From NCBI RefSeq assembly GCF_014640635.1, contig NZ_BMHI01000004.1, positions 62,001 through 126,000 of the forward strand: DNA of 64,000 nt, given 5' to 3'. The stretch comes from Flexivirga endophytica (GTDB lineage Bacteria; Actinomycetota; Actinomycetes; Actinomycetales; Dermatophilaceae). How positions within the stretch are numbered: the first letter of the stretch is position 1; each line of letters begins with the position of its first letter. The translations under genes were made by a program, and so were the position numbers. The notes under the pieces were generated by a model. That model searched no databases, was not told the DNA's origin, and saw only the letters and a list, made by a program, of their open reading frames with translations. Of the stretch, positions 1 to 64,000 are shown piece after piece.

Positions 1-1017
1 ACGGCACCGAGCTCGGTGCCACGTGTCGTCGTCGCCGGCGACGAGCGTGAGGTGGAGCGGGCCGGGGCCGCAGCGCACGCGCACCTGCCGCCCGTCGCCT
101 GGTCGGCCGCGCACACCGCGCTGGCCGACGGACCGGTGCTCGTCCAGGTGCCGCGCCGTGGCTACCTGCCGACCCTGCGGTGCGGGCAGTGCCGCGAGGT
201 GGCGCGTTGCGAGCACTGCCACGGTCCGCTCGGGCTGACCTCGCCCGACGCTCCGGCACTGTGCCGATGGTGTGGGCGGGCGGCACAGCCCTGGCGCTGC
301 CCGGAATGCTTCAGCACCCGGCTGCACGCCGCGGTGGTCGGCGCACGCCGGACCGCCGAAGAGCTCGGCCGCGCGTTCCCCGGTGCCCCGGTGTTGCGTT
401 CCGGATCCGGCGAGGTCGTCAGCAGTATCGGCCCGGAGCCGAGGCTGGTGATCGCCACCCCCGGCGCCGAACCCGTGGCTGAATCCGGTTATGCCGCAAC
501 GCTGTTGCTCGATGGATGGGCCTTGCTGGACCGATCCGCACTGGACGCAGGGGAGGAGACCCTGCGCCGCTGGACCGCTGCTGCGGCCCTGACCCGGCCC
601 GCGTCACTCGGCGGCATGGTTGTCGTGTGCGGAGTCACTTCCGGCGTCACACTGCCGCCGGTCGAGGCCCTCGTGCGATGGGCGCCGGACAGCTTCGCCG
701 AGCGTGAGCTCGCAGCGCGCCGTGAGCTGGACCTGCCGCCCGCATCGTGGATGACGATGCTCACCGGCGAGCCGGCCGACCTGGACGGCTTCGCCTCGGC
801 CGTCCGGCACGCCCTGGACGACTCCGTGCCGCTGGAGCGCATCGGCCCCATGCCGGCGCCGGGCGGCGGTGACGGGCTGCACCTGCTGTTGCGGACCACG
901 CGCTCCCACGGGGCGGCGGCGGCCAAGGCGGTGGCTGCTGCGCGTGCGGTCCGCAGTGCGCGCAAGCTGCCAGGCACGGTGACGGTGCGTGTCGATCCGA
1001 GCGGCGCCCTGCTCTAA
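1..1017 (+). CDS. priA: Primosomal protein N' (PriA), C-terminal part
   Basis: The reading frame is open to the left window edge, so the gene begins upstream; the GTG at 16 is internal. PriA reloads the replisome at stalled forks. The visible 338 codons contain the paired zinc-binding cysteines (CGQC, CEHC, CRWC, CPEC), spread over about 50 residues near the start of the visible part, followed by the C-terminal domain with the ELAARRELDLPPAS segment typical of PriA. I see no Walker or helicase motif in this part; actinobacterial PriA proteins are known to have degenerate helicase domains. The position ahead of def-fmt-rsmB matches the common actinobacterial order. The identity is secure, but the N-terminus cannot be judged. 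Confidence 0.9.
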   Translation, partial: TAPSSVPRVVVAGDEREVERAGAAAHAHLPPVAWSAAHTALADGPVLVQVPRRGYLPTLRCGQCREVARCEHCHGPLGLTSPDAPALCRWCGRAAQPWRCPECFSTRLHAAVVGARRTAEELGRAFPGAPVLRSGSGEVVSSIGPEPRLVIATPGAEPVAESGYAATLLLDGWALLDRSALDAGEETLRRWTAAAALTRPASLGGMVVVCGVTSGVTLPPVEALVRWAPDSFAERELAARRELDLPPASWMTMLTGEPADLDGFASAVRHALDDSVPLERIGPMPAPGGGDGLHLLLRTTRSHGAAAAKAVAAARAVRSARKLPGTVTVRVDPSGALL

Positions 1018-1020
1018 TCA

Positions 1021-1070
1021 CCCCACGAAGTTTTCTCTCCCGCTGCGCTCCTCCGAAATACTTCGCGGGG
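1021..1070. repeat. Dispersed hairpin element, copy 1
   Basis: CCCCACGAAGT (1021-1031) is an imperfect inverted repeat (10 of 11) of ACTTCGCGGGG (1060-1070). The loop contains CCCGCTGCGCTCCTCCGA. A near-identical copy lies at 22824-22869 and a shortened relative at 3329-3352. Here it follows the priA stop and could act as a terminator, although no T-run follows. The rest of the priA-HAD gap is the promoter region noted separately. Confidence 0.75.
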
Positions 1071-1131
1071 ACCCCGATCTTCTTTCCAGAGTTTCCTTGG
1101 AACGTGGACACGAGCTGCCCTCTAACCCCAC

Positions 1132-1162
1132 GGGACGTCCCGACTGTCAGCGCCGTTAGTCT
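1132..1162 (+). promoter_or_regulatory. Promoter of the HAD gene with palindrome
   Basis: A -10 hexamer TAGTCT (1157-1162) lies exactly seven bases before the GTG at 1170, the spacing expected if transcription starts on the start codon (leaderless mRNA). The 10-bp palindrome GGGACGTCCC (1132-1141) lies where a -35 box would be and could be an operator. No clear -35 consensus is visible. Confidence 0.45.
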
Positions 1163-1169
1163 CTGCGTG

Positions 1170-1841
1170 GTGAGCCAGCAGCAGAGCGTGACCCCCGACG
1201 AGCCCGACCTCAACCCCTCACCGGTGGATGCCGTCGTCTTCGACCTCGGCAACGTGCTCATCGACTGGGATCCGCAGCCGGCGATCGCGGCCGGTGTCGG
1301 TGAAGACCGCGCCCGCAAGTTCCTGACCGCCGGTGAGTTCGACTTCGGCGCCTGGAACCACGAGCAGGACGCCGGCCGCACCTTCGCCGAGGCGGAGCAG
1401 GACGCAGCGACGGCATATCCTCACCTGGCCGACGAGATCCACTCGTACCGCGCTAATTTCGCGAAATCTCTGCGCGGTCAGATCGACGGCACCGTCGCCA
1501 TACTCAAGCAACTGCATGCTGCCGAGATCCCGCTCATCGCGCTCACCAACTGGTCCGCGGAGACGTTCCCGATCGCGGTCGACAGGTTCGATTTCCTCGA
1601 TCTGTTCGAGGACATCATCGTGTCGGGCGAGGAGGGCGTGGCCAAGCCGGACCCGGAGATCTTCGAGGAACTGGCCGATCGCGTGCGGCACCTCGGCAGC
1701 CTCGACGACTGCATCTTCATCGACGACAAGCTCGCCAACGTGCAGGCGGCCGTCGAGGCGGGCATGGACGCGATCGCGTTCACCACCCCGGACGAACTGC
1801 GCGCCGACCTGCTCGTGCGCGGACTTCCGGTGGAGGCGTAG
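1170..1841 (+). CDS. HAD-superfamily phosphatase (YihX-like)
   Basis: The 223-residue protein has the HAD motifs in order: motif I FDLGNVLIDWD near residue 20 with the nucleophile Asp, motif II ALTNWS, the motif III lysine in KPDPEIF, and motif IV IFIDDKLANV. The pattern matches subfamily IA HAD phosphatases such as E. coli YihX (alpha-glucose-1-phosphate phosphatase) and the epoxide-hydrolase N-terminal domains; the actual substrate is not evident. The start is placed at GTG 1170 because a -10 box lies seven bases upstream and no Shine-Dalgarno is visible; an in-frame upstream ATG at 1104 would run through the promoter. The def gene follows after seven bases, so the two are probably co-transcribed. 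Confidence 0.75.
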   Translation: MSQQQSVTPDEPDLNPSPVDAVVFDLGNVLIDWDPQPAIAAGVGEDRARKFLTAGEFDFGAWNHEQDAGRTFAEAEQDAATAYPHLADEIHSYRANFAKSLRGQIDGTVAILKQLHAAEIPLIALTNWSAETFPIAVDRFDFLDLFEDIIVSGEEGVAKPDPEIFEELADRVRHLGSLDDCIFIDDKLANVQAAVEAGMDAIAFTTPDELRADLLVRGLPVEA

Positions 1842-1848
1842 GAACACG

Positions 1849-2394
1849 ATGTCGATCACCCCCATCCGCCTGTATGGCGACCCCGTCCTGCGGACCCCGG
1901 CCGCGCCGGTCACGACGTTCGACAAGGAGCTGCGGACCCTCGTCCAGGACCTGACCGACACCATGCTGGAGGCGCCGGGCGCCGGACTCGCCGCGCCCCA
2001 GTTGGGTGTCGGCCTGCGGGTGTTCACCTATTACGTGGACGGACAGCTCGGACATCTGGTCAATCCCGACCTCGACCTGTCCGCCGACATCGAGGTGGAC
2101 GAGGAGGGCTGCCTGTCGATCCCGGCGTTCTCCTGGCCGACACCGCGATCGCTGTCCGTGGTCGCACGCGGCCTCGACATGTATGGCGAGCCGGTCGAGC
2201 TCGAGGGCAGCCACCTGCTGGCCCGATGCATCCAGCACGAGACCGACCATCTGGACGGGATCCTCTTCATCGATCGGCTCGACAAGGAGCAGCGCAAGCT
2301 TGCGCTGAAGGAGATCCGGGCCGCTGAATGGGCCGGGATGCCCGGGCCGATCATCCGCGACAGCCCACATGCCAACCCGAGCTACGGAGCCTGA
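1849..2394 (+). CDS. def: Peptide deformylase
   Basis: Removes the N-formyl group from nascent proteins; a metalloenzyme acting at the ribosome. All three family motifs are present in the 181-residue product: GAGLAAPQ (residues 44-51), EGCLS (86-90, with the metal-ligand Cys88) and HETDH (130-134, with two metal-ligand His and the catalytic Glu). The ATG at 1849 lies just after the HAD stop. It is one base from fmt, which makes the substrate this enzyme acts on, so the pair forms the formylation/deformylation cycle. The length is normal for the family. Confidence 0.95.
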
Positions 2395-2395
2395 G

Positions 2396-3325
2396 ATGCG
2401 CGTTGTCTTCGCCGGTACGCCCGACGTGGCGCTGCCCAGCCTGCGGGCGATCGCGCAGTCCTCGCACGAACTCGTCGGTGTCGTCACCAGGCCGGACGCC
2501 CGCGCCGGTCGTGGCAGGTCGCTGCAGCCGTCGCCGGTGAGTCGGCTCGCCGACGACCTCGGTGTCCCGGTGCTCAAACCCCGCTCGGCCAAGGCCCCGG
2601 GTTTCGTCGAAGAACTCGCCGCGTTGCAGCCGGACGTCTGCCCGGTGGTCGCTTACGGCTCGCTGGTCCCGCGGCCGGTCCTTGAGGTGCCCCGCTACGG
2701 CTGGGTCAACCTGCATTTCTCGTTGCTGCCGGCCTGGCGCGGTGCGGCACCGGTGCAGCACGCGATCCTGCACGGCGACGAGGTGACCGGAGCCACGGCG
2801 TTCCTGCTCGAGGAGGGCATGGACACCGGCCCCGTCCTCGGCACCATGACCGAGGCGATCCGCCGGTCCGACACCACCGGTGACCTGCTGGGCAGACTGT
2901 CCGATGCCGGCGCCGGACTCCTCGTCGCGGCGCTCGACGGCCTGGCCGATGGTTCGATCACGCCAGTGCCACAGCCCGCCGAGGGCGTGTCGATGGCGCC
3001 CAAGATCACCACCGCGGATTGCGAGATCCGTTGGCAGGAGCCAGCATTCGCTATCGACCGGCGAGTTCGGGCGTGCACACCGGACCCCGGTGCGTGGACC
3101 ACATTCAGGGATGCGCGGCTGAAGGTCGTCGGTCTGACCGGCGACGTCGCCGACGACATACGGCTCGATGCAGGCGAGCTGCTGGCGACCAAACGCGCCG
3201 TGTATGCCGGGACGGGCACCACGCCCGTCCGCCTCGACACCGTGCAGCCGCATGGCAAGAAGGCCATGGCAGCGGCAGACTGGGCTCGCGGCGTCCGCGT
3301 CGCAGAAGGAGAGACTTTCGCATGA
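2396..3325 (+). CDS. fmt: Methionyl-tRNA formyltransferase
   Basis: Formylates initiator Met-tRNA using 10-formyltetrahydrofolate. The 309-residue protein begins [10 protein letters not shown] and carries the catalytic triad at family positions: Asn105 and His107 in VNLHFS and Asp143 in GMDTGP. It also has the [13 protein letters not shown] signature and a C-terminal OB-type domain. The ATG at 2396 is one base after the def stop; the upstream in-frame ATG at 2369 would lie inside def. The 3' end overlaps an ATGA start of a 13-codon minicistron that leads into rsmB. Confidence 0.95.
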
Positions 3326-3363
3326 TCACCCCACTCCGGGCACTTTGCGGGGCCACCGCATGA
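3322..3363 (+). CDS. 13-codon coupling minicistron between fmt and rsmB
   Basis: The ATG at 3322 overlaps the fmt stop (ATGA), and the reading frame [13 protein letters not shown] stops at a TGA (3361-3363) that again overlaps the rsmB ATG (3360) as ATGA. A ribosome finishing fmt could therefore reinitiate twice to reach rsmB. Most of this minicistron is a shortened copy of the dispersed hairpin element. Whether the peptide itself matters is unknown. Confidence 0.45.
3329..3352. repeat. Shortened relative of the dispersed hairpin element
   Basis: Begins CCCCAC and ends CTTTGCGGGG, followed by CC and then GCATG at the rsmB start. The copy at 22824-22869 ends CTTCGCGGGG, followed by CCCCGCATG. 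The alignment needs an internal deletion of about 20-27 bases, so the relationship is probable rather than certain. Confidence 0.45.
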
Positions 3364-4880
3364 ACTCCGACCATCCGGGCGGATACCGGGATGACCGCGG
3401 TCGTCAGCGACCGGAGTCACGTCGCGCCGGTGCCAAGAACCGCACCGCGACACGTCCGGCCGACCGGCGCCGTGGCGGCGACCCGGCACGCAAGGTCGCG
3501 TGGGAGGTCAGCCGCGCGGTCGCGGACGGCGCCTACGCCAACCTCGAATTGCCGAGGGCGCTGCGATCCGCGGACCTGCACGGCCGGGACGCCGCTTTCG
3601 CCACCGAGCTGACGTATGGCGCCATCCGGATGCGCGGTCTCTATGACGCCATCATCGAGTTCGCCGCCGGCCGGCCCGTGGGACAGATCGACCCGCCAGT
3701 CCTGGACTCGCTGCGGATCGGCGCCCACCAGATCCTCGGCATGCGCGTGCCACCGCACGCGGCGGCGTCGGAGACGGTCGCGCTCGCTCGCGAGGTGAAC
3801 GGCACGGGCGCCTCGGGGTTCGTCAACGCGGTCCTGCGGCGGGTCACCGAGCGCACCCGTGAGGAGTGGATCCGCGAGGTCACTGCGGGCCGTTCCACCG
3901 ACGAGGCGCTCGCCGTGGAGCACTCGCACCCGACCTGGATCGTCCGTGCGCTGCGTGGTGCGCTGCGTGCGGACGGCATCTCCGACGACGCGGATCTGGA
4001 CGTGGCACTGGTGTCACTGCTGGAGGCCGACAACGCGGCTCCTGCGGTCTCACTGGTTGCTCGCCCCGGCCTCGCGACCGTGCAGGAGTTGGTCGACGCG
4101 GGGGCCGAGCCATCGAAGCTGTCGCCGGTGGGCGCCGTTCTGCCCAGCGGTGACCCGGCCGAGATCGCCGCCGTCCGGCAGACCCGCGCCGCGGTGCAGG
4201 ACGAAGGCTCGCAACTGGTCGCCCTCGCGCTCGCGGCGGCTCCACGACGTGCCGAAGGACCGCAGGACTGGCTCGACCTGTGCGCCGGCCCCGGCGGGAA
4301 AGCCGCTCTGCTGGCTGCGCTTTCGACCGAGCAGCCCGACACGACAGTGTTCGTCAACGAGATCAGCGAGCACCGCACTGAGCTGGTGCGCCGCACGTTG
4401 CGCGCGGCCATCGATGCCGGCATCGAAGTGATGATCGGCACCGGGGACGGGCGTGACCTCGGTGCGGAGGAGCCGGACACCTACGAGCGCGTGCTCGTCG
4501 ACGCGCCGTGCACCGGGCTGGGCGCCTTGCGGCGACGGCCGGAAGCACGCTGGCGGCGCAGCCCCGGTGACGTGACCGACCTGACCGCCATACAGGCTGA
4601 GTTGTTGCGGTCCGCGCTGGACGCGACGGTCGACGGTGGTGTGGTCGCTTATGTCACCTGCAGCCCACATGTCGCCGAGACGACTGCGGTCGTCCACGAG
4701 GTAGTCCACGGCCGGCAGGACGTCGTCGTCGAGGATGCTCGGCCGCTGTTCCGCGACGCGGCAGGGGAGCAGCTCCAGCAGCTCGGCGACCACCCGACGG
4801 TGCAACTGTGGCCGCACGTGCACGGCACGGACGCGATGTTCTTCGCGCTGTTGCGCAAGTCGGCATCGCCCGAAAGCTGA
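3360..4880 (+). CDS. rsmB: 16S rRNA (cytosine-967 C5)-methyltransferase
   Basis: The 506-residue RsmB/Fmu/Sun protein has a basic, Arg-rich N-terminus (about 45 residues), a NusB-like RNA-binding domain and a Rossmann methyltransferase domain. Visible motifs are the SAM-binding loop [31 protein letters not shown] (motif IV with one of the two cysteines), and the TCS segment in [11 protein letters not shown] (catalytic cysteine). It methylates C967 of 16S rRNA using SAM. The ATG at 3360 overlaps the stop of the preceding minicistron; the longer open frame from 3168 runs inside fmt and is not used. This order (fmt-rsmB-rpe) is the usual one in actinobacteria. Confidence 0.92.
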
Positions 4881-4924
4881 AGAACGACAACCTGATCCGC
4901 CTGAACACCACAACTGGAGGACGC

Positions 4925-5587
4925 GTGCAAATCGCACCCAGTATCCTGTCGGCCGACTTCGCCAACCTCGAGCGGGACCTGAAGCGCATCGCGGGCGCGG
5001 ACTCGGCGCACGTCGACGTCATGGACTACCACTTCGTGCCCAACCTGACGATCGGCCTACCGGTCGTCGAGGCGCTGCACCGGGTGAGCCCGATCCCACT
5101 GGACTGCCACCTGATGATCGACGACCCCGATCGCTGGGCGCCGGCCTACGCCGAAGCGGGCGCCGACAGCGTCACCTTCCACATCGAGGCCGCCGGCCAC
5201 CCCGAGGATCTGGTCAAGGACCTGCACGCCGCAGGTGCGAAGGCCTGTATGGCGCTGAAGCCCGGCACGGCGTTCGCGCCCTACGAGGAACTGCTCGAGG
5301 TCGTCGACATGGTGCTGGTGATGACGGTCGAGCCGGGCTTCGGTGGGCAGAGCTTCATGGCGGACCAGCTGCCGAAGGTGCGCGAGGTCCGTGAGGCGAT
5401 CCGCCGCCGCGGGGGAGAGATCCGCATCCAGGTCGACGGCGGTGTCTCGGCAGCGACCATCGAGCAGTGTGCCGAGGCCGGCGCCGACGTATTCGTCGCA
5501 GGCTCAGCGGTTTACGGCGCCGAGGACGCTGCTGCGGCGATCGACCAGCTGCGTGAGTTGGCGTCCGCCTGCGTCGGCCACGGCTGA
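4925..5587 (+). CDS. rpe: Ribulose-phosphate 3-epimerase
   Basis: Interconverts ribulose-5-phosphate and xylulose-5-phosphate in the pentose phosphate pathway. The 220-residue TIM barrel starts [14 protein letters not shown] and has the metal-binding HVDVMD segment followed by HFVPNLT, then [15 protein letters not shown] and QVDGGV. The GTG at 4925 is preceded by CTGGAGGA at good spacing; the upstream part of the open frame overlaps rsmB. Ribulose-5-phosphate is also a riboflavin precursor (the RibB substrate), which fits the rib operon directly downstream, although the FMN riboswitch separates the two units. Confidence 0.94.
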
Positions 5588-5599
5588 TCTCGTCAGCCG
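5581..5599 (+). terminator. Hairpin at the rpe 3' end
   Basis: CGGCTGA (5581-5587) and TCAGCCG (5593-5599) form a perfect 7-bp stem that includes the rpe stop codon. No T-run follows, so a terminator role is only suggested by its position before the rib promoter. Confidence 0.4.
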
Positions 5600-5631
5600 G
5601 ACGTCCCGTCCACAGGGGTTGACGGGGCGTG

Positions 5632-5637
5632 TAATAC
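5632..5637 (+). promoter_or_regulatory. -10 box of the rib operon
   Basis: TAATAC lies ten bases before the first base of the riboswitch aptamer, in a locally AT-richer patch. The -35 region is poor; a TTGACG at 5619-5624 is too close to pair with it. Confidence 0.4.
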
Positions 5638-5647
5638 TGATGTTGAA

Positions 5648-5772
5648 CGTGCTCCGGGGTCGGTGAAATTCCGAGCCGGCGGTGATAGTCCGCGACCCGG
5701 TTGCCAGTGGCAACCGGTTGACCTGGTGGAACTCCAGGACCGACGGTTAAAGTCCGGATGGGAGGCAGCACG
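5648..5772 (+). promoter_or_regulatory. FMN riboswitch (RFN element)
   Basis: The conserved RFN blocks appear in order: GGGGTCGGTGAAATTCCGA, GCCGGCGGTGATAGTCC, GACCTGGTGGAACTCCAGG, and CCGACGGTTAAAGTCCGGAT. The closing P1 helix is CGTGCT (5648-5653) with AGCACG (5767-5772), and a GGTTGCC/GGCAACC hairpin fills the variable arm. It binds FMN and represses the downstream rib operon. Between the aptamer and ribD (5773-5886) there are further hairpins and a GGAG Shine-Dalgarno. CTCC segments there could sequester it, which would suit control of translation initiation, but the mechanism is inferred. Confidence 0.96.
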
Positions 5773-5886
5773 AGGGATGCGTCAATGGCGCTCCCTGCGG
5801 AGACGCATTCGCCGATGAGGCGAGTCGCGTGACCGCTCGTCACCCCCGGAGCCGGTGAGACCGGACCGGGAAGGAGTGACGAGGCG

Positions 5887-6918
5887 ATGTCGTCCCAGTT
5901 GTCGACCCATGCTGACACCCCCGCCTTCGAGCAGCGGATGCGTGCTGCGCTCGAGCTGGCCGCACGTCGCCCCGCCGTCGACCCGAACCCCCGCGTGGGC
6001 TGTGTGCTGGAGCGTGACGGCGCGGTCGTCGGGCGCGGCTGGCATGCCGGTGCCGGCACACCGCACGCCGAGGTGTCCGCGCTGGCCGATGCCGGTGAGT
6101 TGGCCCGCGGCGCAACGGCATACGTCTCCCTGGAGCCCTGTGCGCACACCGGGCGCACCGGACCGTGCATCGACGCCCTGACCGAGGCGGGCGTGCGGCG
6201 AGTGGTCTTCGGGCAACACGACCCCAACCCCGTCGCGCAGGGCGGGGGCGAGGTGCTGCGGTCCCGCGGGCTCGAGGTGGTCGGCGCTGTGCTGGCCGAT
6301 GAGGCCCGGGCGCTCAACGAGCACTGGACCTTCGCCGTGTCCCACGAACGCCCCTGGGTCCGCTGGAAATTCGCCGCGACGCTCGACGGTCGCTCCGCGG
6401 CAGCGGACGGCAGCAGCCAGTGGATCAGCAACGCGCTGTCCCGTGTCGACGTCCACGAGCAGCGACGACTGGCCGGCGCGATCATCGCCGGCACCGGGAC
6501 CGCGTTGGCCGACGACCCGCACCTCACCGCGCGGTCCAGCACCGGGGGAGTCGCCGGTCCGCAGCCGTTACGTGTCGTGGTGGGCGATCGCGAACTGCCG
6601 GCGGACGCCCGCGTCCTGGACGACGCAGCCGCAACTATCCAAGTGCACACCCATGACCCTGCGGTCGTCCTCAAGGAGTTGCACGCCCGCGGCGTTCGCT
6701 CCGCCCTGCTGGAGGGCGGCCCGACGCTCGGTGCCGCGTTCTGCGCTGCGGGACTGGTCGACGAGGTCATCGCGTATGTCGCACCACTCATGCTCGGAGC
6801 GGGCCGCTCAGCGGTCGGCCCACTGGGCGTCGGGACGCTGTCCGACGCCACAGCTTGGACCCTCTACGACGTCACGCGGTTCGGCGATGACGTCCGACTC
6901 ATCTATCGGAGGAAGTGA
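5887..6918 (+). CDS. ribD: Bifunctional riboflavin deaminase/reductase RibD
   Basis: Carries out the deaminase and reductase steps of riboflavin synthesis. The N-terminal cytidine-deaminase-like domain has the zinc site HAEVSAL and PCAHTGRTGPC (about residues 61-100). The C-terminal NADPH reductase domain starts near residue 155 (WVRWKFAATLDGRSA) and includes GGPTLGAAF. At 343 residues it has full length. It is the first gene after the FMN riboswitch, and its start ATG is preceded by AAGGAG. ribE follows after one base. Confidence 0.95.
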   Translation: MSSQLSTHADTPAFEQRMRAALELAARRPAVDPNPRVGCVLERDGAVVGRGWHAGAGTPHAEVSALADAGELARGATAYVSLEPCAHTGRTGPCIDALTEAGVRRVVFGQHDPNPVAQGGGEVLRSRGLEVVGAVLADEARALNEHWTFAVSHERPWVRWKFAATLDGRSAAADGSSQWISNALSRVDVHEQRRLAGAIIAGTGTALADDPHLTARSSTGGVAGPQPLRVVVGDRELPADARVLDDAAATIQVHTHDPAVVLKELHARGVRSALLEGGPTLGAAFCAAGLVDEVIAYVAPLMLGAGRSAVGPLGVGTLSDATAWTLYDVTRFGDDVRLIYRRK

Positions 6919-6919
6919 C

Positions 6920-7519
6920 GTGTTCACTGGCATCATCGAGGAGCTTGGACGAGTGGAAGAGCTCGTCCGGCAAGGAGATTCGGCACGGTTGGCGATCGCG
7001 GCGACGGAGGTCGTGGCGGACGTGCAGCACGGTGCGTCGATCGCCGTCAACGGCGTCTGCCTCACCGTCGTCGAGCACGCACCGACCGGCTTCACGGTCG
7101 ATGTGATGGCCGAGTCGCTCGACCGCAGCAGTCTGGGAGCGCTGCAGCCCGGCAGCGCCGTCAATCTCGAACGCGCCGTCCGCGCGGACGGCAGGCTCGA
7201 CGGGCACATCGTGCAGGGACACGTCGACGGTGTCGTGGAGTTGCTGCGCCGCTCCGAGCACGAGCACTGGACCGAGGTGACCTTCGGATTGCCGTCGGCC
7301 CTGGCGCCATACATCGTCGAGAAGGGGTCGGTGGCGCTGGACGGCGTGTCCCTGACCGTCGCTTCCGTCGGCGACGATGAATTCTCGGTGTGCCTGATCC
7401 CGACCACGCTGTCGCTGACGACGCTCGGTGCGCGTCAGCCGGGTGACCCGGTGAATGTCGAAGTGGACGTGCTGGCCAAGTACGTCGAGCGCATGATCGG
7501 TCTGCGGGTGACCGCATGA
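6920..7519 (+). CDS. ribE: Riboflavin synthase alpha subunit
   Basis: Dismutates two 6,7-dimethyl-8-ribityllumazine molecules to riboflavin. The 199-residue protein starts MFTGIIEELG from a GTG and shows the two internally repeated lumazine-binding modules (INGVCLTV near residue 50 and DGVSLTV near 145, with GHIVQGHVDG between them). The GTG at 6920 follows AGGAAG. The stop overlaps the start of the transporter gene (ATGA), indicating translational coupling in the rib operon. Confidence 0.95.
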   Translation: MFTGIIEELGRVEELVRQGDSARLAIAATEVVADVQHGASIAVNGVCLTVVEHAPTGFTVDVMAESLDRSSLGALQPGSAVNLERAVRADGRLDGHIVQGHVDGVVELLRRSEHEHWTEVTFGLPSALAPYIVEKGSVALDGVSLTVASVGDDEFSVCLIPTTLSLTTLGARQPGDPVNVEVDVLAKYVERMIGLRVTA

Positions 7520-8220
7520 ACTTCTTCGAGCGCCTCTACGACGCGTCGATCACGATCGGCGGACACGGGATCACTTGGCGCGAGATCATCGGCAACCTCT
7601 TCGGGCTGGCGTCCGCGATCGGTGGCATGCGGCGCCGCGTGTGGGCGTGGCCGGTCGGCATCATCGGCAACGCGTTGCTGTTCACTGTGTTCTTCGCGCT
7701 GGGCTTCACCGCGCACGGCGGCCAGGTGATGTTCGGCCAGGCCGGCCGCCAGGTGTTCTTCATCCTCACCTCGATCTACGGCTGGTGGGTCTGGCAGGGC
7801 AACAAGGCCGGCCGGCGGCGTGACGCTCCGGCGGTGCAACCGCACTGGGCGAGCATGAAACAACGGCTGGCACTCGGCGGATTCTGGGTCGTCGCAGTCA
7901 TTTTCGTCCAGTGGGTCACCAGGATGATCGGTGTCGGCTGGACGCCCCCGAGCTGGTACTACTGGGCCGACGCGTGGATCTTCGTCGGCTCGATCGTGGC
8001 GACGTTCGCGATGGCGCGCGGCTGGAACGAGTTCTGGCTGGCGTGGATCGCGGTGGACCTGGTCGGCGTGCCCGAGCTGCTGCACTTCGAGTACTACCCC
8101 TCGGCAGTGCTCTACGCGATCTACGCGGCATTCGTGATCTGGGGCTTCGTCGTCTGGTTGCGGGTCAGCCGCAACTCGGCTCGCGGAGCTGATCGAAGTG
8201 AGGAGTTGGTGACGTCATGA
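7516..8220 (+). CDS. PnuC-family transporter, probably riboflavin (RibM/PnuX type)
   Basis: The 234-residue polytopic membrane protein has about seven hydrophobic segments and PnuC-family features: an early EIIGNLFGLASAIGGM segment and later YGWWVW and a PSWYYWADAW region. PnuC proteins take up nicotinamide riboside, but relatives encoded inside FMN-riboswitch operons of Corynebacterium and Streptomyces (PnuX/RibM) transport riboflavin. The location here, coupled by ATGA overlaps to both ribE and ribBA under the riboswitch, points to riboflavin. That substrate call rests on context, not on identified binding residues. Confidence 0.8.
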   Translation: MNFFERLYDASITIGGHGITWREIIGNLFGLASAIGGMRRRVWAWPVGIIGNALLFTVFFALGFTAHGGQVMFGQAGRQVFFILTSIYGWWVWQGNKAGRRRDAPAVQPHWASMKQRLALGGFWVVAVIFVQWVTRMIGVGWTPPSWYYWADAWIFVGSIVATFAMARGWNEFWLAWIAVDLVGVPELLHFEYYPSAVLYAIYAAFVIWGFVVWLRVSRNSARGADRSEELVTS

Positions 8221-9410
8221 TCGCCACCGTCGAGGCCGCACTGGCCGAAATCGCAGCGGGCCGACCGGTTCTCGTGGCTGACGACGCGGATCGCGAGAAC
8301 GAGGTGGACCTCGTCATGGCGGCCGAGCACGCCGACCAGCGCTGGATCGGCTGGGCGGTCCGGCACGGTTCCGGCGTCATCTGCGCGCCGATGCCCGATC
8401 AGGTCGCCGACCGACTCGCGCTGCCGCAGATGGTCCGGGACAACCAGGACCCGAAGGGCACGGCATACACCGTGTCGGTGGACGCCGCAGGGCTGACGAC
8501 CGGCATCAGCGCCGCCGAACGCGCGACGACGCTACGGCTGCTCGCGGACCCGGGCGCGGTCGCCGAGACCTTCACGCGACCCGGTCACGTCTTTCCGCTG
8601 CGGGCCCGGTTCCGCGGTGTGCTGGAGCGTGCCGGACACACCGAGGCCGCAGTGGACCTGGCCCGGTTGGCCGGGTGTGCGCCGGTCGGCGCAATCGTGG
8701 AGCTGGTCCACGACGACGGCTCGATGATGCGGCTCGCCGACGCCGAGGAGCTTGCCGAGCGGGAGGGCCTGGTCGTGATCACGATCGAGGACCTCGCCAC
8801 CTGGCGCACCCTGCACGATCGGGTGGAGTGCCGCGCGCGGACGAGCCTGCCGACGGTGCACGGCACCTTCGAGATGACCGGGTATGCCGACCTGCTCACC
8901 GGCGCCGAACACGTCGCGCTGGTCTCGCCGCTCGGCATACCCGACGAATCACCGCTCGTGCGAGTGCATTCCGAATGCCTCACCGGTGACGCGTTCGGGT
9001 CGACGCGGTGCGATTGCGGCCCGCAGCTGGCCGAGTCCATGCGCCGGGTCTCGGCCGAGGGCGGCGTGGTCATCTACCTGCGCGGCCACGAGGGTCGTGG
9101 CGTCGGACTGCTGGACAAGCTGCGTGCCTACGCCCTGCAGGACGAGGGTCTGGACACCGTCGACGCACAGACCGCGCTCGGGCTACCGGTCGACGACCGC
9201 GAGTTCGGCGCCGCGGGATCGATCCTGCGCGACCTCGGCATCAGCGCGATGCGGCTGCTCACGAACAACCCCGAGAAGGAGAAGCAGTTGAGGTCTTTGG
9301 GTCTGACCGTCGACCGGTTGCCACTGGTGACCGGCCGCACCATCAACAACAGTCGCTATCTCGACACCAAACGCGACCGCCTCGGTCACCAGATCGGAGA
9401 GACGGCGTGA
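8217..9410 (+). CDS. ribBA: Bifunctional DHBP synthase / GTP cyclohydrolase II
   Basis: Makes both early precursors of riboflavin. Residues 1 to about 205 are the RibB domain, with DRENE, RHGSGVIC, RPGHVFPLRA and GHTEA. Residues about 206-397 are the RibA domain, with the zinc cysteines in SECLTGDAFGSTRCDCG and LRGHEGRGVGL. The acidic loop reads DRENEVDL; the position after ENE is usually Gly (ENEGD), so Val is unusual, though the acidic residues remain. The start overlaps the transporter stop. Its own stop overlaps a GTG that begins the minicistron array. Confidence 0.94.
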   Translation: MIATVEAALAEIAAGRPVLVADDADRENEVDLVMAAEHADQRWIGWAVRHGSGVICAPMPDQVADRLALPQMVRDNQDPKGTAYTVSVDAAGLTTGISAAERATTLRLLADPGAVAETFTRPGHVFPLRARFRGVLERAGHTEAAVDLARLAGCAPVGAIVELVHDDGSMMRLADAEELAEREGLVVITIEDLATWRTLHDRVECRARTSLPTVHGTFEMTGYADLLTGAEHVALVSPLGIPDESPLVRVHSECLTGDAFGSTRCDCGPQLAESMRRVSAEGGVVIYLRGHEGRGVGLLDKLRAYALQDEGLDTVDAQTALGLPVDDREFGAAGSILRDLGISAMRLLTNNPEKEKQLRSLGLTVDRLPLVTGRTINNSRYLDTKRDRLGHQIGETA

Positions 9411-9478
9411 CCGAGCGCAGCGGCGGAACAATGACTCAGGCTCGTGACGGCATCCGAGGAACGAGGAGGGCGCAATGA
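9407..9478 (+). CDS. Minicistron 1 of the ribBA-ribH array
   Basis: A 23-codon frame starting at a GTG that overlaps the ribBA stop (GTGA) and ending in a TGA that overlaps the next ATG. It begins MTERSGGTMTQARDG and ends IRGTRRAQ. Upstream spacing and the coupled overlaps suggest reinitiation from ribBA. The peptide matches nothing I recognise. Confidence 0.55.
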   Translation: MTERSGGTMTQARDGIRGTRRAQ

Positions 9479-9546
9479 GCGAGCGCAGCGAGGGAACAAT
9501 GACTCAGGCTCATGGCGGCATCCGAGGTACGAGGAGGGTGCAATGA
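9475..9546 (+). CDS. Minicistron 2 of the ribBA-ribH array
   Basis: A 23-codon frame beginning [15 protein letters not shown] and ending IRGTRRVQ, preceded by GAGGAGG five bases before the ATG, with ATGA overlaps on both sides. It differs from minicistron 4 by a single residue (Val for Ala near the end) and one synonymous Gly codon. Confidence 0.55.
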   Translation: MSERSEGTMTQAHGGIRGTRRVQ

Positions 9547-9626
9547 GCGAGCGCAGCGAGGGAACAATGACTCAGGCTCATGGCAGCATCCGAGGGATTG
9601 TCCGAGGAACGAGGAGGGCGCAATGA
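9543..9626 (+). CDS. Minicistron 3 of the ribBA-ribH array (27 codons)
   Basis: Begins [15 protein letters not shown] and carries an in-frame four-residue insertion, giving [12 protein letters not shown] at the end. The 12-base insertion being a multiple of three preserves the stop-start overlap, which is what selection for coupling or for the peptide would predict. Confidence 0.55.
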
Positions 9627-9694
9627 GCGAGCGCAGCGAGGGAACAATGACTCAGGCTCATGGCGGCATCCGAGGAACGAGGAGGGCGCAATGA
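9623..9694 (+). CDS. Minicistron 4 of the ribBA-ribH array
   Basis: A 23-codon frame beginning [15 protein letters not shown] and ending IRGTRRAQ. Its stop overlaps the ribH ATG (ATGA), so ribH is the last member of the coupled chain. It provides the GAGGAGG Shine-Dalgarno for ribH. Confidence 0.55.
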
Positions 9695-10155
9695 GCGGGC
9701 ACGGCGCACCGGAGACGGTGGCGGACGGCAGTGGCCTGCGGGTGGCGATCATCGCGGCGTCCTGGCACGAGCAGGTCATGGGCGGTCTCCTCGACGGTGC
9801 CCGCCGCGGGCTCGCGGCGTGCGGGGTCACCGAGACCGCAGAGGTCCGCGTGCCGGGCACCTTCGAGTTGTCCGTCGCGTGCGCCCGGCTGGCGCCGTCG
9901 TATGACGCACTGGTCGCGCTCGGCGTCGTCATACGCGGCGGCACCCCGCACTTCGACTACGTGTGCTCGGCCGCCACGAGCGGCATCACGGACGTCACGG
10001 TGCGCACAGGTGTGCCGGTCGGTTTCGGCGTGCTGACGTGCGACGACGAGCAGCAGGCGCTGGACCGGGCCGGGCTGCCGGGTTCGGTGGAGGACAAGGG
10101 CTTCGAAGCGGCGACCGCTGCTGTCGCGACGGCGGCCACTCTGCGAGCCGTGTGA
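9691..10155 (+). CDS. ribH: 6,7-dimethyl-8-ribityllumazine synthase
   Basis: Condenses the pyrimidine from RibD with dihydroxybutanone phosphate from RibB; forms a capsid-like oligomer in many bacteria. The 154-residue protein has [46 protein letters not shown] (catalytic His in the PHFDY segment) and [14 protein letters not shown]. The ATG at 9691 is the fifth start in the repeat array, with GAGGAGG five bases upstream. The upstream extension of the open frame to 9580 runs through repeats in the wrong unit frame and is not used. A GC-rich inverted repeat (10173-10205) follows the gene. Confidence 0.94.
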
Positions 10156-10230
10156 CCCGAAGTGAGCGGCGGCCCGGCATACCTGCGGACCACAGTGTGG
10201 CCGGGTGCGCGGTCGACCCGCCGGTGCAAT

Positions 10231-10236
10231 TAGCCT
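10231..10236 (+). promoter_or_regulatory. -10 box for hisE
   Basis: TAGCCT lies eight bases before the hisE GTG with no Shine-Dalgarno in between, consistent with a leaderless transcript starting a separate hisEG unit after ribH. Confidence 0.4.
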
Positions 10237-10244
10237 TGGCCGAC

Positions 10245-10508
10245 GTGAAGACGTTCGATCAGCTGCATGCGGAGCTGACTGCCAAAGCCCAGGACCGGCC
10301 GGCTGATTCCGGCACCGTGCGCGAGCTCGATGCCGGAGTGCATTTCATCGGCAAGAAGATCGTCGAGGAAGCCGCGGAGGTCTGGATGGCCGCGGAGTAC
10401 GAAGGTGTGGAGCGCACCGCTGAGGAGATCAGCCAGCTGCTCTACCACCTGCAAGTGCTGATGGTCGCCCAGGACATCTCGCTGGAGGACGTCTATGCCC
10501 ACCTCTGA
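10245..10508 (+). CDS. hisE: Phosphoribosyl-ATP pyrophosphatase
   Basis: The second step of histidine synthesis (hydrolysis of PR-ATP to PR-AMP). The 87-residue all-alpha MazG-like protein starts [11 protein letters not shown] from a GTG and contains the acidic motif [18 protein letters not shown], which binds magnesium, and [13 protein letters not shown]. HisI is encoded separately at 17.9 kb, so the fused HisIE form is not used here. The 3' end overlaps hisG by 14 bases. Confidence 0.92.
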
Positions 10509-11370
10509 GCCCACCTCTGACGCGCTGCGGGTCGCGATGCCCAACAAGGGCGCGCTGGCCGAAGCGAGTGCAAATCTCATGCGCGAAGCCGGTTACCGGG
10601 TCCGCCGTGAGTCCAAGGAGCTCGTCGTCGTCGACGCCGAGCAGCAGATCGAGCTGTTCTACCTGCGGCCGCGGGACATCGCGGTGTATGTCGGCCGCGG
10701 CCACCTCGAGGTCGGCATCACCGGCCGCGACCTGCTGCTGGACTCCGAAGCTCCGGCTGTGGAGGTCCTGCAGCTGGGCTTCGGCGGGTCCACCTTCCGC
10801 TACGCAGCGCGTGCCGGACAGGTCTCCTCGGTGGCCGACCTGGACGGCAAGCGCATCGCGACGAGCTTTCCCGGTCTGGTCCGCAAGAACCTCGCGGACC
10901 ACGGCGTCGACGCATCCGTCGTCCGGCTGGACGGCGCGGTGGAGACCGCGGTCACCCTCGGCGTCGCCGATGTCATCGCAGACGTCGTGGAGACCGGCAC
11001 CACGCTGCGGAACGCGGGGCTCGAGGTCTTCGGGGACCCGATCCTGCAGAGCGAAGCGGTGCTGATCCGGCCGCAGGACCGTGCCGAGACGACACCGGCC
11101 GTCGACGTGCTGGTGCGCCGTCTGCAGGGCGTGCTGACCGCGAACCGTTACGTGATGATGGACTACGACATCCGGGTCGAGTTGGTGGAGCAGGCCTGCG
11201 CGCTGACACCGGGGCTCGAGTCGCCGACCGTGTCGCCGCTGCACCGTGAGGGCTTCGTCGCCGTTCGGTCGATGGTGCCCCGCACCGCGACCAACGCGGT
11301 CATGGATCGTCTCTACGAGCTGGGTGCCCGCGCCATTCTGGTGACCGAGATCGCGGCCTGTCGGCTATGA
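10495..11370 (+). CDS. hisG: ATP phosphoribosyltransferase
   Basis: The first committed enzyme of histidine synthesis. The 291-residue protein is the long form with a C-terminal ACT-like regulatory domain (from about residue 220) that mediates feedback inhibition by histidine, so no HisZ is needed. Visible segments include [24 protein letters not shown], and [12 protein letters not shown]-like [24 protein letters not shown] for the PRPP-binding loop. The start ATG lies within the end of hisE, and the stop overlaps the next gene (ATGA), so the three genes form one coupled unit. Confidence 0.94.
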
Positions 11371-11828
11371 CATCCCGCCGGGAGGACGCCTACGCCACGT
11401 TCCGCCCGCGACGTTCGCGGTACGTGAGCATCGGCACGGCGATCGCCGTGGTGGTGGTGTTCGGGATCACCGCGTTCACGATCCCGCGCGGTGGTGTCAC
11501 CGGGTGGAGCGGCGTCGACTCCGCGGCGATGTTCGTCTTCGGCCTGGCCGTGGCGGGGTTCCTGCTGCGCTACGCGCTGGTGCGCGCGACGCCGACGAAG
11601 GAGGGTCTGCACGTCCAGAACCTCATCGTGTCGCGCGACATCGCGTGGGCTCAGGTCGTCAATGTGCAGTTCGGCGGGGGAGCCCCCTGGCTCGTTCTGG
11701 AACTGGATGACACCGACACGTTGGCGGTGATGGCCGTGCAACGTTCCGACGGCGACTTCGCCAACGCGGAGGCCCGGCGGATGGCCGCACTCGTCGAGGC
11801 GCACAACCGTCGCGCCGGCAACGACTGA
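11367..11828 (+). CDS. PH-domain-like membrane protein next to hisG
   Basis: The 153-residue protein has two transmembrane helices (about residues 20-40 and 50-68) followed by a soluble domain of the bacterial PH (bPH_6) type, with TKEGLHVQNLIVSRDIAWAQVVNVQF and WLVLELDDTDTLAVMAVQ. Proteins of this kind commonly follow hisG in actinobacteria; their function is not established. It is translationally coupled to hisG by an ATGA overlap. It meets the kinase gene on the other strand tail to tail. Confidence 0.75.
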   Translation: MTSRREDAYATFRPRRSRYVSIGTAIAVVVVFGITAFTIPRGGVTGWSGVDSAAMFVFGLAVAGFLLRYALVRATPTKEGLHVQNLIVSRDIAWAQVVNVQFGGGAPWLVLELDDTDTLAVMAVQRSDGDFANAEARRMAALVEAHNRRAGND

Positions 11829-11857
11829 TCGACCGGACGGAAGACCCGCTGGCGACG

Positions 11858-12409
11858 TCAGTCGGTGTGCAACACCAGATGGGCGTGCGCGGCAGTGTGG
11901 TCGGCGGCGAAGACGGTGTCCTCCTGGTCGGCCCAGCGCTGCCAGTGCGGTGCGTAGGCGTCCCCGTCACGGTCCAGGCCACGACGTTTCCGCACGGCAG
12001 GCTCGGCTTCCAGCCAGACGCGCACGTCGGCATACGGCCGAGCGATGCCGACACTGCTACCGGCGCCCTCCACGATGACGTAGCGCGTGCGGGGGACCGG
12101 CACCGAGTCGGCGAAAGTGCCTCTGGCCCAGTCGAATCGGCGGTATGACGCGGGCTCACCGCGCCGCAACGGCTCCAGCACTTGGGCGGCGAGCAGCGGC
12201 GGTGTCGCGGCCAGACCGTCCCAACCGGGATAGATGTCGTCCAGGTGCACGACCGTTGCGTCCTGCAATTCGGCCGCCACCGCACCGGCCAGGCTGGTCT
12301 TGCCGGAGCCGCTGCGGCCATCGATCGCAATGATGACCGCAGCGGGGCCGACCGCACGCGCGAGCGCGGCGATCTGCTGCACGTACTCGGCGGACGCTCG
12401 GTCGTTCAC
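11858..12409 (-). CDS. P-loop nucleoside/uridine kinase-like protein
   Basis: The 183-residue protein has a Walker A motif GRSGSGKTS (about residue 31), VVHLDDIYPGWDGL as the acceptor/lid region typical of uridine kinase-like and AAA-17 P-loop kinases, and VIVEGAGSS. The substrate cannot be deduced. It lies just downstream of ectD on the same strand with only a ten-base gap, so it may be read through from the ectoine operon, but there is no known functional link. Confidence 0.65.
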   Translation of the reverse strand: MNDRASAEYVQQIAALARAVGPAAVIIAIDGRSGSGKTSLAGAVAAELQDATVVHLDDIYPGWDGLAATPPLLAAQVLEPLRRGEPASYRRFDWARGTFADSVPVPRTRYVIVEGAGSSVGIARPYADVRVWLEAEPAVRKRRGLDRDGDAYAPHWQRWADQEDTVFAADHTAAHAHLVLHTD

Positions 12410-12418
12410 GCCGGCAAT

Positions 12419-13318
12419 CTAGTGCAGGGGAGTGAAGTCACGGGCGGCGATGTGGGCCGGCCGCGGTGTCCGAGCTGCGTAGGGCTCGACCGGGGTGTTC
12501 GCCACGCTGTTGAACACCAGGAAGATGTTCGAGCGCGGGTATGGCGTGATGTTGTTCGCGGACGCGTGCATGATGTTCGAGTCGAACCACAGCGCCGAAC
12601 CGGCCGGCCCGGTGAACTGGTCCACCCCACAACGATGCGCCAGATCGGCGATGGACTCCTCGTCGGGCACACCCACCGTCTGCTCCTTGAGCGACTCTGC
12701 GTGGTTGTTGTCCGGTGTCTCACCGATACCCGGGACGAACGTCTGGTGCGATCCCGGCATGACCATCAGACCGCCGTTGAAGGGGTAGTTCGGCGTCAGT
12801 GCGATAGAACAACTCACCGCCCGGGGAGCGGGCAGACCGTCCTCAGCGTGCCAGGTCTCGAAATCCGAATGCCAATAGAAGCCAGTGCCTTTGAAGCCCG
12901 GCATGTAATTGACACGCGTCTGGTGGAGATATACGTCGGACCCGAGCAACTGGCGAGCCCGGTGCAGCAACCGCGGATCGCGGGTCAACGCATCGATCTG
13001 CTCACTCAACTGCTCGACCTGGAACACCGAGCGCACCTCGCCCGAAGTCTTCTCGGTGATGACCCGTTCGTCGCCCCGCAGCGTCGGATCGGAGGCCAGC
13101 CTGTTCAGCTCGGCAGTGAAGGTCTCCACCTCGGTAGGAGTGATGAAGTCCTGCAGGATCGTGAAGCCGTGTCGCTCGTGCTCGTCGAGTGCGGCTTCGT
13201 CGAATGGCCCGTCAGCATCGGTACCCCAGACCGTCGGGTGCGTTCTCGGCGTCGGCGCCGCCTCCGCCTCCACGTGATGGCGCGTCGGATAGTGATCCGT
13301 CGTGCGAGTCGTCGTCAT
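12419..13318 (-). CDS. ectD: Ectoine hydroxylase
   Basis: Converts ectoine to 5-hydroxyectoine using Fe(II), 2-oxoglutarate and O2. The 299-residue protein has the diagnostic FYWHSDFETWHAEDGLP segment (Fe ligands His and Asp), QVEQLSEQIDALTRDPRLL, and a second Fe-ligand His in NIMHASANNITPYPRSN. The start is put at the ATG preceded by GAGAGGAGAAGG, not 13 codons upstream at 13357, which would fall within the preceding hairpin region. A 15-bp hairpin separates it from ectC, so its expression may be partly uncoupled from ectABC. Confidence 0.94.
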   Translation of the reverse strand: MTTTRTTDHYPTRHHVEAEAAPTPRTHPTVWGTDADGPFDEAALDEHERHGFTILQDFITPTEVETFTAELNRLASDPTLRGDERVITEKTSGEVRSVFQVEQLSEQIDALTRDPRLLHRARQLLGSDVYLHQTRVNYMPGFKGTGFYWHSDFETWHAEDGLPAPRAVSCSIALTPNYPFNGGLMVMPGSHQTFVPGIGETPDNNHAESLKEQTVGVPDEESIADLAHRCGVDQFTGPAGSALWFDSNIMHASANNITPYPRSNIFLVFNSVANTPVEPYAARTPRPAHIAARDFTPLH

Positions 13319-13345
13319 ACCTTCTCCTCTCGGTCGGAAATGGCT

Positions 13346-13379
13346 CGACACCCCCACGCGGCTTCGCGTGGGGGTGTCG
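13346..13379 (-). terminator. Strong hairpin between ectC and ectD
   Basis: CGACACCCCCACGCG and CGCGTGGGGGTGTCG form a perfect 15-bp stem with a four-base loop. No T-run follows on the minus strand. It could attenuate transcription into ectD or stabilise the ectABC mRNA end. Confidence 0.6.
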
Positions 13380-13392
13380 GGGGTTCTTGGGG

Positions 13393-13785
13393 TCAGGCGT
13401 CCTCGAGCACCAGCGGGTATACGCCGTTCTCGTCGTGCACTTCCCGGCCGGTGACCGGCGGGTTGAACACGCAGACCGTGCGCATCTCGGTCCGTGGCAG
13501 CACCTGGTGCTTGTCGTGGTCGTTCAACAGGTAGAGCGAGCCGGGGCGCAGCTCGTGGCGCTCGCCCGTGGCCTTGTTGAGGATCTCGCCCTCGCCCTCC
13601 ACGATGAAGACGGCTTCGATGTGGTTGGCGTACCAGAAGTCGTTGACCGTGCCGGCATACAGCGTCGTCTCGTGCACGGAGAAGCCAACGCCCTCACGTG
13701 CCAACACGATTCGCTTACTGCGCCAATTCTCGGTCTTGATGTCGTCGTCGGTGTCGGTGACGTCGTCCAGGGATCGTACGAGCAT
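13393..13785 (-). CDS. ectC: L-ectoine synthase
   Basis: Cyclises N-gamma-acetyl-diaminobutyrate to ectoine; a cupin-fold enzyme. The 130-residue protein has the expected length and begins [20 protein letters not shown]. It contains RKRI-like [39 protein letters not shown] and the cupin segment [18 protein letters not shown], followed by [20 protein letters not shown]. It sits between ectB (54 bases upstream) and ectD, in the standard ectABCD order. Confidence 0.96.
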
Positions 13786-13839
13786 GCGGGGTGGTCCTTT
13801 CAGGTCAGGTGGAAGTCGGGGAAACGTGCGGCCAGAAGG

Positions 13840-15099
13840 TCAGTCGAGCGCGTCGGTGGCGGCGTTGCGCAGCAGGGTCAGGCCGTCGTTGAGCTCGTCC
13901 TCGCTGATGGTCAGCGGCGGAAGCAGCTTGATGACCTCGTCGCGAGGACCGGAGGTCTCGACCAGCAGGCCGGCGTCGAAGGCGTTGCGGCAAGTCTCGG
14001 CCGCCTTCTCCGGGTCGGCGAACTCCAGACCGCGAATGAGGCCGCGACCCTTGGCGGTGAGCTCACCCTCGGGGCGCTTGGCCACCATGCTGTTCAGCGT
14101 GGCCTCGACGAAGGCGCCCTTGCTGATCGTGGACTCCTCGAGCGTCTTGTCCGACCAGTAGGTGCGGATCGCCTCGGTGGCGGTGACGAACGCCGGGGCG
14201 AACCCTCGGAACGTGCCGTTGTGCTCGCCCGGCTCCCACACGTCCAGCTCGGGACGGATCAGGGTGAGCGCGAGCGGCAGGCCGTAACCGCTGATCGCCT
14301 TGGACAGGCAGATGATGTCGGGCACGATGCCGGCTTCCTCGAAGCTGAAGAAGCCGCCGGTGCGACCGCAGCCGACCTGGATGTCGTCGACGATGAGCAG
14401 GATCTCGTACTTCTTGCAGACCTCGGCAAGCTGACGCAGCCACTCCAGGCGCGCGGCGTTGACGCCGCCTTCGCCCTGCACGGTCTCAACGATCACGGCC
14501 GCCGGTTTGTTCAGGCCCGAGCCGCTGTCGGCGAGCATCCGCTCGAAGTAGACGAAGTCGGGGACGTCGCCGTCGAAGTAGTCGTCGTACGGCATCGGTG
14601 TGGCGTGGACCAGCGGGATGCCGGCGCCGCCGCGCTTCATCGAGTTGCCCGTGACGGCGAGCGCGCCGAGCGTCATACCGTGGAAAGCGTTGGTGAAGTT
14701 GACGATCGACTCACGCCCGGTGATCTTGCGGGCCAGCTTGAGCGCCGCCTCGACGGCGTTCGCGCCACCAGGCCCGGGGAACATCACGGTGTGGTCGAGT
14801 CCACGCGGTCGCAGGATCTGCTCGGTGAACGTGTTGAGGAAGTCCTCGCGCGCGGTGGTCAGCATGTCCAGCGAGTGAACGATGTTGTCCTCGGTCAGGT
14901 AGCGAAGCAACGCGTCCTTGAGGATGGGGTTGTTGTGCCCGTAGCTCATGACTCCGGCCCCGGTGAAGAAGTCGAGGTACGGCTCGTCGTCCGGTGTGTA
15001 GAGGAAGCTGCCCTTGGCCCGCTGGAACGTGGTGGGCCAGGTCCGGGAGTAACTCCGGACGCCGGACTCAAGGCTCGTGGTGTCGGCGGTCACGGTCAT
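13840..15099 (-). CDS. ectB: Diaminobutyrate-2-oxoglutarate aminotransferase
   Basis: Class III PLP aminotransferase that makes L-2,4-diaminobutyrate from aspartate semialdehyde. The 419-residue product has the N-terminal substrate segment ESGVRSYSRTWPTTFQRAKG, FPGPGGANAVEAALKLARK, NAFHGMTLGALAVTGN, IVDDIQVGCGRTGGFFSFE and the PLP lysine in LSKAISGYGLP. The ATG at 15099 is preceded by GAAGGAAAC and gives the usual N-terminus; the open frame extends 60 codons further with no family similarity. It lies 176 bases downstream of ectA. Confidence 0.96.
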   Translation of the reverse strand: MTVTADTTSLESGVRSYSRTWPTTFQRAKGSFLYTPDDEPYLDFFTGAGVMSYGHNNPILKDALLRYLTEDNIVHSLDMLTTAREDFLNTFTEQILRPRGLDHTVMFPGPGGANAVEAALKLARKITGRESIVNFTNAFHGMTLGALAVTGNSMKRGGAGIPLVHATPMPYDDYFDGDVPDFVYFERMLADSGSGLNKPAAVIVETVQGEGGVNAARLEWLRQLAEVCKKYEILLIVDDIQVGCGRTGGFFSFEEAGIVPDIICLSKAISGYGLPLALTLIRPELDVWEPGEHNGTFRGFAPAFVTATEAIRTYWSDKTLEESTISKGAFVEATLNSMVAKRPEGELTAKGRGLIRGLEFADPEKAAETCRNAFDAGLLVETSGPRDEVIKLLPPLTISEDELNDGLTLLRNAATDALD

Positions 15100-15275
15100 G
15101 GAGTTTCCTTCGGTCGATCGGCAATGAGGCTGATTCCCCGTTGGCGTTGGAGGTCGCAAGCTCCCTGCAACGCCAATGGATCTCGAGCCTTCTGGCTTGT
15201 TCTCGATAACTTCCGTGCGCGCTTTCCCGGGCACGGACGCCGCGACTGGCGGATGCGGCGTTACAGCTGTGGCGC
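15100..15275 (-). other. ectA-ectB intergenic region
   Basis: This 176-bp gap holds an inverted repeat (TTGGCGTTG and CAACGCCAA, around 15140-15176) that could form a hairpin after ectA, and a Shine-Dalgarno for ectB. I see no gene. The unusual width for ectA-ectB suggests separate control or mRNA processing. Confidence 0.5.
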
Positions 15276-15842
15276 TCAACGCAATGGGCTGATGCGCAGC
15301 AAGGGTTCCCCGGCGTGGCCGTCGGGGAAGTGTGCTGCGGGAATGCCCTCGGACCAGGTCAGCTCGGCCTGATGCTTGCGGGCGATGCTGGCGAACAACG
15401 CGCGTGACGCCCCGTTGGTCTCCTCGACGGTCGCCTCGAGGGCGTCCACGTCACCGGTAGTGACGAGGTGCTCGAGCATGTGCGCCGCGACACCGCGCCC
15501 GCGCTGGTCGCCACGCACGGCGACCTGCCAGACGAACAGATGTGTCGGGCGTTCGGGCGGGCAGTAACCGAGGACGTATCCCACAACTTCGTTGTCGGAC
15601 AACGCAACTCGGCACGTCGTGGCGAAATCGCGCGCCATCATGAGATAGGCGTATGACGAATTCAGGTCGAGTTCGCCGCCGTCGCGAGCGACGGTCCACA
15701 TCTGGGCGCCCTCGGACGGGTGCGGTGTCCGGATCACCAGCGAGTGTGCGTCGCCGGATCGCGGACCGTGCGCTCGGGAGGAGCGCCCGATGTGCTGCTT
15801 GGTGGACGATGGTCGGGTCGGTACTTCGATTGGTATCGGCAT
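15276..15842 (-). CDS. ectA: L-2,4-diaminobutyrate N-gamma-acetyltransferase
   Basis: GNAT-family enzyme that acetylates diaminobutyrate in ectoine synthesis. The 188-residue protein shows VIRTPHPSEGAQMWTVARD, LDLNSSYAYLMMARDFATTC, the acetyl-CoA loop VAVRGDQRGRGVAAHMLEHL, and LEATVEETNGASRALFASIARKH-type EctA signatures in shorter stretches. It is first in the ect operon, with a consensus-like promoter directly upstream. The first 30 residues before VIRTPHP are variable; the true start could be a little further in. Confidence 0.94.
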   Translation of the reverse strand: MPIPIEVPTRPSSTKQHIGRSSRAHGPRSGDAHSLVIRTPHPSEGAQMWTVARDGGELDLNSSYAYLMMARDFATTCRVALSDNEVVGYVLGYCPPERPTHLFVWQVAVRGDQRGRGVAAHMLEHLVTTGDVDALEATVEETNGASRALFASIARKHQAELTWSEGIPAAHFPDGHAGEPLLRISPLR

Positions 15843-15853
15843 GACTGGCCTCG

Positions 15854-15881
15854 ACGTTATGCGCTGGCAGAGCTAAGTCAA
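15854..15881 (-). promoter_or_regulatory. Promoter of the ectoine operon
   Basis: On the minus strand a -35 TTGACT (15876-15881) and a -10 TAACGT (15854-15859) are separated by 16 bases. Transcription would begin within a few bases of the ectA ATG (15842), giving an almost leaderless mRNA. The flanking region up to hisF (15882-16096) is AT-richer than its surroundings and contains a short inverted repeat, CTCATGATTTGAGATGA, near 16000. Osmotic control is plausible but not shown. Confidence 0.6.
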
Positions 15882-16110
15882 CTCAAGATCGACGCGCAAC
15901 GCCGCGAACGAATCACGTTGCGGGAGCGCAATTTCCGCTGTCTGACGTGGATAGATCGATTTCTCGCAGTGCGGTTTCAGGGCCTCCAAAGTCCGTCTCA
16001 TGATTTGAGATGAACCCTTACGGCTGTTTCCTGCGGCGCGTGCCGGGGGTCACACTCTCGCCCCGGACTGGCGCCGGGGACACTCACGCCGCGGGCTACC
16101 CTTGGCTGCC

Positions 16111-16866
16111 ATGACGGTTGCCGTGCGCGTGATCCCCTGCCTGGACGTGGACGCCGGTCGGGTGGTCAAAGGCATCAATTTCGAGAATCTGCGCGACGCG
16201 GGTGACCCGGTGGAGCTGGCCGAGCGGTATGACGGCCAAGGCGCGGACGAGCTGACCTTCCTGGACGTCACTGCGAGTTCGGCCGGCCGGGAGACGACAT
16301 ACGACGTCGTTGGCCGGACCGCGGAGCAGGTGTTCATCCCGCTCACCGTCGGCGGTGGGGTCCGCACGGTCGAGGACGTCGACCGGTTGCTGCGCGCCGG
16401 CGCCGACAAGGTCGGCATCAACACCGGCGCGATCGCCAGACCCGCAGTCATCACCGAGATCGCCGAGCGGTTCGGTTCCCAGGTGCTCGTGCTGTCGGCC
16501 GACGTTCGTCGTTCACAACACGGCAACTTCGAGGTCACGACACACGGTGGCCTGAAGTCGACGGACCTGGACGCAATCGAATGGTGTGCTCGTGCAGCAC
16601 GGTTGGGCGTCGGGGAGATCCTGCTCAACTCGATGGACGCCGACGGCACCAAGGACGGCTTCGACCTGGAGCTGATCCGCGCGGTCCGCGCGGAGGTGGA
16701 TGTGCCGATCATCGCCAGCGGGGGAGCCGGGCACGTGCAGCACTTCGTGCACGCGGTCGAGGCCGGGGCCGATGCGGTGCTCGCGGCGTCCGTCTTCCAC
16801 TTCGGTGAGTTGACCATCGGCGAGGTCAAGGACGCGCTGCGGGACGCCGGCCACGAGGTCCGCTGA
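16111..16866 (+). CDS. hisF: Imidazole glycerol phosphate synthase cyclase subunit
   Basis: Synthesises imidazole glycerol phosphate from PRFAR with ammonia from HisH. The 251-residue TIM barrel has both catalytic aspartates in family context ([14 protein letters not shown] near residue 11; [15 protein letters not shown] near 130), [10 protein letters not shown] and [13 protein letters not shown]. The ATG at 16111 is eight bases after a -10-like TACCCT (16097-16102), so it may be leaderless. hisH is not in the window. The ectoine block separates it from hisG. Confidence 0.94.
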
Positions 16867-16944
16867 TGGCCGTGGACTCCGCGTGCACGGTGGTCACGGC
16901 GCTGCGGCGGGCGACCGGCTGACCGAGCCGCCGAGCCGGTTGCC

Positions 16945-17141
16945 GTGCTTGGGACCAGCAGGAGGCGCGTCATACCGCACGTGCTGCTGGTCCCAGTTGT
17001 GGGGCGGCGTTGGTGGTGGGTTGGCTCCTGCCGATGGTGCGCGCGTGCCCTGCGCACGGTGTGCAGGCCCGGGATGTGTCAGGTGGCGTGTGCGTGCTTG
17101 GGACCAGCAGGAGGTGCGTCATACCGCACGTGCTGCTGGTC
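16945..17141. repeat. Two copies of a palindromic repeat after hisF
   Basis: GTGCTTGGGACCAGCAGGAGG starts at 16945 and again at 17094 (149-base spacing). Each copy is a hairpin: GGGACCAGCAG pairs with CTGCTGGTCCC in copy 1 (16951-16961 with 16984-16994), with nine bases of this pairing left in copy 2. The loops carry GCGTCATACCGCAC. They lie between two convergent genes, so they could terminate transcription from both sides. The 100 bases between the copies and 16867-16944 hold no gene. Confidence 0.8.
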
Positions 17142-17149
17142 GGTAGCGC

Positions 17150-17794
17150 TCAGAAGCCGAGCGTGGTGGCTCGGAACGCCTCGATGTCGGAATCCGAGCC
17201 GTCGAGTCCCACATCGGTGACGGCATCGCGGCCGAAGATGTAGAGCAACACCTCGCTGGGCGCGCCGGTCAGCACCACGTTCCCGCGTTCGTCCCTCGGA
17301 CCACGCAGGCTCCGCCGGCCGTGGCCGGGGCAGTCCGCGACGACCCCGGTGCGGGAGTCGCGCAGTGTCAGCCGGCCGATGCGGGGCAGGATCTTCCACA
17401 ACGCCGCCTGCTCGTCGGCCGGCACCTCGCGGCGGGCGTCCGGGTGGTCGCCTGCACGCAGCACGTCCTCGTGATGGATGAAGAACTCCGACAGATTCGC
17501 CTTCTCGTCGACGCCTGGCAGGCCGAAGGGCCCGAGCCGCGGCGGGCCGGAGCGCACCTTCTCGACGAGCTCTTCCCAGGGCGCTTCGGCGATCTTGCGC
17601 TGCACCGATTCCAGCCGGCCGGACAGCAACGGCAGGAACATCCCGGCGGCCGCATCCGGTCGGCCCTCGCGCACCACGAGGTGTGCCGCGAGGTCGCGAG
17701 TGGTCCAGTCCCCGCACAACGTCGGCGCGTCGGGCCCGACCTCGGCGAAGACATCACACAGCGCAGCGCGTTCGGCTCGGGCGAAATTCGGCAT
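17150..17794 (-). CDS. TIGR03085-type DinB/maleylpyruvate-isomerase-like protein
   Basis: The 214-residue protein begins MPNFARAERAALCDVFAEVGPDAPTLC and contains GDWTTRDLAAHLVVREGRPDA, then an EFFIHHEDVLRA segment supplying His/Glu metal ligands. This pattern is typical of the mycothiol-dependent maleylpyruvate isomerase N-terminal (DinB-like four-helix) fold, in the actinobacterial subfamily found near hisI. The reaction is unknown; some relatives use mycothiol as cofactor. It is convergent with hisF and divergent from hisI. Confidence 0.75.
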   Translation of the reverse strand: MPNFARAERAALCDVFAEVGPDAPTLCGDWTTRDLAAHLVVREGRPDAAAGMFLPLLSGRLESVQRKIAEAPWEELVEKVRSGPPRLGPFGLPGVDEKANLSEFFIHHEDVLRAGDHPDARREVPADEQAALWKILPRIGRLTLRDSRTGVVADCPGHGRRSLRGPRDERGNVVLTGAPSEVLLYIFGRDAVTDVGLDGSDSDIEAFRATTLGF

Positions 17795-17897
17795 ACGCCA
17801 AGCATGACCTACGGCGACGCGACACAGGTCACACCGTCACACCTCACCTGCTGCGGCGGCCGCGTGACGCCGACGCCGGTGCGGCAGAATGGCAATC

Positions 17898-18251
17898 GTG
17901 AGTCCTTCCGCTCTCGACCCCGACATTGCCGCACAACTGAAGCGCGACCCGGCAGGGCTGGTCCCTGCCGTGATCCAGCAACACGACACCGGCGAAGTGC
18001 TGATGGTCGGCTGGATGGACGACGAAGCCCTGCATCGCACGCTGACCTCCGGCCGGGTGACGTTCTGGTCGCGCAGCCGCGGCGAATACTGGCGCAAGGG
18101 CGACACGTCCGGTCACGTCCAGCACGTGAAGTCGGTCGCGCTCGACTGCGACGGCGACACCCTGCTGGTCCGTGTCGACCAGATCGGCGCTGCCTGTCAC
18201 ACCGGCGAGCGGACCTGCTTCTTCACCGATCTGCAGGCGGTGACCGCGTGA
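17898..18251 (+). CDS. hisI: Phosphoribosyl-AMP cyclohydrolase
   Basis: Opens the adenine ring of PR-AMP in histidine synthesis. The 117-residue product has [12 protein letters not shown], the segment [20 protein letters not shown] and the zinc-binding [27 protein letters not shown]. The start is put at GTG 17898; an in-frame ATG at 17889 would add three residues and cannot be excluded. The stop overlaps the trpE GTG (GTGA), coupling histidine and tryptophan genes, as seen in other actinobacteria. Confidence 0.93.
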
Positions 18252-19798
18252 GCGCCGAAGGACAACTCAACGCCGAGCTGGAATGGGGTGTGACCTGGCC
18301 GAGCCTGCCGCAGTTCCTGCAACTGGCGAGTGACGGCCGCCGCGTCATACCGGTGGTGCGCCGGCTGTTGGCCGACGGCGAGACGCCGCTGGGCATCTAC
18401 CGCAAACTCGCCAGTGACCGTCCGGGCACCTTCCTGCTGGAGTCCGCGGAGCACGGGGGAGTGTGGTCGCGCTACTCGATCATCGGTGCGGACAGCCGCG
18501 CCACTCTCACCGAGCAGGACGGCCGGGCGCTCTGGCTCGGCTCGCCACCGCTGGGAGTGCCCACCGACGGCACCGCGACCGATGTCCTGCGCGACACGAT
18601 GCAGGTCCTCGCGACCCCTCGCATCCCGGGCCTTCCGCCGCTGACCGGCGGCTTGGTCGGCGCCGTCACGTATGACGCGGTCCGGCACTGGGAACGACTG
18701 CCCGACACCGGAACGGACGAGTTGCACACCCCCGAGCTGGGGATGGTGCTGGCGACGGATCTCGCGGTCATGGACCACTCCGACGGCAGCGTGCTGCTGA
18801 TCGCCAACGCGATCAACCATGACAACACCGATGCGCGCGCCGAGCAGGCGTGGGCGGGCGCGGTGGACCGGCTCGACGCCATGCAGGAAGCGCTGGCCGT
18901 CGACGCGCCGAGCACGGTGTCGGTGCCGGAGCCGGTCGAGCTGCAGCCGACCAGCACCCACACCCGCGAGCAGTACCACGACATGGTCGAGCAGGCGAAG
19001 GAGGACATCCGCTCCGGCGAAGCCTTCCAAATCGTTGTGTCACAACGGTTCTCGGTGCCGTGTGGTGCCGACGCGCTGGACGTCTACCGGGCGCTGCGGG
19101 TCGGCAACCCGAGCCCCTACATGTATCTGCTGCGCCTGCCGCATCCCAACGGCTCGACCTACGACATCGTCGGGTCCAGTCCGGAGGCGCTGGTCAAGGT
19201 CACCGGCGACCATGTGATCACCCACCCGATCGCAGGGTCCCGCCCGCGCGGCAAGAGTCCCGAGCAGGACGAGGACCTCGCCGACGAGTTGCTCGCCGAC
19301 CCGAAGGAACGCGCCGAGCACCTGATGCTCGTCGACCTGGCACGCAACGACCTGCAGAAGGTCTGCGACGCGGGCACGGTCGACACCGTCGAGTTCATGC
19401 AGAACCGCCGCTACAGCCACATCATGCACCTGGAGTCGACCGTGGTCGGCCGCCTCGCGGAGGGTCGCTCGGCATACGACGTGCTCGTGGCGACCTTCCC
19501 CGCCGGCACGCTCAGCGGTGCCCCGAAACCGCGGGCGCTGCAGATCATCGAGCGGCTCGAGGGCGTTCGCCGTGGTGTGTATGGCGGAGTCGTCGGCTAC
19601 TTCGACTTCGCCGGGGACTTGGACATGGCCATCGCCATTCGCACGGCGGTGCTGCAGGACAACGTCGCCTACGTGCAGGCCGGTGCCGGCATCGTCGCGG
19701 ACTCGGTGCCGGAGTCCGAATACCAGGAGACCCGCACCAAGGCCGCCTCGGCGCTGCGCGCGGTCGCGGTGGCCTCCGGGATGCGACTGATCGGGTGA
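18248..19798 (+). CDS. trpE: Anthranilate synthase component I
   Basis: Converts chorismate to anthranilate together with the glutaminase TrpG. The 516-residue protein has the N-terminal feedback-binding [18 protein letters not shown] region, and the chorismate-binding domain with [50 protein letters not shown] and [20 protein letters not shown]. The GTG overlaps the hisI stop, so no leader peptide or attenuator precedes it. trpG and trpD are not in the window. Confidence 0.95.
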
Positions 19799-19823
19799 CG
19801 CAGCATCAGAGGAGAGGAAGCAG

Positions 19824-20423
19824 ATGATCGGCAAGCGGACCGTCCTGCTCACGGGGGCCCTCGCGGTGATTCTGCTGGTGGCGGCCAACACTCGCACCTG
19901 GGTCAGCGGCACCGTGACCGATGCTGTGCTGCAGGGCGCGCACACCGACGCCTCCGGGGGCAAAGCCGCTCCGGCGCTGCTCGCGTCGGCACTGGTGGGC
20001 GCAGCGGCAGTGTTGGCGACCCTGACGACCGGCCGCATAGCGCGCTGGATCGCCGCCGTCATCACCCTGCTCGCCGGCATCGTGGCAGTCATCGCCGTGA
20101 TGGTGGTCGTGCGCGACCCGGTCAAGACACTTGGCGACGTCGCGACGTCGATGACCGGCCACACCGGCGACCGGAAGGTCACCGCCGATCTGACGTTCTG
20201 GCCATGGGTGGCGCTGCTGGGCGCCGTACTCCTGGTGCTGACCGGCGTGCTGGGGATCCTCGGCGCGCGCGCCTGGTCCGGCCTGTCCAGTCGGTATGAC
20301 GCCCCCACCGCCCCCAAGGCCGCCGCGCGTTCGGACTGGGACAAGCTGACCGACGGCGAGGACCCGACAGACTCCTCAGCCGGGTCTGACACAATCGACG
20401 ACACCAGACCGACTGACCGGTAG
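19824..20423 (+). CDS. Trp-operon-associated membrane protein
   Basis: The 199-residue protein has four hydrophobic segments (roughly residues 8-22, 53-69, 72-95 and 125-150) and a polar, acidic C-terminal tail. It matches the Trp_oprn_chp family of actinobacterial membrane proteins found next to trpE/trpC, whose function is not established. GGAGAGGAAG just upstream gives a good Shine-Dalgarno. Confidence 0.75.
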   Translation: MIGKRTVLLTGALAVILLVAANTRTWVSGTVTDAVLQGAHTDASGGKAAPALLASALVGAAAVLATLTTGRIARWIAAVITLLAGIVAVIAVMVVVRDPVKTLGDVATSMTGHTGDRKVTADLTFWPWVALLGAVLLVLTGVLGILGARAWSGLSSRYDAPTAPKAAARSDWDKLTDGEDPTDSSAGSDTIDDTRPTDR

Positions 20424-20550
20424 GGCACGAACGACAAGGTCGTGATGACGACCGAGTGACGTGTGGGACGCGAGGGACCAAGTGATCGCGTCGCACACCG
20501 CGCTCGCGAGAGGTTTGCGACCACAGACTCAGGCGAAGGAGCAACGGCTG

Positions 20551-20817
20551 ATGGCCGAAGAAATCCACGAGGACCACGGACACAGCGTCGCTGCTTGGAC
20601 CACCGTGTGCTTCCTGCTGGTGGCCGCGATCTGCGTGAGCATCGGCGTGGCCTGGGGTCTGCACCCGTTCTATTACATCGGCGGGGCCCTGGCGGTCGTC
20701 GGAGTCCTGGTCGGCAAGGTCCTGGGCAAGATGGGCTTCGGCAACCACCACAAGATCGCAGCTCCGCCGCTCACTCCGCAGGAGCAGGCGCAGATCCGGT
20801 CCCAGCAGGCGTCCTAG
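20551..20817 (+). CDS. HGxxPAAW-family small membrane protein
   Basis: The 88-residue protein has the motif HGHSVAAW near residue 10 (family consensus HGxxPAAW, with Val for Pro here), two transmembrane helices (about 18-37 and 41-60) and a polar tail ending in QQAS. Small proteins of this type are conserved beside trpC in actinobacteria, with no known function. The ATG at 20551 follows GAAGGAGCAACGGCTG. trpC begins at the very next base after its stop. Confidence 0.75.
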   Translation: MAEEIHEDHGHSVAAWTTVCFLLVAAICVSIGVAWGLHPFYYIGGALAVVGVLVGKVLGKMGFGNHHKIAAPPLTPQEQAQIRSQQAS

Positions 20818-21602
20818 GTGGCCACGGTCCTCGACGACATCATCCTCGGGGTTCGCGAGGACCTCGAGGATCGACGACGTCACATCTCGGCACCGGAGGT
20901 CGCGCGGCACGCCCGCGAGACCGCACCGGCCCTCGATGCACTTGCTGCTTTCCGGGCGGACGGCCCGGTCAAGGTCATCTCCGAGGTGAAGCGCCGCAGC
21001 CCCAGCAAGGGAGATTTGGCGACGATCCCGGATCCGGCGGAGCTGGCAGCGGCATACGAGCAGGGCGGTGCGACCGCGATCTCGGTCCTGACCGAGCAGC
21101 GTCGCTTCGGCGGCTCAATTGCCGACCTCGACGCAGTGCGTGCCAGCGTCCGGATTCCGTTGCTGCGCAAGGACTTCATGGTCGATCACTACCAGATCGA
21201 CGAGGCACGTGCGCACGGCGCGGACATCATCCTGCTGATCGTCGCGGCGCTGGACGACGTCCTGCTGCGCGACCTCTTCCAGCACGCGACCGAGCTCGGT
21301 ATGACGGCGCTGGTCGAGACCCACGACGAGCCGGAGATCGATCGGGCGCTCGCCGTCGACGCCCAGCTGATCGGCGTCAACGCGCGCAACCTCAAGACCC
21401 TGGACGTCGACCGTGGCTTGTTCGCCGAACTCGCACCGCGCGTGCCGGCCGACCGCGTGCGTGTCGCCGAGTCCGGCATCCGCAACCCGCAGGACGTCGC
21501 CGACTACGTCGCGGCCGGCGCTGACGCGGTGCTCGTCGGTGAGGCCCTGGTCACCGGCGGCGACCCGCGCTCCGCAGTCCGCACGATGATCGAAGGTTCC
21601 CG

Positions 21603-21606
<4 letters not shown>
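20818..21606 (+). CDS. trpC: Indole-3-glycerol phosphate synthase
   Basis: Closes the indole ring from CdRP. The 262-residue TIM barrel contains [15 protein letters not shown], the [15 protein letters not shown] strand-loop, [21 protein letters not shown], and [10 protein letters not shown] with AESGI. It starts with GTG immediately after the preceding stop codon and overlaps trpB (ATGA), so translation is continuous through the block. It is a stand-alone TrpC, not fused to TrpF. Confidence 0.95.
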
Positions 21607-22816
<1,210 letters not shown>

Positions 22817-22820
<4 letters not shown>

Positions 22821-23701
22821 GCACCCCACGAAGTTCTCCCCCGCTGCGCTCTTCCGATACTTCGCGGGGGCCCCGCATGTCTTCGTCGGATTCGTCGCAG
22901 GGCCATGTGAGTGCGGTGTCGGAGCGACTCGCGAAGACGAAGTCCGAGGGGCGCGCAGCGCTCGTCGGTTACCTGCCGGTCGGCTACCCCGACGTCGACG
23001 GCTCCATCGAGGCGATGGTCACGATGGTCAAGGCCGGTGTGGACATCGTCGAGATCGGCCTGCCCTACACCGACCCGCTGATGGACGGCCCGGTCATCCA
23101 GACCGCCGCGACCGGTGCGCTGGCCGCCGGCGTGCACGTGCGCGACGTCTTCCGCGCCGCCGAAGCCGTCGCCGCTGCAGGCGCCGCGTGCGAAGTGATG
23201 ACCTACTGGAATCCCGTGCTGCGGTATGGCGTGGACGCCTTCGCCCGCGACCTCGCCGCGGCGGGCTGCTCCGGCCTCATCACGCCCGACCTGGTGCCGG
23301 ACGAGGCCGCCGACTGGATCGAGGCCAGCGCGGCGCACGACCTCGACCGGGTGTTCCTCGTCGCTCCGAGCTCGACACCTGAACGCTTGGTGACCACCAC
23401 GGCCGCCTGCCGCGGATTCGTGTATGCCGCCTCGCTGATGGGTGTGACCGGAGCGCGTGCGCAGGTCGACAGTGAGGCAGCGAAACTGGTGCAGCGCGTC
23501 CGCGCGGTGAGCGACATACCGGCCTGCGTCGGCCTGGGCGTCTCGACCGCCGAACAAGCACGAGAGGTCGCGGGCTACGCCGACGGCGTGATCGTCGGAT
23601 CCGCGCTCGTCGCCACGTTGGTGGACGCCGACGACCGGCAAGCAGGTCTGTCCGCGCTCGCACGCAAGGCCGAGTCCCTTGCCGACGGAGTGCGAGGGTG
23701 A
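22817..23701 (+). CDS. trpA: Tryptophan synthase alpha chain with a repeat-derived N-terminus
   Basis: Cleaves indole-3-glycerol phosphate to indole for TrpB. The family core starts at [19 protein letters not shown] and has [32 protein letters not shown] and [10 protein letters not shown]. The ATG at 22817 overlaps the trpB stop (ATGA) but reads through a complete copy of the dispersed hairpin element before reaching the core. This adds about 20 residues ([18 protein letters not shown]) not found in normal TrpA. A second ATG at 22877, just after the element, would give a normal-length protein. Both starts are possible; the coupled one is given here. Confidence 0.9.
22824..22869. repeat. Dispersed hairpin element, copy 2 (inside the trpA frame)
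   Basis: CCCCACGAAGT (22824-22834) and ACTTCGCGGGG (22859-22869) form the arms, with CCCCCGCTGCGCTCTTCCGAT between them. It matches copy 1 at 1021-1070 except for a few bases. It is open in the trpA frame and lies six bases upstream of the alternative trpA ATG at 22877. Confidence 0.8.
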
Positions 23702-24657
23702 TCGCCGAGGGGTCGTACTTCCCGAGCCCGACGGTCGGGGTCTTCTGGCTGGGACCGTTCCCGATCCGGATGTACGCGCTGTGCATCCTGGCCGGCATCG
23801 TCCTGGCGATCTGGGTCACCGGACGCCGGATGGAGGATCGCGGCTACCAGCGTGAGGACGCACTCAACGTCGCCTGGTGGGCGGTGCCGTTCGGCATCGT
23901 CGGCGGGCGCATCTACAACGTCATCACCTCGCCGCAGCCCTACTTCGGCAAGCACGGCAACCCCTGGGACGCGTTCGCGATCTGGCACGGCGGCCTCGGC
24001 ATCTGGGGCGCCATCGCGATCGGTGCGCTTGGCGCGTACATCGGCTGTCGCCGCAACAACATCCGCTTCCTCGACTTCGCCGACGCCGGTGCGCCCGGTG
24101 TCGTCCTGGCGCAGGCGCTCGGCCGGTGGGGCAACTACTTCAACAACGAGCTGCACGGCCGCACCACCGATCTGCCCTGGCGGCTGAAGATCTATGAATG
24201 GGACGAGACCGCCGGCCACGCGGTGAAGGACTCGGCCGGTCACCCGATCGTCAAGGGCTACTTCCAGCCGACCTTCCTCTACGAGTCGCTGTTCTGCCTG
24301 GTCATCGCGCTCATCGTGGTGTGGCTGGACCGCCGTTACCGGCTCGGCCGGGGCAAGTCGTTCTTCCTCTACGTCACGCTCTACCCGATCGGCCGGATCT
24401 GGATGGAGTGGATGCGCAACGACCCCGCCAACCACATCCTCGGCCAGCGCGTCAACGTGTGGGTGTGCGTGCTGGTGTTCATCGGCGGCCTCGTCGGCCT
24501 GGTGATCAATGCGCGTCGGCATCCGGACGGTGAGCGGGAGCCGATCCCGGGCAGCACCCCGACCGACGACGGGGCGCAACCGGACGCAGCGGCCGAGGAC
24601 CCGTCACCGGCGCAGGCCGGGCCGGTCAAGGACCCCGGCCCACCGCACGACAACTGA
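23698..24657 (+). CDS. lgt: Prolipoprotein diacylglyceryl transferase
   Basis: Transfers diacylglycerol to the lipobox cysteine of prelipoproteins at the membrane. The 319-residue protein has seven hydrophobic segments and the family motifs WWAVPFGIVGGRIYNV, WHGGLGIWG, QALGRWGNYFNNELHG (the Lgt signature with the essential Arg and Asn) and PTFLYES. The C-terminal 45 residues are a polar, Pro/Asp-rich tail. The GTG overlaps the trpA stop. trpA-lgt linkage is common in actinobacteria. Confidence 0.94.
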   Translation: MIAEGSYFPSPTVGVFWLGPFPIRMYALCILAGIVLAIWVTGRRMEDRGYQREDALNVAWWAVPFGIVGGRIYNVITSPQPYFGKHGNPWDAFAIWHGGLGIWGAIAIGALGAYIGCRRNNIRFLDFADAGAPGVVLAQALGRWGNYFNNELHGRTTDLPWRLKIYEWDETAGHAVKDSAGHPIVKGYFQPTFLYESLFCLVIALIVVWLDRRYRLGRGKSFFLYVTLYPIGRIWMEWMRNDPANHILGQRVNVWVCVLVFIGGLVGLVINARRHPDGEREPIPGSTPTDDGAQPDAAAEDPSPAQAGPVKDPGPPHDN

Positions 24658-24687
24658 TCCGCACCCGCGCGTTCGAATGCGCGGATC
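24656..24687 (+). terminator. Hairpin after lgt
   Basis: GATCCGC (24656-24662) and GCGGATC (24681-24687) flank a CGCGC/GCGCG inner pairing. No T-run follows, so it is a possible end of the trp-lgt unit before a new -10 box. Confidence 0.4.
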
Positions 24688-24701
24688 GTGCAGTGGTGTC
24701 A

Positions 24702-24707
24702 TAAGAT
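24702..24707 (+). promoter_or_regulatory. -10 box before the wall-glycopolymer cluster
   Basis: TAAGAT in a short AT-richer patch, about 39 bases before the annotated GTG of the first glycosyltransferase. No convincing -35. Confidence 0.35.
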
Positions 24708-24745
24708 CGGCCCGCAGCGGGGGATGAACGCGCCCGAACCAGTGG

Positions 24746-25681
24746 GTGAAACGAAGGAGTACGACGATCGAACTCGCGGTCGAGCCTGTCCCGAGGGACG
24801 CCGACACCCCGACCTTCGGGGTGGTGGTGCTCACTCAGGGGACCCGCCCACCGGAGTTGCGTCGCGGCCTCGACTCGCTGCTGGGTCAGACCGGTGTCCG
24901 GCTCGACATCGTGGTCGTCGGCAACGGCTGGGATCCGGTCGATCTGCCTCCTCGGGTCAAGGCGTTGCCGCTGCCGGAGAACGTCGGCATACCCGCCGGA
25001 CGCAACGCGGGTGTCGATCACGTCACCGGCGACCTGCTCTTCTTCCTCGACGACGACGCGTGGCTGCTGGACGACGACTTCCTGGTCAAGTGCGCCGCGG
25101 AGTTCCGCGCCGACCCGACGATCGGGATGATCCAGCCGCGCATCGAGGACCCCGAGGTCGGAGACCTGCCGACCCGGTGGATCCCGCGGCTGCGCAAGGG
25201 CAGTCCCTACCGTTCGTCCAACGTCTTCTCGGTCGTCGAGATGGCTGTCGCCATACGTCGGGAGGTCTTCGAGCAGACCCTGGGCTGGCCGGCACCCTTC
25301 TTCTACGCGCACGAGGGCATCGAGCTCGCCTGGCGCGTCTGGGGCGCCGGCAGTCGCACCGTCTACCTCGGTCACCTGCGCGCCGGGCACCCGGTCATCG
25401 ACCCGCGCCGGCACGACGACTACTTCACCAAGAACGCCCGCAACCGGGTCTGGCTCGCGCGTCGCAACCTGCCCTGGCCGGTCAGTTGGGGGTATGTCGG
25501 CTCCTGGACAGCGGTGCAGGTGGTCCGCTCCCGCAACGTGCGCGAGAGCCTGCGGCCCTGGTTCGCCGGCTGGCGCGAGGGCTGGACCACCCAGCCGTGG
25601 GCGCCCGGTGAGCCGCACCGCAAACTGCCGTGGTCAGCCGTATGGCGCATGGCCCGCAACGGTCGATGGCCGGTGATCTGA
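24746..25681 (+). CDS. Family 2 glycosyltransferase
   Basis: The 311-residue protein is a GT-A enzyme: FGVVVLTQGTRPPELRRGLDSL, the DXD-type LLFFLDDDAWLLDDDFLV, and an acceptor region with AHEGIELAWRVWGAG. It lies first in a cluster for a polyol-phosphate wall polymer and probably adds a sugar to it or to its linkage unit. The annotated GTG has no Shine-Dalgarno. Instead AAGGAG lies inside the frame at 24754-24759, seven bases before an ATC codon in TTIELAV, so the true start may be a rare non-ATG/GTG codon. Confidence 0.75.
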   Translation: MKRRSTTIELAVEPVPRDADTPTFGVVVLTQGTRPPELRRGLDSLLGQTGVRLDIVVVGNGWDPVDLPPRVKALPLPENVGIPAGRNAGVDHVTGDLLFFLDDDAWLLDDDFLVKCAAEFRADPTIGMIQPRIEDPEVGDLPTRWIPRLRKGSPYRSSNVFSVVEMAVAIRREVFEQTLGWPAPFFYAHEGIELAWRVWGAGSRTVYLGHLRAGHPVIDPRRHDDYFTKNARNRVWLARRNLPWPVSWGYVGSWTAVQVVRSRNVRESLRPWFAGWREGWTTQPWAPGEPHRKLPWSAVWRMARNGRWPVI

Positions 25682-25751
25682 CGTGACGATTCGTTCCTCA
25701 TCGCCACGTCAATCACCTGATGTTCTCTGCGACCTTCGGCCGGTCATCTAA

Positions 25752-26564
25752 ATGGCGACCACCAAACCCACCATCGAAGAGCTGCGGGAGCGCTCGCAGC
25801 CGATGTCCGTCCGTGGCCGCCAGAACGCCGAGCACTGGTCGGGCGAATACCTCCGGCACGGCTCGCTCTACCTGACCCGGCAGCTCGTGCCCACCCGGAT
25901 GACGCCCAACGGCGTCACCGGCCTGATGATCCTGTCCGGTTGGTGCATCGCCCTGTCGTTGCTCGTGCCGGGTGTGCTCGGTGCGCTGCTCGCGGTGTTC
26001 TTCGGGCAACTGCAGATGTATCTCGACTGCGTCGACGGCGAACTCGCCCGGTGGCGGCAGAAGTTCAGCCCGGCCGGTGTGTTCCTGGACAAGGTCGCGC
26101 ACTACACGACCGAGGGCTTCGTCGGGCTGGCGTTCGGGCTGCGTGCGGCCGGGGTCTTCGGTGGGCAGACCGGCTCGACCGACACCTGGAAGTTCGCGTT
26201 CCTCGGTGCGGTGCTGATGTCCGGCATCATGCTCAACAAGGCCCTCAACGACTTCGTCCACGTGGCACGCGCGTTCAGCGGCGTGGACCGGCTGCCCGAC
26301 ACCGCCGAGGCCAAGGCGGTGCCGCGTCGAGGCCTGGTCGGCATACTCCGCGGTGCCGCGCGCTTCCTGCCGTTCCACCGGATCTTCCACTCCGTGGAGT
26401 TGAGCCTGCTGGCGCTGGTCCTGTCGATCGTCGGGCTGATCACCGGCAACGACGTCGACGTCTTCCGGGTGACGGTCTGGGTGCTGGCGCCCGTCGTCTG
26501 GACCGTCGTGCTCGGCCACTTCGTGTCGATCATGGCCTCGCCCCGTGTGAAGGCGGCGAGGTGA
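25752..26564 (+). CDS. CDP-alcohol phosphatidyltransferase family protein
   Basis: The 270-residue membrane protein has the CDP-alcohol signature DCVDGELARWRQKFSPAGVFLD at about residues 95-115 (given in parts: DCVDGELAR, then G, then D). The last acidic residue of the D-x2-D-G-x2-A-R-x8-G-x3-D-x3-D consensus is replaced by His (FLDKVAHY). About five transmembrane helices surround it. It would transfer a phospho-alcohol from a CDP carrier to an acceptor, possibly a linkage-unit step in this cluster. It overlaps the next gene by GTGA, so the two are coupled. Confidence 0.75.
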   Translation: MATTKPTIEELRERSQPMSVRGRQNAEHWSGEYLRHGSLYLTRQLVPTRMTPNGVTGLMILSGWCIALSLLVPGVLGALLAVFFGQLQMYLDCVDGELARWRQKFSPAGVFLDKVAHYTTEGFVGLAFGLRAAGVFGGQTGSTDTWKFAFLGAVLMSGIMLNKALNDFVHVARAFSGVDRLPDTAEAKAVPRRGLVGILRGAARFLPFHRIFHSVELSLLALVLSIVGLITGNDVDVFRVTVWVLAPVVWTVVLGHFVSIMASPRVKAAR

Positions 26565-28237
26565 CCGCGCTGCGCCGACTCGGTCAGTCCCTGCTGGCCG
26601 TTGTCGGTCTCAACCTGTTGGCGACGCTGCTGGTGATCGTCACCGCGTTCGGGTTGCCGGAGTTGGTCGTCGCGCTGGTCTCCATCGCGCTGATGATCGG
26701 TCTTGCCTGGGTCGGTCGACTGCGCCCGGGCCCGGCCCTCAACGTGATGGCCCTGGTCGGGGTCCTCGCGACCTTCGTGGGGTTCGTGCAGCACGAGGAC
26801 GAGACACCGTGGTTGGTCCTCGCAGTGGCCGTTGTGCTCGGCGCCGGCCTGGTCGACGAGCCGCTGGAGCGACGGTTGGTGCCGGAGATCCGCGCCGCCC
26901 AGTTGCCCGGTGTGCCGGACGATCGCCGCCCGCAGACCCTCGGTCCGATGGCCGGCGCCGTGCAGGCCAGCACCCTGTTGTTCGCCGTCTGGCTGCTGCT
27001 GGAGTGGCTGGTCGACCTACCGGACCCCGCCGACGCGATCCTGCTGGTGGCCGTGGTGGCGATCATGGCGCGCAGTGTGCTGCGACTGCGATCGGCGGTC
27101 CATGTCCGGCGGGCGCAGACCGTCAACCGAGCGGTGACCGAGGCCCTCGTCGCATACGCGCCCGCGTTCTACATCTACTTCAGCGGCCAGGTGGCCGGCG
27201 ACTATCAGGTGCGGATGTGGGTGCCCTACCTCGAGCGTCTCGGACTGCCGTATGCCGTGCTCGCGCGGGACCCGCAACTGCTCGCGCGGGCCGCCGCGCT
27301 GACCGACCAGCCGGTCGTCGCCTGCCAGCGGCTGGCCGGACTTGACGACGTCATGGTGCCGAGCGTGCGTGCGCTCTTCTACGTCAACACCGACGCGCAG
27401 TGCGTCGATGGTGTGCGCTTCCTCGACCGCACCCACGTCCACCTGAACCACGGCGACTCCGACAAACCGTCCAGTTATCACCCGATGATCGGGATGTTCG
27501 ATCAGATCTTCGTCGCCGGGCAGGCCGGCATCGATCGCTTCCACCGCAACGGCGTCGTCGTCCCGGAGGAGAAGTTCCGTCTCGTCGGTCGGCCCCAGGT
27601 CGCCGACGTCCTGGAGCACAACACCGATCCGTGTGCCGGCACCCGGACGGTGCTCTACGCGCCGACGTGGCGCGGCGGCATGCGAGACATGAACTTCAGT
27701 TCGTTGGCACGCGGCGAGACCATCGTCCGGGCGCTGTTGGAGCAGGACGTCCGAGTTGCCTTCCGGCCGCATCCGCTGTCGCGGAACGAGCGGCGCTCCG
27801 CGGCCGCCATCGGCCGGATCGATGCGCTCCTCGCGGACGCAGCAACCGCCGAACGCCCGCATCTGACCAGCGAGCAGACCCGGCACGACACAGTCTCAGA
27901 GTGGTTCAACCGCTCCGACGCGCTGGTGACCGACGTCTCGAGCGTCGCGTCGGACTACCTGCACTCGCGCAAGCCGATGGCGGTCGTCGACCTGGCGGCC
28001 ACGGGGGAGGGGCAGCCGGCGGACCCGGAGGCCTTCCCGATGCTGCGAGCGACCTACCTGCTCGACCTGGGCGGGGAGCTCAGCACCGGTCTGCGCGCCA
28101 TGCTCACCGACGACCCGCTCGCCGAGACGCGCTCGCGATTGCGGACCTATTACCTGGGCGACCATCAGGACGAAGTGGCCCGCTTCGTCGACATGGCATC
28201 CCGTGCGGTGCACGGGGAATCTCCGGGACGACCCTGA
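26561..28237 (+). CDS. Polyol-phosphate (CDP-glycerol/ribitol) transferase, TagF/TagB-like, paralog 1
   Basis: The 558-residue protein has five N-terminal hydrophobic segments (to about residue 175) and a C-terminal Glyphos_transf domain. Family landmarks are [50 protein letters not shown] and VTDVSSVASDYLHSRKP. It most likely polymerises or primes glycerol- or ribitol-phosphate on a wall teichoic-type polymer at the inner membrane face. A paralog with the same layout is at 29802. The GTG overlaps the phosphatidyltransferase stop. Confidence 0.8.
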   Translation: MTALRRLGQSLLAVVGLNLLATLLVIVTAFGLPELVVALVSIALMIGLAWVGRLRPGPALNVMALVGVLATFVGFVQHEDETPWLVLAVAVVLGAGLVDEPLERRLVPEIRAAQLPGVPDDRRPQTLGPMAGAVQASTLLFAVWLLLEWLVDLPDPADAILLVAVVAIMARSVLRLRSAVHVRRAQTVNRAVTEALVAYAPAFYIYFSGQVAGDYQVRMWVPYLERLGLPYAVLARDPQLLARAAALTDQPVVACQRLAGLDDVMVPSVRALFYVNTDAQCVDGVRFLDRTHVHLNHGDSDKPSSYHPMIGMFDQIFVAGQAGIDRFHRNGVVVPEEKFRLVGRPQVADVLEHNTDPCAGTRTVLYAPTWRGGMRDMNFSSLARGETIVRALLEQDVRVAFRPHPLSRNERRSAAAIGRIDALLADAATAERPHLTSEQTRHDTVSEWFNRSDALVTDVSSVASDYLHSRKPMAVVDLAATGEGQPADPEAFPMLRATYLLDLGGELSTGLRAMLTDDPLAETRSRLRTYYLGDHQDEVARFVDMASRAVHGESPGRP

Positions 28238-28262
28238 TCCACGGAACTACTGAAAGGTTAAG

Positions 28263-28955
28263 GTGCACGGCATGTATACCCTCGCTCTCCTGAACGGCGG
28301 TGTAGGCACTCGAGTCGCTGCTGGTCAGCCCAAGCAACTCATCCGGGTCAATCACATCCCGGCGATGATCTACCCCCTGATCGCTGTCGACGACATCCCA
28401 GAGATCGACCAGATCATTCTCAACTTCCCGGCGGGCTGGGAAGACACCATGCGCAAGCTGGTCGCCGACTATGCGATCAAGACGCCGATCACGTATGTCG
28501 AGGGCGGCGACACCCGCCACGCGTCGGTTCGCTCGATGCTCGAGCACTGCGACAACGAACACGTGATCCTGCACGAGACCGCACGGCCGCTGGTCACCAA
28601 GGCCGAGTTCGAGGCGCTCATCGCCGCCGACAAGGACAACGTCAGTTTCATGCTGGAGATCCCGTTCACCGTCGCGCCGGTCGACCCCGACACCCAGCAG
28701 GTGACCGGGTCGCTGGAGCGCGCGCGGCTGCGCAATGTGCAACTGCCGCAGAAGTTCCGCAAGACCACGCTCGAGGCGGGCCACGCCTACGCGCAGAAGG
28801 AGGACGTGGTGTTCACCGAGGACGCCACCCTGTGCGCGGTGGCCGGCGCGGACGTCTACTACATCCCCGGCAACGACCGGAACTTCAAGGTCACCACCAA
28901 GACCGACGTCCGTCTGGCGGGCTACCTGCTGGCAGGTGACGACGACGATGCGTAA
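28263..28955 (+). CDS. IspD/TarI-like cytidylyltransferase
   Basis: The 230-residue protein has the nucleotide-binding LLNGGVGTRVAAGQPKQL start and later VEGGDTRHASVRSML and VILHETARPLV (HDAARP in IspD). The neighbouring short-chain reductase and teichoic-type transferases point to a TarI/Bcs1-type enzyme making CDP-ribitol from ribitol-5-phosphate rather than IspD of isoprenoid synthesis. GTG at 28263 and ATG at 28272 are both possible starts; AAAGGTTAAG upstream favours GTG 28263. It overlaps the reductase gene by eight bases. Confidence 0.75.
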   Translation: MHGMYTLALLNGGVGTRVAAGQPKQLIRVNHIPAMIYPLIAVDDIPEIDQIILNFPAGWEDTMRKLVADYAIKTPITYVEGGDTRHASVRSMLEHCDNEHVILHETARPLVTKAEFEALIAADKDNVSFMLEIPFTVAPVDPDTQQVTGSLERARLRNVQLPQKFRKTTLEAGHAYAQKEDVVFTEDATLCAVAGADVYYIPGNDRNFKVTTKTDVRLAGYLLAGDDDDA

Positions 28956-29655
28956 GACCATCCTGATCAGTGGTGCGTCCAAGGGCATCGGGCTGGCAAC
29001 CGCGGAGCGCTTCTTCCGCGAGGACAACGACGTCACCGACTACGTGCTGCTGGCACGCAAGTCCGACGACTTCGCCGAGGCCGAGAAGGAACTGCTGGCC
29101 GACAACCCGTTCGGCAAGAAGGTCTTCTGCTACGAGATCGACCTCAACGACCGCGACGCCATCGGGCAGCTCATGCCGAAGATCATCGAGAAGCACGGCA
29201 ACATCGAGTTCCTGGTCAACAATGCCGGTTACACCGCGCCAGACCCGATCCACGAGATCGACTTCGGCGACTTCGAGCGCACCATCGGCGTCAACCTCTA
29301 CGCACCGTTCCTGATCGTGCAGCATCTGCTGCACCTGGGGAACACCTTCGAGTACATCGTCAACGTCGCCTCGACCGCCGGCATCACCGGCCGGTCCGGC
29401 TGGCTGACCTACTCCAGCTCGAAGGCGGCGCTCATCGCGATGAGCCAGGTCCTCAAGGAGGAGCTGGCCATCTACGGCACCCGCGTCATCACCATCTCGC
29501 CCGGCCGGTGCGCGACCGCGTTGCGGCGCAAGCTCGCGCCCGACGAGGACCCCACGACGATCATGCAGCCGGAGGACGTCGCCGATGCCATCCGGATGCT
29601 CACCAGTCCGGTGGGACGCTACGTCGACAGTGAAAACCTCGTCGTACGCCTGTGA
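28948..29655 (+). CDS. Short-chain dehydrogenase, probable ribulose-5-phosphate reductase
   Basis: The 235-residue SDR has the NAD(P) loop SGASKGIGLATAERF, NNAGYT and the active-site YSSSKAAL. It overlaps the cytidylyltransferase start-to-stop by eight bases, which recalls Haemophilus Bcs1, a fused cytidylyltransferase-SDR that makes CDP-ribitol from ribulose-5-phosphate. By analogy this enzyme would reduce ribulose-5-phosphate to ribitol-5-phosphate for its partner. That role is inference from gene pairing. A strong hairpin follows. Confidence 0.72.
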   Translation: MRKTILISGASKGIGLATAERFFREDNDVTDYVLLARKSDDFAEAEKELLADNPFGKKVFCYEIDLNDRDAIGQLMPKIIEKHGNIEFLVNNAGYTAPDPIHEIDFGDFERTIGVNLYAPFLIVQHLLHLGNTFEYIVNVASTAGITGRSGWLTYSSSKAALIAMSQVLKEELAIYGTRVITISPGRCATALRRKLAPDEDPTTIMQPEDVADAIRMLTSPVGRYVDSENLVVRL

Positions 29656-29656
29656 G

Positions 29657-29700
29657 CAGCGCGCGACCCGGGCGGCATATCACGGCCCGGGTCGGCGCTG
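29657..29700 (+). terminator. Terminator-like hairpin after the CDP-ribitol pair
   Basis: CAGCGCGCGACCCGGGC and GCCCGGGTCGGCGCTG form a 16-bp stem with one bulged base around a CGCATATC-type loop (29674-29684). No T-run. The remaining 100 bases before the next start hold nothing recognisable. Confidence 0.6.
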
Positions 29701-29801
29701 CCGCCGTCGCGTGACCGTCGCCGGCCGGCGACAACGGCGACGGATCGACCTCATCAGCTCCTCACAATCCTGCAGCGTCGTCTGCTGAATCGGGTACCTC
29801 C

Positions 29802-31562
29802 TTGCTCCAGCGTGAACTCCGCAACGTGTCGATCGTCCTCATGGCGCTCGTCGCAACCCTGCTGCTGCTGTCCGGGGCGAAGTACCCGGGCGTGGTGGTC
29901 TGGCTGGTGGGTTACGCCGGCTGCGTCGTCATGTGCCGCAAGATGTGGCGCGGGCGCGGACTCGGCGCGCACCTCATCGCGCGGGTGCTGTTCGCCATCG
30001 GGCCGGCCGGCCCGATCATCCACCACGGCCTGAGCGTCGCCTGGGCGGCCTGGACCGCGATCGCCATCCTGGTGATGCTGGTCCGCAGCGAATCGTTCGT
30101 ACGCCGTGCCCACGGTTACACCGGTGTGCGTGCCTCCGGGTTCGACCAGCTCACCCTCCGGCAGAAGAAGCCGTGGACCGTGCGCCTCTACGGCCGGATC
30201 ATGCTGGTCCTCCCGGTGGCTCTGCTCGCCGCGGGCTACTTCCATCTGAACGGCCTGTGGTGGCTGCTGATGTCGCTCATCGCCGGCATGATGGCGACCT
30301 TCATCCTCGCCGACGCTTTCGCGCGTCGCACCGCTTCGCGGCGGGCCCAACAGATGCTGCCCACCGTGTTGGAGACGCTGAACCCCGCGTTCGTCGTCTA
30401 CTGGGACGCGCCGCGCAACTCCCAGCAGCAGCTGGGCATGTGGATCCCGCACCTCAAGCGAGTCGGGGTGCCGTTCTACGTGATGGTCCGCGATCGGCGC
30501 AGCTACGGGCAGGCGGTCAGCGTGGTCGACGACGTGCCGATCCTGCACTGCCCGACGATGGCGACCGTCGAACGCAACCGCAGCGAGAGCCTGCGGGCGG
30601 CGTTCTACGTCAACAATGCCGCGCGCAACACGCATTTCGTCCGGTACGGCGAGCTGACGCATGTGCAGTTGCTGCACGGTGACAGCGACAAAGCGCCGAG
30701 CTACAGCCCGGTCACCGCGATGTTCGACAAGGTCTTCGTCGCCGGTCAGGCGGGCATCGACCGCTACGCGGCGCACGGGGTCTTCATCCCGGACGAGAAG
30801 TTCGTGATCGTGGGTCGCCCGCAGGTCGTCGGTATCGAGCGGCGGCACACCGAGACACTGGACCTGACGGACTCCACGGTGTTCTACGCACCGACGTGGA
30901 AGGGCTTCCACGAGGACGCGGCATACAGCTCGATCCCGCGCGCGTTGGACATCGTCGGTGAGGCGCTCGCCCACGGGTGTCGGGTCATTTTCCGGCAACA
31001 CCCCTACAACGACCGCGACCCCGAGTTCGCCCTCATCGCCGAGCAGGCCCGCGAGCTCCTCGCGGCCGATGCCGCGAAGACCGGCCGCGCTCACGTCTTC
31101 GGGGCCGCAGCGGAGCAGGAGATGTCCATCCTGGAGTGCTTCAACGCCTCGGACCTGATGATCGCGGACGTCTCGAGCGTGGTCGCCGACTACCTCTACT
31201 CCGAGAAACCGATCCTGCTGGTCAACCCCGGCCAGGACCCGGCCGAGTTCCGGGAGGAGTTCCCGCTGGCGTCGGCCACGTATGTCGTCGACGGCTCTCG
31301 CGAGGAGGTCGGTGCGGCCCTCGAGTCGGCCGCGACCGACGACCCGCTGGGCGTGGTGCGGCGGGAGAAGCGCACCTACTACCTGGGCGACTTCCCGGAC
31401 GCGACCTACGAGGAGGGCTTCCTCCGGGCGGCGGCCGAGGTGGCGCACGCGCCGTGGCCACCCGCGGAGGCCGTGTGGCCGCCGGTGCGAGCCACGGACG
31501 ACCTGACCGCGGAAGTGCGGGCGGAGGCGCAGGGCCCCTCGTCGGCTAGTCCGCCTGCTTGA
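29802..31562 (+). CDS. Polyol-phosphate transferase, TagF/TagB-like, paralog 2
   Basis: A 586-residue protein with the same layout as the 26561 gene: five to six hydrophobic segments up to about residue 175, then a Glyphos_transf domain with [47 protein letters not shown] and [17 protein letters not shown]. It probably adds polyol phosphate to the same polymer, perhaps primer versus polymerase relative to its paralog. The TTG at 29802 is the first start in frame; GTG at 29826 is an alternative, and neither has a clear Shine-Dalgarno. The last 17 bases overlap the convergent acyltransferase gene. Confidence 0.78.
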
Positions 31563-32502
31563 GCCGCTTCATCCGGTCCGCGGCTCGCTGAGCGTTCAGC
31601 GGGTCGATGGTCAGCGAGCGGTAACCCTTCTTGCTGATCACCACTTCGTCATACGTCACGGGGACGCGGGATATCTGGCCCGCACGTTCGCGCTCGATGA
31701 TCTGCTCGATCGCCTGCTCGACGTCGTCGAAGGGGATGCCGGACAGATCGCTGACATCGAACTCCCACCACTTCAGCTCCAGCAGTTTGTCGATGATCTC
31801 GTCGCTGAAGCGTTTGCCGATCACCTTGGCCGGCAGGCCGCCGACGATCGTGTATGGCGCCACGTCCTTGTTCACGAACGCGCCGGCGGCGACGATGGCG
31901 CCGTCCCCGATGGTCACCCCGCGACGGATCAGCACGTTGGCACCGATCCAGACGTCGTTGCCGATGTTGGCGTTCGCCATCGTCTTCGGGTCGATGTTGC
32001 CCGCGTGCCGCTTGATGGTGCGGGGACCGGAGTCGGCCTCCGGCGGGTAGTAGTGGAAGCGGCTGGCGTGGTGGACCGCCGGTGATGTCGTCAGCCAGCT
32101 GACCGGGTGCTCACCTTCGCCGATGGTGACGTCAGGCCCGATGCTGGTGTAGCGCCCGATGGTGTCGAGGTAACGGAACCGGCCGCTGCGCAGGAAGGTG
32201 TAGCGCCCGATGGCGATGTCCCGGTAGACGTGCATGGTCGCGTTGTTCAGTTGGGCCGGCGGCTCGAAGCGCACCTTGATGTGCCCGGGGCCGGAGCCGA
32301 AGAAACCGAGCCCGGGCTGCACGCGGAGACCGTGTTTGCGCAGGCCCGTCCACGGGTTCTTCTTCGGCGCGGGCTTCCCCGACGCCGGCGCCGACGTCGT
32401 GTCGGACGGAGCCTCGCCGAGGATCCGCCAACTCGCAGATCGCACTGGACGGACCACACGGGAACGCACGGTACGTCGGACGCTCGAGCGGAAATTCTTC
32501 AT
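31546..32502 (-). CDS. Hexapeptide-repeat (CatB-like) acyltransferase
   Basis: The 318-residue protein has an Arg-rich N-terminus and a left-handed beta-helix with [72 protein letters not shown]-type hexad repeats (in shorter stretches), the xenobiotic/CatB acyltransferase layout. It likely O- or N-acylates a sugar or polyol of the wall polymer made by the neighbours. ATG at 32502 is chosen; an in-frame start at 32514 adds four residues. It is the only minus-strand gene in this cluster and its 3' end overlaps paralog 2 tail to tail. Confidence 0.7.
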
Positions 32503-32697
32503 TGCTGGGGGCACACCTCACTGTGTCTTTGCTGGACCGGTGCGGCGACTCTACAGCGCAACCACAGGTGCTCCTTGTACAACCCATGTGAGGTTCATAC
32601 GTCTTGATCGGGAGCTCGTTTCGCGCCCCGGCCTCCAGCACCGGGCGACGTACGGTGGTTGGGGAGGGGCGGCGGCACGCTCAGGGGAAGGTGGGAG

Positions 32698-34371
32698 ATG
32701 ATGCTGAAAATCTCGGTCGTGGTCGCGGTGTACAACCCGGGACGGGACATCGACGAGTTGCTGACGAGCATCGATGCGCAGTCCATGTCGGCCGAGGAGT
32801 TCGAGGTCATCTTCGTCGATGACGACTCCACCGACGGCACCCGCGAACGCCTGCAGGAGTGGGCGGGCGAGCGAGCGAACATCCAGGTCCTGCACAACAC
32901 GCCCAACTCGGGCTGGCCGGGCCGGCCGCGCAACCTCGGCATCGACGTCGCTCGTGGCGAATACCTCTTCTTCGCGGACAACGACGACAAGTTGACCCCC
33001 GACGCCCTGACGTCGATGTACGACTATGCCCGCGAGAACGATTCCGACGTGGTGATCCCGAAGGAGATCGGCGTCGGACCGGGGCGGTCGGTGCCGCGCG
33101 CGCTGTTCCGGCGCAACATTCCGGACGCGAAACTCGTGCGCGATCCGATCCTGGGCATCCTCACACCACACAAGTTGGTTCGCACCGCGATGGTCCGGGA
33201 ACACCGGATCCGGTTTCCCGAGGGTCGGGTACGCCTCGAGGACCACTTCTTCATGATGTCGTGCTACTTCGCCGCGCAACGGATCTCGGTGTTCGCGGAT
33301 GCGCCCTGCTATTACTGGATGCGGCGCACGGGCAGTGGCGACAATGCGAGCTTCTCGGTCGCCGACCCGGTGATGTACTACCAGTCCGTCGAGCGGGTGC
33401 TGGGCGTCGTGGAGGTCCACACCGAGCCGGGAGTCTTCCGCGACAAGCTCTACAGCCACTGGTATCAGGCCAAGATGCTGGCCCGCCTGCGCGGCGGATT
33501 CCTCCTGGAACAGCCGGAGGATTACCAGGAGTCGCTGCTGACCGAACTGCGCAGAGTCAGTGCGAAGTTCGGCCTCGATGAGCGACTGTTCCCCTACCTC
33601 GGTGCAGGTTCCCGGGCGCGGGCGCGACTGTTGTTGCACGGAACGATGGACGAGATCCGGGCGCTCGCCTCGGCCGAGCGTGGGGTGACGCAGCGAGTCC
33701 GACTGCGCGACGTGCGGTGGACCGACGACGGCAAGCTCTCGCTGTCGATCGACTCCGAGTTCGTGTATGCCGACGGCTACCCGATCACCATGCAGCGCGA
33801 CGGGGATCGGGTGCGCTGGGACGTCGCCCGGCGGGTGCCCGAGGTCTCGCTGGAGCCGATCGACGTCTCCGACATCGCGGGCGGCGTCCGGCTGCACACG
33901 CTGCTGTCCGATCGCCGCACGATGGAATTGCAGTTCTGCGAGGCCGACATACGCCCCACCACCGGTGACCGGCTGGGCGCGCACTCGGACGTCCTGATCG
34001 ATCCGGCGGAGGCGTTCCGCGACAAGCCGTCGGAGACCGTCCTCGACCTGCGGGTGCGCTTGAACGGGCTGGGCTGGGCGTCGGAGGTCCGGCTGCCGGT
34101 CGGTGAGGTGACGACCCTGTCGTCCGGCCCGTTCCTCGGGGACCGACGGGTCGAGGTCTACGCGACGAAGGGGTATCGGAAGTTGAGTATGCGGCTGGTC
34201 GCCCCGCAGACCGGACGGTCCGGAAGTGCGAAACCGACCTCGTTGCGCGAGGGCCGGACAGCGCGCCTGCGTTGGGAGGCGGCGCATTATGCACGCGGTG
34301 CGCTGCGCAGGGCGCGGCGGGGCGCAGGGCGTACCCGACGCGCGGTGCGTGGGCGGCTGCGCCGCGGATGA
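32698..34371 (+). CDS. Family 2 glycosyltransferase with C-terminal accessory domain
   Basis: The 557-residue protein begins with a GT-A domain (ISVVVAVYNPGRDIDELL, FVDDDSTDGTRERL, NSGWPGRPRNLG, LFFADNDDKLTPDAL) followed, from about residue 330, by a beta-rich region and a short Arg-rich basic C-terminus (RRARRGAGRTRRAVRGRLRR). This resembles glycosyltransferases that decorate teichoic-type polymers and carry a carbohydrate-binding-like tail. A purine-rich GGGGAAGGTGGGAG precedes the ATG at 32698. It is the last gene of the cluster; a hairpin follows the stop. Confidence 0.75.
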   Translation: MMLKISVVVAVYNPGRDIDELLTSIDAQSMSAEEFEVIFVDDDSTDGTRERLQEWAGERANIQVLHNTPNSGWPGRPRNLGIDVARGEYLFFADNDDKLTPDALTSMYDYARENDSDVVIPKEIGVGPGRSVPRALFRRNIPDAKLVRDPILGILTPHKLVRTAMVREHRIRFPEGRVRLEDHFFMMSCYFAAQRISVFADAPCYYWMRRTGSGDNASFSVADPVMYYQSVERVLGVVEVHTEPGVFRDKLYSHWYQAKMLARLRGGFLLEQPEDYQESLLTELRRVSAKFGLDERLFPYLGAGSRARARLLLHGTMDEIRALASAERGVTQRVRLRDVRWTDDGKLSLSIDSEFVYADGYPITMQRDGDRVRWDVARRVPEVSLEPIDVSDIAGGVRLHTLLSDRRTMELQFCEADIRPTTGDRLGAHSDVLIDPAEAFRDKPSETVLDLRVRLNGLGWASEVRLPVGEVTTLSSGPFLGDRRVEVYATKGYRKLSMRLVAPQTGRSGSAKPTSLREGRTARLRWEAAHYARGALRRARRGAGRTRRAVRGRLRRG

Positions 34372-34376
34372 GTGCG

Positions 34377-34397
34377 GCGTCTCGCAGAGCGAGACGC
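34377..34397 (+). terminator. Hairpin after the glycosyltransferase
   Basis: GCGTCTCGC (34377-34385) and GCGAGACGC (34389-34397) form a perfect 9-bp stem with a three-base loop, six bases past the stop. Bases 34398-34536 before gltB hold no gene and no promoter that I can call with confidence. Confidence 0.55.
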
Positions 34398-34536
34398 GAC
34401 GTCCACTTTGTGAGCACGCCCGGTCACCGGTAAGCTGTGCACGCCTCCTTGGCCAACGTCGTCCACGAGGGGTTTCGGTTCTCCCTTCCAGCGACGTCGT
34501 TCGAGGCGTCGCTCGCGACAACTGGACGGTGGTTTG

Positions 34537-39070
<4,534 letters not shown>

Positions 39071-39078
<8 letters not shown>

Positions 39079-40531
39079 CCCACGCGGCTTTCTGAAGGTG
39101 CGGGAGCGCAGCCTCCCGGAACGTCGTCCGGTCCCGGTGCGGATCAAGGACTGGAAAGAGGTCTACGAGGAGCAGCAGCTCTCCGACCTGCAGCAGCAAG
39201 CGGGCCGGTGCATGGATTGCGGCATCCCGTTCTGTCACCAGGGATGTCCGCTGGGCAACCTGATCCCGGAGTGGAACACCCTTGCGTGGCGCGGGGACTG
39301 GCCCGATGCGAGTGACCGGTTGCACGCGACCAACAACTTCCCGGAGTTCACCGGGCGGCTGTGTCCAGCTCCGTGCGAGACCGCCTGCGTGCTGAGCATC
39401 AGCCAGCCCGCGGTGACGATCAAGCAGATCGAGGTGACCACCGTCGAGCAGGCGTTCGCGGAGGGCACCGTGGAGCCACAGCCGCCCGAGCGGCTGACCG
39501 GTCGAACCGTCGCGGTCGTGGGTTCCGGACCTGCGGGCCTGGCTGCCGCGCAGCAGTTGACGCGTGCGGGTCACACCGTCGCGGTCTTCGAACGGGCAGA
39601 CAAACCAGGCGGATTGCTGCGTTACGGCATTCCCGAGTTCAAGATGGAGAAGTCGATCGTCGACCGGCGCATCGACCAGATGACCGCGGAGGGCACTCGG
39701 TTCCGGTGCAACACCGAGATCGGCAAGGACATCACCTGGGCACAGTTGCGCGCACGGTATGACGCCGTGATCGTCGCGATCGGCTCGACCGTGCCACGTG
39801 ACCTGCCGGTGCAGGGCCGCGAGCTCGACAGATTCGTCCAGGCGATGGACTTCCTGCCTCCGGCCAACCGGGTCGCCCTGGGCGAGCAGGTGACCGACCA
39901 GGTCACCGCCGAGGGCAAGCACGTCGTGGTGATCGGTGGCGGCGACACCGGAGCGGACTGCATCGGCACGTCGCTGCGACAGGGCGCGAAGTCGGTGACC
40001 TCGCTGGAGATCATGCCGCGGCCGGGGGACGAGCGTTCCGAGGCACACCCGTGGCCGACATACCCGATGATCTTCCGGGTCGCCAGCGCGCACGAGGAGG
40101 GTGGTGAACGCGTCTACGCGATCAGCACCAAGGAGGCCATCGACGATGGCACTGGGAAGCTGCGCGCGCTGCGGGTAGCCGAAGTCCGTTCCGGTGACAA
40201 CGGATTCGAAGAGGTCGAAGGCACCGAACGCGAGATCGACGCCGACCTGGTGTTGCTCGCGATGGGCTTCCTCGGGCCGTTGACCGAGAGCCTGGTCAGC
40301 GACCTCGGCGTCGAGCTCGACGAGCGCTCCAACGTGCGGCGTGACGCGGACTTCATGTCGTCGGTGCCGGGGGTCTTCGTCGCAGGTGACGCCGGTCGTG
40401 GACAGTCGCTGATCGTGTGGGCGATCGCCGAGGGCCGCGCCGCCGCGCACGGCGTCGACGCGTTCCTGTCCGGTGGGCACTCCGACCTGCCGGCGCCGAT
40501 CGCGCCGACCGACCGCCCGCTGACCGTCTGA
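39071..40531 (+). CDS. gltD: Glutamate synthase small subunit
   Basis: Feeds electrons from NADPH to GltB. The 486-residue protein has the N-terminal 4Fe-4S cysteines ([21 protein letters not shown] and [10 protein letters not shown]), an FAD-binding [20 protein letters not shown]-binding [11 protein letters not shown] and the C-terminal [21 protein letters not shown]. It starts at a GTG inside the end of gltB. A tandem repeat of 51 bp lies beyond it. Confidence 0.96.
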
Positions 40532-40543
40532 GGAGCGACCCAC

Positions 40544-40680
40544 TCGCTACTGTCGCGAGTTATTCGTCCTGCGAGGCGGTTCCGGGCGAGTAGGTCGCTA
40601 CTGTCGCGAGTTATTCGTCCTGCGAGGCGGTTCCGGGCGAGTAGGTCGCTACCGTCGCGACTTACTCGTGCCGCGAAACG
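40544..40680. repeat. 51-bp tandem repeat between gltD and pyk
   Basis: The unit starts TCGCTACTGTCGCGAGTTAT and ends GGCGAGTAGG. Copies begin at 40544 and 40595 (nearly identical) and a diverged partial copy begins at 40646. The period is 17 codons and the minus strand stays open across it, with a repeat of about LLARNRLAGRITRDSSD. I do not think that frame is a gene, because it runs into gltD. Together with the 66 bases on the right it forms the 225-bp gltD-pyk gap. Confidence 0.85.
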
Positions 40681-40744
40681 GAAGTTACTCACTCGTATGT
40701 CGGACGGTCTGCCCGACGATGCGTTGAGTGGTTGTCCGGCTCAC

Positions 40745-40750
40745 TAGGGT
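40745..40750 (+). promoter_or_regulatory. -10 box of pyk
   Basis: TAGGGT six bases before the pyk ATG, with TTGAGT about 15 bases further upstream as a loose -35 match. The placement implies an mRNA starting at or next to the start codon. Confidence 0.4.
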
Positions 40751-40756
40751 GGAGGC

Positions 40757-42196
40757 ATGCGTCGAGCCAAAATTGTTTGCACCCTCGGACCTGCCACTGC
40801 TGCACCGGAGAAGGTGCGGGCCTTGGTCGACGCCGGAATGGATGTCGCGCGACTGAACCTCTCGCACGGCGCCTACTCGGACCACGAGCAGGTCTACCGG
40901 GCGATCCGTGCGGCGTCGGACGATTCCGGTCGCGCCGTGTGTGTCATGTGCGACCTCCAGGGCCCGAAGATCCGGACCGGCAATTTCGCAGACGGTCCGA
41001 TCATGCTCGCCAACGGTGATCCGTTCACGATCACAGTCGACGACATCGAGGGCGACCAAAGCCGAGTTTCCACTACTTACAAGGGTTTGCCGGGCGACGT
41101 GCAGCCCGGCGACCTGCTGCTCATCGACGACGGCAAGGTCTGCCTGCGGGCGCGGGAAGTCACCGAGACCGAGGTGCATGCCGAGGTGATCGAGGGCGGT
41201 CCGGTCTCCAACCACAAGGGCATCAACCTGCCCGGGGTCGCGGTGAGCGTCCCCGCACTGTCGGAGAAGGACGAGGCCGACCTGCGCTGGGCACTGAAGC
41301 TGGGCGCCGATGTGGTCGCACTGTCCTTCGTGCGGGATGCCTCCGACATACGGCGTGCGCACGAGATCATGGACGAGGAGGGGCGGCGGGTCCCGGTGAT
41401 CGCGAAGGTCGAAAAGCCCCAGGCGGTCGACAATCTCGCGGCGATCATCGACGCGTTCGACGGTGTGATGGTGGCGCGTGGTGACCTGGGCGTGGAGCTC
41501 CCGCTGGAGGAGGTCCCGCTCGTGCAGAAGCGCGCGATCGAGATCTGCCGGCGCAACGCCAAGCCGGTCATCGTCGCGACGCAGGTGCTCGAGTCGATGA
41601 TCGAGAACTCCCGGCCGACGCGGGCCGAGGCCAGCGACTGCGCCAACGCGGTGCTCGACGGTGCCGACGCGATCATGCTGTCCGGGGAGACCAGTGTCGG
41701 CGCGTGGCCGATCGAGTCCGTCCAGACGATGGCTCGCATCATCGACAGCACCGAGGAGCACGGGCTGGACCGGGTGCCGCCGCTGGGCACCCGCCCGCAC
41801 ACCAAGGGTGGCGCCGTGACCGCCGCCGCAGCGGAGGTCGGCGACCTGCTGGGCGTCCGCTATCTGGTGACGTTCACCGAGTCGGGCGACTCCGCGAAGC
41901 GGATGTCGCGCATCCGCAGCGCCCGCCCGATGCTGGCGTTCACACCGGCGGCGTCCACGCGGTCCCAGCTGGCGATGGTGTGGGGAGTGGAGACCTACCT
42001 CGTGCCGCAGGTGAAGCACACCGACCAGATGGCCATGCAGGTCGACGAGACGTTGCTGGGGGAGGGCCGCGCGGAGGAAGGCGACCTCGTCGTCATCGTG
42101 GCCGGTTCGCCCCCGGGGATCCCCGGCTCCACCAACGCGTTGCGCGTGCACCGGATGGGTGACGCCCGGAACAAGGTCGCCCCCGCCTACCACTGA
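40757..42196 (+). CDS. pyk: Pyruvate kinase
   Basis: Converts phosphoenolpyruvate to pyruvate with ATP formation. The 479-residue protein starts MRRAKIVCTLGPATAAPEKV and has the active-site VIAKVEKPQAVDNL, VARGDLGVELPLEEVPLVQK, ATQVLESMIENSRPTRAEASD and the C-terminal allosteric domain. No Shine-Dalgarno precedes the ATG; a -10 box lies six bases before it. Pyk after gltBD is the usual actinobacterial order. Confidence 0.96.
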   Translation: MRRAKIVCTLGPATAAPEKVRALVDAGMDVARLNLSHGAYSDHEQVYRAIRAASDDSGRAVCVMCDLQGPKIRTGNFADGPIMLANGDPFTITVDDIEGDQSRVSTTYKGLPGDVQPGDLLLIDDGKVCLRAREVTETEVHAEVIEGGPVSNHKGINLPGVAVSVPALSEKDEADLRWALKLGADVVALSFVRDASDIRRAHEIMDEEGRRVPVIAKVEKPQAVDNLAAIIDAFDGVMVARGDLGVELPLEEVPLVQKRAIEICRRNAKPVIVATQVLESMIENSRPTRAEASDCANAVLDGADAIMLSGETSVGAWPIESVQTMARIIDSTEEHGLDRVPPLGTRPHTKGGAVTAAAAEVGDLLGVRYLVTFTESGDSAKRMSRIRSARPMLAFTPAASTRSQLAMVWGVETYLVPQVKHTDQMAMQVDETLLGEGRAEEGDLVVIVAGSPPGIPGSTNALRVHRMGDARNKVAPAYH

Positions 42197-42217
42197 GCCT
42201 TCTGCTGCGCCTCCTCG

Positions 42218-42270
42218 CAGAACGCCGCAGATGTAACGCTCGCGAGCTCGCGAACATCGGCGGCGTTCTG
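42218..42270. terminator. Inverted repeat after pyk
   Basis: CAGAACGCCGC (42218-42228) and GCGGCGTTCTG (42260-42270) form an 11-bp stem, extended by GATGT/ACATC, around the palindrome CGCGAGCTCGCG. CGCGAACATCGG plus TTCTGGTC recurs in diverged form about 105 bases downstream (42354 onward). The gap 42197-42376 otherwise holds no gene. A terminator shared by pyk and the convergent gene is likely. Confidence 0.55.
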
Positions 42271-42376
42271 GTCGTCGGCTCCGCGCGAGTTGGCGTTTCG
42301 TCGGGTGCCGTTGCGCTGCGTTGTCGCCTGTGTGTTCCGGGTAGGGGATGGCCCGCGAACATCGGTTGCTTTCTGG

Positions 42377-42853
42377 TCAGCTGGTCACCAGGCGGGCGAG
42401 GTGCTGCAGTGAATTGTTCAGGTGTGCGCTGTCGGCTGCCGGGAACGAGATCATCGCCCGCACGTCGCCCGGCACGTGTGACCAGTCGTAGGTGAGCGTG
42501 ACGGCGGTCCGACCGGTCCCGACCGGCACGAGGTCGTAACGCCAGCTCCACCCACCGGCGTGCACCTCACCGTCCGCGCCTTCCTGGCCGGGCAGCCAGC
42601 CGATCGCTTGAGGCACGTCGAAGACGTTGACCCTGTTGGCGATTCGGTAGTTGCCGTCCTCGAACTCCGGGTTGTCGAAGTACATGTCCATCCTGAAGAG
42701 CTGCCCGTCGGCGGTCAGCGGGTCCGGATCGACCGGTTTCACGACCCACCCGGTCCCGTCGATCACGGGATGGGTGGTCGGATCCGCGAGCACCCTGAAC
42801 ACGGCGTCCGCCGGTGCATCGATGGTCAGCGTGGCCGTCAATTGCTCGATCAT
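42377..42853 (-). CDS. SRPBCC-family protein (polyketide cyclase/START-like)
   Basis: The 158-residue protein has the family layout: TLTIDAPADAVFRVLADPTTHP at the start, GGWSWRYDLVPVGTGRTAVTLTYDWS in the middle, and a C-terminal helix with HLNNSLQHLARLV. Members bind hydrophobic ligands in a helix-grip fold; the ligand here is unknown. It is convergent with pyk and 127 bases from the VOC gene on the same strand. Confidence 0.75.
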   Translation of the reverse strand: MIEQLTATLTIDAPADAVFRVLADPTTHPVIDGTGWVVKPVDPDPLTADGQLFRMDMYFDNPEFEDGNYRIANRVNVFDVPQAIGWLPGQEGADGEVHAGGWSWRYDLVPVGTGRTAVTLTYDWSHVPGDVRAMISFPAADSAHLNNSLQHLARLVTS

Positions 42854-42979
42854 GTGGTGCCTTTCTGCCGCGGCCGGTCATCGGCCGCCGGGACGTTCCC
42901 ACCTGTATGACACGCCGGCCACGCGGAATTCATCGGTCCGCGCCGAAGGAGCATCGCCGCGGGCGGAACCGACATACGG

Positions 42980-43321
42980 TCAGTCGGCCACGAGCTCGTA
43001 GACGTTGCCGTCCGGACCCCTGAAGTGCTGCCAGGTCGGGCCGGGTTCGCCGAGCAGTTCGACCCCAGCAGCTCGCAGTTCCTCGGCCGCGGACGGTAGA
43101 TCCTCGACGGCGAAGCCGACCACCGGTCCGGTGACCATGTGCTGTTTGCCCGCGTAACCCTCGCCGAACACCTCGACGTTGCGTCCGTCGGGCAACGTGA
43201 AGACCCAGAAGTCGGCTTCGTGGTGAGCGAGCGGCAGACCCAGGACGTTGGCGTAGAAGTGGGCGAGCTCCGGCGCTGCCGACGTCCTCGAACCTGACCA
43301 ACCCAGTCCAGTGATGTTCAT
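42980..43321 (-). CDS. VOC/glyoxalase-family protein
   Basis: The 113-residue single-domain protein reads as a VOC fold: LAHFYANVLGLPLAHHEADFWVF, VVGFAVEDLPSAAEELRAAGVELLGEP and FRGPDGNVYELVAD, with possible metal-ligand residues of the family spread across them. Substrate unknown. The ATG at 43321 is preceded by AGGA at seven bases; an ATG at 43330 is in frame. It is divergent from the tRNA-photolyase unit. Confidence 0.75.
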   Translation of the reverse strand: MNITGLGWSGSRTSAAPELAHFYANVLGLPLAHHEADFWVFTLPDGRNVEVFGEGYAGKQHMVTGPVVGFAVEDLPSAAEELRAAGVELLGEPGPTWQHFRGPDGNVYELVAD

Positions 43322-43390
43322 GCGTCGCATCCTGGGTCTTCAAGCATGCTTGAGGTCAAGGCTGGTTCTGCCGGGGCGCCGCGCGTCCGA

Positions 43391-43421
43391 TTGGAGCCGC
43401 ACACGGACTCTCCCGTATGCT
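43391..43421 (+). promoter_or_regulatory. Promoter of the tRNA-Leu-photolyase unit
   Basis: TTGGAG (43391-43396) and TATGCT (43416-43421) are 19 bases apart; transcription would begin near 43428, just before the tRNA 5' end. Confidence 0.5.
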
Positions 43422-43435
43422 GTCCCAGCACTCCT

Positions 43436-43518
43436 GCCGGAGTGGTGGAACGGCAGACACGGAGCACTCAAAATGCTTTGCTCGAAAGGGCGTGCGGGTT
43501 CAAATCCCGCCTCCGGCA
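43436..43518 (+). tRNA. tRNA-Leu (anticodon CAA)
   Basis: Acceptor arms GCCGGAG and CTCCGGC pair over seven bases, the T arm is GCGGG-TTCAAAT-CCCGC, the anticodon stem is GAGCA/TGCTT (one G-T pair) with loop CTCAAAA, and there is a long variable arm typical of type II tRNAs. The anticodon CAA reads UUG codons. The discriminator is A; CCA is not encoded exactly (ACCCA). Only four bases separate its 3' end from the photolyase ATG. Confidence 0.95.
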
Positions 43519-43522
43519 CCCA

Positions 43523-44896
43523 ATGACCAGCCTGCTGTGGCTGCGTCGCGACCTGCGGCGATCCGATCTTCCGGCCCTGCGCTCCGCGGCGGATGCCACC
43601 GGCGACGACGTCGGCGTGGTGTTCGTCGTCGACCCGGCCCTCTGGAAGTCCGCCGGCACTGTCCGCCGCGCATGGTTGGCGACTTCGGTCGAGGCGGCGG
43701 TCGACTCCTACGACGGCCACCTCGCGGTCCTGTATGGCGACTCCCGGCAGGTCATCCCGCAGACGGCTCGCCGGCTCGGCGCCACCTCCGTGCACGTCTC
43801 CCGGGAAACCACACCGTTCGGAGCGCGCCGAGACCGTGAAGTCGCGAAGGCGTTGCAGGACAACGGAATCGACTGGGTGGAGACAGGCACGCCATACGCG
43901 ATCGGTCCGGGTGTCCTGACCACCGGGGCGGGGACCGGGTTCAAGGTCTTCACCGCGTTCCGGCGGGCGTGGAACGAGCACGGAGCTCCGGGACCGGCCG
44001 GTGAGGTGGACGTGTCGTGGCGCGCCGTGGACTCCGACGAGGCAGCGTTGACCGCACTGCAGTCCGCGCGTGCGGCCGACGGCCTCCCGGATCTGCCGGA
44101 CGCCGGGGAGGGAGCCGCGCTGCGCCGCTGGCGTGACTTCCTCGACGAATCGATCGGTGACTACGACACCGCGCGGGACCGGCCCGATCTCGCCGGGACG
44201 AGCGGACTCAGTCCCTACCTGAAGGTCGGCGCGATCCACCCACGCACGCTCCTGGCGGATCTCGCGTCCGTGTCCGGTCCGGGCCGCGACTCGTTCGTCT
44301 CCGAGCTCGCGTGGCGCGAGTTCTACGCCGACGTGCTGTGGCGGCACCCGCGCAGCGCCTGGCACGATCTCACGACGACGCTCGGCCACATGTCGTATGA
44401 CGAGCCGGGCCTCGAGCTGACAGCGTGGCAACAGGGCCGGACCGGCTACCCGCTGGTGGACGCCGGAATGCGCCAGCTGGTCGCGACCGGCTGGATGCAC
44501 AACCGGGTCCGGATGGTGGCCGCGAGCTTCCTGACCAAGGACCTGCACCTCTGGTGGCCGCTGGGTGCGCGCTTCTTCCTCGACCGGCTGATCGACGGAG
44601 ACGTGGCGTCGAACAACCACGGGTGGCAGTGGGTGGCCGGGACCGGGACCGACGCTTCGCCATACTTCCGGGTCTTCAACCCGGTCACGCAGGGCAAGAA
44701 GTTCGACCCCGACGGCGACTACGTCCGCCGGTGGGTGCCGGAGCTGCGGCACCTGAGCGGGGGCGCCGCACACGAGCCCTGGCGGCAGACCGACGGATAC
44801 CGTGAGGGATATCCCGAGCGGATCGTCGACCACGCCGTCGAACGGGAGGTCTCCCTGTCCAGGCTCCGTGGGGGTTCCGCACCACCTGCTTCCTAG
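43523..44896 (+). CDS. phr: Deoxyribodipyrimidine photolyase
   Basis: Light-driven repair of cyclobutane pyrimidine dimers. The 457-residue protein starts MTSLLWLRRDLRRSDLPAL, the conserved N-terminus of the antenna-binding domain. Its FAD-binding helical domain contains LSPYLKVGAIHPR, WREFYADVLW, TGYPLVDAGMRQL, WMHNRVRMVAASFLTKDL and NNHGWQWVAGTGTDASPYFRVFNP. The start is certain from family alignment, which means that the ATG lies four bases after the tRNA. tRNA 3' processing would leave an mRNA with almost no leader and no Shine-Dalgarno. Confidence 0.94.
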   Translation: MTSLLWLRRDLRRSDLPALRSAADATGDDVGVVFVVDPALWKSAGTVRRAWLATSVEAAVDSYDGHLAVLYGDSRQVIPQTARRLGATSVHVSRETTPFGARRDREVAKALQDNGIDWVETGTPYAIGPGVLTTGAGTGFKVFTAFRRAWNEHGAPGPAGEVDVSWRAVDSDEAALTALQSARAADGLPDLPDAGEGAALRRWRDFLDESIGDYDTARDRPDLAGTSGLSPYLKVGAIHPRTLLADLASVSGPGRDSFVSELAWREFYADVLWRHPRSAWHDLTTTLGHMSYDEPGLELTAWQQGRTGYPLVDAGMRQLVATGWMHNRVRMVAASFLTKDLHLWWPLGARFFLDRLIDGDVASNNHGWQWVAGTGTDASPYFRVFNPVTQGKKFDPDGDYVRRWVPELRHLSGGAAHEPWRQTDGYREGYPERIVDHAVEREVSLSRLRGGSAPPAS

Positions 44897-44980
44897 CGGC
44901 CGGCGCGCCGCCAGGAGGCGCCTCTGGTGCCATACTCAGATCATGGGTCGGCCGGGTGCCGGCCACGGGGAGGGCACGAC

Positions 44981-45256
44981 ATGGGATACCAGGTCTCTTT
45001 TGCAATGGCACTGCCGCTGATAGTCCTCGGCGTGCTGCTCATCGCCTACTGCCTGGTCGACATCGCACGGACCGAGCGGCAGCTGTTGCTGCGCAAGTGG
45101 CAGTGGGCGCTGGCGGTGCTGATCCTCGTGCCGCTCGGCGCGTTCGCCTACCTCGCCTTCGAGAAGCTGGGCATCGTGCAGCAACCCAGCACCGCCCCGG
45201 AGGAGCTGACCACCAAGGAGGGCGACGGCACCCTCTTCCTGAGAAGGGACCGCTGA
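44981..45256 (+). CDS. PLDc_N-domain small membrane protein
   Basis: The 91-residue protein has two transmembrane helices (about 10-28 and 43-62) separated by the segment CLVDIARTERQLLLRKWQWAL, which resembles the phospholipase D N-terminal (PLDc_N) module, and ends in a charged tail. Function unknown. The ATG at 44981 follows AGGGCACGAC. The next 188 bases before the DUF695 gene are non-coding with no clear signal except a GATAGCT patch near the following start. Confidence 0.6.
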   Translation: MGYQVSFAMALPLIVLGVLLIAYCLVDIARTERQLLLRKWQWALAVLILVPLGAFAYLAFEKLGIVQQPSTAPEELTTKEGDGTLFLRRDR

Positions 45257-45444
45257 GGACGGCGGGCGCGGCGAGCGGCGCTACCTGGTGGCGTGTGCCG
45301 ACGGGTGAGGCATCCTGCGGGAGGGACGAGGGTGGTGCCGGAGCTGGGACACATCGACGGCGTCCAACGTGTCGACCCGGAACGATTCCGACGACGAGTG
45401 AGTGCCTCGACAGCGCCGAACCGCACTGGTGTTTGATAGCTCCC

Positions 45445-46470
45445 ATGGCACTTTTCGGCAAGCGACGGGACACCAGTGGCGACGCGATCGACGCGTTCTG
45501 GTCCTGGTGGAGTGACGGCGGATCGGGACAGGTCGCGATGGCCGACCCGGAGACCGGCACCGTCGCATTGCTCGACCCGCGGGTGCACGCCATCGACGAG
45601 CGCCTGGCGTGGGAGATCGCCCCGGGCAGCGCAGCGGCGCACCTGCTGGTCGTCACCGCTGATGGCGACCCCGAGGTGCGCGCGGTGGCCCGCCGCTGGC
45701 TCGCAGCGGCTCCGCAGGCCGACTTCGTCTGGTCGTATGCCGACAGCCGTCAGCCCGCGACGACGATCGATGGGCGGGTCCTGAAGTTCGACGGGCACGA
45801 GTTCGACCTGGGCGCCGTCCAGGTCGGTGTGCGCCGCAGCGGCAGCCGCGTCGACGTGACCGTCTACCACCCGCGGCTGGCGGACGTGGCCGAGGATCAG
45901 CGGCTCGGGGTCTGCTTCGTCGCGCTGGACACGGCTCTCGGCGAGGAGATGACCGAGACCTGGATCGGCGAGTTGCAGCCGGTGACGACGCCGCCGTTGG
46001 ACGGTTTCGGCCTGACCGGGTTGCGGGCCGTGGTGCGCGACCTGCGTGAGGAGTTCACCGGCGACGACGGTCGGCCACGGTGGATCACGTTGCAGGGCAC
46101 CGGTCCTCGCGGTCCAGTGACCGCCGGCGCGCAGGTGCCGCTGGCGGCAGCGTCTGCGCCGCAGTTGGACCAGCACATCGTCGTGGCCGTCCCTTATCGC
46201 GGGCACAACGACAACGGACTGCCGAGCGCCGCCGCGCTGACCGAGCTGGAACGACTCAAGCAGCACGTCACGGACCGGCTGGAGGAGCAGGGCCGGGTCG
46301 TGGCGCACGAGTGCAGCGGCGGCGTCTGCCTCGTCCACGTGTACGCCGACGGGACGACGCCGGCAGCCGACCAGATCAAGGCTGCCGTGACCGGCTGGCC
46401 CGACGGCACCGTCAAGGTCGACGTCGAGTCGGATCCCGGGTGGTCCGGTGTGGCGCACCTGCGAGGCTGA
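45445..46470 (+). CDS. DUF695-like protein of unknown function
   Basis: The 341-residue soluble protein starts MALFGKRRDTSGDAIDAFWSWWSDG and has no signal peptide or membrane segment. A central region with DRRHEFDLGAVQVGV-like strands and a C-terminal part with VAHECSGGVCLVHVYAD recall DUF695-type proteins; I am not certain of the family. Nothing in the context assigns a role. It is followed by pdtaR after 52 bases. Confidence 0.55.
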   Translation: MALFGKRRDTSGDAIDAFWSWWSDGGSGQVAMADPETGTVALLDPRVHAIDERLAWEIAPGSAAAHLLVVTADGDPEVRAVARRWLAAAPQADFVWSYADSRQPATTIDGRVLKFDGHEFDLGAVQVGVRRSGSRVDVTVYHPRLADVAEDQRLGVCFVALDTALGEEMTETWIGELQPVTTPPLDGFGLTGLRAVVRDLREEFTGDDGRPRWITLQGTGPRGPVTAGAQVPLAAASAPQLDQHIVVAVPYRGHNDNGLPSAAALTELERLKQHVTDRLEEQGRVVAHECSGGVCLVHVYADGTTPAADQIKAAVTGWPDGTVKVDVESDPGWSGVAHLRG

Positions 46471-46522
46471 CGTCCGTGCGGTGGGAGGTGAGCCACGCCA
46501 TACACCGGCACATGCGAAGCTG

Positions 46523-47158
46523 ATGCGCGTGACGAACCAAGAGACCAACGTGCGAGTGCTGGTCGCCGAGGACGAAGCGATCATCCGACTCGATCTCGCC
46601 GAGATGCTGCGGGAAGCCGGGTATGACGTCGTGGCCGAGGTCGGCGACGGGCGTCAAGCGGTCGACTCCGCCCGGGAGCTGACCCCCGACCTGGTGGTGA
46701 TGGACGTCAAGATGCCGGTCCTGGACGGCATCAGCGCGGCGGACGAGATCGGGCGGGACGGCATCGCGCCGGTCGTCATGCTGACGGCGTTCTCCGACAA
46801 GGAGCTGGTGGAGCGTGCCTCCGACGCCGGCGTGATGGCCTACGTGCTGAAGCCGTTCACGATCGACGACCTGCAGCCGGCGATCACGGTCGCACGGTCC
46901 CGGTGGGCCGAACGCAAGGCACTGGAAGGTGAAGTCGCGGACCTCGGGGCGCGCCTGGAGACACGCAAGCGGATGGACCGCGCCAAGGGCATCCTGATGA
47001 GCCGGCTCGGGTTGGACGAACCCGGTGCCTTCCGGTGGATCCAGAAGACCGCGATGGACCGCCGTCTGGGCATGCGCGAGGTCGCGGATGCGGTGATAGC
47101 GGGCGGTTCCGAGGAGGATCCCGGCGGTTCCGCGGACGGCCTGCCGACCGAACCCTGA
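46523..47158 (+). CDS. pdtaR: ANTAR-domain response regulator PdtaR
   Basis: RNA-binding antiterminator-type response regulator. The 211-residue protein has an N-terminal receiver domain (VLVAEDEAIIRLDLAEML, phosphoacceptor Asp61 in LVVMDVKMP, Lys in YVLKPF), a coiled linker (LEGEVADLGARLETRKRMDRAKG) and a C-terminal ANTAR domain (GILMSRLGLDEPGAFRWIQKTAMDRRLGM). It closely matches the Mycobacterium PdtaR layout, where it is the partner of the PdtaS histidine kinase, and the position near polA is also conserved. A GTG six bases downstream of the ATG is another possible start. Confidence 0.92.
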   Translation: MRVTNQETNVRVLVAEDEAIIRLDLAEMLREAGYDVVAEVGDGRQAVDSARELTPDLVVMDVKMPVLDGISAADEIGRDGIAPVVMLTAFSDKELVERASDAGVMAYVLKPFTIDDLQPAITVARSRWAERKALEGEVADLGARLETRKRMDRAKGILMSRLGLDEPGAFRWIQKTAMDRRLGMREVADAVIAGGSEEDPGGSADGLPTEP

Positions 47159-47296
47159 GGCAGTAGAGTTGAACGGCCGTACACGCCTCGGCGTCCTCTC
47201 AGCCCGATGTGGGCAGGCTGTGAGCGAGCGCTGAACGACTAGGCGTAATCTGCGGCATGCACGTGTGGCTCGGGGTCATTCGGCGGAGGTTCGAAA

Positions 47297-47899
47297 GTGG
47301 CAAGATCGGCGGTTCAGGTCACGCGCATGACATCCGGCGACGAGGAAGAACTCGTCGCTTTGTGGCGTCAGGCCAAGAGTGCCGAAGGGCACAGCGACGA
47401 CCATGTGGAGCGCTCGTTGCGAGAGGGTCGGTTGACCCGTGCCTGCGCACGCGCGGATGTGCGCGTCTATGTCGCCTCGATCGACGCGGAGCCGGTCGGC
47501 TACAGCGTGGTGATGTCCGGTCCGGTGTCTGCGCTGCAGGACACGCCGGCGGTCTGGGTGGACGTGCTCTGGGTGCGGCCGGGTCGACGCCAGCGCGGCG
47601 CCGCCGGCGCGTTGCTGAAGGCAGTGGCGTCATACGCCGAGCACATCGGTGCCCCCGAGATCGTCTCCTGCGTCCCGGCGAGCAGCCGTGACGCCAATCG
47701 CTTCTTCGCCCGACTCGGCTTCTCCGCGGTGGTGACCGAGCGCAGCACGACCCCCGCGGCGTTGCGGCGGCGACTGGCCGGCCACGGCCTGTCGACCGTC
47801 AGTGACGCGGTCCGGTTACGCCGGTCGCTGCGCGCCAGGGCACGTGCCCGCGACTGCGACCCGGTGCTGGTCCCGGCGCAGTCCACGCTTGTCGACTGA
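47297..47899 (+). CDS. GNAT-family N-acetyltransferase
   Basis: The 200-residue protein has the acetyl-CoA loop VLWVRPGRRQRGAAGALLKAV and the C-terminal ANRFFARLGF motif typical of GNAT enzymes. The substrate is unknown. The GTG at 47297 has GGAGG seven bases upstream; an internal ATG is at 47327. A TAATCT-type -10 near 47247 may drive it. It is convergent with the thioesterase gene, six bases apart. Confidence 0.75.
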   Translation: MARSAVQVTRMTSGDEEELVALWRQAKSAEGHSDDHVERSLREGRLTRACARADVRVYVASIDAEPVGYSVVMSGPVSALQDTPAVWVDVLWVRPGRRQRGAAGALLKAVASYAEHIGAPEIVSCVPASSRDANRFFARLGFSAVVTERSTTPAALRRRLAGHGLSTVSDAVRLRRSLRARARARDCDPVLVPAQSTLVD

Positions 47900-47904
47900 G
47901 CCGC

Positions 47905-48360
47905 CTACTGCGCCTTGGGCGCACTGTCCCGAAGCAGGCAGGTGATCCGACTGGTGCACAGCCGGTTGCCGTCCTCGTCGGTGACGACCACTTCGTATGA
48001 GGCGAGCGTGCGACCGAGCGACAACGGCGTCGCAGTGCCGGTGACCAGTCCCGAGCGTGCGCCACGGTGATGTGTGGCGTTGATGTCCAGGCCCACAGCG
48101 ATGCGTCCTTCGCCGGCGTGCAGGGCGGCGCCGACCGACCCGAGCGTCTCGGCGAGCACCACGCTGGCGCCGCCGTGCAGCAAGCCGTAGGGCTGGTTGT
48201 TGCCCTCGACGGGCATGGTCGCAACGATGCGTTGCGGGCTCGCCTCGACGAATGTGATGCCCATCCGCTCGCTGAGCGTTCCGGCACTCATGTCGTTGAA
48301 GAGCTTGACGAGTTCCGCGTCGGCGGCCGGAGTGGGGGACTGCGCACTGGTGTCGGTCAT
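47905..48360 (-). CDS. PaaI-type hotdog-fold thioesterase
   Basis: The 151-residue protein has the family core NNQPYGLLHGGASVVLAETLGSVGA, with the hotdog GLLHGG loop, followed by GLDINATHHRGARSGLVTG. These enzymes hydrolyse acyl-CoA thioesters (menaquinone DHNA-CoA or phenylacetyl-CoA types among others); the substrate is not evident. It is divergent from polA with a 19-base gap, so the two promoters overlap. Confidence 0.8.
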   Translation of the reverse strand: MTDTSAQSPTPAADAELVKLFNDMSAGTLSERMGITFVEASPQRIVATMPVEGNNQPYGLLHGGASVVLAETLGSVGAALHAGEGRIAVGLDINATHHRGARSGLVTGTATPLSLGRTLASYEVVVTDEDGNRLCTSRITCLLRDSAPKAQ

Positions 48361-48366
48361 GCCCCT

Positions 48367-48372
48367 TAGGCT
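48367..48372 (+). promoter_or_regulatory. -10 box of polA
   Basis: TAGGCT lies seven bases before the polA GTG at 48380, again placing the transcription start on the start codon. Confidence 0.45.
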
Positions 48373-48379
48373 GCCATGC

Positions 48380-51061
48380 GTGAAACGCCTCCTTCTCCTC
48401 GACGGTCATTCGCTCGCCTACCGCGCGTTCTACGCGCTCCCGGTCGAGAACTTCTCGACCTCCACCGGGCAGCCCACCAATGGCGTCTACGGCTTCACCT
48501 CGATGCTGATCAACGTGCTGCGGGACGAGGAGCCCACCCACATCGGTGTCTGTTTCGACGTCTCCCGGCAGACCTTCCGCGCGGAGGAATACGCCGAATA
48601 CAAGGCCGGTCGGGCCAAGACCCCGGACGAGTTCAAGGGGCAGGTGTCGCTCGTCCACGAGATCCTCGACGCGCTGAAGATCCGCTACATCGAGCTGGCC
48701 GGCTGGGAGGCCGACGACCTCATCGCGACGCTGTCGACCCAGGCCGAGGACCAAGGCTTCGACGAGGTGCTGATCGTGTCCGGCGACCGCGACGCGATGC
48801 AGCTGGTCACCGACAAGGTGACCGTGCTCTACCCGGCCAAGGGAGTGTCCGACCTGTGGCGGATGACACCGGCGAAGGTCGAGGAGCGCTATCTGGTCTC
48901 CCCGGAGCGCTACCCCGACCTGGCCGCGCTGGTGGGGGAGAAGTCCGACAACCTGCCCGGGGTGCCCGGCGTCGGCGCCAAGACTGCTGCCAAGTGGCTG
49001 GCGCTGTATGGCGACCTGCCCGGCATCGTCGACCACGTCGGTGAGATCAAGGGCAAGGTCGGCGACTCGTTGCGTGAGCATCTGGACGGGGTGCTGCGCA
49101 ACCGTCGGCTCAACCAGCTGGTACGTGACGTCAGCCTCGACGTGACCGTCGACGACTTGGAGCGCCAGGTGTGGGACCGCGACCAGGTGCACCAGGTCTT
49201 CGACGGCCTCGAGTTCCGGGTGTTGCGTGAGCGGCTCTTCGCGACCCTCGACGCGGCCGGTGATGAGGCTGAAGGTGTGGTCGAGGTCGAAGGTTCGGTC
49301 CTGGCGCCGGAAGAGGTCGCCGGCTGGGTCGCCGACAACCTCACCTCGAAGGAACGCGCCGGACTGCACGTCATCGGCGACTGGTCCCGCGGGACCGGCG
49401 ACGTGCGTGCGATCGCCGTCGCTGTCGGTGACGGGGAGGCCGCACGGGCGGCATACTTCGACGTGGCGGAGCTGACGCAGGCGGCCGACAAGGTCGTGCG
49501 CGAGTGGCTGGCCGACCCGGAGCGTCCGAAGGTCATGCACGACGCCAAGGGTCCGCTGCAGGCGTTGTATGCCGCGGGCCTCCCGCTCGCCGGGCTGGTG
49601 AGCGACACCGCGCTGGCGGCATACCTCGTGCGGCCCGACCAGCGCGCCTACGACCTCGCCGACCTGGTGTTGCGCTTCCTGCGCCGCGAGCTGCGGCCCG
49701 AGCAGGACAACCCGGCCCAGGGGATGCTCGACCTGGACGGCCACGACCACCAAGGCGAGGAGGCGATGGTCCAGGCGCGCGCCGTGCTCGACCTGTCGAC
49801 GGCGCTGGACGAGCAGGTCGCCGAGACCGGCGGCACCGAGCTGCTGGCCGAGATGGAGCTGCCGCTGGTCGATCTGCTGGCGCAGATGGAGCGCGTCGGC
49901 ATCCACGTCGACCCGGAGCTGCTGGAGCGGCTGGAGAGCGATTACGCCGACGCGCTGGATCGCGCGGCCGAGGACGCCTACGAGGCGGCCGAGGGTGAGC
50001 GCATCAACTTGGGTTCGCCGAAGCAGTTGCAGGTGCTGCTCTTCGACAAGCTCGGCATGCCCAAGACCAAGAAGACCAAGACCGGCTACACGACTGACGC
50101 CGATGCGTTGACCGATCTCTACGCCAAGACCGAGCACCCGTTCCTGGAAGCGCTTCTGCGGCATCGGGATTCGGCACGTCTGCGGGTGACCGTGGAGGGA
50201 CTGACCAAGTCGATCGCGGACGATGGTCGCATCCATACGACCTACCAGCAGACGATCGCGGCGACCGGTCGGCTCTCGTCGACCGACCCCAACCTGCAGA
50301 ACATCCCGATCCGCACCGAGGAGGGGCGCCGCATCCGTGAGGCGTTCGTTGTCGGTGACGGATTCGAGTCGTTGATGTCGGCCGACTACAGCCAGATCGA
50401 GATGCGGATCATGGCGCACCTGTCCGGCGACGAAGGCCTGATCGAGGCGTTCCGCAGCGGTGAGGACCTGCACCGGTTCGTAGGCTCCCGGGTGTTCGCC
50501 GTCGAGCCGCAGGACGTGACGGCCGAGATGCGCGCGAAGGTCAAGGCGATGTCCTACGGCCTCGCCTACGGTTTGTCGGCATACGGACTGTCGAAGCAGC
50601 TGGCGATCTCCGCCGGCGAGGCGACGACGCTGATGGAGGAGTACTTCACCCGGTTCGGGGGAGTGCGTGACTACCTGCGGGAGGTCGTCGACGTCGCTCG
50701 CAAGACCGGTTACACCGAGACGATGCTCGGCCGCCGGCGCTACCTGCCTGACCTGACGTCGGACAATCGGCAGCGACGCCAGGCGGCCGAACGGATGGCG
50801 CTCAACGCACCCATCCAGGGTTCGGCCGCCGACGTGATGAAGCTGGCCATGCTGCACGTGCGTGCTGCACTCGATACCGCGGACGTGAAGTCCCGCATGC
50901 TGCTGCAGGTCCACGACGAGCTCGTCATCGAGATCGCGCCGGGGGAGCAGGCCACGGTCGAGGAGATCGTCCGGCGCGAGATGGGTGCCGCGATCGAGCT
51001 CGACGTGCCGCTGGACGTCAGCATCGGCGTGGGAAACTCCTGGCACGCCGCCGCGCACTGA
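48380..51061 (+). CDS. polA: DNA polymerase I
   Basis: Replication and repair polymerase. The 893-residue protein has an N-terminal 5' nuclease domain (VKRLLLLDGHSLAYRAFYAL; GWEADDLIATL; GDRDAMQLV; DNLPGVPGVGAKTAAKWL), a 3'-5' exonuclease-like domain lacking its catalytic residues as in other actinobacteria, and the polymerase domain with motif A (MSADYSQIEMRI), motif B (KAMSYGLAYGLSAYG) and motif C (LLQVHDELVIE). The GTG at 48380 fits the conserved N-terminus. The ATG at 48376 is out of frame. A perfect 18-bp hairpin follows. Confidence 0.96.
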   Translation: MKRLLLLDGHSLAYRAFYALPVENFSTSTGQPTNGVYGFTSMLINVLRDEEPTHIGVCFDVSRQTFRAEEYAEYKAGRAKTPDEFKGQVSLVHEILDALKIRYIELAGWEADDLIATLSTQAEDQGFDEVLIVSGDRDAMQLVTDKVTVLYPAKGVSDLWRMTPAKVEERYLVSPERYPDLAALVGEKSDNLPGVPGVGAKTAAKWLALYGDLPGIVDHVGEIKGKVGDSLREHLDGVLRNRRLNQLVRDVSLDVTVDDLERQVWDRDQVHQVFDGLEFRVLRERLFATLDAAGDEAEGVVEVEGSVLAPEEVAGWVADNLTSKERAGLHVIGDWSRGTGDVRAIAVAVGDGEAARAAYFDVAELTQAADKVVREWLADPERPKVMHDAKGPLQALYAAGLPLAGLVSDTALAAYLVRPDQRAYDLADLVLRFLRRELRPEQDNPAQGMLDLDGHDHQGEEAMVQARAVLDLSTALDEQVAETGGTELLAEMELPLVDLLAQMERVGIHVDPELLERLESDYADALDRAAEDAYEAAEGERINLGSPKQLQVLLFDKLGMPKTKKTKTGYTTDADALTDLYAKTEHPFLEALLRHRDSARLRVTVEGLTKSIADDGRIHTTYQQTIAATGRLSSTDPNLQNIPIRTEEGRRIREAFVVGDGFESLMSADYSQIEMRIMAHLSGDEGLIEAFRSGEDLHRFVGSRVFAVEPQDVTAEMRAKVKAMSYGLAYGLSAYGLSKQLAISAGEATTLMEEYFTRFGGVRDYLREVVDVARKTGYTETMLGRRRYLPDLTSDNRQRRQAAERMALNAPIQGSAADVMKLAMLHVRAALDTADVKSRMLLQVHDELVIEIAPGEQATVEEIVRREMGAAIELDVPLDVSIGVGNSWHAAAH

Positions 51062-51116
51062 CTCAGCCGACCCGTGGCCGCCTGCGGTCACGCTGACCCA
51101 CGTCCACTTCCGAAAA

Positions 51117-51155
51117 CGGCTGAGCGCCGGTGCGTTTCGCACCGGCGCTCAGCCG
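51117..51155. terminator. Bidirectional hairpin terminator after polA
   Basis: An 18-bp perfect stem (CGGCTGAGCGCCGGTGCG with its complement 51138-51155) around TTT, with AAAA on the left and TTCG on the right. On the minus strand the stem is followed by TTTTC, so it looks like a real terminator for the convergent minus-strand gene as well as for polA. Confidence 0.8.
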
Positions 51156-51205
51156 TTCGTGGTTACGGGTCGCCCGGCGTGTACCGAAGTCTCCCCAGTG
51201 TCGGG

Positions 51206-51309
51206 GTATGGGCGGTGTGAGTGGCCGCACGCGTGCACGGCTTGACCCTGGGGCGGCGTATGGGCGGTGTGAGTGGCCGCACGCGTGCACGGCCTGACAC
51301 TGGGTCGGG
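51206..51309. repeat. 52-bp direct repeat pair
   Basis: GTATGGGCGGTGTGAGTGGC is found at 51206 and 51258, each followed by CGCACGCGTGCACGGC and TGAC(C/A)CTGGG. The CACGCGTG core is palindromic. The region between polA and the minus-strand gene holds no other feature. Confidence 0.85.
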
Positions 51310-51341
51310 ACACACCCGGATCGGTGCGGCGGCGGCGCAGG

Positions 51342-51899
51342 TCAGGCGCGGTCGTCGTCCCAGTCCCGACGCGGTCGACGACGCTCCCGTCGCGACTCGA
51401 GGTGATCGGACTCGTCCTGTGCGGCGGCCCCGAAACCGGCGCGGTCCGCGCCGTCATCGGCATGCTCGACGCGGTCGGGCCGGTCGTCGTCCTGCCGACG
51501 GCGCGGCTCGTCGTCCCACCCACGGTCGTCGCGGTCGGCCGAGCGCGGCCGGTCGTCCGCATAACCCTCGTGCCGGGCACGTCGGGTCTCGGTCCGACGG
51601 TCGACCCCGAACATCACCGCACCCAGCACGATCGTCAGGATGCCGATGGCGGCGGCGGCTATGGCGCGGTACTTCTCCACGTCGGTCACCCGCCAGCAAG
51701 TGCCCTTGGCGAACGTGCTGTTCGACGGGTTCGCAGCGGTGCCGCACCCGAAGACCGATCCGCTGTCGGTGTGCACACTCGTTGCGGGGACGAAGTAGAA
51801 GTAGACGGCGGCGACGATGAACGCCAGGCCGACGAGGATGCAGATCTTGGTGCCGGTGCGAGGTGTCATCACCGTGCGGGTCTCGAGGTCTTCGGGCAT
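51342..51899 (-). CDS. Small membrane protein with Arg/Asp-rich tail
   Basis: The 185-residue protein has two transmembrane helices (about 18-38 and 80-100) separated by a loop with two cysteines, and a C-terminal 75 residues of alternating Arg and Asp with little else. No family is recognised. ATG at 51899 has a TAACAT -10-like hexamer seven bases upstream, matching the leaderless pattern; a start six codons further upstream (51917) also exists. It is convergent with polA. Confidence 0.55.
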   Translation of the reverse strand: MPEDLETRTVMTPRTGTKICILVGLAFIVAAVYFYFVPATSVHTDSGSVFGCGTAANPSNSTFAKGTCWRVTDVEKYRAIAAAAIGILTIVLGAVMFGVDRRTETRRARHEGYADDRPRSADRDDRGWDDEPRRRQDDDRPDRVEHADDGADRAGFGAAAQDESDHLESRRERRRPRRDWDDDRA

Positions 51900-51938
51900 G
51901 GCCCGAATGTTACTCATCGGTCGGATCGGATTTGTGCC

Positions 51939-53606
51939 TCACCGGGCCATGATCGAGGGAATCTTCACCCATGCCCGCACGTCGGTGTCGCGGAAACGGC
52001 CCAGGTCCAGTTGCGCAGCCCCGTCCGGTCGCTCCCGCGACCACTTGCCACCGTCGGTGCGTTCGGCGATGACGACGCTGACATGGGTCGGTGGCGCATG
52101 ATCGACGTGCCACTTGTCGGTGTCCTCCGGCACCGGCCAGCCGAGCATGTAATAGGTGTCGAAACCCTGCCGGCCGAGCTGGAAGCCGATCGCCGAGTCG
52201 ACACTGAGCGAGTAGATTCCGCTGCCCTGCACCGCGACCGGCGCGGAGGGTTGCACGTGCTTGCGCAGGTATGACGTCACGACCGACGAGGCGTGCCGGG
52301 CCGCGGACTCGTTGCCCCATGACGGCGCGGCAGCGCTGACCGACGCGAGCACCGCCAGCACGACCGCGACGACCGCCGAGACCCCGAGACGCCATACGGC
52401 CGGGATGCGCTGCAGCACCGTGACCAGCCGGCGACGCGGCACCAACTCGGTCGCCCGGACCAGCAGCGCGGCCACACCGAACGCTGCGATCACCAGGGTC
52501 GGTAGCAGCCAGTAGCCGACCGTGAAGCCGGCCATGTGGGTCAGCCCCCACGCCTCGATGGGTATGGCGACCAGGGTGACGCCACACGCGAAGCTGCCCG
52601 CCGTACGCGGCCGCCGGGATCCGGCGAATGCGCCGAGGCCGAGCAGCAGTGCTCCGACCGCTCCGACGACGACGGCGAGCCCGGTCTCGGCCGGTCGGTA
52701 GGTGTTGTGGAACCGACCGAAGCCGAGCGGCGACAGCCGGTCCAGGGTGTAGGCGAGCGCGTGCGGCCAGGAGGCGCCGACATCGGTGGACTGCGAGCGG
52801 TACTTCAGCAGTTGCTGCAGATTGTTGGGCTGGTACGCGACCAGCTCCAACAGCGACGGCAGCCACACCAGGAACAACACCCCGCTGGCGATCTGCCAGG
52901 CCCGCCGCAGCCGGTCGTGCCCGAGGCGGGACATCCGCACGTGTCGCAGCCGGCGCGAGAGCGTCAGCAGCGCGAGTGCCACGGTCAGCCCGACGACGAA
53001 CGGCGCGAACGCCAGATTGGACTGGGCGACGAACGACGCCGAGACGGCGTAGAGCCACAGCACCGACAGGTCACCGTCGACCAGCGCCCACGCGCACGCC
53101 AGCACCAGCAGCATCGGCAGCGTGGCGACATACACGTTCAGCGGACGCACCAGTTGCTCCGGCCCGAGGGACCATTCGAGCAACAGCGCCGCGAGTGCCA
53201 CGGGTATGGCGGTCCGCAGCGCCCGCAGCCGGAACGCGACAATGATCGATCCGGCGGCCGCGATCGCGTTGCCGATCGCGACCGACAGCAGGATGCCGGC
53301 TCCGGAGAAGCCGAAGAGTGCCGCGATCGGTGCGCCGAAGTAGTACTCGAGCGGGCCGAGATGGTGGGTGGGCACGTTCGCGCCCTCGGTCAGGATGCTG
53401 GTGGAGCGCTGGCCCATCAGCGGCGGGTGCCAGCTGAGGACCGCCCGCATCCGGTCGGCGATGACGGCGTCGTCACCCTCGGGCGCCCACCCGTGCGACA
53501 CGGCGCGGACATACGCCACGGCGATCGGCACGAGCGCGACCACGACGAGCCAGGTGACCGGCAGGCGTGCGACATACCGCAGCCGGCGCAGCAGGTTCAC
53601 CTGCAT
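51939..53606 (-). CDS. Polytopic membrane protein, GT-C-like, paralog A
   Basis: The 555-residue protein has about eleven hydrophobic segments and a C-terminal soluble domain. The first extracytoplasmic loop has GWAPEGDDAVIADRM and HPPLMGQRSTS, then HHLGPLEYYFGAPI, and later WLPSLLELVAYQPNN. A related protein at 60670 shows the same motifs. The acidic pair in the first loop and the overall topology are like GT-C glycosyltransferases using polyprenyl-phosphate sugars, but the family is unknown to me. It begins the surface-modification island and is divergent from the nucleotidyltransferase gene. Confidence 0.6.
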   Translation of the reverse strand: MQVNLLRRLRYVARLPVTWLVVVALVPIAVAYVRAVSHGWAPEGDDAVIADRMRAVLSWHPPLMGQRSTSILTEGANVPTHHLGPLEYYFGAPIAALFGFSGAGILLSVAIGNAIAAAGSIIVAFRLRALRTAIPVALAALLLEWSLGPEQLVRPLNVYVATLPMLLVLACAWALVDGDLSVLWLYAVSASFVAQSNLAFAPFVVGLTVALALLTLSRRLRHVRMSRLGHDRLRRAWQIASGVLFLVWLPSLLELVAYQPNNLQQLLKYRSQSTDVGASWPHALAYTLDRLSPLGFGRFHNTYRPAETGLAVVVGAVGALLLGLGAFAGSRRPRTAGSFACGVTLVAIPIEAWGLTHMAGFTVGYWLLPTLVIAAFGVAALLVRATELVPRRRLVTVLQRIPAVWRLGVSAVVAVVLAVLASVSAAAPSWGNESAARHASSVVTSYLRKHVQPSAPVAVQGSGIYSLSVDSAIGFQLGRQGFDTYYMLGWPVPEDTDKWHVDHAPPTHVSVVIAERTDGGKWSRERPDGAAQLDLGRFRDTDVRAWVKIPSIMAR

Positions 53607-53684
53607 GTGTCACCTCGGGGTCGTGGGCGGGCGTTGGGTGCCCGTGGCAGGTTACCGGTGAGTCAAGCAGGACATAATGCGGAC

Positions 53685-54653
53685 GTGACTCTCGCAGGGA
53701 TCGTGCTGGCCGGGGGAGCGGGCAGCCGGATGCGTCCGCTCACCGACGATTGCCCCAAACCACTGTTGCCGCTCGGCCCCGAGCCGCTGATCGGCTACCA
53801 GTTGCGGCGCCTCGCGGCGGCGGGCGTCCGGGACGTCGTCATCTCCACCGGCTACCTGGCCGGTCATTTCGACGCCGTGCTCGGCGAAGGGGCCCGGTGG
53901 GGCCTGCGCCTGCGGCACTGCGTCGAGGACGAACCGCTCGGCACCGGTGGCGCACTGCGCGCGTCGATCGAGCACCTGCCGGACGCGGACCGGGTCGTCG
54001 TGCTCAACGGCGACCTGCTGTCCAGCCACGACCTGTCCGGCCAACTCGCCGCGGCCCGGTCGGCGCAGGTGTGCCTGCACGTGCGGCGGGTGCCGGACGT
54101 GGCGCCATACGGCCAGGTGACCTGCGACGACGACAGACGGGTGCGGGGTTTCGCCGAGAAGTCCGGCACCGGCCCCGGGCTGGCCAACGCCGGCACGTAT
54201 GTCGTCGACGCCGACCTCCTCCGGTCGCTGCCTGTCGGCCGGTCCTCGTGGGAACGCGACGTACTGCCGACCCTGATCGCCGACGGCGTCGTGGTCCACG
54301 CGTGGACCGGCGACGGCTACTTCCGGGACGTGGGCAGCCCCGCGGCATACCGGCTGGCGAGCGTGGACGCGGTGACCGGCGGGCTGCCGGGTGCGATCGT
54401 CGACCACCACGACGTCTACGTCGCACCCGAGGCGTATGTCGATCCTGCCGCGCGGCTGACCGGCGGGTGCAGCGTGCACGCCGGTGCGGCGGTCGACGCC
54501 GGCGCAGTGCTCGAGGGGTCGGTGGTGCTGCCCGGCGCGCGGGTCGGCGCGGACGTTCGGCTGATCCGCTGTGTGGTGGCGGCCGGTGCTCGCGTCACCG
54601 GCGGCACCGACTGGGCGGACGCGGTACTGACCGCGCAACCTACTGGTCAGTAA
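53685..54653 (+). CDS. Sugar-1-phosphate nucleotidyltransferase with beta-helix domain
   Basis: The 322-residue protein has the nucleotidyltransferase loop GIVLAGGAGSRMRPLTDDCPK, VVVLNGDLL and a C-terminal left-handed beta-helix (hexads such as VHAGAAVDAGAVLEGSVVLPGARVGADV in pieces). It resembles mannose-1-phosphate guanylyltransferase-like enzymes that activate a sugar for polymer synthesis. The GTG at 53685 is six bases after CATAAT and there is no Shine-Dalgarno, so a leaderless transcript is likely. The GT-like gene on the left is divergent. Confidence 0.75.
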   Translation: MTLAGIVLAGGAGSRMRPLTDDCPKPLLPLGPEPLIGYQLRRLAAAGVRDVVISTGYLAGHFDAVLGEGARWGLRLRHCVEDEPLGTGGALRASIEHLPDADRVVVLNGDLLSSHDLSGQLAAARSAQVCLHVRRVPDVAPYGQVTCDDDRRVRGFAEKSGTGPGLANAGTYVVDADLLRSLPVGRSSWERDVLPTLIADGVVVHAWTGDGYFRDVGSPAAYRLASVDAVTGGLPGAIVDHHDVYVAPEAYVDPAARLTGGCSVHAGAAVDAGAVLEGSVVLPGARVGADVRLIRCVVAAGARVTGGTDWADAVLTAQPTGQ

Positions 54654-54681
54654 GGCCTGGGTGTGACCTGCATCTCGGGCA

Positions 54682-54687
54682 AGTATG
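54682..54687 (+). promoter_or_regulatory. -10 box before the acyltransferase operon
   Basis: TATGCT with TGACCT-like -35 region about 17 bases upstream, 40 bases before the ATG at 54728. Confidence 0.35.
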
Positions 54688-54727
54688 CTTGCGCGACGTC
54701 CCGACCCCCGAGCACGTCTGCGACTTG

Positions 54728-56674
54728 ATGAGCCCACGACCCACCGGCGGTGGTTACCGCCCGGCACTGGACGGCATGCGTGCCGTGTCGGTGCTGACGA
54801 TCATGCTCTTCCACGTCCCCTACCAATGGGTGACCGGAGGTTATTGGTCGGTCAACGTCTTCTTCATCGTCTCCGGTTATCTGATCACCGGTCTGCTGCT
54901 GAAGGAGCTGGACAAGTGGGGGTCGATCGACCTCGTCGGCTTCTACGTACGCCGGGCCCGCAGGCTGCTGCCCGCCCTGCTCATCATGCTGATCGTGGTG
55001 TCGGTGGCGTGGCCGCGGATCCTCGGTGATGCGACACCCAGCACCATCAAGGGTGACGGTCTGGCCGCGCTCTTCTACGTCGCCAACTGGCGGATGGTGC
55101 TGACCGGGCAGTCCTACTTCGAGCAGTTCGGCGCGGTCGCCCAGTCGCCCTTCAAACACGCCTGGACCCTCGGCATCGAGGAGCAGTACTACCTGCTCTT
55201 CCCGATCCTGATGATCGTGCTCTTCCGGATGTTCGGGCGGCGGGGCCGCGGCAAGATCCTGGCGGTGATGATCGCGCTGGCCGCGTTGTCCGCGCTGGTC
55301 ATGGCCAAGCTCTACGTGCCCGGCGGTGACCCGTCGCGCGTCTACTACGGCACCGACAGCCGGATGCAGGACATCCTCGTCGGTGCCGCGCTCGCGGTCG
55401 GTATGTCGATGCTCGACCGGCAACGTCTGGCGGCCTGGGCGCAGCGCAACCGGCCATTCGTGGTCGGCGGCGGCTGGGTGGTCGCGGCGCTGACCCTCTA
55501 CTGGTTCTTCTGGATCCCCGCGCACGGCTGGGTCTTCTACGGCGGCTACCTGGTCTTCGACACGATGTTCGCCCTGCTGATCGCCTCGGTCGAACTGCTG
55601 CCCGGCAGCTCGATCGCCCGGGTGATCGCCTGGCGGCCGCTGGCCTGGGTCGGGATGATGTCCTACGGGCTCTACCTGTGGCACTACCCGCTCTTCGTCG
55701 TGCTCACCCCCGATCGGACGCACCTGTCCGGCATACCGTTGCAGTTGCTGCGTTTCGGGCTGACCTTCGCCATCGCGAGCGCCTCCTACTACCTGGTCGA
55801 GAACCCGATCCGCAAGGGTGCGCTGCGCAAGCTCGGTCGCAAGGTGAGCACCCTCGTGCCGGTCGCGGCGGTCGCGGCCACCGCCGTGGTGATCGCGGTG
55901 TCGGTCAACGGGATGCGGCTGGCGCCCGCAGCCCGCGCCGGTGAGGGCGTCACGGTCTCCGGTGGCTCGGGCGGTTACTCACTGCTGATCGTCGGCGACT
56001 CGGTCGGCTTCTCGCTGGGCTACAACTTCCCGAAGCACGCGTACCCGGATGTCCGGCCCACCGCCGCTGTCGACTTCGGCTGCGGCACCGCCGAGCAGAG
56101 CATCGTCGTCTCCGGCAAGCGCCAACCCACCGAGTCGGAGTGCTCGAACATCTTCGAGCACTGGGCGGAGGGAGTCGGCAGCACCAAGCCGAAGGTCGTC
56201 GTGTGGAGCATGGGGCCCTGGGAGGTCTACGACCACTACGTCGACGGCAAGACGCTCAAGGTCGGCAGCGCGGCATACTCCTCCTACCTGCTGTCCCGGA
56301 TGGAGACCGGATTGGAGGCGATGGACAAGGCCGGCAAGCACGGGCCGATCGTCATACCGACGGTGCCGTGCCTCGGTCAGCCGAAGTACATGGTCAACGG
56401 CGTGAACATGGCCACCGACCGCAACGACCCCGAGCGCGCCGCCGCCGTCAACAAGATCCTGCGCACCTTCGCCGCCAAGCACCCGAAGACGGTCCATCTG
56501 GTCGACCCGGGTGAATTGGTCTGTCCCACAGGGAAATTCACCGAGAAGGTGCACGGTGTCAAACTCCGCGACGACGGCGTGCATTACACCAAGGCCGGCG
56601 CCGAGGATTTCTGGAAGTGGCTGCTGCCGCAGGTCGCCAAGTGGGTGCCCGGCACGCCGAAGGCCACGAAGTGA
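54728..56674 (+). CDS. AT3-SGNH O-acyltransferase, first of three
   Basis: The 648-residue protein has a ten-helix acyltransferase-3 domain (LFHVPYQWV with the catalytic-type His in helix 1, VNVFFIVSGYLIT, VRRARRLLPALL, TLGIEEQYYLLFPIL) and, after a C-terminal membrane helix, a periplasmic-side SGNH domain (block I LLIVGDSVGFSLG; block V DDGVHYTKAGAEDFW). Such OafA-type fusions acylate extracytoplasmic glycans, with the SGNH domain receiving the acyl group. An upstream TTG (54725) is in frame. Its stop overlaps the next GTG. Confidence 0.85.
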   Translation: MSPRPTGGGYRPALDGMRAVSVLTIMLFHVPYQWVTGGYWSVNVFFIVSGYLITGLLLKELDKWGSIDLVGFYVRRARRLLPALLIMLIVVSVAWPRILGDATPSTIKGDGLAALFYVANWRMVLTGQSYFEQFGAVAQSPFKHAWTLGIEEQYYLLFPILMIVLFRMFGRRGRGKILAVMIALAALSALVMAKLYVPGGDPSRVYYGTDSRMQDILVGAALAVGMSMLDRQRLAAWAQRNRPFVVGGGWVVAALTLYWFFWIPAHGWVFYGGYLVFDTMFALLIASVELLPGSSIARVIAWRPLAWVGMMSYGLYLWHYPLFVVLTPDRTHLSGIPLQLLRFGLTFAIASASYYLVENPIRKGALRKLGRKVSTLVPVAAVAATAVVIAVSVNGMRLAPAARAGEGVTVSGGSGGYSLLIVGDSVGFSLGYNFPKHAYPDVRPTAAVDFGCGTAEQSIVVSGKRQPTESECSNIFEHWAEGVGSTKPKVVVWSMGPWEVYDHYVDGKTLKVGSAAYSSYLLSRMETGLEAMDKAGKHGPIVIPTVPCLGQPKYMVNGVNMATDRNDPERAAAVNKILRTFAAKHPKTVHLVDPGELVCPTGKFTEKVHGVKLRDDGVHYTKAGAEDFWKWLLPQVAKWVPGTPKATK

Positions 56675-58632
56675 AGAACGCCTCGTCGACCGGTCGCGTT
56701 GACGCGCTGGACGGCATCCGTGGTGTGTTGGTCATCTTCCTGCTGAGCTACCACTTCGGACTCAGCCGGCTCTCCGGCGCCTGGCTGACGCTGAACGTCT
56801 TCTTCGTCCTGTCCGGATTCCTCATCGTGCGGCTGCTGGTCCAGGAGCGGGCGCGCTCCGGCCGGATCGACTTCCTGGCGTTCTACGCCCGCCGAGCCCG
56901 GCGACTGCTGCCGGCGCTCGCGGTCCTGCTCGCGGCGGTGCTCGTCTACGGCCTCGCGTTCGCGTCCGAGTCCCAGCGCGCGACGATGCGGTGGGACGTG
57001 CTGGGCACGATGTTCTATTTCATGAACTGGCGGCTGATCTCCCAGAGCGACCAGTACTTCGTGCACTTCACCGAGCCGTCGGTGTTGCAACACGCCTGGT
57101 CGCTGTCGGTCGAGGAACAGTTCTATTTGGTCGCGCCGCTGCTCGTGCTCGCGCTGATGGCACTCCTGCGCACCCGCCGTGCGTTGATCGCCGTGCTCGT
57201 CGGTCTCGCGGTGGTCTCCGCCGGCTGGATGGCGTATGTCGGGGTCGGCAGCGATCTTGCACGCTCGCACCTCTATTACGGCACCGACACACGAGCGCAG
57301 TCGCTCCTGCTCGGAGCTGCGCTGGGCGTCGCGTCCGCGCACCTGGGCCGGAACGCGCAGTCCTATTCGGTGCCGGTGAAGCAGGTGCAGATCATCGGCT
57401 GGGCAGCCTTCGCCCTCACGGTGCTGTCCTTCGTCGTCGCCGCACCGCAGACGACCCTCATGGCGGACGGCGGCATGTTCGTCCTGTCCCTGATCACCGT
57501 CGTGTGGGTCTGGGCGACCGCTGACGAACGCGGCGGATCGATGCAGCGTGTGCTGGGCTGGCGACCGTTGGCCGGGCTGGGCCGGATCTCCTACGGTGCT
57601 TACCTCTACCACTGGCCGATCGGTCTGTGGGTGGAGCAGGCGCTGCCTGACGCACCGGTGTGGCAGCGAGTGCTGCTCGCGTTCCCGCTGAGCATCGGGG
57701 TCGCCACGCTGTCCTACCAGCGCATCGAGCGGCCGATCCACGATCGGGGTTGGCGCGTGGTGGTCGGCGGGCCGATCAAGGCCCGGACCGTCGCGGTGGG
57801 GATCGCCGTCGCACTGGCCGTGGGAGCGCTCGGTGTCCACGGAAATCCGGCAGCGGCGGCCGAGAGCCCCAACGTCTCCGCCCCGACGCCCGATCTGGTG
57901 AGGGGGCAGGCGGCATACGAGGCGTCCGACGGCAAGCGGACGATCGCGCTGTTCGGCGACTCGGTGCCGGACCGGTTGGCGAAGGACTTCCCGTCGAGTG
58001 ACTACCGGAACCTCGAGGTGGTCGACGCCGCGAGCTCCGGATGCGATCTGCTGGACGTGCCCTACCTCAATCCGGGCAACGGTGATCGCGAACCATTGCG
58101 GAAGGACTGCGTCGCGTTCAAGAAGAAGTGGCCGCAGCAGTTGGAAGGCACCGGCACGGAGCTGCTGCTCGTCATACCGTCGCGGCTGCTGCAGTTCCCT
58201 CACCAGCTGGACGGCAAAGCGCGCACCTGGGGTGACCCCGTCTATGACAGGGCCGTCGAGAAACAGCTGGACGTCGTCGCTGCCGGCGCCGAACGTGCCG
58301 GCGCAGGGGTCGCGATGGTCACCATGCCCTGCTACGACGAGAAGTCCGCGGCCGGCGTCTTCCTGAAGACCATGCGGGAGCACTCGCCGCAGAGCCTGCG
58401 CTCGTTCGCGCATCCGGCCCAGCTGAACGCCATCGTCCGCAAGTGGGCGCGCGCCCACGGTGCACCGGTGATCGATCTGAAGGACGCGGTCTGCGGATCG
58501 GGCGACAGCCCGAAGCGTCCCGGCGGTTACAGCCTGTATGCCGACGGCGTCCACTTCTCGCCCTGGGGCGCGAAGGTCGTCTGGAAGTGGCTGGTACCGC
58601 AGGCAGTTCGCCTACTTGGAGAGAAGTCGTGA
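56671..58632 (+). CDS. AT3-SGNH O-acyltransferase, second of three
   Basis: A 653-residue paralog of the preceding protein: AT3 domain with LSYHFGLSRLSG, LNVFFVLSGFLIV, RRARRLLPALAVL and SLSVEEQFYLVAP, then an SGNH domain with ALFGDSVPDRLAKD and YADGVHFSPWGAKVVW. GTG at 56671 overlaps the previous stop (GTGA) and its own stop overlaps the next GTG. The three proteins are divergent enough in sequence to suggest different acyl donors or acceptors, not recent copying. Confidence 0.85.
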   Translation: MKNASSTGRVDALDGIRGVLVIFLLSYHFGLSRLSGAWLTLNVFFVLSGFLIVRLLVQERARSGRIDFLAFYARRARRLLPALAVLLAAVLVYGLAFASESQRATMRWDVLGTMFYFMNWRLISQSDQYFVHFTEPSVLQHAWSLSVEEQFYLVAPLLVLALMALLRTRRALIAVLVGLAVVSAGWMAYVGVGSDLARSHLYYGTDTRAQSLLLGAALGVASAHLGRNAQSYSVPVKQVQIIGWAAFALTVLSFVVAAPQTTLMADGGMFVLSLITVVWVWATADERGGSMQRVLGWRPLAGLGRISYGAYLYHWPIGLWVEQALPDAPVWQRVLLAFPLSIGVATLSYQRIERPIHDRGWRVVVGGPIKARTVAVGIAVALAVGALGVHGNPAAAAESPNVSAPTPDLVRGQAAYEASDGKRTIALFGDSVPDRLAKDFPSSDYRNLEVVDAASSGCDLLDVPYLNPGNGDREPLRKDCVAFKKKWPQQLEGTGTELLLVIPSRLLQFPHQLDGKARTWGDPVYDRAVEKQLDVVAAGAERAGAGVAMVTMPCYDEKSAAGVFLKTMREHSPQSLRSFAHPAQLNAIVRKWARAHGAPVIDLKDAVCGSGDSPKRPGGYSLYADGVHFSPWGAKVVWKWLVPQAVRLLGEKS

Positions 58633-60653
58633 GCGACCCGGTCAAGTCCCGCGCGAGTCGCCACTACATTCCGGCCATCGACGGATTCCGCGGTGCCGGT
58701 GTGCTCATCGTGCTGCTCTACCACGCAGGTTGGTCGGTGCTGACCGGCGCGTTCCTGTCGATCGACATGTTCTTCGCGATCAGCGGTTACCTGATCACCG
58801 CGCTGTTGTTGCGGCAGGTCGGACGCTGGGGGACGGTGCCGTTGCTGGCTTTCTGGTGCGGTCGCGCGCGTCGTCTGTTGCCGGCGATGACCGGAGTGGT
58901 CGTGCTGGCGGCGGCATACGCGAAGTTCTTCGCCGACCCGACGACGCTGGGCCGCTTCCGGGTGGACATGCTTTCGGCGCTGACGTTCTGGTCCAACTGG
59001 CACTTCATCGATGACAAGCAGTCGTATTTCCAAGGTGGCGCAACAGTTTCGCCGTTGCTGCACACCTGGTCGCTCTCGATCGAGGAGCAGTTCTACGTCG
59101 TCTGGCCGCTGCTGTTGCTGGCGTGGCTGACCTGGCGTCGGGGACGGCTACGTGGGCTGCCGGCCGTGCTCGCGGTGCTGGCCGGCGGGTCCGCGTTGTG
59201 GATGGCGATGATCTATCACCCGACCGGTGACCCCTCGAGCGCCTACTACAACACTTTCAGCCGCGCCCAGGCGATCCTGGTCGGCTGTGCGCTCGCCGTC
59301 GTCCTCGAGCAACAGGCCAGGCGCCGCCGGCGCCCGCGTCGACAGGTGATGGTCGTGCTCGGCATACCGATGCGTTCCTCGATGTGGTCGACGCTGGCAG
59401 CCGCCGGGGGACTGATCTGGCTCTTCGGGGTGCCCCTGGTCGTAGACGCGCAGACCGAGTGGATCTTCCGGGGCGGGTTCCTACTGTCCGGGCTCGCTGC
59501 GACCGGACTGTGCTGGCACCTGGCGACCTGTCGGGACAGCCGCATCTCTCGCGCGCTGGAGTGGGCGCCACTGACAGCTGTCGGCCGGCGCATCTACGGG
59601 CTGTACATCTGGCACTGGCCGCTGTTCCTGATCTTCGACTCGCAGCGCACTCATCTGTCCGGGGTGCCTCTCGTGGCAGTCCGGATGGCCATCGTCTTCG
59701 TCGTGGCCTTCGCCTTCGACTGGTTCGTCGAGCGACCGATCCGCTCCGGTGCGCTGCGCCGGCTGGTGCCACACGGCGGCGTGGTCGGCGCCGTGGTCGC
59801 GCTGGCGCTCGGCACGACCTGCGCGTTCGCGTCGACGGCCGCCGCCAAGGATCCGATCTTCGGCACCGCGTTGCCGGGCAGCGTCACCACCGTGACCGGC
59901 CCGATGCGCGCGGACCAGAGCCGGGTCGACATCTTCGGTGACTCGGTGGCGTTCACCCTCTGGAAGTACCACTCGGCGGGTGCGCCGCACTCCCTGAGCG
60001 TCGGTTCGAGCACTCAGCTGGGGTGTGGGGTCGCCATACCGCAGCAACTGCAGGTGGGGAAGTTCGAGACGGCGCCCGCACCGCAATGCGCGAACTGGCA
60101 GCAGCGCTGGGCAGCGCTGGTCGAGGAGACCAAGCCGCGACTGTCGATCGTCGTCTCCGGATCCGCCGAGCTGTTCGATCGCCGGGTCGGCGGCAAGGTG
60201 TTGCGGGTCGGGACACCCGCCTGGCGTGATTTTCTGCGGAAGGCATACGGACAAGCAGCCGACGTCGCGGGTCAGCACGGACGCTTCCCGGTGACCATCG
60301 CCAACATCCCGTGCTACGACCGCAAGGGCGCGAGCGGCATCGGAGCACTGCCGGGCGTGAACCAGGACGAGGACGCCGAGGCGGCGTCGACCCAGAACCA
60401 GGTATGGCGCCAGCGCGCCGTCAACGACGTGCTGGCAGAGGTGGCGAAGACCCATCCGAAGACGAGCCTGCTCGACATGCGCAGCTACCTGTGTCCCAAC
60501 GGGAAGTACCAGAAGCAGCTGGACGGCGTCACCATGCGTTCCGACGGAGTGCACTTCGACAAGGAGGGCGCGGCCCAGTGGTGGCGGCACTTCACGCCCG
60601 AGCTGCGCAAACTCTTCGGGCCGAAGCTTTCTGTTGACTCCGTCTCGCAGTGA
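58629..60653 (+). CDS. AT3-SGNH O-acyltransferase, third of three
   Basis: A 674-residue paralog with AT3 motifs LLYHAGWSVLTG, IDMFFAISGYLIT, GRARRLLPAMTG and SLSIEEQFYVVWP, an SGNH block I DIFGDSVAFTLW and block V SDGVHFDKEGAAQWW. GTG at 58629 overlaps the stop of the second gene. The third SGNH domain is followed by a 16-base gap to the second GT-C-like gene, so the whole set is probably one transcript. Confidence 0.85.
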   Translation: MSDPVKSRASRHYIPAIDGFRGAGVLIVLLYHAGWSVLTGAFLSIDMFFAISGYLITALLLRQVGRWGTVPLLAFWCGRARRLLPAMTGVVVLAAAYAKFFADPTTLGRFRVDMLSALTFWSNWHFIDDKQSYFQGGATVSPLLHTWSLSIEEQFYVVWPLLLLAWLTWRRGRLRGLPAVLAVLAGGSALWMAMIYHPTGDPSSAYYNTFSRAQAILVGCALAVVLEQQARRRRRPRRQVMVVLGIPMRSSMWSTLAAAGGLIWLFGVPLVVDAQTEWIFRGGFLLSGLAATGLCWHLATCRDSRISRALEWAPLTAVGRRIYGLYIWHWPLFLIFDSQRTHLSGVPLVAVRMAIVFVVAFAFDWFVERPIRSGALRRLVPHGGVVGAVVALALGTTCAFASTAAAKDPIFGTALPGSVTTVTGPMRADQSRVDIFGDSVAFTLWKYHSAGAPHSLSVGSSTQLGCGVAIPQQLQVGKFETAPAPQCANWQQRWAALVEETKPRLSIVVSGSAELFDRRVGGKVLRVGTPAWRDFLRKAYGQAADVAGQHGRFPVTIANIPCYDRKGASGIGALPGVNQDEDAEAASTQNQVWRQRAVNDVLAEVAKTHPKTSLLDMRSYLCPNGKYQKQLDGVTMRSDGVHFDKEGAAQWWRHFTPELRKLFGPKLSVDSVSQ

Positions 60654-60669
60654 CCCGGGGCCATAAGGT

Positions 60670-62145
60670 GTGACGGTGAGATGGGGGAGGCGGTCGGGCA
60701 CCGTCCTGTTCGGCCTCCTGCTGTTGCCCCTCGTAGTCAGCTCGATCTGTTGGCTGAGCACTGGTTGGCTCCCGCAGGGTGACGAAGGCTGGATCGCGTT
60801 GCGAATTCACGATGTCTTCAGCGCGCACCCGCCGCTGCAGGGGATGCGCTCGACCAGCGGCATCACGAATTCCGGTGTGTGGGCGCATCATCCGGGTCCC
60901 ATCGAGTTCTATCTGCTTGCCGTCCCGTATGCCGCGACGGGCTTCCACCCGGCGGGTCTGGTCCTCGGTTGCCTGTTGCTGGCGGCAGGCATGGTCGCCA
61001 CGGCGTTGTGGCATGGGCGGCTGGCCGGCGGACGCACCGGCGTGGCCATGGTGGTCATCGCAGTCGCCGGTTGCGAGCTCCTGCTCGGCCCGTTCCTGGT
61101 GCTGCCGTGGAATCCGTGGCCGGCCGTGCTCGGGTTCATCGCGCTGATGGTCGTGTCGTGGCGGATCCTGCTGGGCCACCGGGCGGCGTTGCCGTGTTTC
61201 GTCGCGGTCGGCTCGGTGGTGGTGCAGGCAAATCTCGCCCTGATCCCGATGGTCCTCCCGCTGTTCATCGTCATGTGCGCAGTGGGCATGCTGCGCTGGC
61301 GCCGGGAGCGGGGAACGGTCTGGCCGCTGCCGGGCTGGCGGCCGCGGGGCCGACCACCGATCTGGCGCCGCCCCGGAGTCCTCGCCATCGTTCTGACGCT
61401 GGCGCTGTGGTTGCCGGCTCTGGTGGAGCTGTTCGTGGTGACGCCGAACAACGCGTCGCAGGTCTGGGCGCTTGCACTGGACACCCTGGGCAGCCCGCTG
61501 CGGTTGGTGGCGACAGTGGTCCTCGTGGCGGGTTGTTGCTGGTGCGCGTGGCCGATCGACTCGACTGTGCGCATCTCGCCGCGCAGCGCCCTGCGGTGGG
61601 TCAGCGGTCTCGTCGGGCTCGGCCTCGCGCTGTCCGTTGCGGCCAGCGGCGCGACCCGTGTGCTTTACCTGGTGATGGCTCTCGGGGCCATCATCCTCGC
61701 CGGAGTCGCGTGGTGCGACACCTGGGTGAGATCCCTTCCCGCGCAAAGAGTTCCACCGGTCGCGTGGGCGGCCCTCGGATTGCTGGTCGCCCTGCTTATC
61801 GGTCCCGCCGGTCCGATGCACAACCGGTTCGTCGGCGGCGAGACGTCGGACTCGAAGCTTGCCCGCCAACCGGTCGAGGAAGCGGTTCGCCAGCTGCGCG
61901 CGGCGGGCGTCCACGGCGGAGCGGTCGTCGTCCATTGCGACGCCGGCCGCGCACTCGTGAGCTTCTGTCCTGCCGTCGTGGCGCGGCTCGCTGCGGACGG
62001 TTATGCGCCGTACTTCGACACCTACTGGCCGAAGCGCGAGGACGATGCCTATCGACGGATCGATCGCGCGCCGGCCGACGCGGTGGCGGTCACCATCCGG
62101 GACGACCACTCGCCGCTCGTCACCATGCCGTCCGGGCGGGGCTGA
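60670..62145 (+). CDS. Polytopic membrane protein, GT-C-like, paralog B
   Basis: The 491-residue protein has about eleven hydrophobic segments and shares with the 51939 protein the first-loop motif GWLPQGDEGWIALRI, HPPLQGMRSTS, HHPGPIEFYLLAVP and later WLPALVELFVVTPNN. Its soluble C-terminal domain (about 110 residues) is different in sequence from that of paralog A. GTG at 60670 or 60676 may be the start; CATAAG just upstream could be a -10 for a leaderless start at 60676. The flanking by the two paralogs frames the acyltransferase genes. Confidence 0.6.
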   Translation: MTVRWGRRSGTVLFGLLLLPLVVSSICWLSTGWLPQGDEGWIALRIHDVFSAHPPLQGMRSTSGITNSGVWAHHPGPIEFYLLAVPYAATGFHPAGLVLGCLLLAAGMVATALWHGRLAGGRTGVAMVVIAVAGCELLLGPFLVLPWNPWPAVLGFIALMVVSWRILLGHRAALPCFVAVGSVVVQANLALIPMVLPLFIVMCAVGMLRWRRERGTVWPLPGWRPRGRPPIWRRPGVLAIVLTLALWLPALVELFVVTPNNASQVWALALDTLGSPLRLVATVVLVAGCCWCAWPIDSTVRISPRSALRWVSGLVGLGLALSVAASGATRVLYLVMALGAIILAGVAWCDTWVRSLPAQRVPPVAWAALGLLVALLIGPAGPMHNRFVGGETSDSKLARQPVEEAVRQLRAAGVHGGAVVVHCDAGRALVSFCPAVVARLAADGYAPYFDTYWPKREDDAYRRIDRAPADAVAVTIRDDHSPLVTMPSGRG

Positions 62146-62311
62146 GTCTGCGCTCGGTTGGTGTGGTCGGGAGGGCGACCAAGTCTTCGTTGGGATGCCG
62201 GAGGCGGTCAACGCGGCTTGCAGCGGATGCTGTCGAAACCGTCTACGAGTCAGGTTTGATGGCCGTCCAGCCTACGGAATACCCGAAATATGTTCGATGA
62301 TTCCCTAGTCA
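62146..62311 (+). other. Intergenic region before the HNH gene
   Basis: About 165 bases without a gene. I see no repeat or RNA; the promoter-like sequence begins at 62312. Confidence 0.4.
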
Positions 62312-62359
62312 TTGACGGTGCTTCCAGGTATCCTGTAAGTAGGCGAAAATGCTTACAGG
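62312..62359 (+). promoter_or_regulatory. Promoter and inverted repeat before the HNH gene
   Basis: TTGACG (62312-62317) and TGTAAG (62334-62339) fit a promoter with a 16-base spacer. The perfect inverted repeat CCTGTAAG (62332-62339) and CTTACAGG (62352-62359) overlaps the -10, so it could be an operator or a leader hairpin. Confidence 0.45.
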
Positions 62360-62376
62360 GGAAGGGGATTCACGTC

Positions 62377-63690
62377 ATGATCGGTGATCAATCCGTGCTG
62401 GATGGTGTCCCGGTCGCGGAGCCGGGGCGGGGGCCGGAAGTGCTTGCCGGGTTGCAGGCGGCGGAGCAGGTGTTGGACGAGGTCCCCGGTGCGGTGCATC
62501 AACTGGGGCAGGGCCAGGAAGCCGAGCTGGTGACAACGCTTTTGCGGTTGCTGGGCCGGTCCGCGCAGGTCGTGACGTTGGTGGCTTCGGATGCGGTGAC
62601 TCGTGGCGTGCTGGTTGGTTCCGATGCTGCGACCACGGCGCAGTGGTTGGGCGGGCAGGTCCGCGATGTCCCGGTGGAACCGCGGACGGTGCGGGTGGTG
62701 GCGTCGGTGGCTGATGCGTGCCGGGACCGGAAGAACACTGTCATCACGGCCGCGTTGCGGGAGGGTTCGTGTTCGGTGGAGTCGGCGCGGACTGCGTTGA
62801 CGCAGGCCGACAAGGTGGCACCGGTGATTCCGACCGCGGAGCGTGAGGAGATTCTGGGTTGGTACCTGCAGCTGGACCCGGCCCTCGGGTGTGCGGGGTT
62901 GACGCAGTTGACGCGGCAGATCATCGCCCGGTTCGACCCGGACAAACTCTCTAAGGGCGACGAGAAGCTGGAGCGGACTGAGTCGTTGACCTGGTCGACG
63001 ACCCCGACGGGGATGACGCGGTTGGTGGCGGAGTTGTCGCCGGCGAACGCGGCGATCCTCAAGGACGCGATCAACGCCAAGTCCGCACCCGACCCCGCGA
63101 AACCCGCCGATGGTGGTCCAGTAGCGGCGGAGGTGCGGGACGAGCGGTCCCCGGGCAAACGACGCCCGGACGCGCTCCTCGACCTCATCGGTGCCGGCGC
63201 CCGGGCCGCGACCGGGGAAGGCACCCAATCCAGTGCGGCAACAGTGCTGTTGACGATGGGGTTGGAGGCCCTCGCCCAGGGTGTGGGTGCGGCGTCCACG
63301 ACCACCGGTGACACGGTCGACGCGGGTGCTGCTCGCCGGTTCGCGTGCACCGCGGACCTGATCCCGGCCGTGCTCGGCGGACCCAGCGCACCGTTGGATG
63401 TGGGCCGGCGAGAACGGTTGGCCACTAAGGCGATCCGGGCCGCGGTGATCCTGCGCGATGGCGGGTGCAGCTTCCCCGGTTGTGACCGGCCACCGGGTTT
63501 CTGCGAAGTGCACCATGTCCGGCCGTGGTGGGCCGGCGGCGAAACCTCCCTGGCCAACTCGGCCATGCTGTGCGGCCGGCATCATCAGACCGTGCACCGC
63601 AAGGGCTACACCGCCGACATACAACCCGACCGCGTGCACTGGGACCTCACACCCGGCCTGATGCCCGGCCACCGGACCGCAGCGGCCTGA
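62377..63690 (+). CDS. DUF222/HNH endonuclease (13E12-repeat type)
   Basis: The 437-residue protein has an N-terminal DUF222 region (GLQAAEQVLDEVPGAVHQLGQ; VTTLLRLLGR) and a C-terminal HNH nuclease domain with SFPGCDRPPGFCEVHHVRPWW and LCGRHHQTVHRKGYT. This architecture is widespread in actinobacteria, often in several copies per genome (REP13E12-type proteins in Mycobacterium), and is linked to mobile elements. The start is the ATG with GGGGAAGGGG upstream. The GTATGNC motif is almost absent from it, unlike neighbouring genes. Confidence 0.8.
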   Translation: MIGDQSVLDGVPVAEPGRGPEVLAGLQAAEQVLDEVPGAVHQLGQGQEAELVTTLLRLLGRSAQVVTLVASDAVTRGVLVGSDAATTAQWLGGQVRDVPVEPRTVRVVASVADACRDRKNTVITAALREGSCSVESARTALTQADKVAPVIPTAEREEILGWYLQLDPALGCAGLTQLTRQIIARFDPDKLSKGDEKLERTESLTWSTTPTGMTRLVAELSPANAAILKDAINAKSAPDPAKPADGGPVAAEVRDERSPGKRRPDALLDLIGAGARAATGEGTQSSAATVLLTMGLEALAQGVGAASTTTGDTVDAGAARRFACTADLIPAVLGGPSAPLDVGRRERLATKAIRAAVILRDGGCSFPGCDRPPGFCEVHHVRPWWAGGETSLANSAMLCGRHHQTVHRKGYTADIQPDRVHWDLTPGLMPGHRTAAA

Positions 63691-63694
63691 ACCT

Positions 63695-63725
63695 GCGAAT
63701 CGGCAACTCCGCGAACAGGATTCGC
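63695..63725 (+). terminator. Hairpin after the HNH gene
   Basis: GCGAATC (63695-63701) and GATTCGC (63719-63725) form a 7-bp stem. No T-run. AGGATTCGC recurs at 63762. Confidence 0.35.
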
Positions 63726-63795
63726 GTGCTTAGGTCAATCTCCTTGTCGCGATAGAGGATTCGCCATGGACGCGGTCGTGTGGCCGCTGGGCAAT

Positions 63796-64000
63796 TCACC
63801 GCGTCGCCACTGCCGTGTTGATAGCTGGCAGGAGAGTTCGGTAACCGGCGCCACTGACGTGCACGCCGTCCCGAGCGAATGCTTTCTCGCCAAGGGGCTC
63901 CAGGAGCTGGTCCGCCTGATGACCCGGACACAGCAAGCCCGACAGACGTCGAGGGCAGTGGCGCGGTACTGGTCGATGGTCGCGTTCGCCCAGGTCGTGC
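63796..64000 (-). pseudogene. Frameshifted SGNH hydrolase C-terminus, partial
   Basis: On the minus strand two adjacent frames each read like part of one SGNH hydrolase. Next to the window edge a frame gives TTWANATIDQYRATALDVCRA; after a shift near 63920 another frame gives ADQLLEPLGEKAFARDGVH and VSGAGYRTLLPAINTAVATR before a stop. DGVHxSGAGYR is a typical block V of SGNH enzymes. Either the gene carries a frameshift (pseudogene) or there is a sequencing error. The rest lies beyond the window. Confidence 0.45.

Follow-up and report, generated by a model that had tools for sequence, protein, structure and literature searches.

The four short coupled reading frames that lie between ribBA and ribH in Flexivirga endophytica are very probably copies of a short MIRU-type element, which would insert at start codons and be nearly neutral to its host operon because the coupling it interrupts is rebuilt. 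The element is located at gene starts, in most cases on an ATGA and often where this ATGA is also the stop of the upstream gene. In the mechanism proposed, the old start codon would now open an ORF of ~23 codons filling the element, while the gene would be provided with a new Shine-Dalgarno sequence (SD) and a new start codon overlapped by the stop of that ORF. Ribosomes would translate the minicistron, melt a hairpin, terminate at the new start and begin again there, and for this reason the insertion would have almost no effect on the operon. Arrays of the m1-m4 kind would form if the ATGA of a copy already in place served as the site of a further insertion or of recombination, with coupling repeated at each step. 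This interpretation suggests that chains of minicistrons inside operons can arise without a regulatory role.

The array between ribBA and ribH and the dispersal of its unit

The window, that is, the whole stretch of 64,000 nucleotides analysed, carries on its plus strand an FMN riboswitch (RF00050, 5646-5774, 96.8 bits) ahead of the rib genes, with ribBA (8217-9410, assigned by NCBIfam) as the upstream partner of the chain and ribH, encoding lumazine synthase (9691-10155, NCBIfam TIGR00114), as the downstream one. The best named relatives of this ribBA are those of Flexivirga caeni (81%), F. meconopsidis (72%) and Leekyejoonella antrihumi (71%). Between the two genes, at 9407-9694, lie four plus-strand units of 68 bp each save one of 80 bp, where TRF reports a tandem repeat at 9408-9697 with a period of 68 and 4.1 copies. 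Unit 1 (m1, 9407-9478, 23 aa) has its GTG start within the ribBA stop, TGA at 9408-9410, and is followed by m2 (9475-9546, 23 aa), m3 (9543-9626, 27 aa) and m4 (9623-9694, 23 aa), the stop of which overlaps the ribH start. All junctions of the chain ribBA-m1-m2-m3-m4-ribH are 4-nt DTGA overlaps. The coordinates and overlaps of four stop-start coupled minicistrons, as described in an earlier note on this DNA, were thus confirmed, and its description of a -1 frame step at each junction was supported. Its claim of a Shine-Dalgarno sequence at every step holds for four of the five junctions, where ACGAGGAGG occurs at 9461-9469, 9529-9537, 9609-9617 and 9677-9685 with a spacing of five bases to the next ATG, and fails at ribBA-m1, which has GGAGAG inside ribBA instead. 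Reinitiation, put forward in that note as the logic of the chain, is still the likely reading as judged from sequence.

Because there are differences among the units (two bases between m2 and m4, and 12 additional in-frame bases in m3), a duplication introduced by assembly is disfavoured, and as profile matches to the unit recur at ~29 places in the genome, the array is not a product of chance. A 3' hairpin predicted in unit 4 (9658-9694, plus strand) encloses the SD and the ribH start codon in an imperfect stem. Compared with shuffles, the array folded no better (z -0.83), its own stems being imperfect. The earlier note regarded an independent promoter just before ribH as contrary to its proposal; no sigma-70-like consensus was found in 9200-9750, and a promoter of another type may be present.

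Dispersal of the unit, referred to here as family A, is evident in the genome itself. BLAST with the unit returned 16 matches, 12 of which lie outside the ribBA-ribH array. R1, a profile derived purely from the sequences of 12 copies, gave at least 47 matches at E<=1 and at least 38 at E<1e-3, counts that may be lower bounds with 150 of 6727 first-look candidates scored. The 38 matches fall into ~29 loci, 13 of them lying in four tandem arrays and 25 elsewhere, and 68 bp is the most frequent unit length. These arrays are located at C4:71408-71694 (the four units between ribBA and ribH), C4:579080-579340 (four units), C2:640023-640218 (three units) and C1:881429-881568 (two units). The second of them, with units of 71, 62, 62 and 62 bp, is situated between Pfam HopA1-family and LanC-like genes, perhaps in a lanthipeptide-type cluster. 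Two further tandem repeats were observed in the window: one of 51 bp (40544-40676, 2.6 copies), which has no R1 match and lies between plus-strand ORFs ending at 40531 and starting at 40757, and one of 52 bp (51202-51308, 2.1 copies), which follows an ORF that ends at 51061 and contains candidate ORF starts at 51221 and 51273.

Outside this genome, R1 matches at E<=1e-3 were found in the same-genus genomes G002 (F. caeni; 29), G004 (13), G003 (2) and G001 (1), as well as in G022, a member of another genus of the same family (5). With stricter filters, matches at E<=1e-5 occurred in 3 of 59 genomes of a family sample (the own genome, G003 and G022), and at E<=1e-6 in one of 296 genomes of a phylum sample, the own. 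Among the stretches around ribBA in 80 named records, the element was present at E<=0.01 in F. caeni alone. G022 nevertheless contains the top-scoring match overall (69.8 bits) and also a tandem pair of identical units (L140), which suggests recent activity or transfer.

Occupied junctions, empty junctions and a second family

Family A lies in front of genes of many kinds. At the 20 of 29 loci searched, all 20 downstream proteins carry Pfam domains, and these are diverse, including cytidylate kinase, SufBD, DNA_processg_A, ABC permeases and protein kinase among others, with ribH besides. Where the stop of an upstream protein coincides with the 5' TGA of the element, Pfam domains were found in 8 of the 10 proteins searched. 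There are also loci with no stop at the 5' end; one of these (L110) starts with ATGG after an SD-like sequence.

In sister genomes, several of these junctions are empty. Between ribBA and ribH, G004 and G001 show nothing but an ATGA overlap, F. caeni has an insert of 125 bp consisting of two diverged family A units, with one 42-codon ORF ending at GTGA, and G003, the junction sequence of which agrees with F. meconopsidis, has a different, palindromic insert whose short ORF ends at the start of ribH. The comparison of this gap across sister species, as advised in the earlier note, has revealed differing copy numbers (four in the own genome, two diverged in F. caeni, none in G004 and G001). When seven more junctions were queried as joined flanks, three were matched across the junction and four were not; one of these four had a match, in G004, confined to its upstream flank. 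The cmk junction holds a 70-bp element in the own genome and G004 and no insert in G001, G002 and G003. At the CoA-transferase junction, 68 bp are present in the own genome and no insert in G004, G001 and G003. The protein kinase junction has 68 bp in the own genome and G001, no insert in G003 and G004, and in G002 a remnant of 26 bp, the 9-codon ORF of which still ends at ATGA. Unfilled sites keep one ATGA and filled sites show DTGA at each end; copies were probably gained by insertion rather than lost in the sisters.

Across 47 non-redundant copies, a weak excess of matches is seen between the bases preceding the two ATGAs (observed versus expected, 33/23.7 at -1, 19/13.5 at -2, 19/11.0 at -5 and 26/20.0 at -8), and likewise between those following them at +2 (35 versus 26.3); the target duplication may exceed 4 bp. 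No terminal inverted repeat, a hallmark of MITEs, was noticed by eye in the family A element. A Y1 (IS200/IS605-type) transposase, considered as a mover of REP elements, was rejected as a candidate, with PF01797 in none of six genomes and the control search positive in 5 of 14.

The palindromic insert of G003 at ribBA-ribH is a member of a second family (family B, profile R2), which has at E<=1e-6 101 matches in the own genome, 30 in G001, 28 in G002, 25 in G003, 30 in G004 and 96 in G022. Thirty loci were read, these being the best hits of a model for which mostly copies at sites of this kind had been used. A script detected DTGA on both sides in 15 of them, all with 2-mod-3 spacing (53, 59, 62 and 65 bp), but these 15 are neither random nor independent because of the scoring, the site-biased model and the inclusion of some units of the same array or orthologues. 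Three more (L218, L221 and L223) appear similar by eye, and the remaining 12 do not show the double DTGA. In the window, copies of R2 are found at 22818-22875 and 1016-1078, the first of which starts within the terminal ATGA of an ORF ending at 22820.

Reading frame, hairpin and alternative explanations

Conservation of frame was assessed by pooling 88 family A matches, 38 from the own genome and 50 from others; counts refer to the 66 copies with DTGA at both ends, the 22 partial or unclear ones being left out, so the set is selected for DTGA. The insert length modulo 3 is 2 in 57 copies, 1 in six and 0 in three. The 2-mod-3 copies measure 59, 62, 65, 68, 71 or 80 bp, the 68-bp class being inflated by common descent and array units not being independent. 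Frame 0 is open across the element in 62 copies, frame 1 in none and frame 2 in 38. Translation from the first start arrives exactly at the next start in 55 copies and near it in four, restarts internally in three, results in an in-frame fusion in three and fails in one (C4:55178), the classes 'near', 'restart' and 'fusion' having been defined after the exceptions were seen; some path into the next start is retained in 65 of the 66. When one random 1-nt indel per element was simulated, 5.9% of outcomes were exact, 3.8% near, 8.4% restarts, 36.4% fusions and 45.5% failures, some path surviving in 54.5%. With the interior shuffled at constant length, 66.2% were still exact and 18% failed, which indicates that much of the path signal is length. 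The protected property thus appears to be mainly length, which equals frame, and continuity. The preservation of frame through indels, asserted in the earlier note, is correct for most indels but not for the nine of 66 clear copies that deviate from 2 mod 3; such frame-breaking indels in relatives had been named there as refuting its proposal, and they count against it in part, although eight of the nine retain some path into the next gene.

Two 70-bp copies (L107, G000:C4:552135; L206, G002:C14:77101) are broken in frame and carry an internal ATGA, from which another short ORF runs as far as the next start, such that continuity is kept in two steps. A copy in G003 with a 30-bp internal duplication (98 bp), outside the 66-copy set, has one 33-codon ORF ending at ATGA. 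The units of the array at G004:C3:283117-283290, which has a 57-bp period, are not separated by ATGA and do not form a coupled chain, and in the G002:C10 array the last unit is without a DTGA end.

A further feature is a hairpin. In an RNAalifold prediction from 12 copies, the 3' half folds to a stem enclosing the SD region, with the start codon in the 3' arm, and the fold of the whole element shows two-sided changes in at least one copy at 7 of 14 predicted pairs. In a first arm-pairing test, with misplaced windows, no signal was obtained, 817 of 5000 permutations reaching the observed value. Once the windows had been shifted to where the folds placed the arms, so that the repeat was not blind, the arms of 47 non-redundant copies paired at -9.12 kcal/mol with their own partners versus -5.17 when swapped (0 of 5000 permutations). 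By these measures, the hairpin arms of family A covary between copies. It is proposed that translation of the minicistron would open the stem that covers the SD and start codon of the following gene, and the stem may also have a role in mobility.

That family A is a REP- or MITE-like DNA element whose transposition machinery merely prefers ATGA, with the ORF incidental and without translational selection, is unlikely. Such an origin would fit the ATGA found at both ends when a site is filled and once when it is unfilled, the hairpin, and the second, palindromic family at the same kind of site. However, indels retain 2 mod 3 across the six lengths and in the 98-bp copy and the 26-bp remnant as well, three frame- or stop-broken copies restart internally, and the family B copies with double DTGA are 15 of 15 at 2 mod 3, albeit selected and partly dependent. 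The idea that the units form a reinitiation cassette specific to ribH, amplified by selection so that unit number sets ribH output, is less likely still. Four units do stand here and species differ at this junction, and there is a precedent in M. tuberculosis, where, according to the available part of PMC2734929, MIRU-VNTR length correlates with the Mtb-fpg1 mRNA level, a longer region going with higher fpg1 mRNA; the precedent, however, is correlative and at the level of mRNA. With the unit at ~29 loci, in three other tandem arrays and before diverse genes, ribH is not singled out. The amplified cassette particular to ribBA-ribH that the earlier note envisaged is contradicted by the 38 profile matches genome-wide and by the element-free sites in sister genomes; tuning of ribH by copy number is possible but not favoured. 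Good conservation of codons 2-8 and a degree of third-position excess there (diversity 0.25 vs 0.10 and 0.13; 25 non-redundant 68-bp copies) would fit a conserved functional micropeptide (MSERSE...). Such a peptide is hardly credible, as this excess is absent in codons 9-14 and 15-23, the remnant and in-frame indels preserve frame rather than peptide, and family B yields peptides unrelated to those of family A.

Comparison with known systems

MITE-type elements (Correia/NEMIS, ERIC, RUP and RPE) are similar to family A in being short, non-autonomous, hairpin-forming and dispersed, some of them with ORFs, and differ from it in being, in the available portion of PMC2229807, mainly intergenic or fused in frame within genes; the term 'start codon' is absent from the main text of that paper. 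Termination-reinitiation coupling at ATGA, as presented in the accessible parts of PMC6728339 and PMC10666635, has the same junction type and the same proposed ribosome behaviour as the MIRU-type element favoured here, whereas its partners are ordinary genes and not repeat units.

Family A is likened to MIRUs by described anatomy and is named MIRU-type rather than MIRU because its host, Flexivirga, is not a mycobacterium. The ORF of MIRUs reportedly overlaps the neighbouring genes by DTGA, as the ORF of family A does exactly in 55 of 66 clear copies. In the available text of PMC12548453, which refers to Supply et al. 1997, MIRUs are presented as repeats of mycobacteria that are apparently mobile and insert at start codons, with an internal ORF coupled at a -4 nt spacing; in view of this shared anatomy, the view in the earlier note that no example had been described is not supported. 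Insertion at start codons has its counterpart in the element-free relatives at the ribBA-ribH, cmk, CoA-transferase and kinase junctions, and both kinds of short repeat are, by the same partial record, dispersed and tandem, family A with at least 38 matches, ~29 loci and four arrays. Two MIRU lengths given for senX3-regX3 in the accessible part of PMC4213456, 77 and 53 bp, are also 2 mod 3. Promoter activity has been reported there for the senX3-regX3 region, and no counterpart was found at ribBA-ribH (9200-9750). The copy number of MIRUs differs between isolates at some loci, as far as the sources available describe; for family A the comparison covered species, between which the number at ribBA-ribH differs. 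A possible effect of MIRUs on translation inside operons, proposed earlier, is taken up again in the available part of PMC2734929.

Unlike MIRUs, with their mycobacterial host, family A resides in Flexivirga and its kin, of another genus and order. In family A a covarying hairpin encloses the SD and start, and the element is accompanied in Flexivirga by a second, unrelated family with the same habit. In the open-licence literature searched, the sequence letters of the repeat were absent, no description of the host, the covarying hairpin or the second family was found, and MIRUs were the sole described relative of the anatomy. By its anatomy, the kind is thus already known, and these three features are apparently undescribed. 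With its occupied and empty sites, its natural remnant and its natural indels, Flexivirga gives a second, non-mycobacterial system for testing the idea that MIRU insertion has little effect because coupling is rebuilt. It can be suggested tentatively, with rather less than even confidence, that at least two unrelated families of mini-elements in one genus have converged on occupying stop-start overlaps and carrying their own coupled ORF, in family A together with a hairpin over SD and start that upstream translation opens, and that operons therefore tolerate their insertion. MIRUs would then belong to a wider class of mobile repeats that preserve coupling, rather than being peculiar to mycobacteria.
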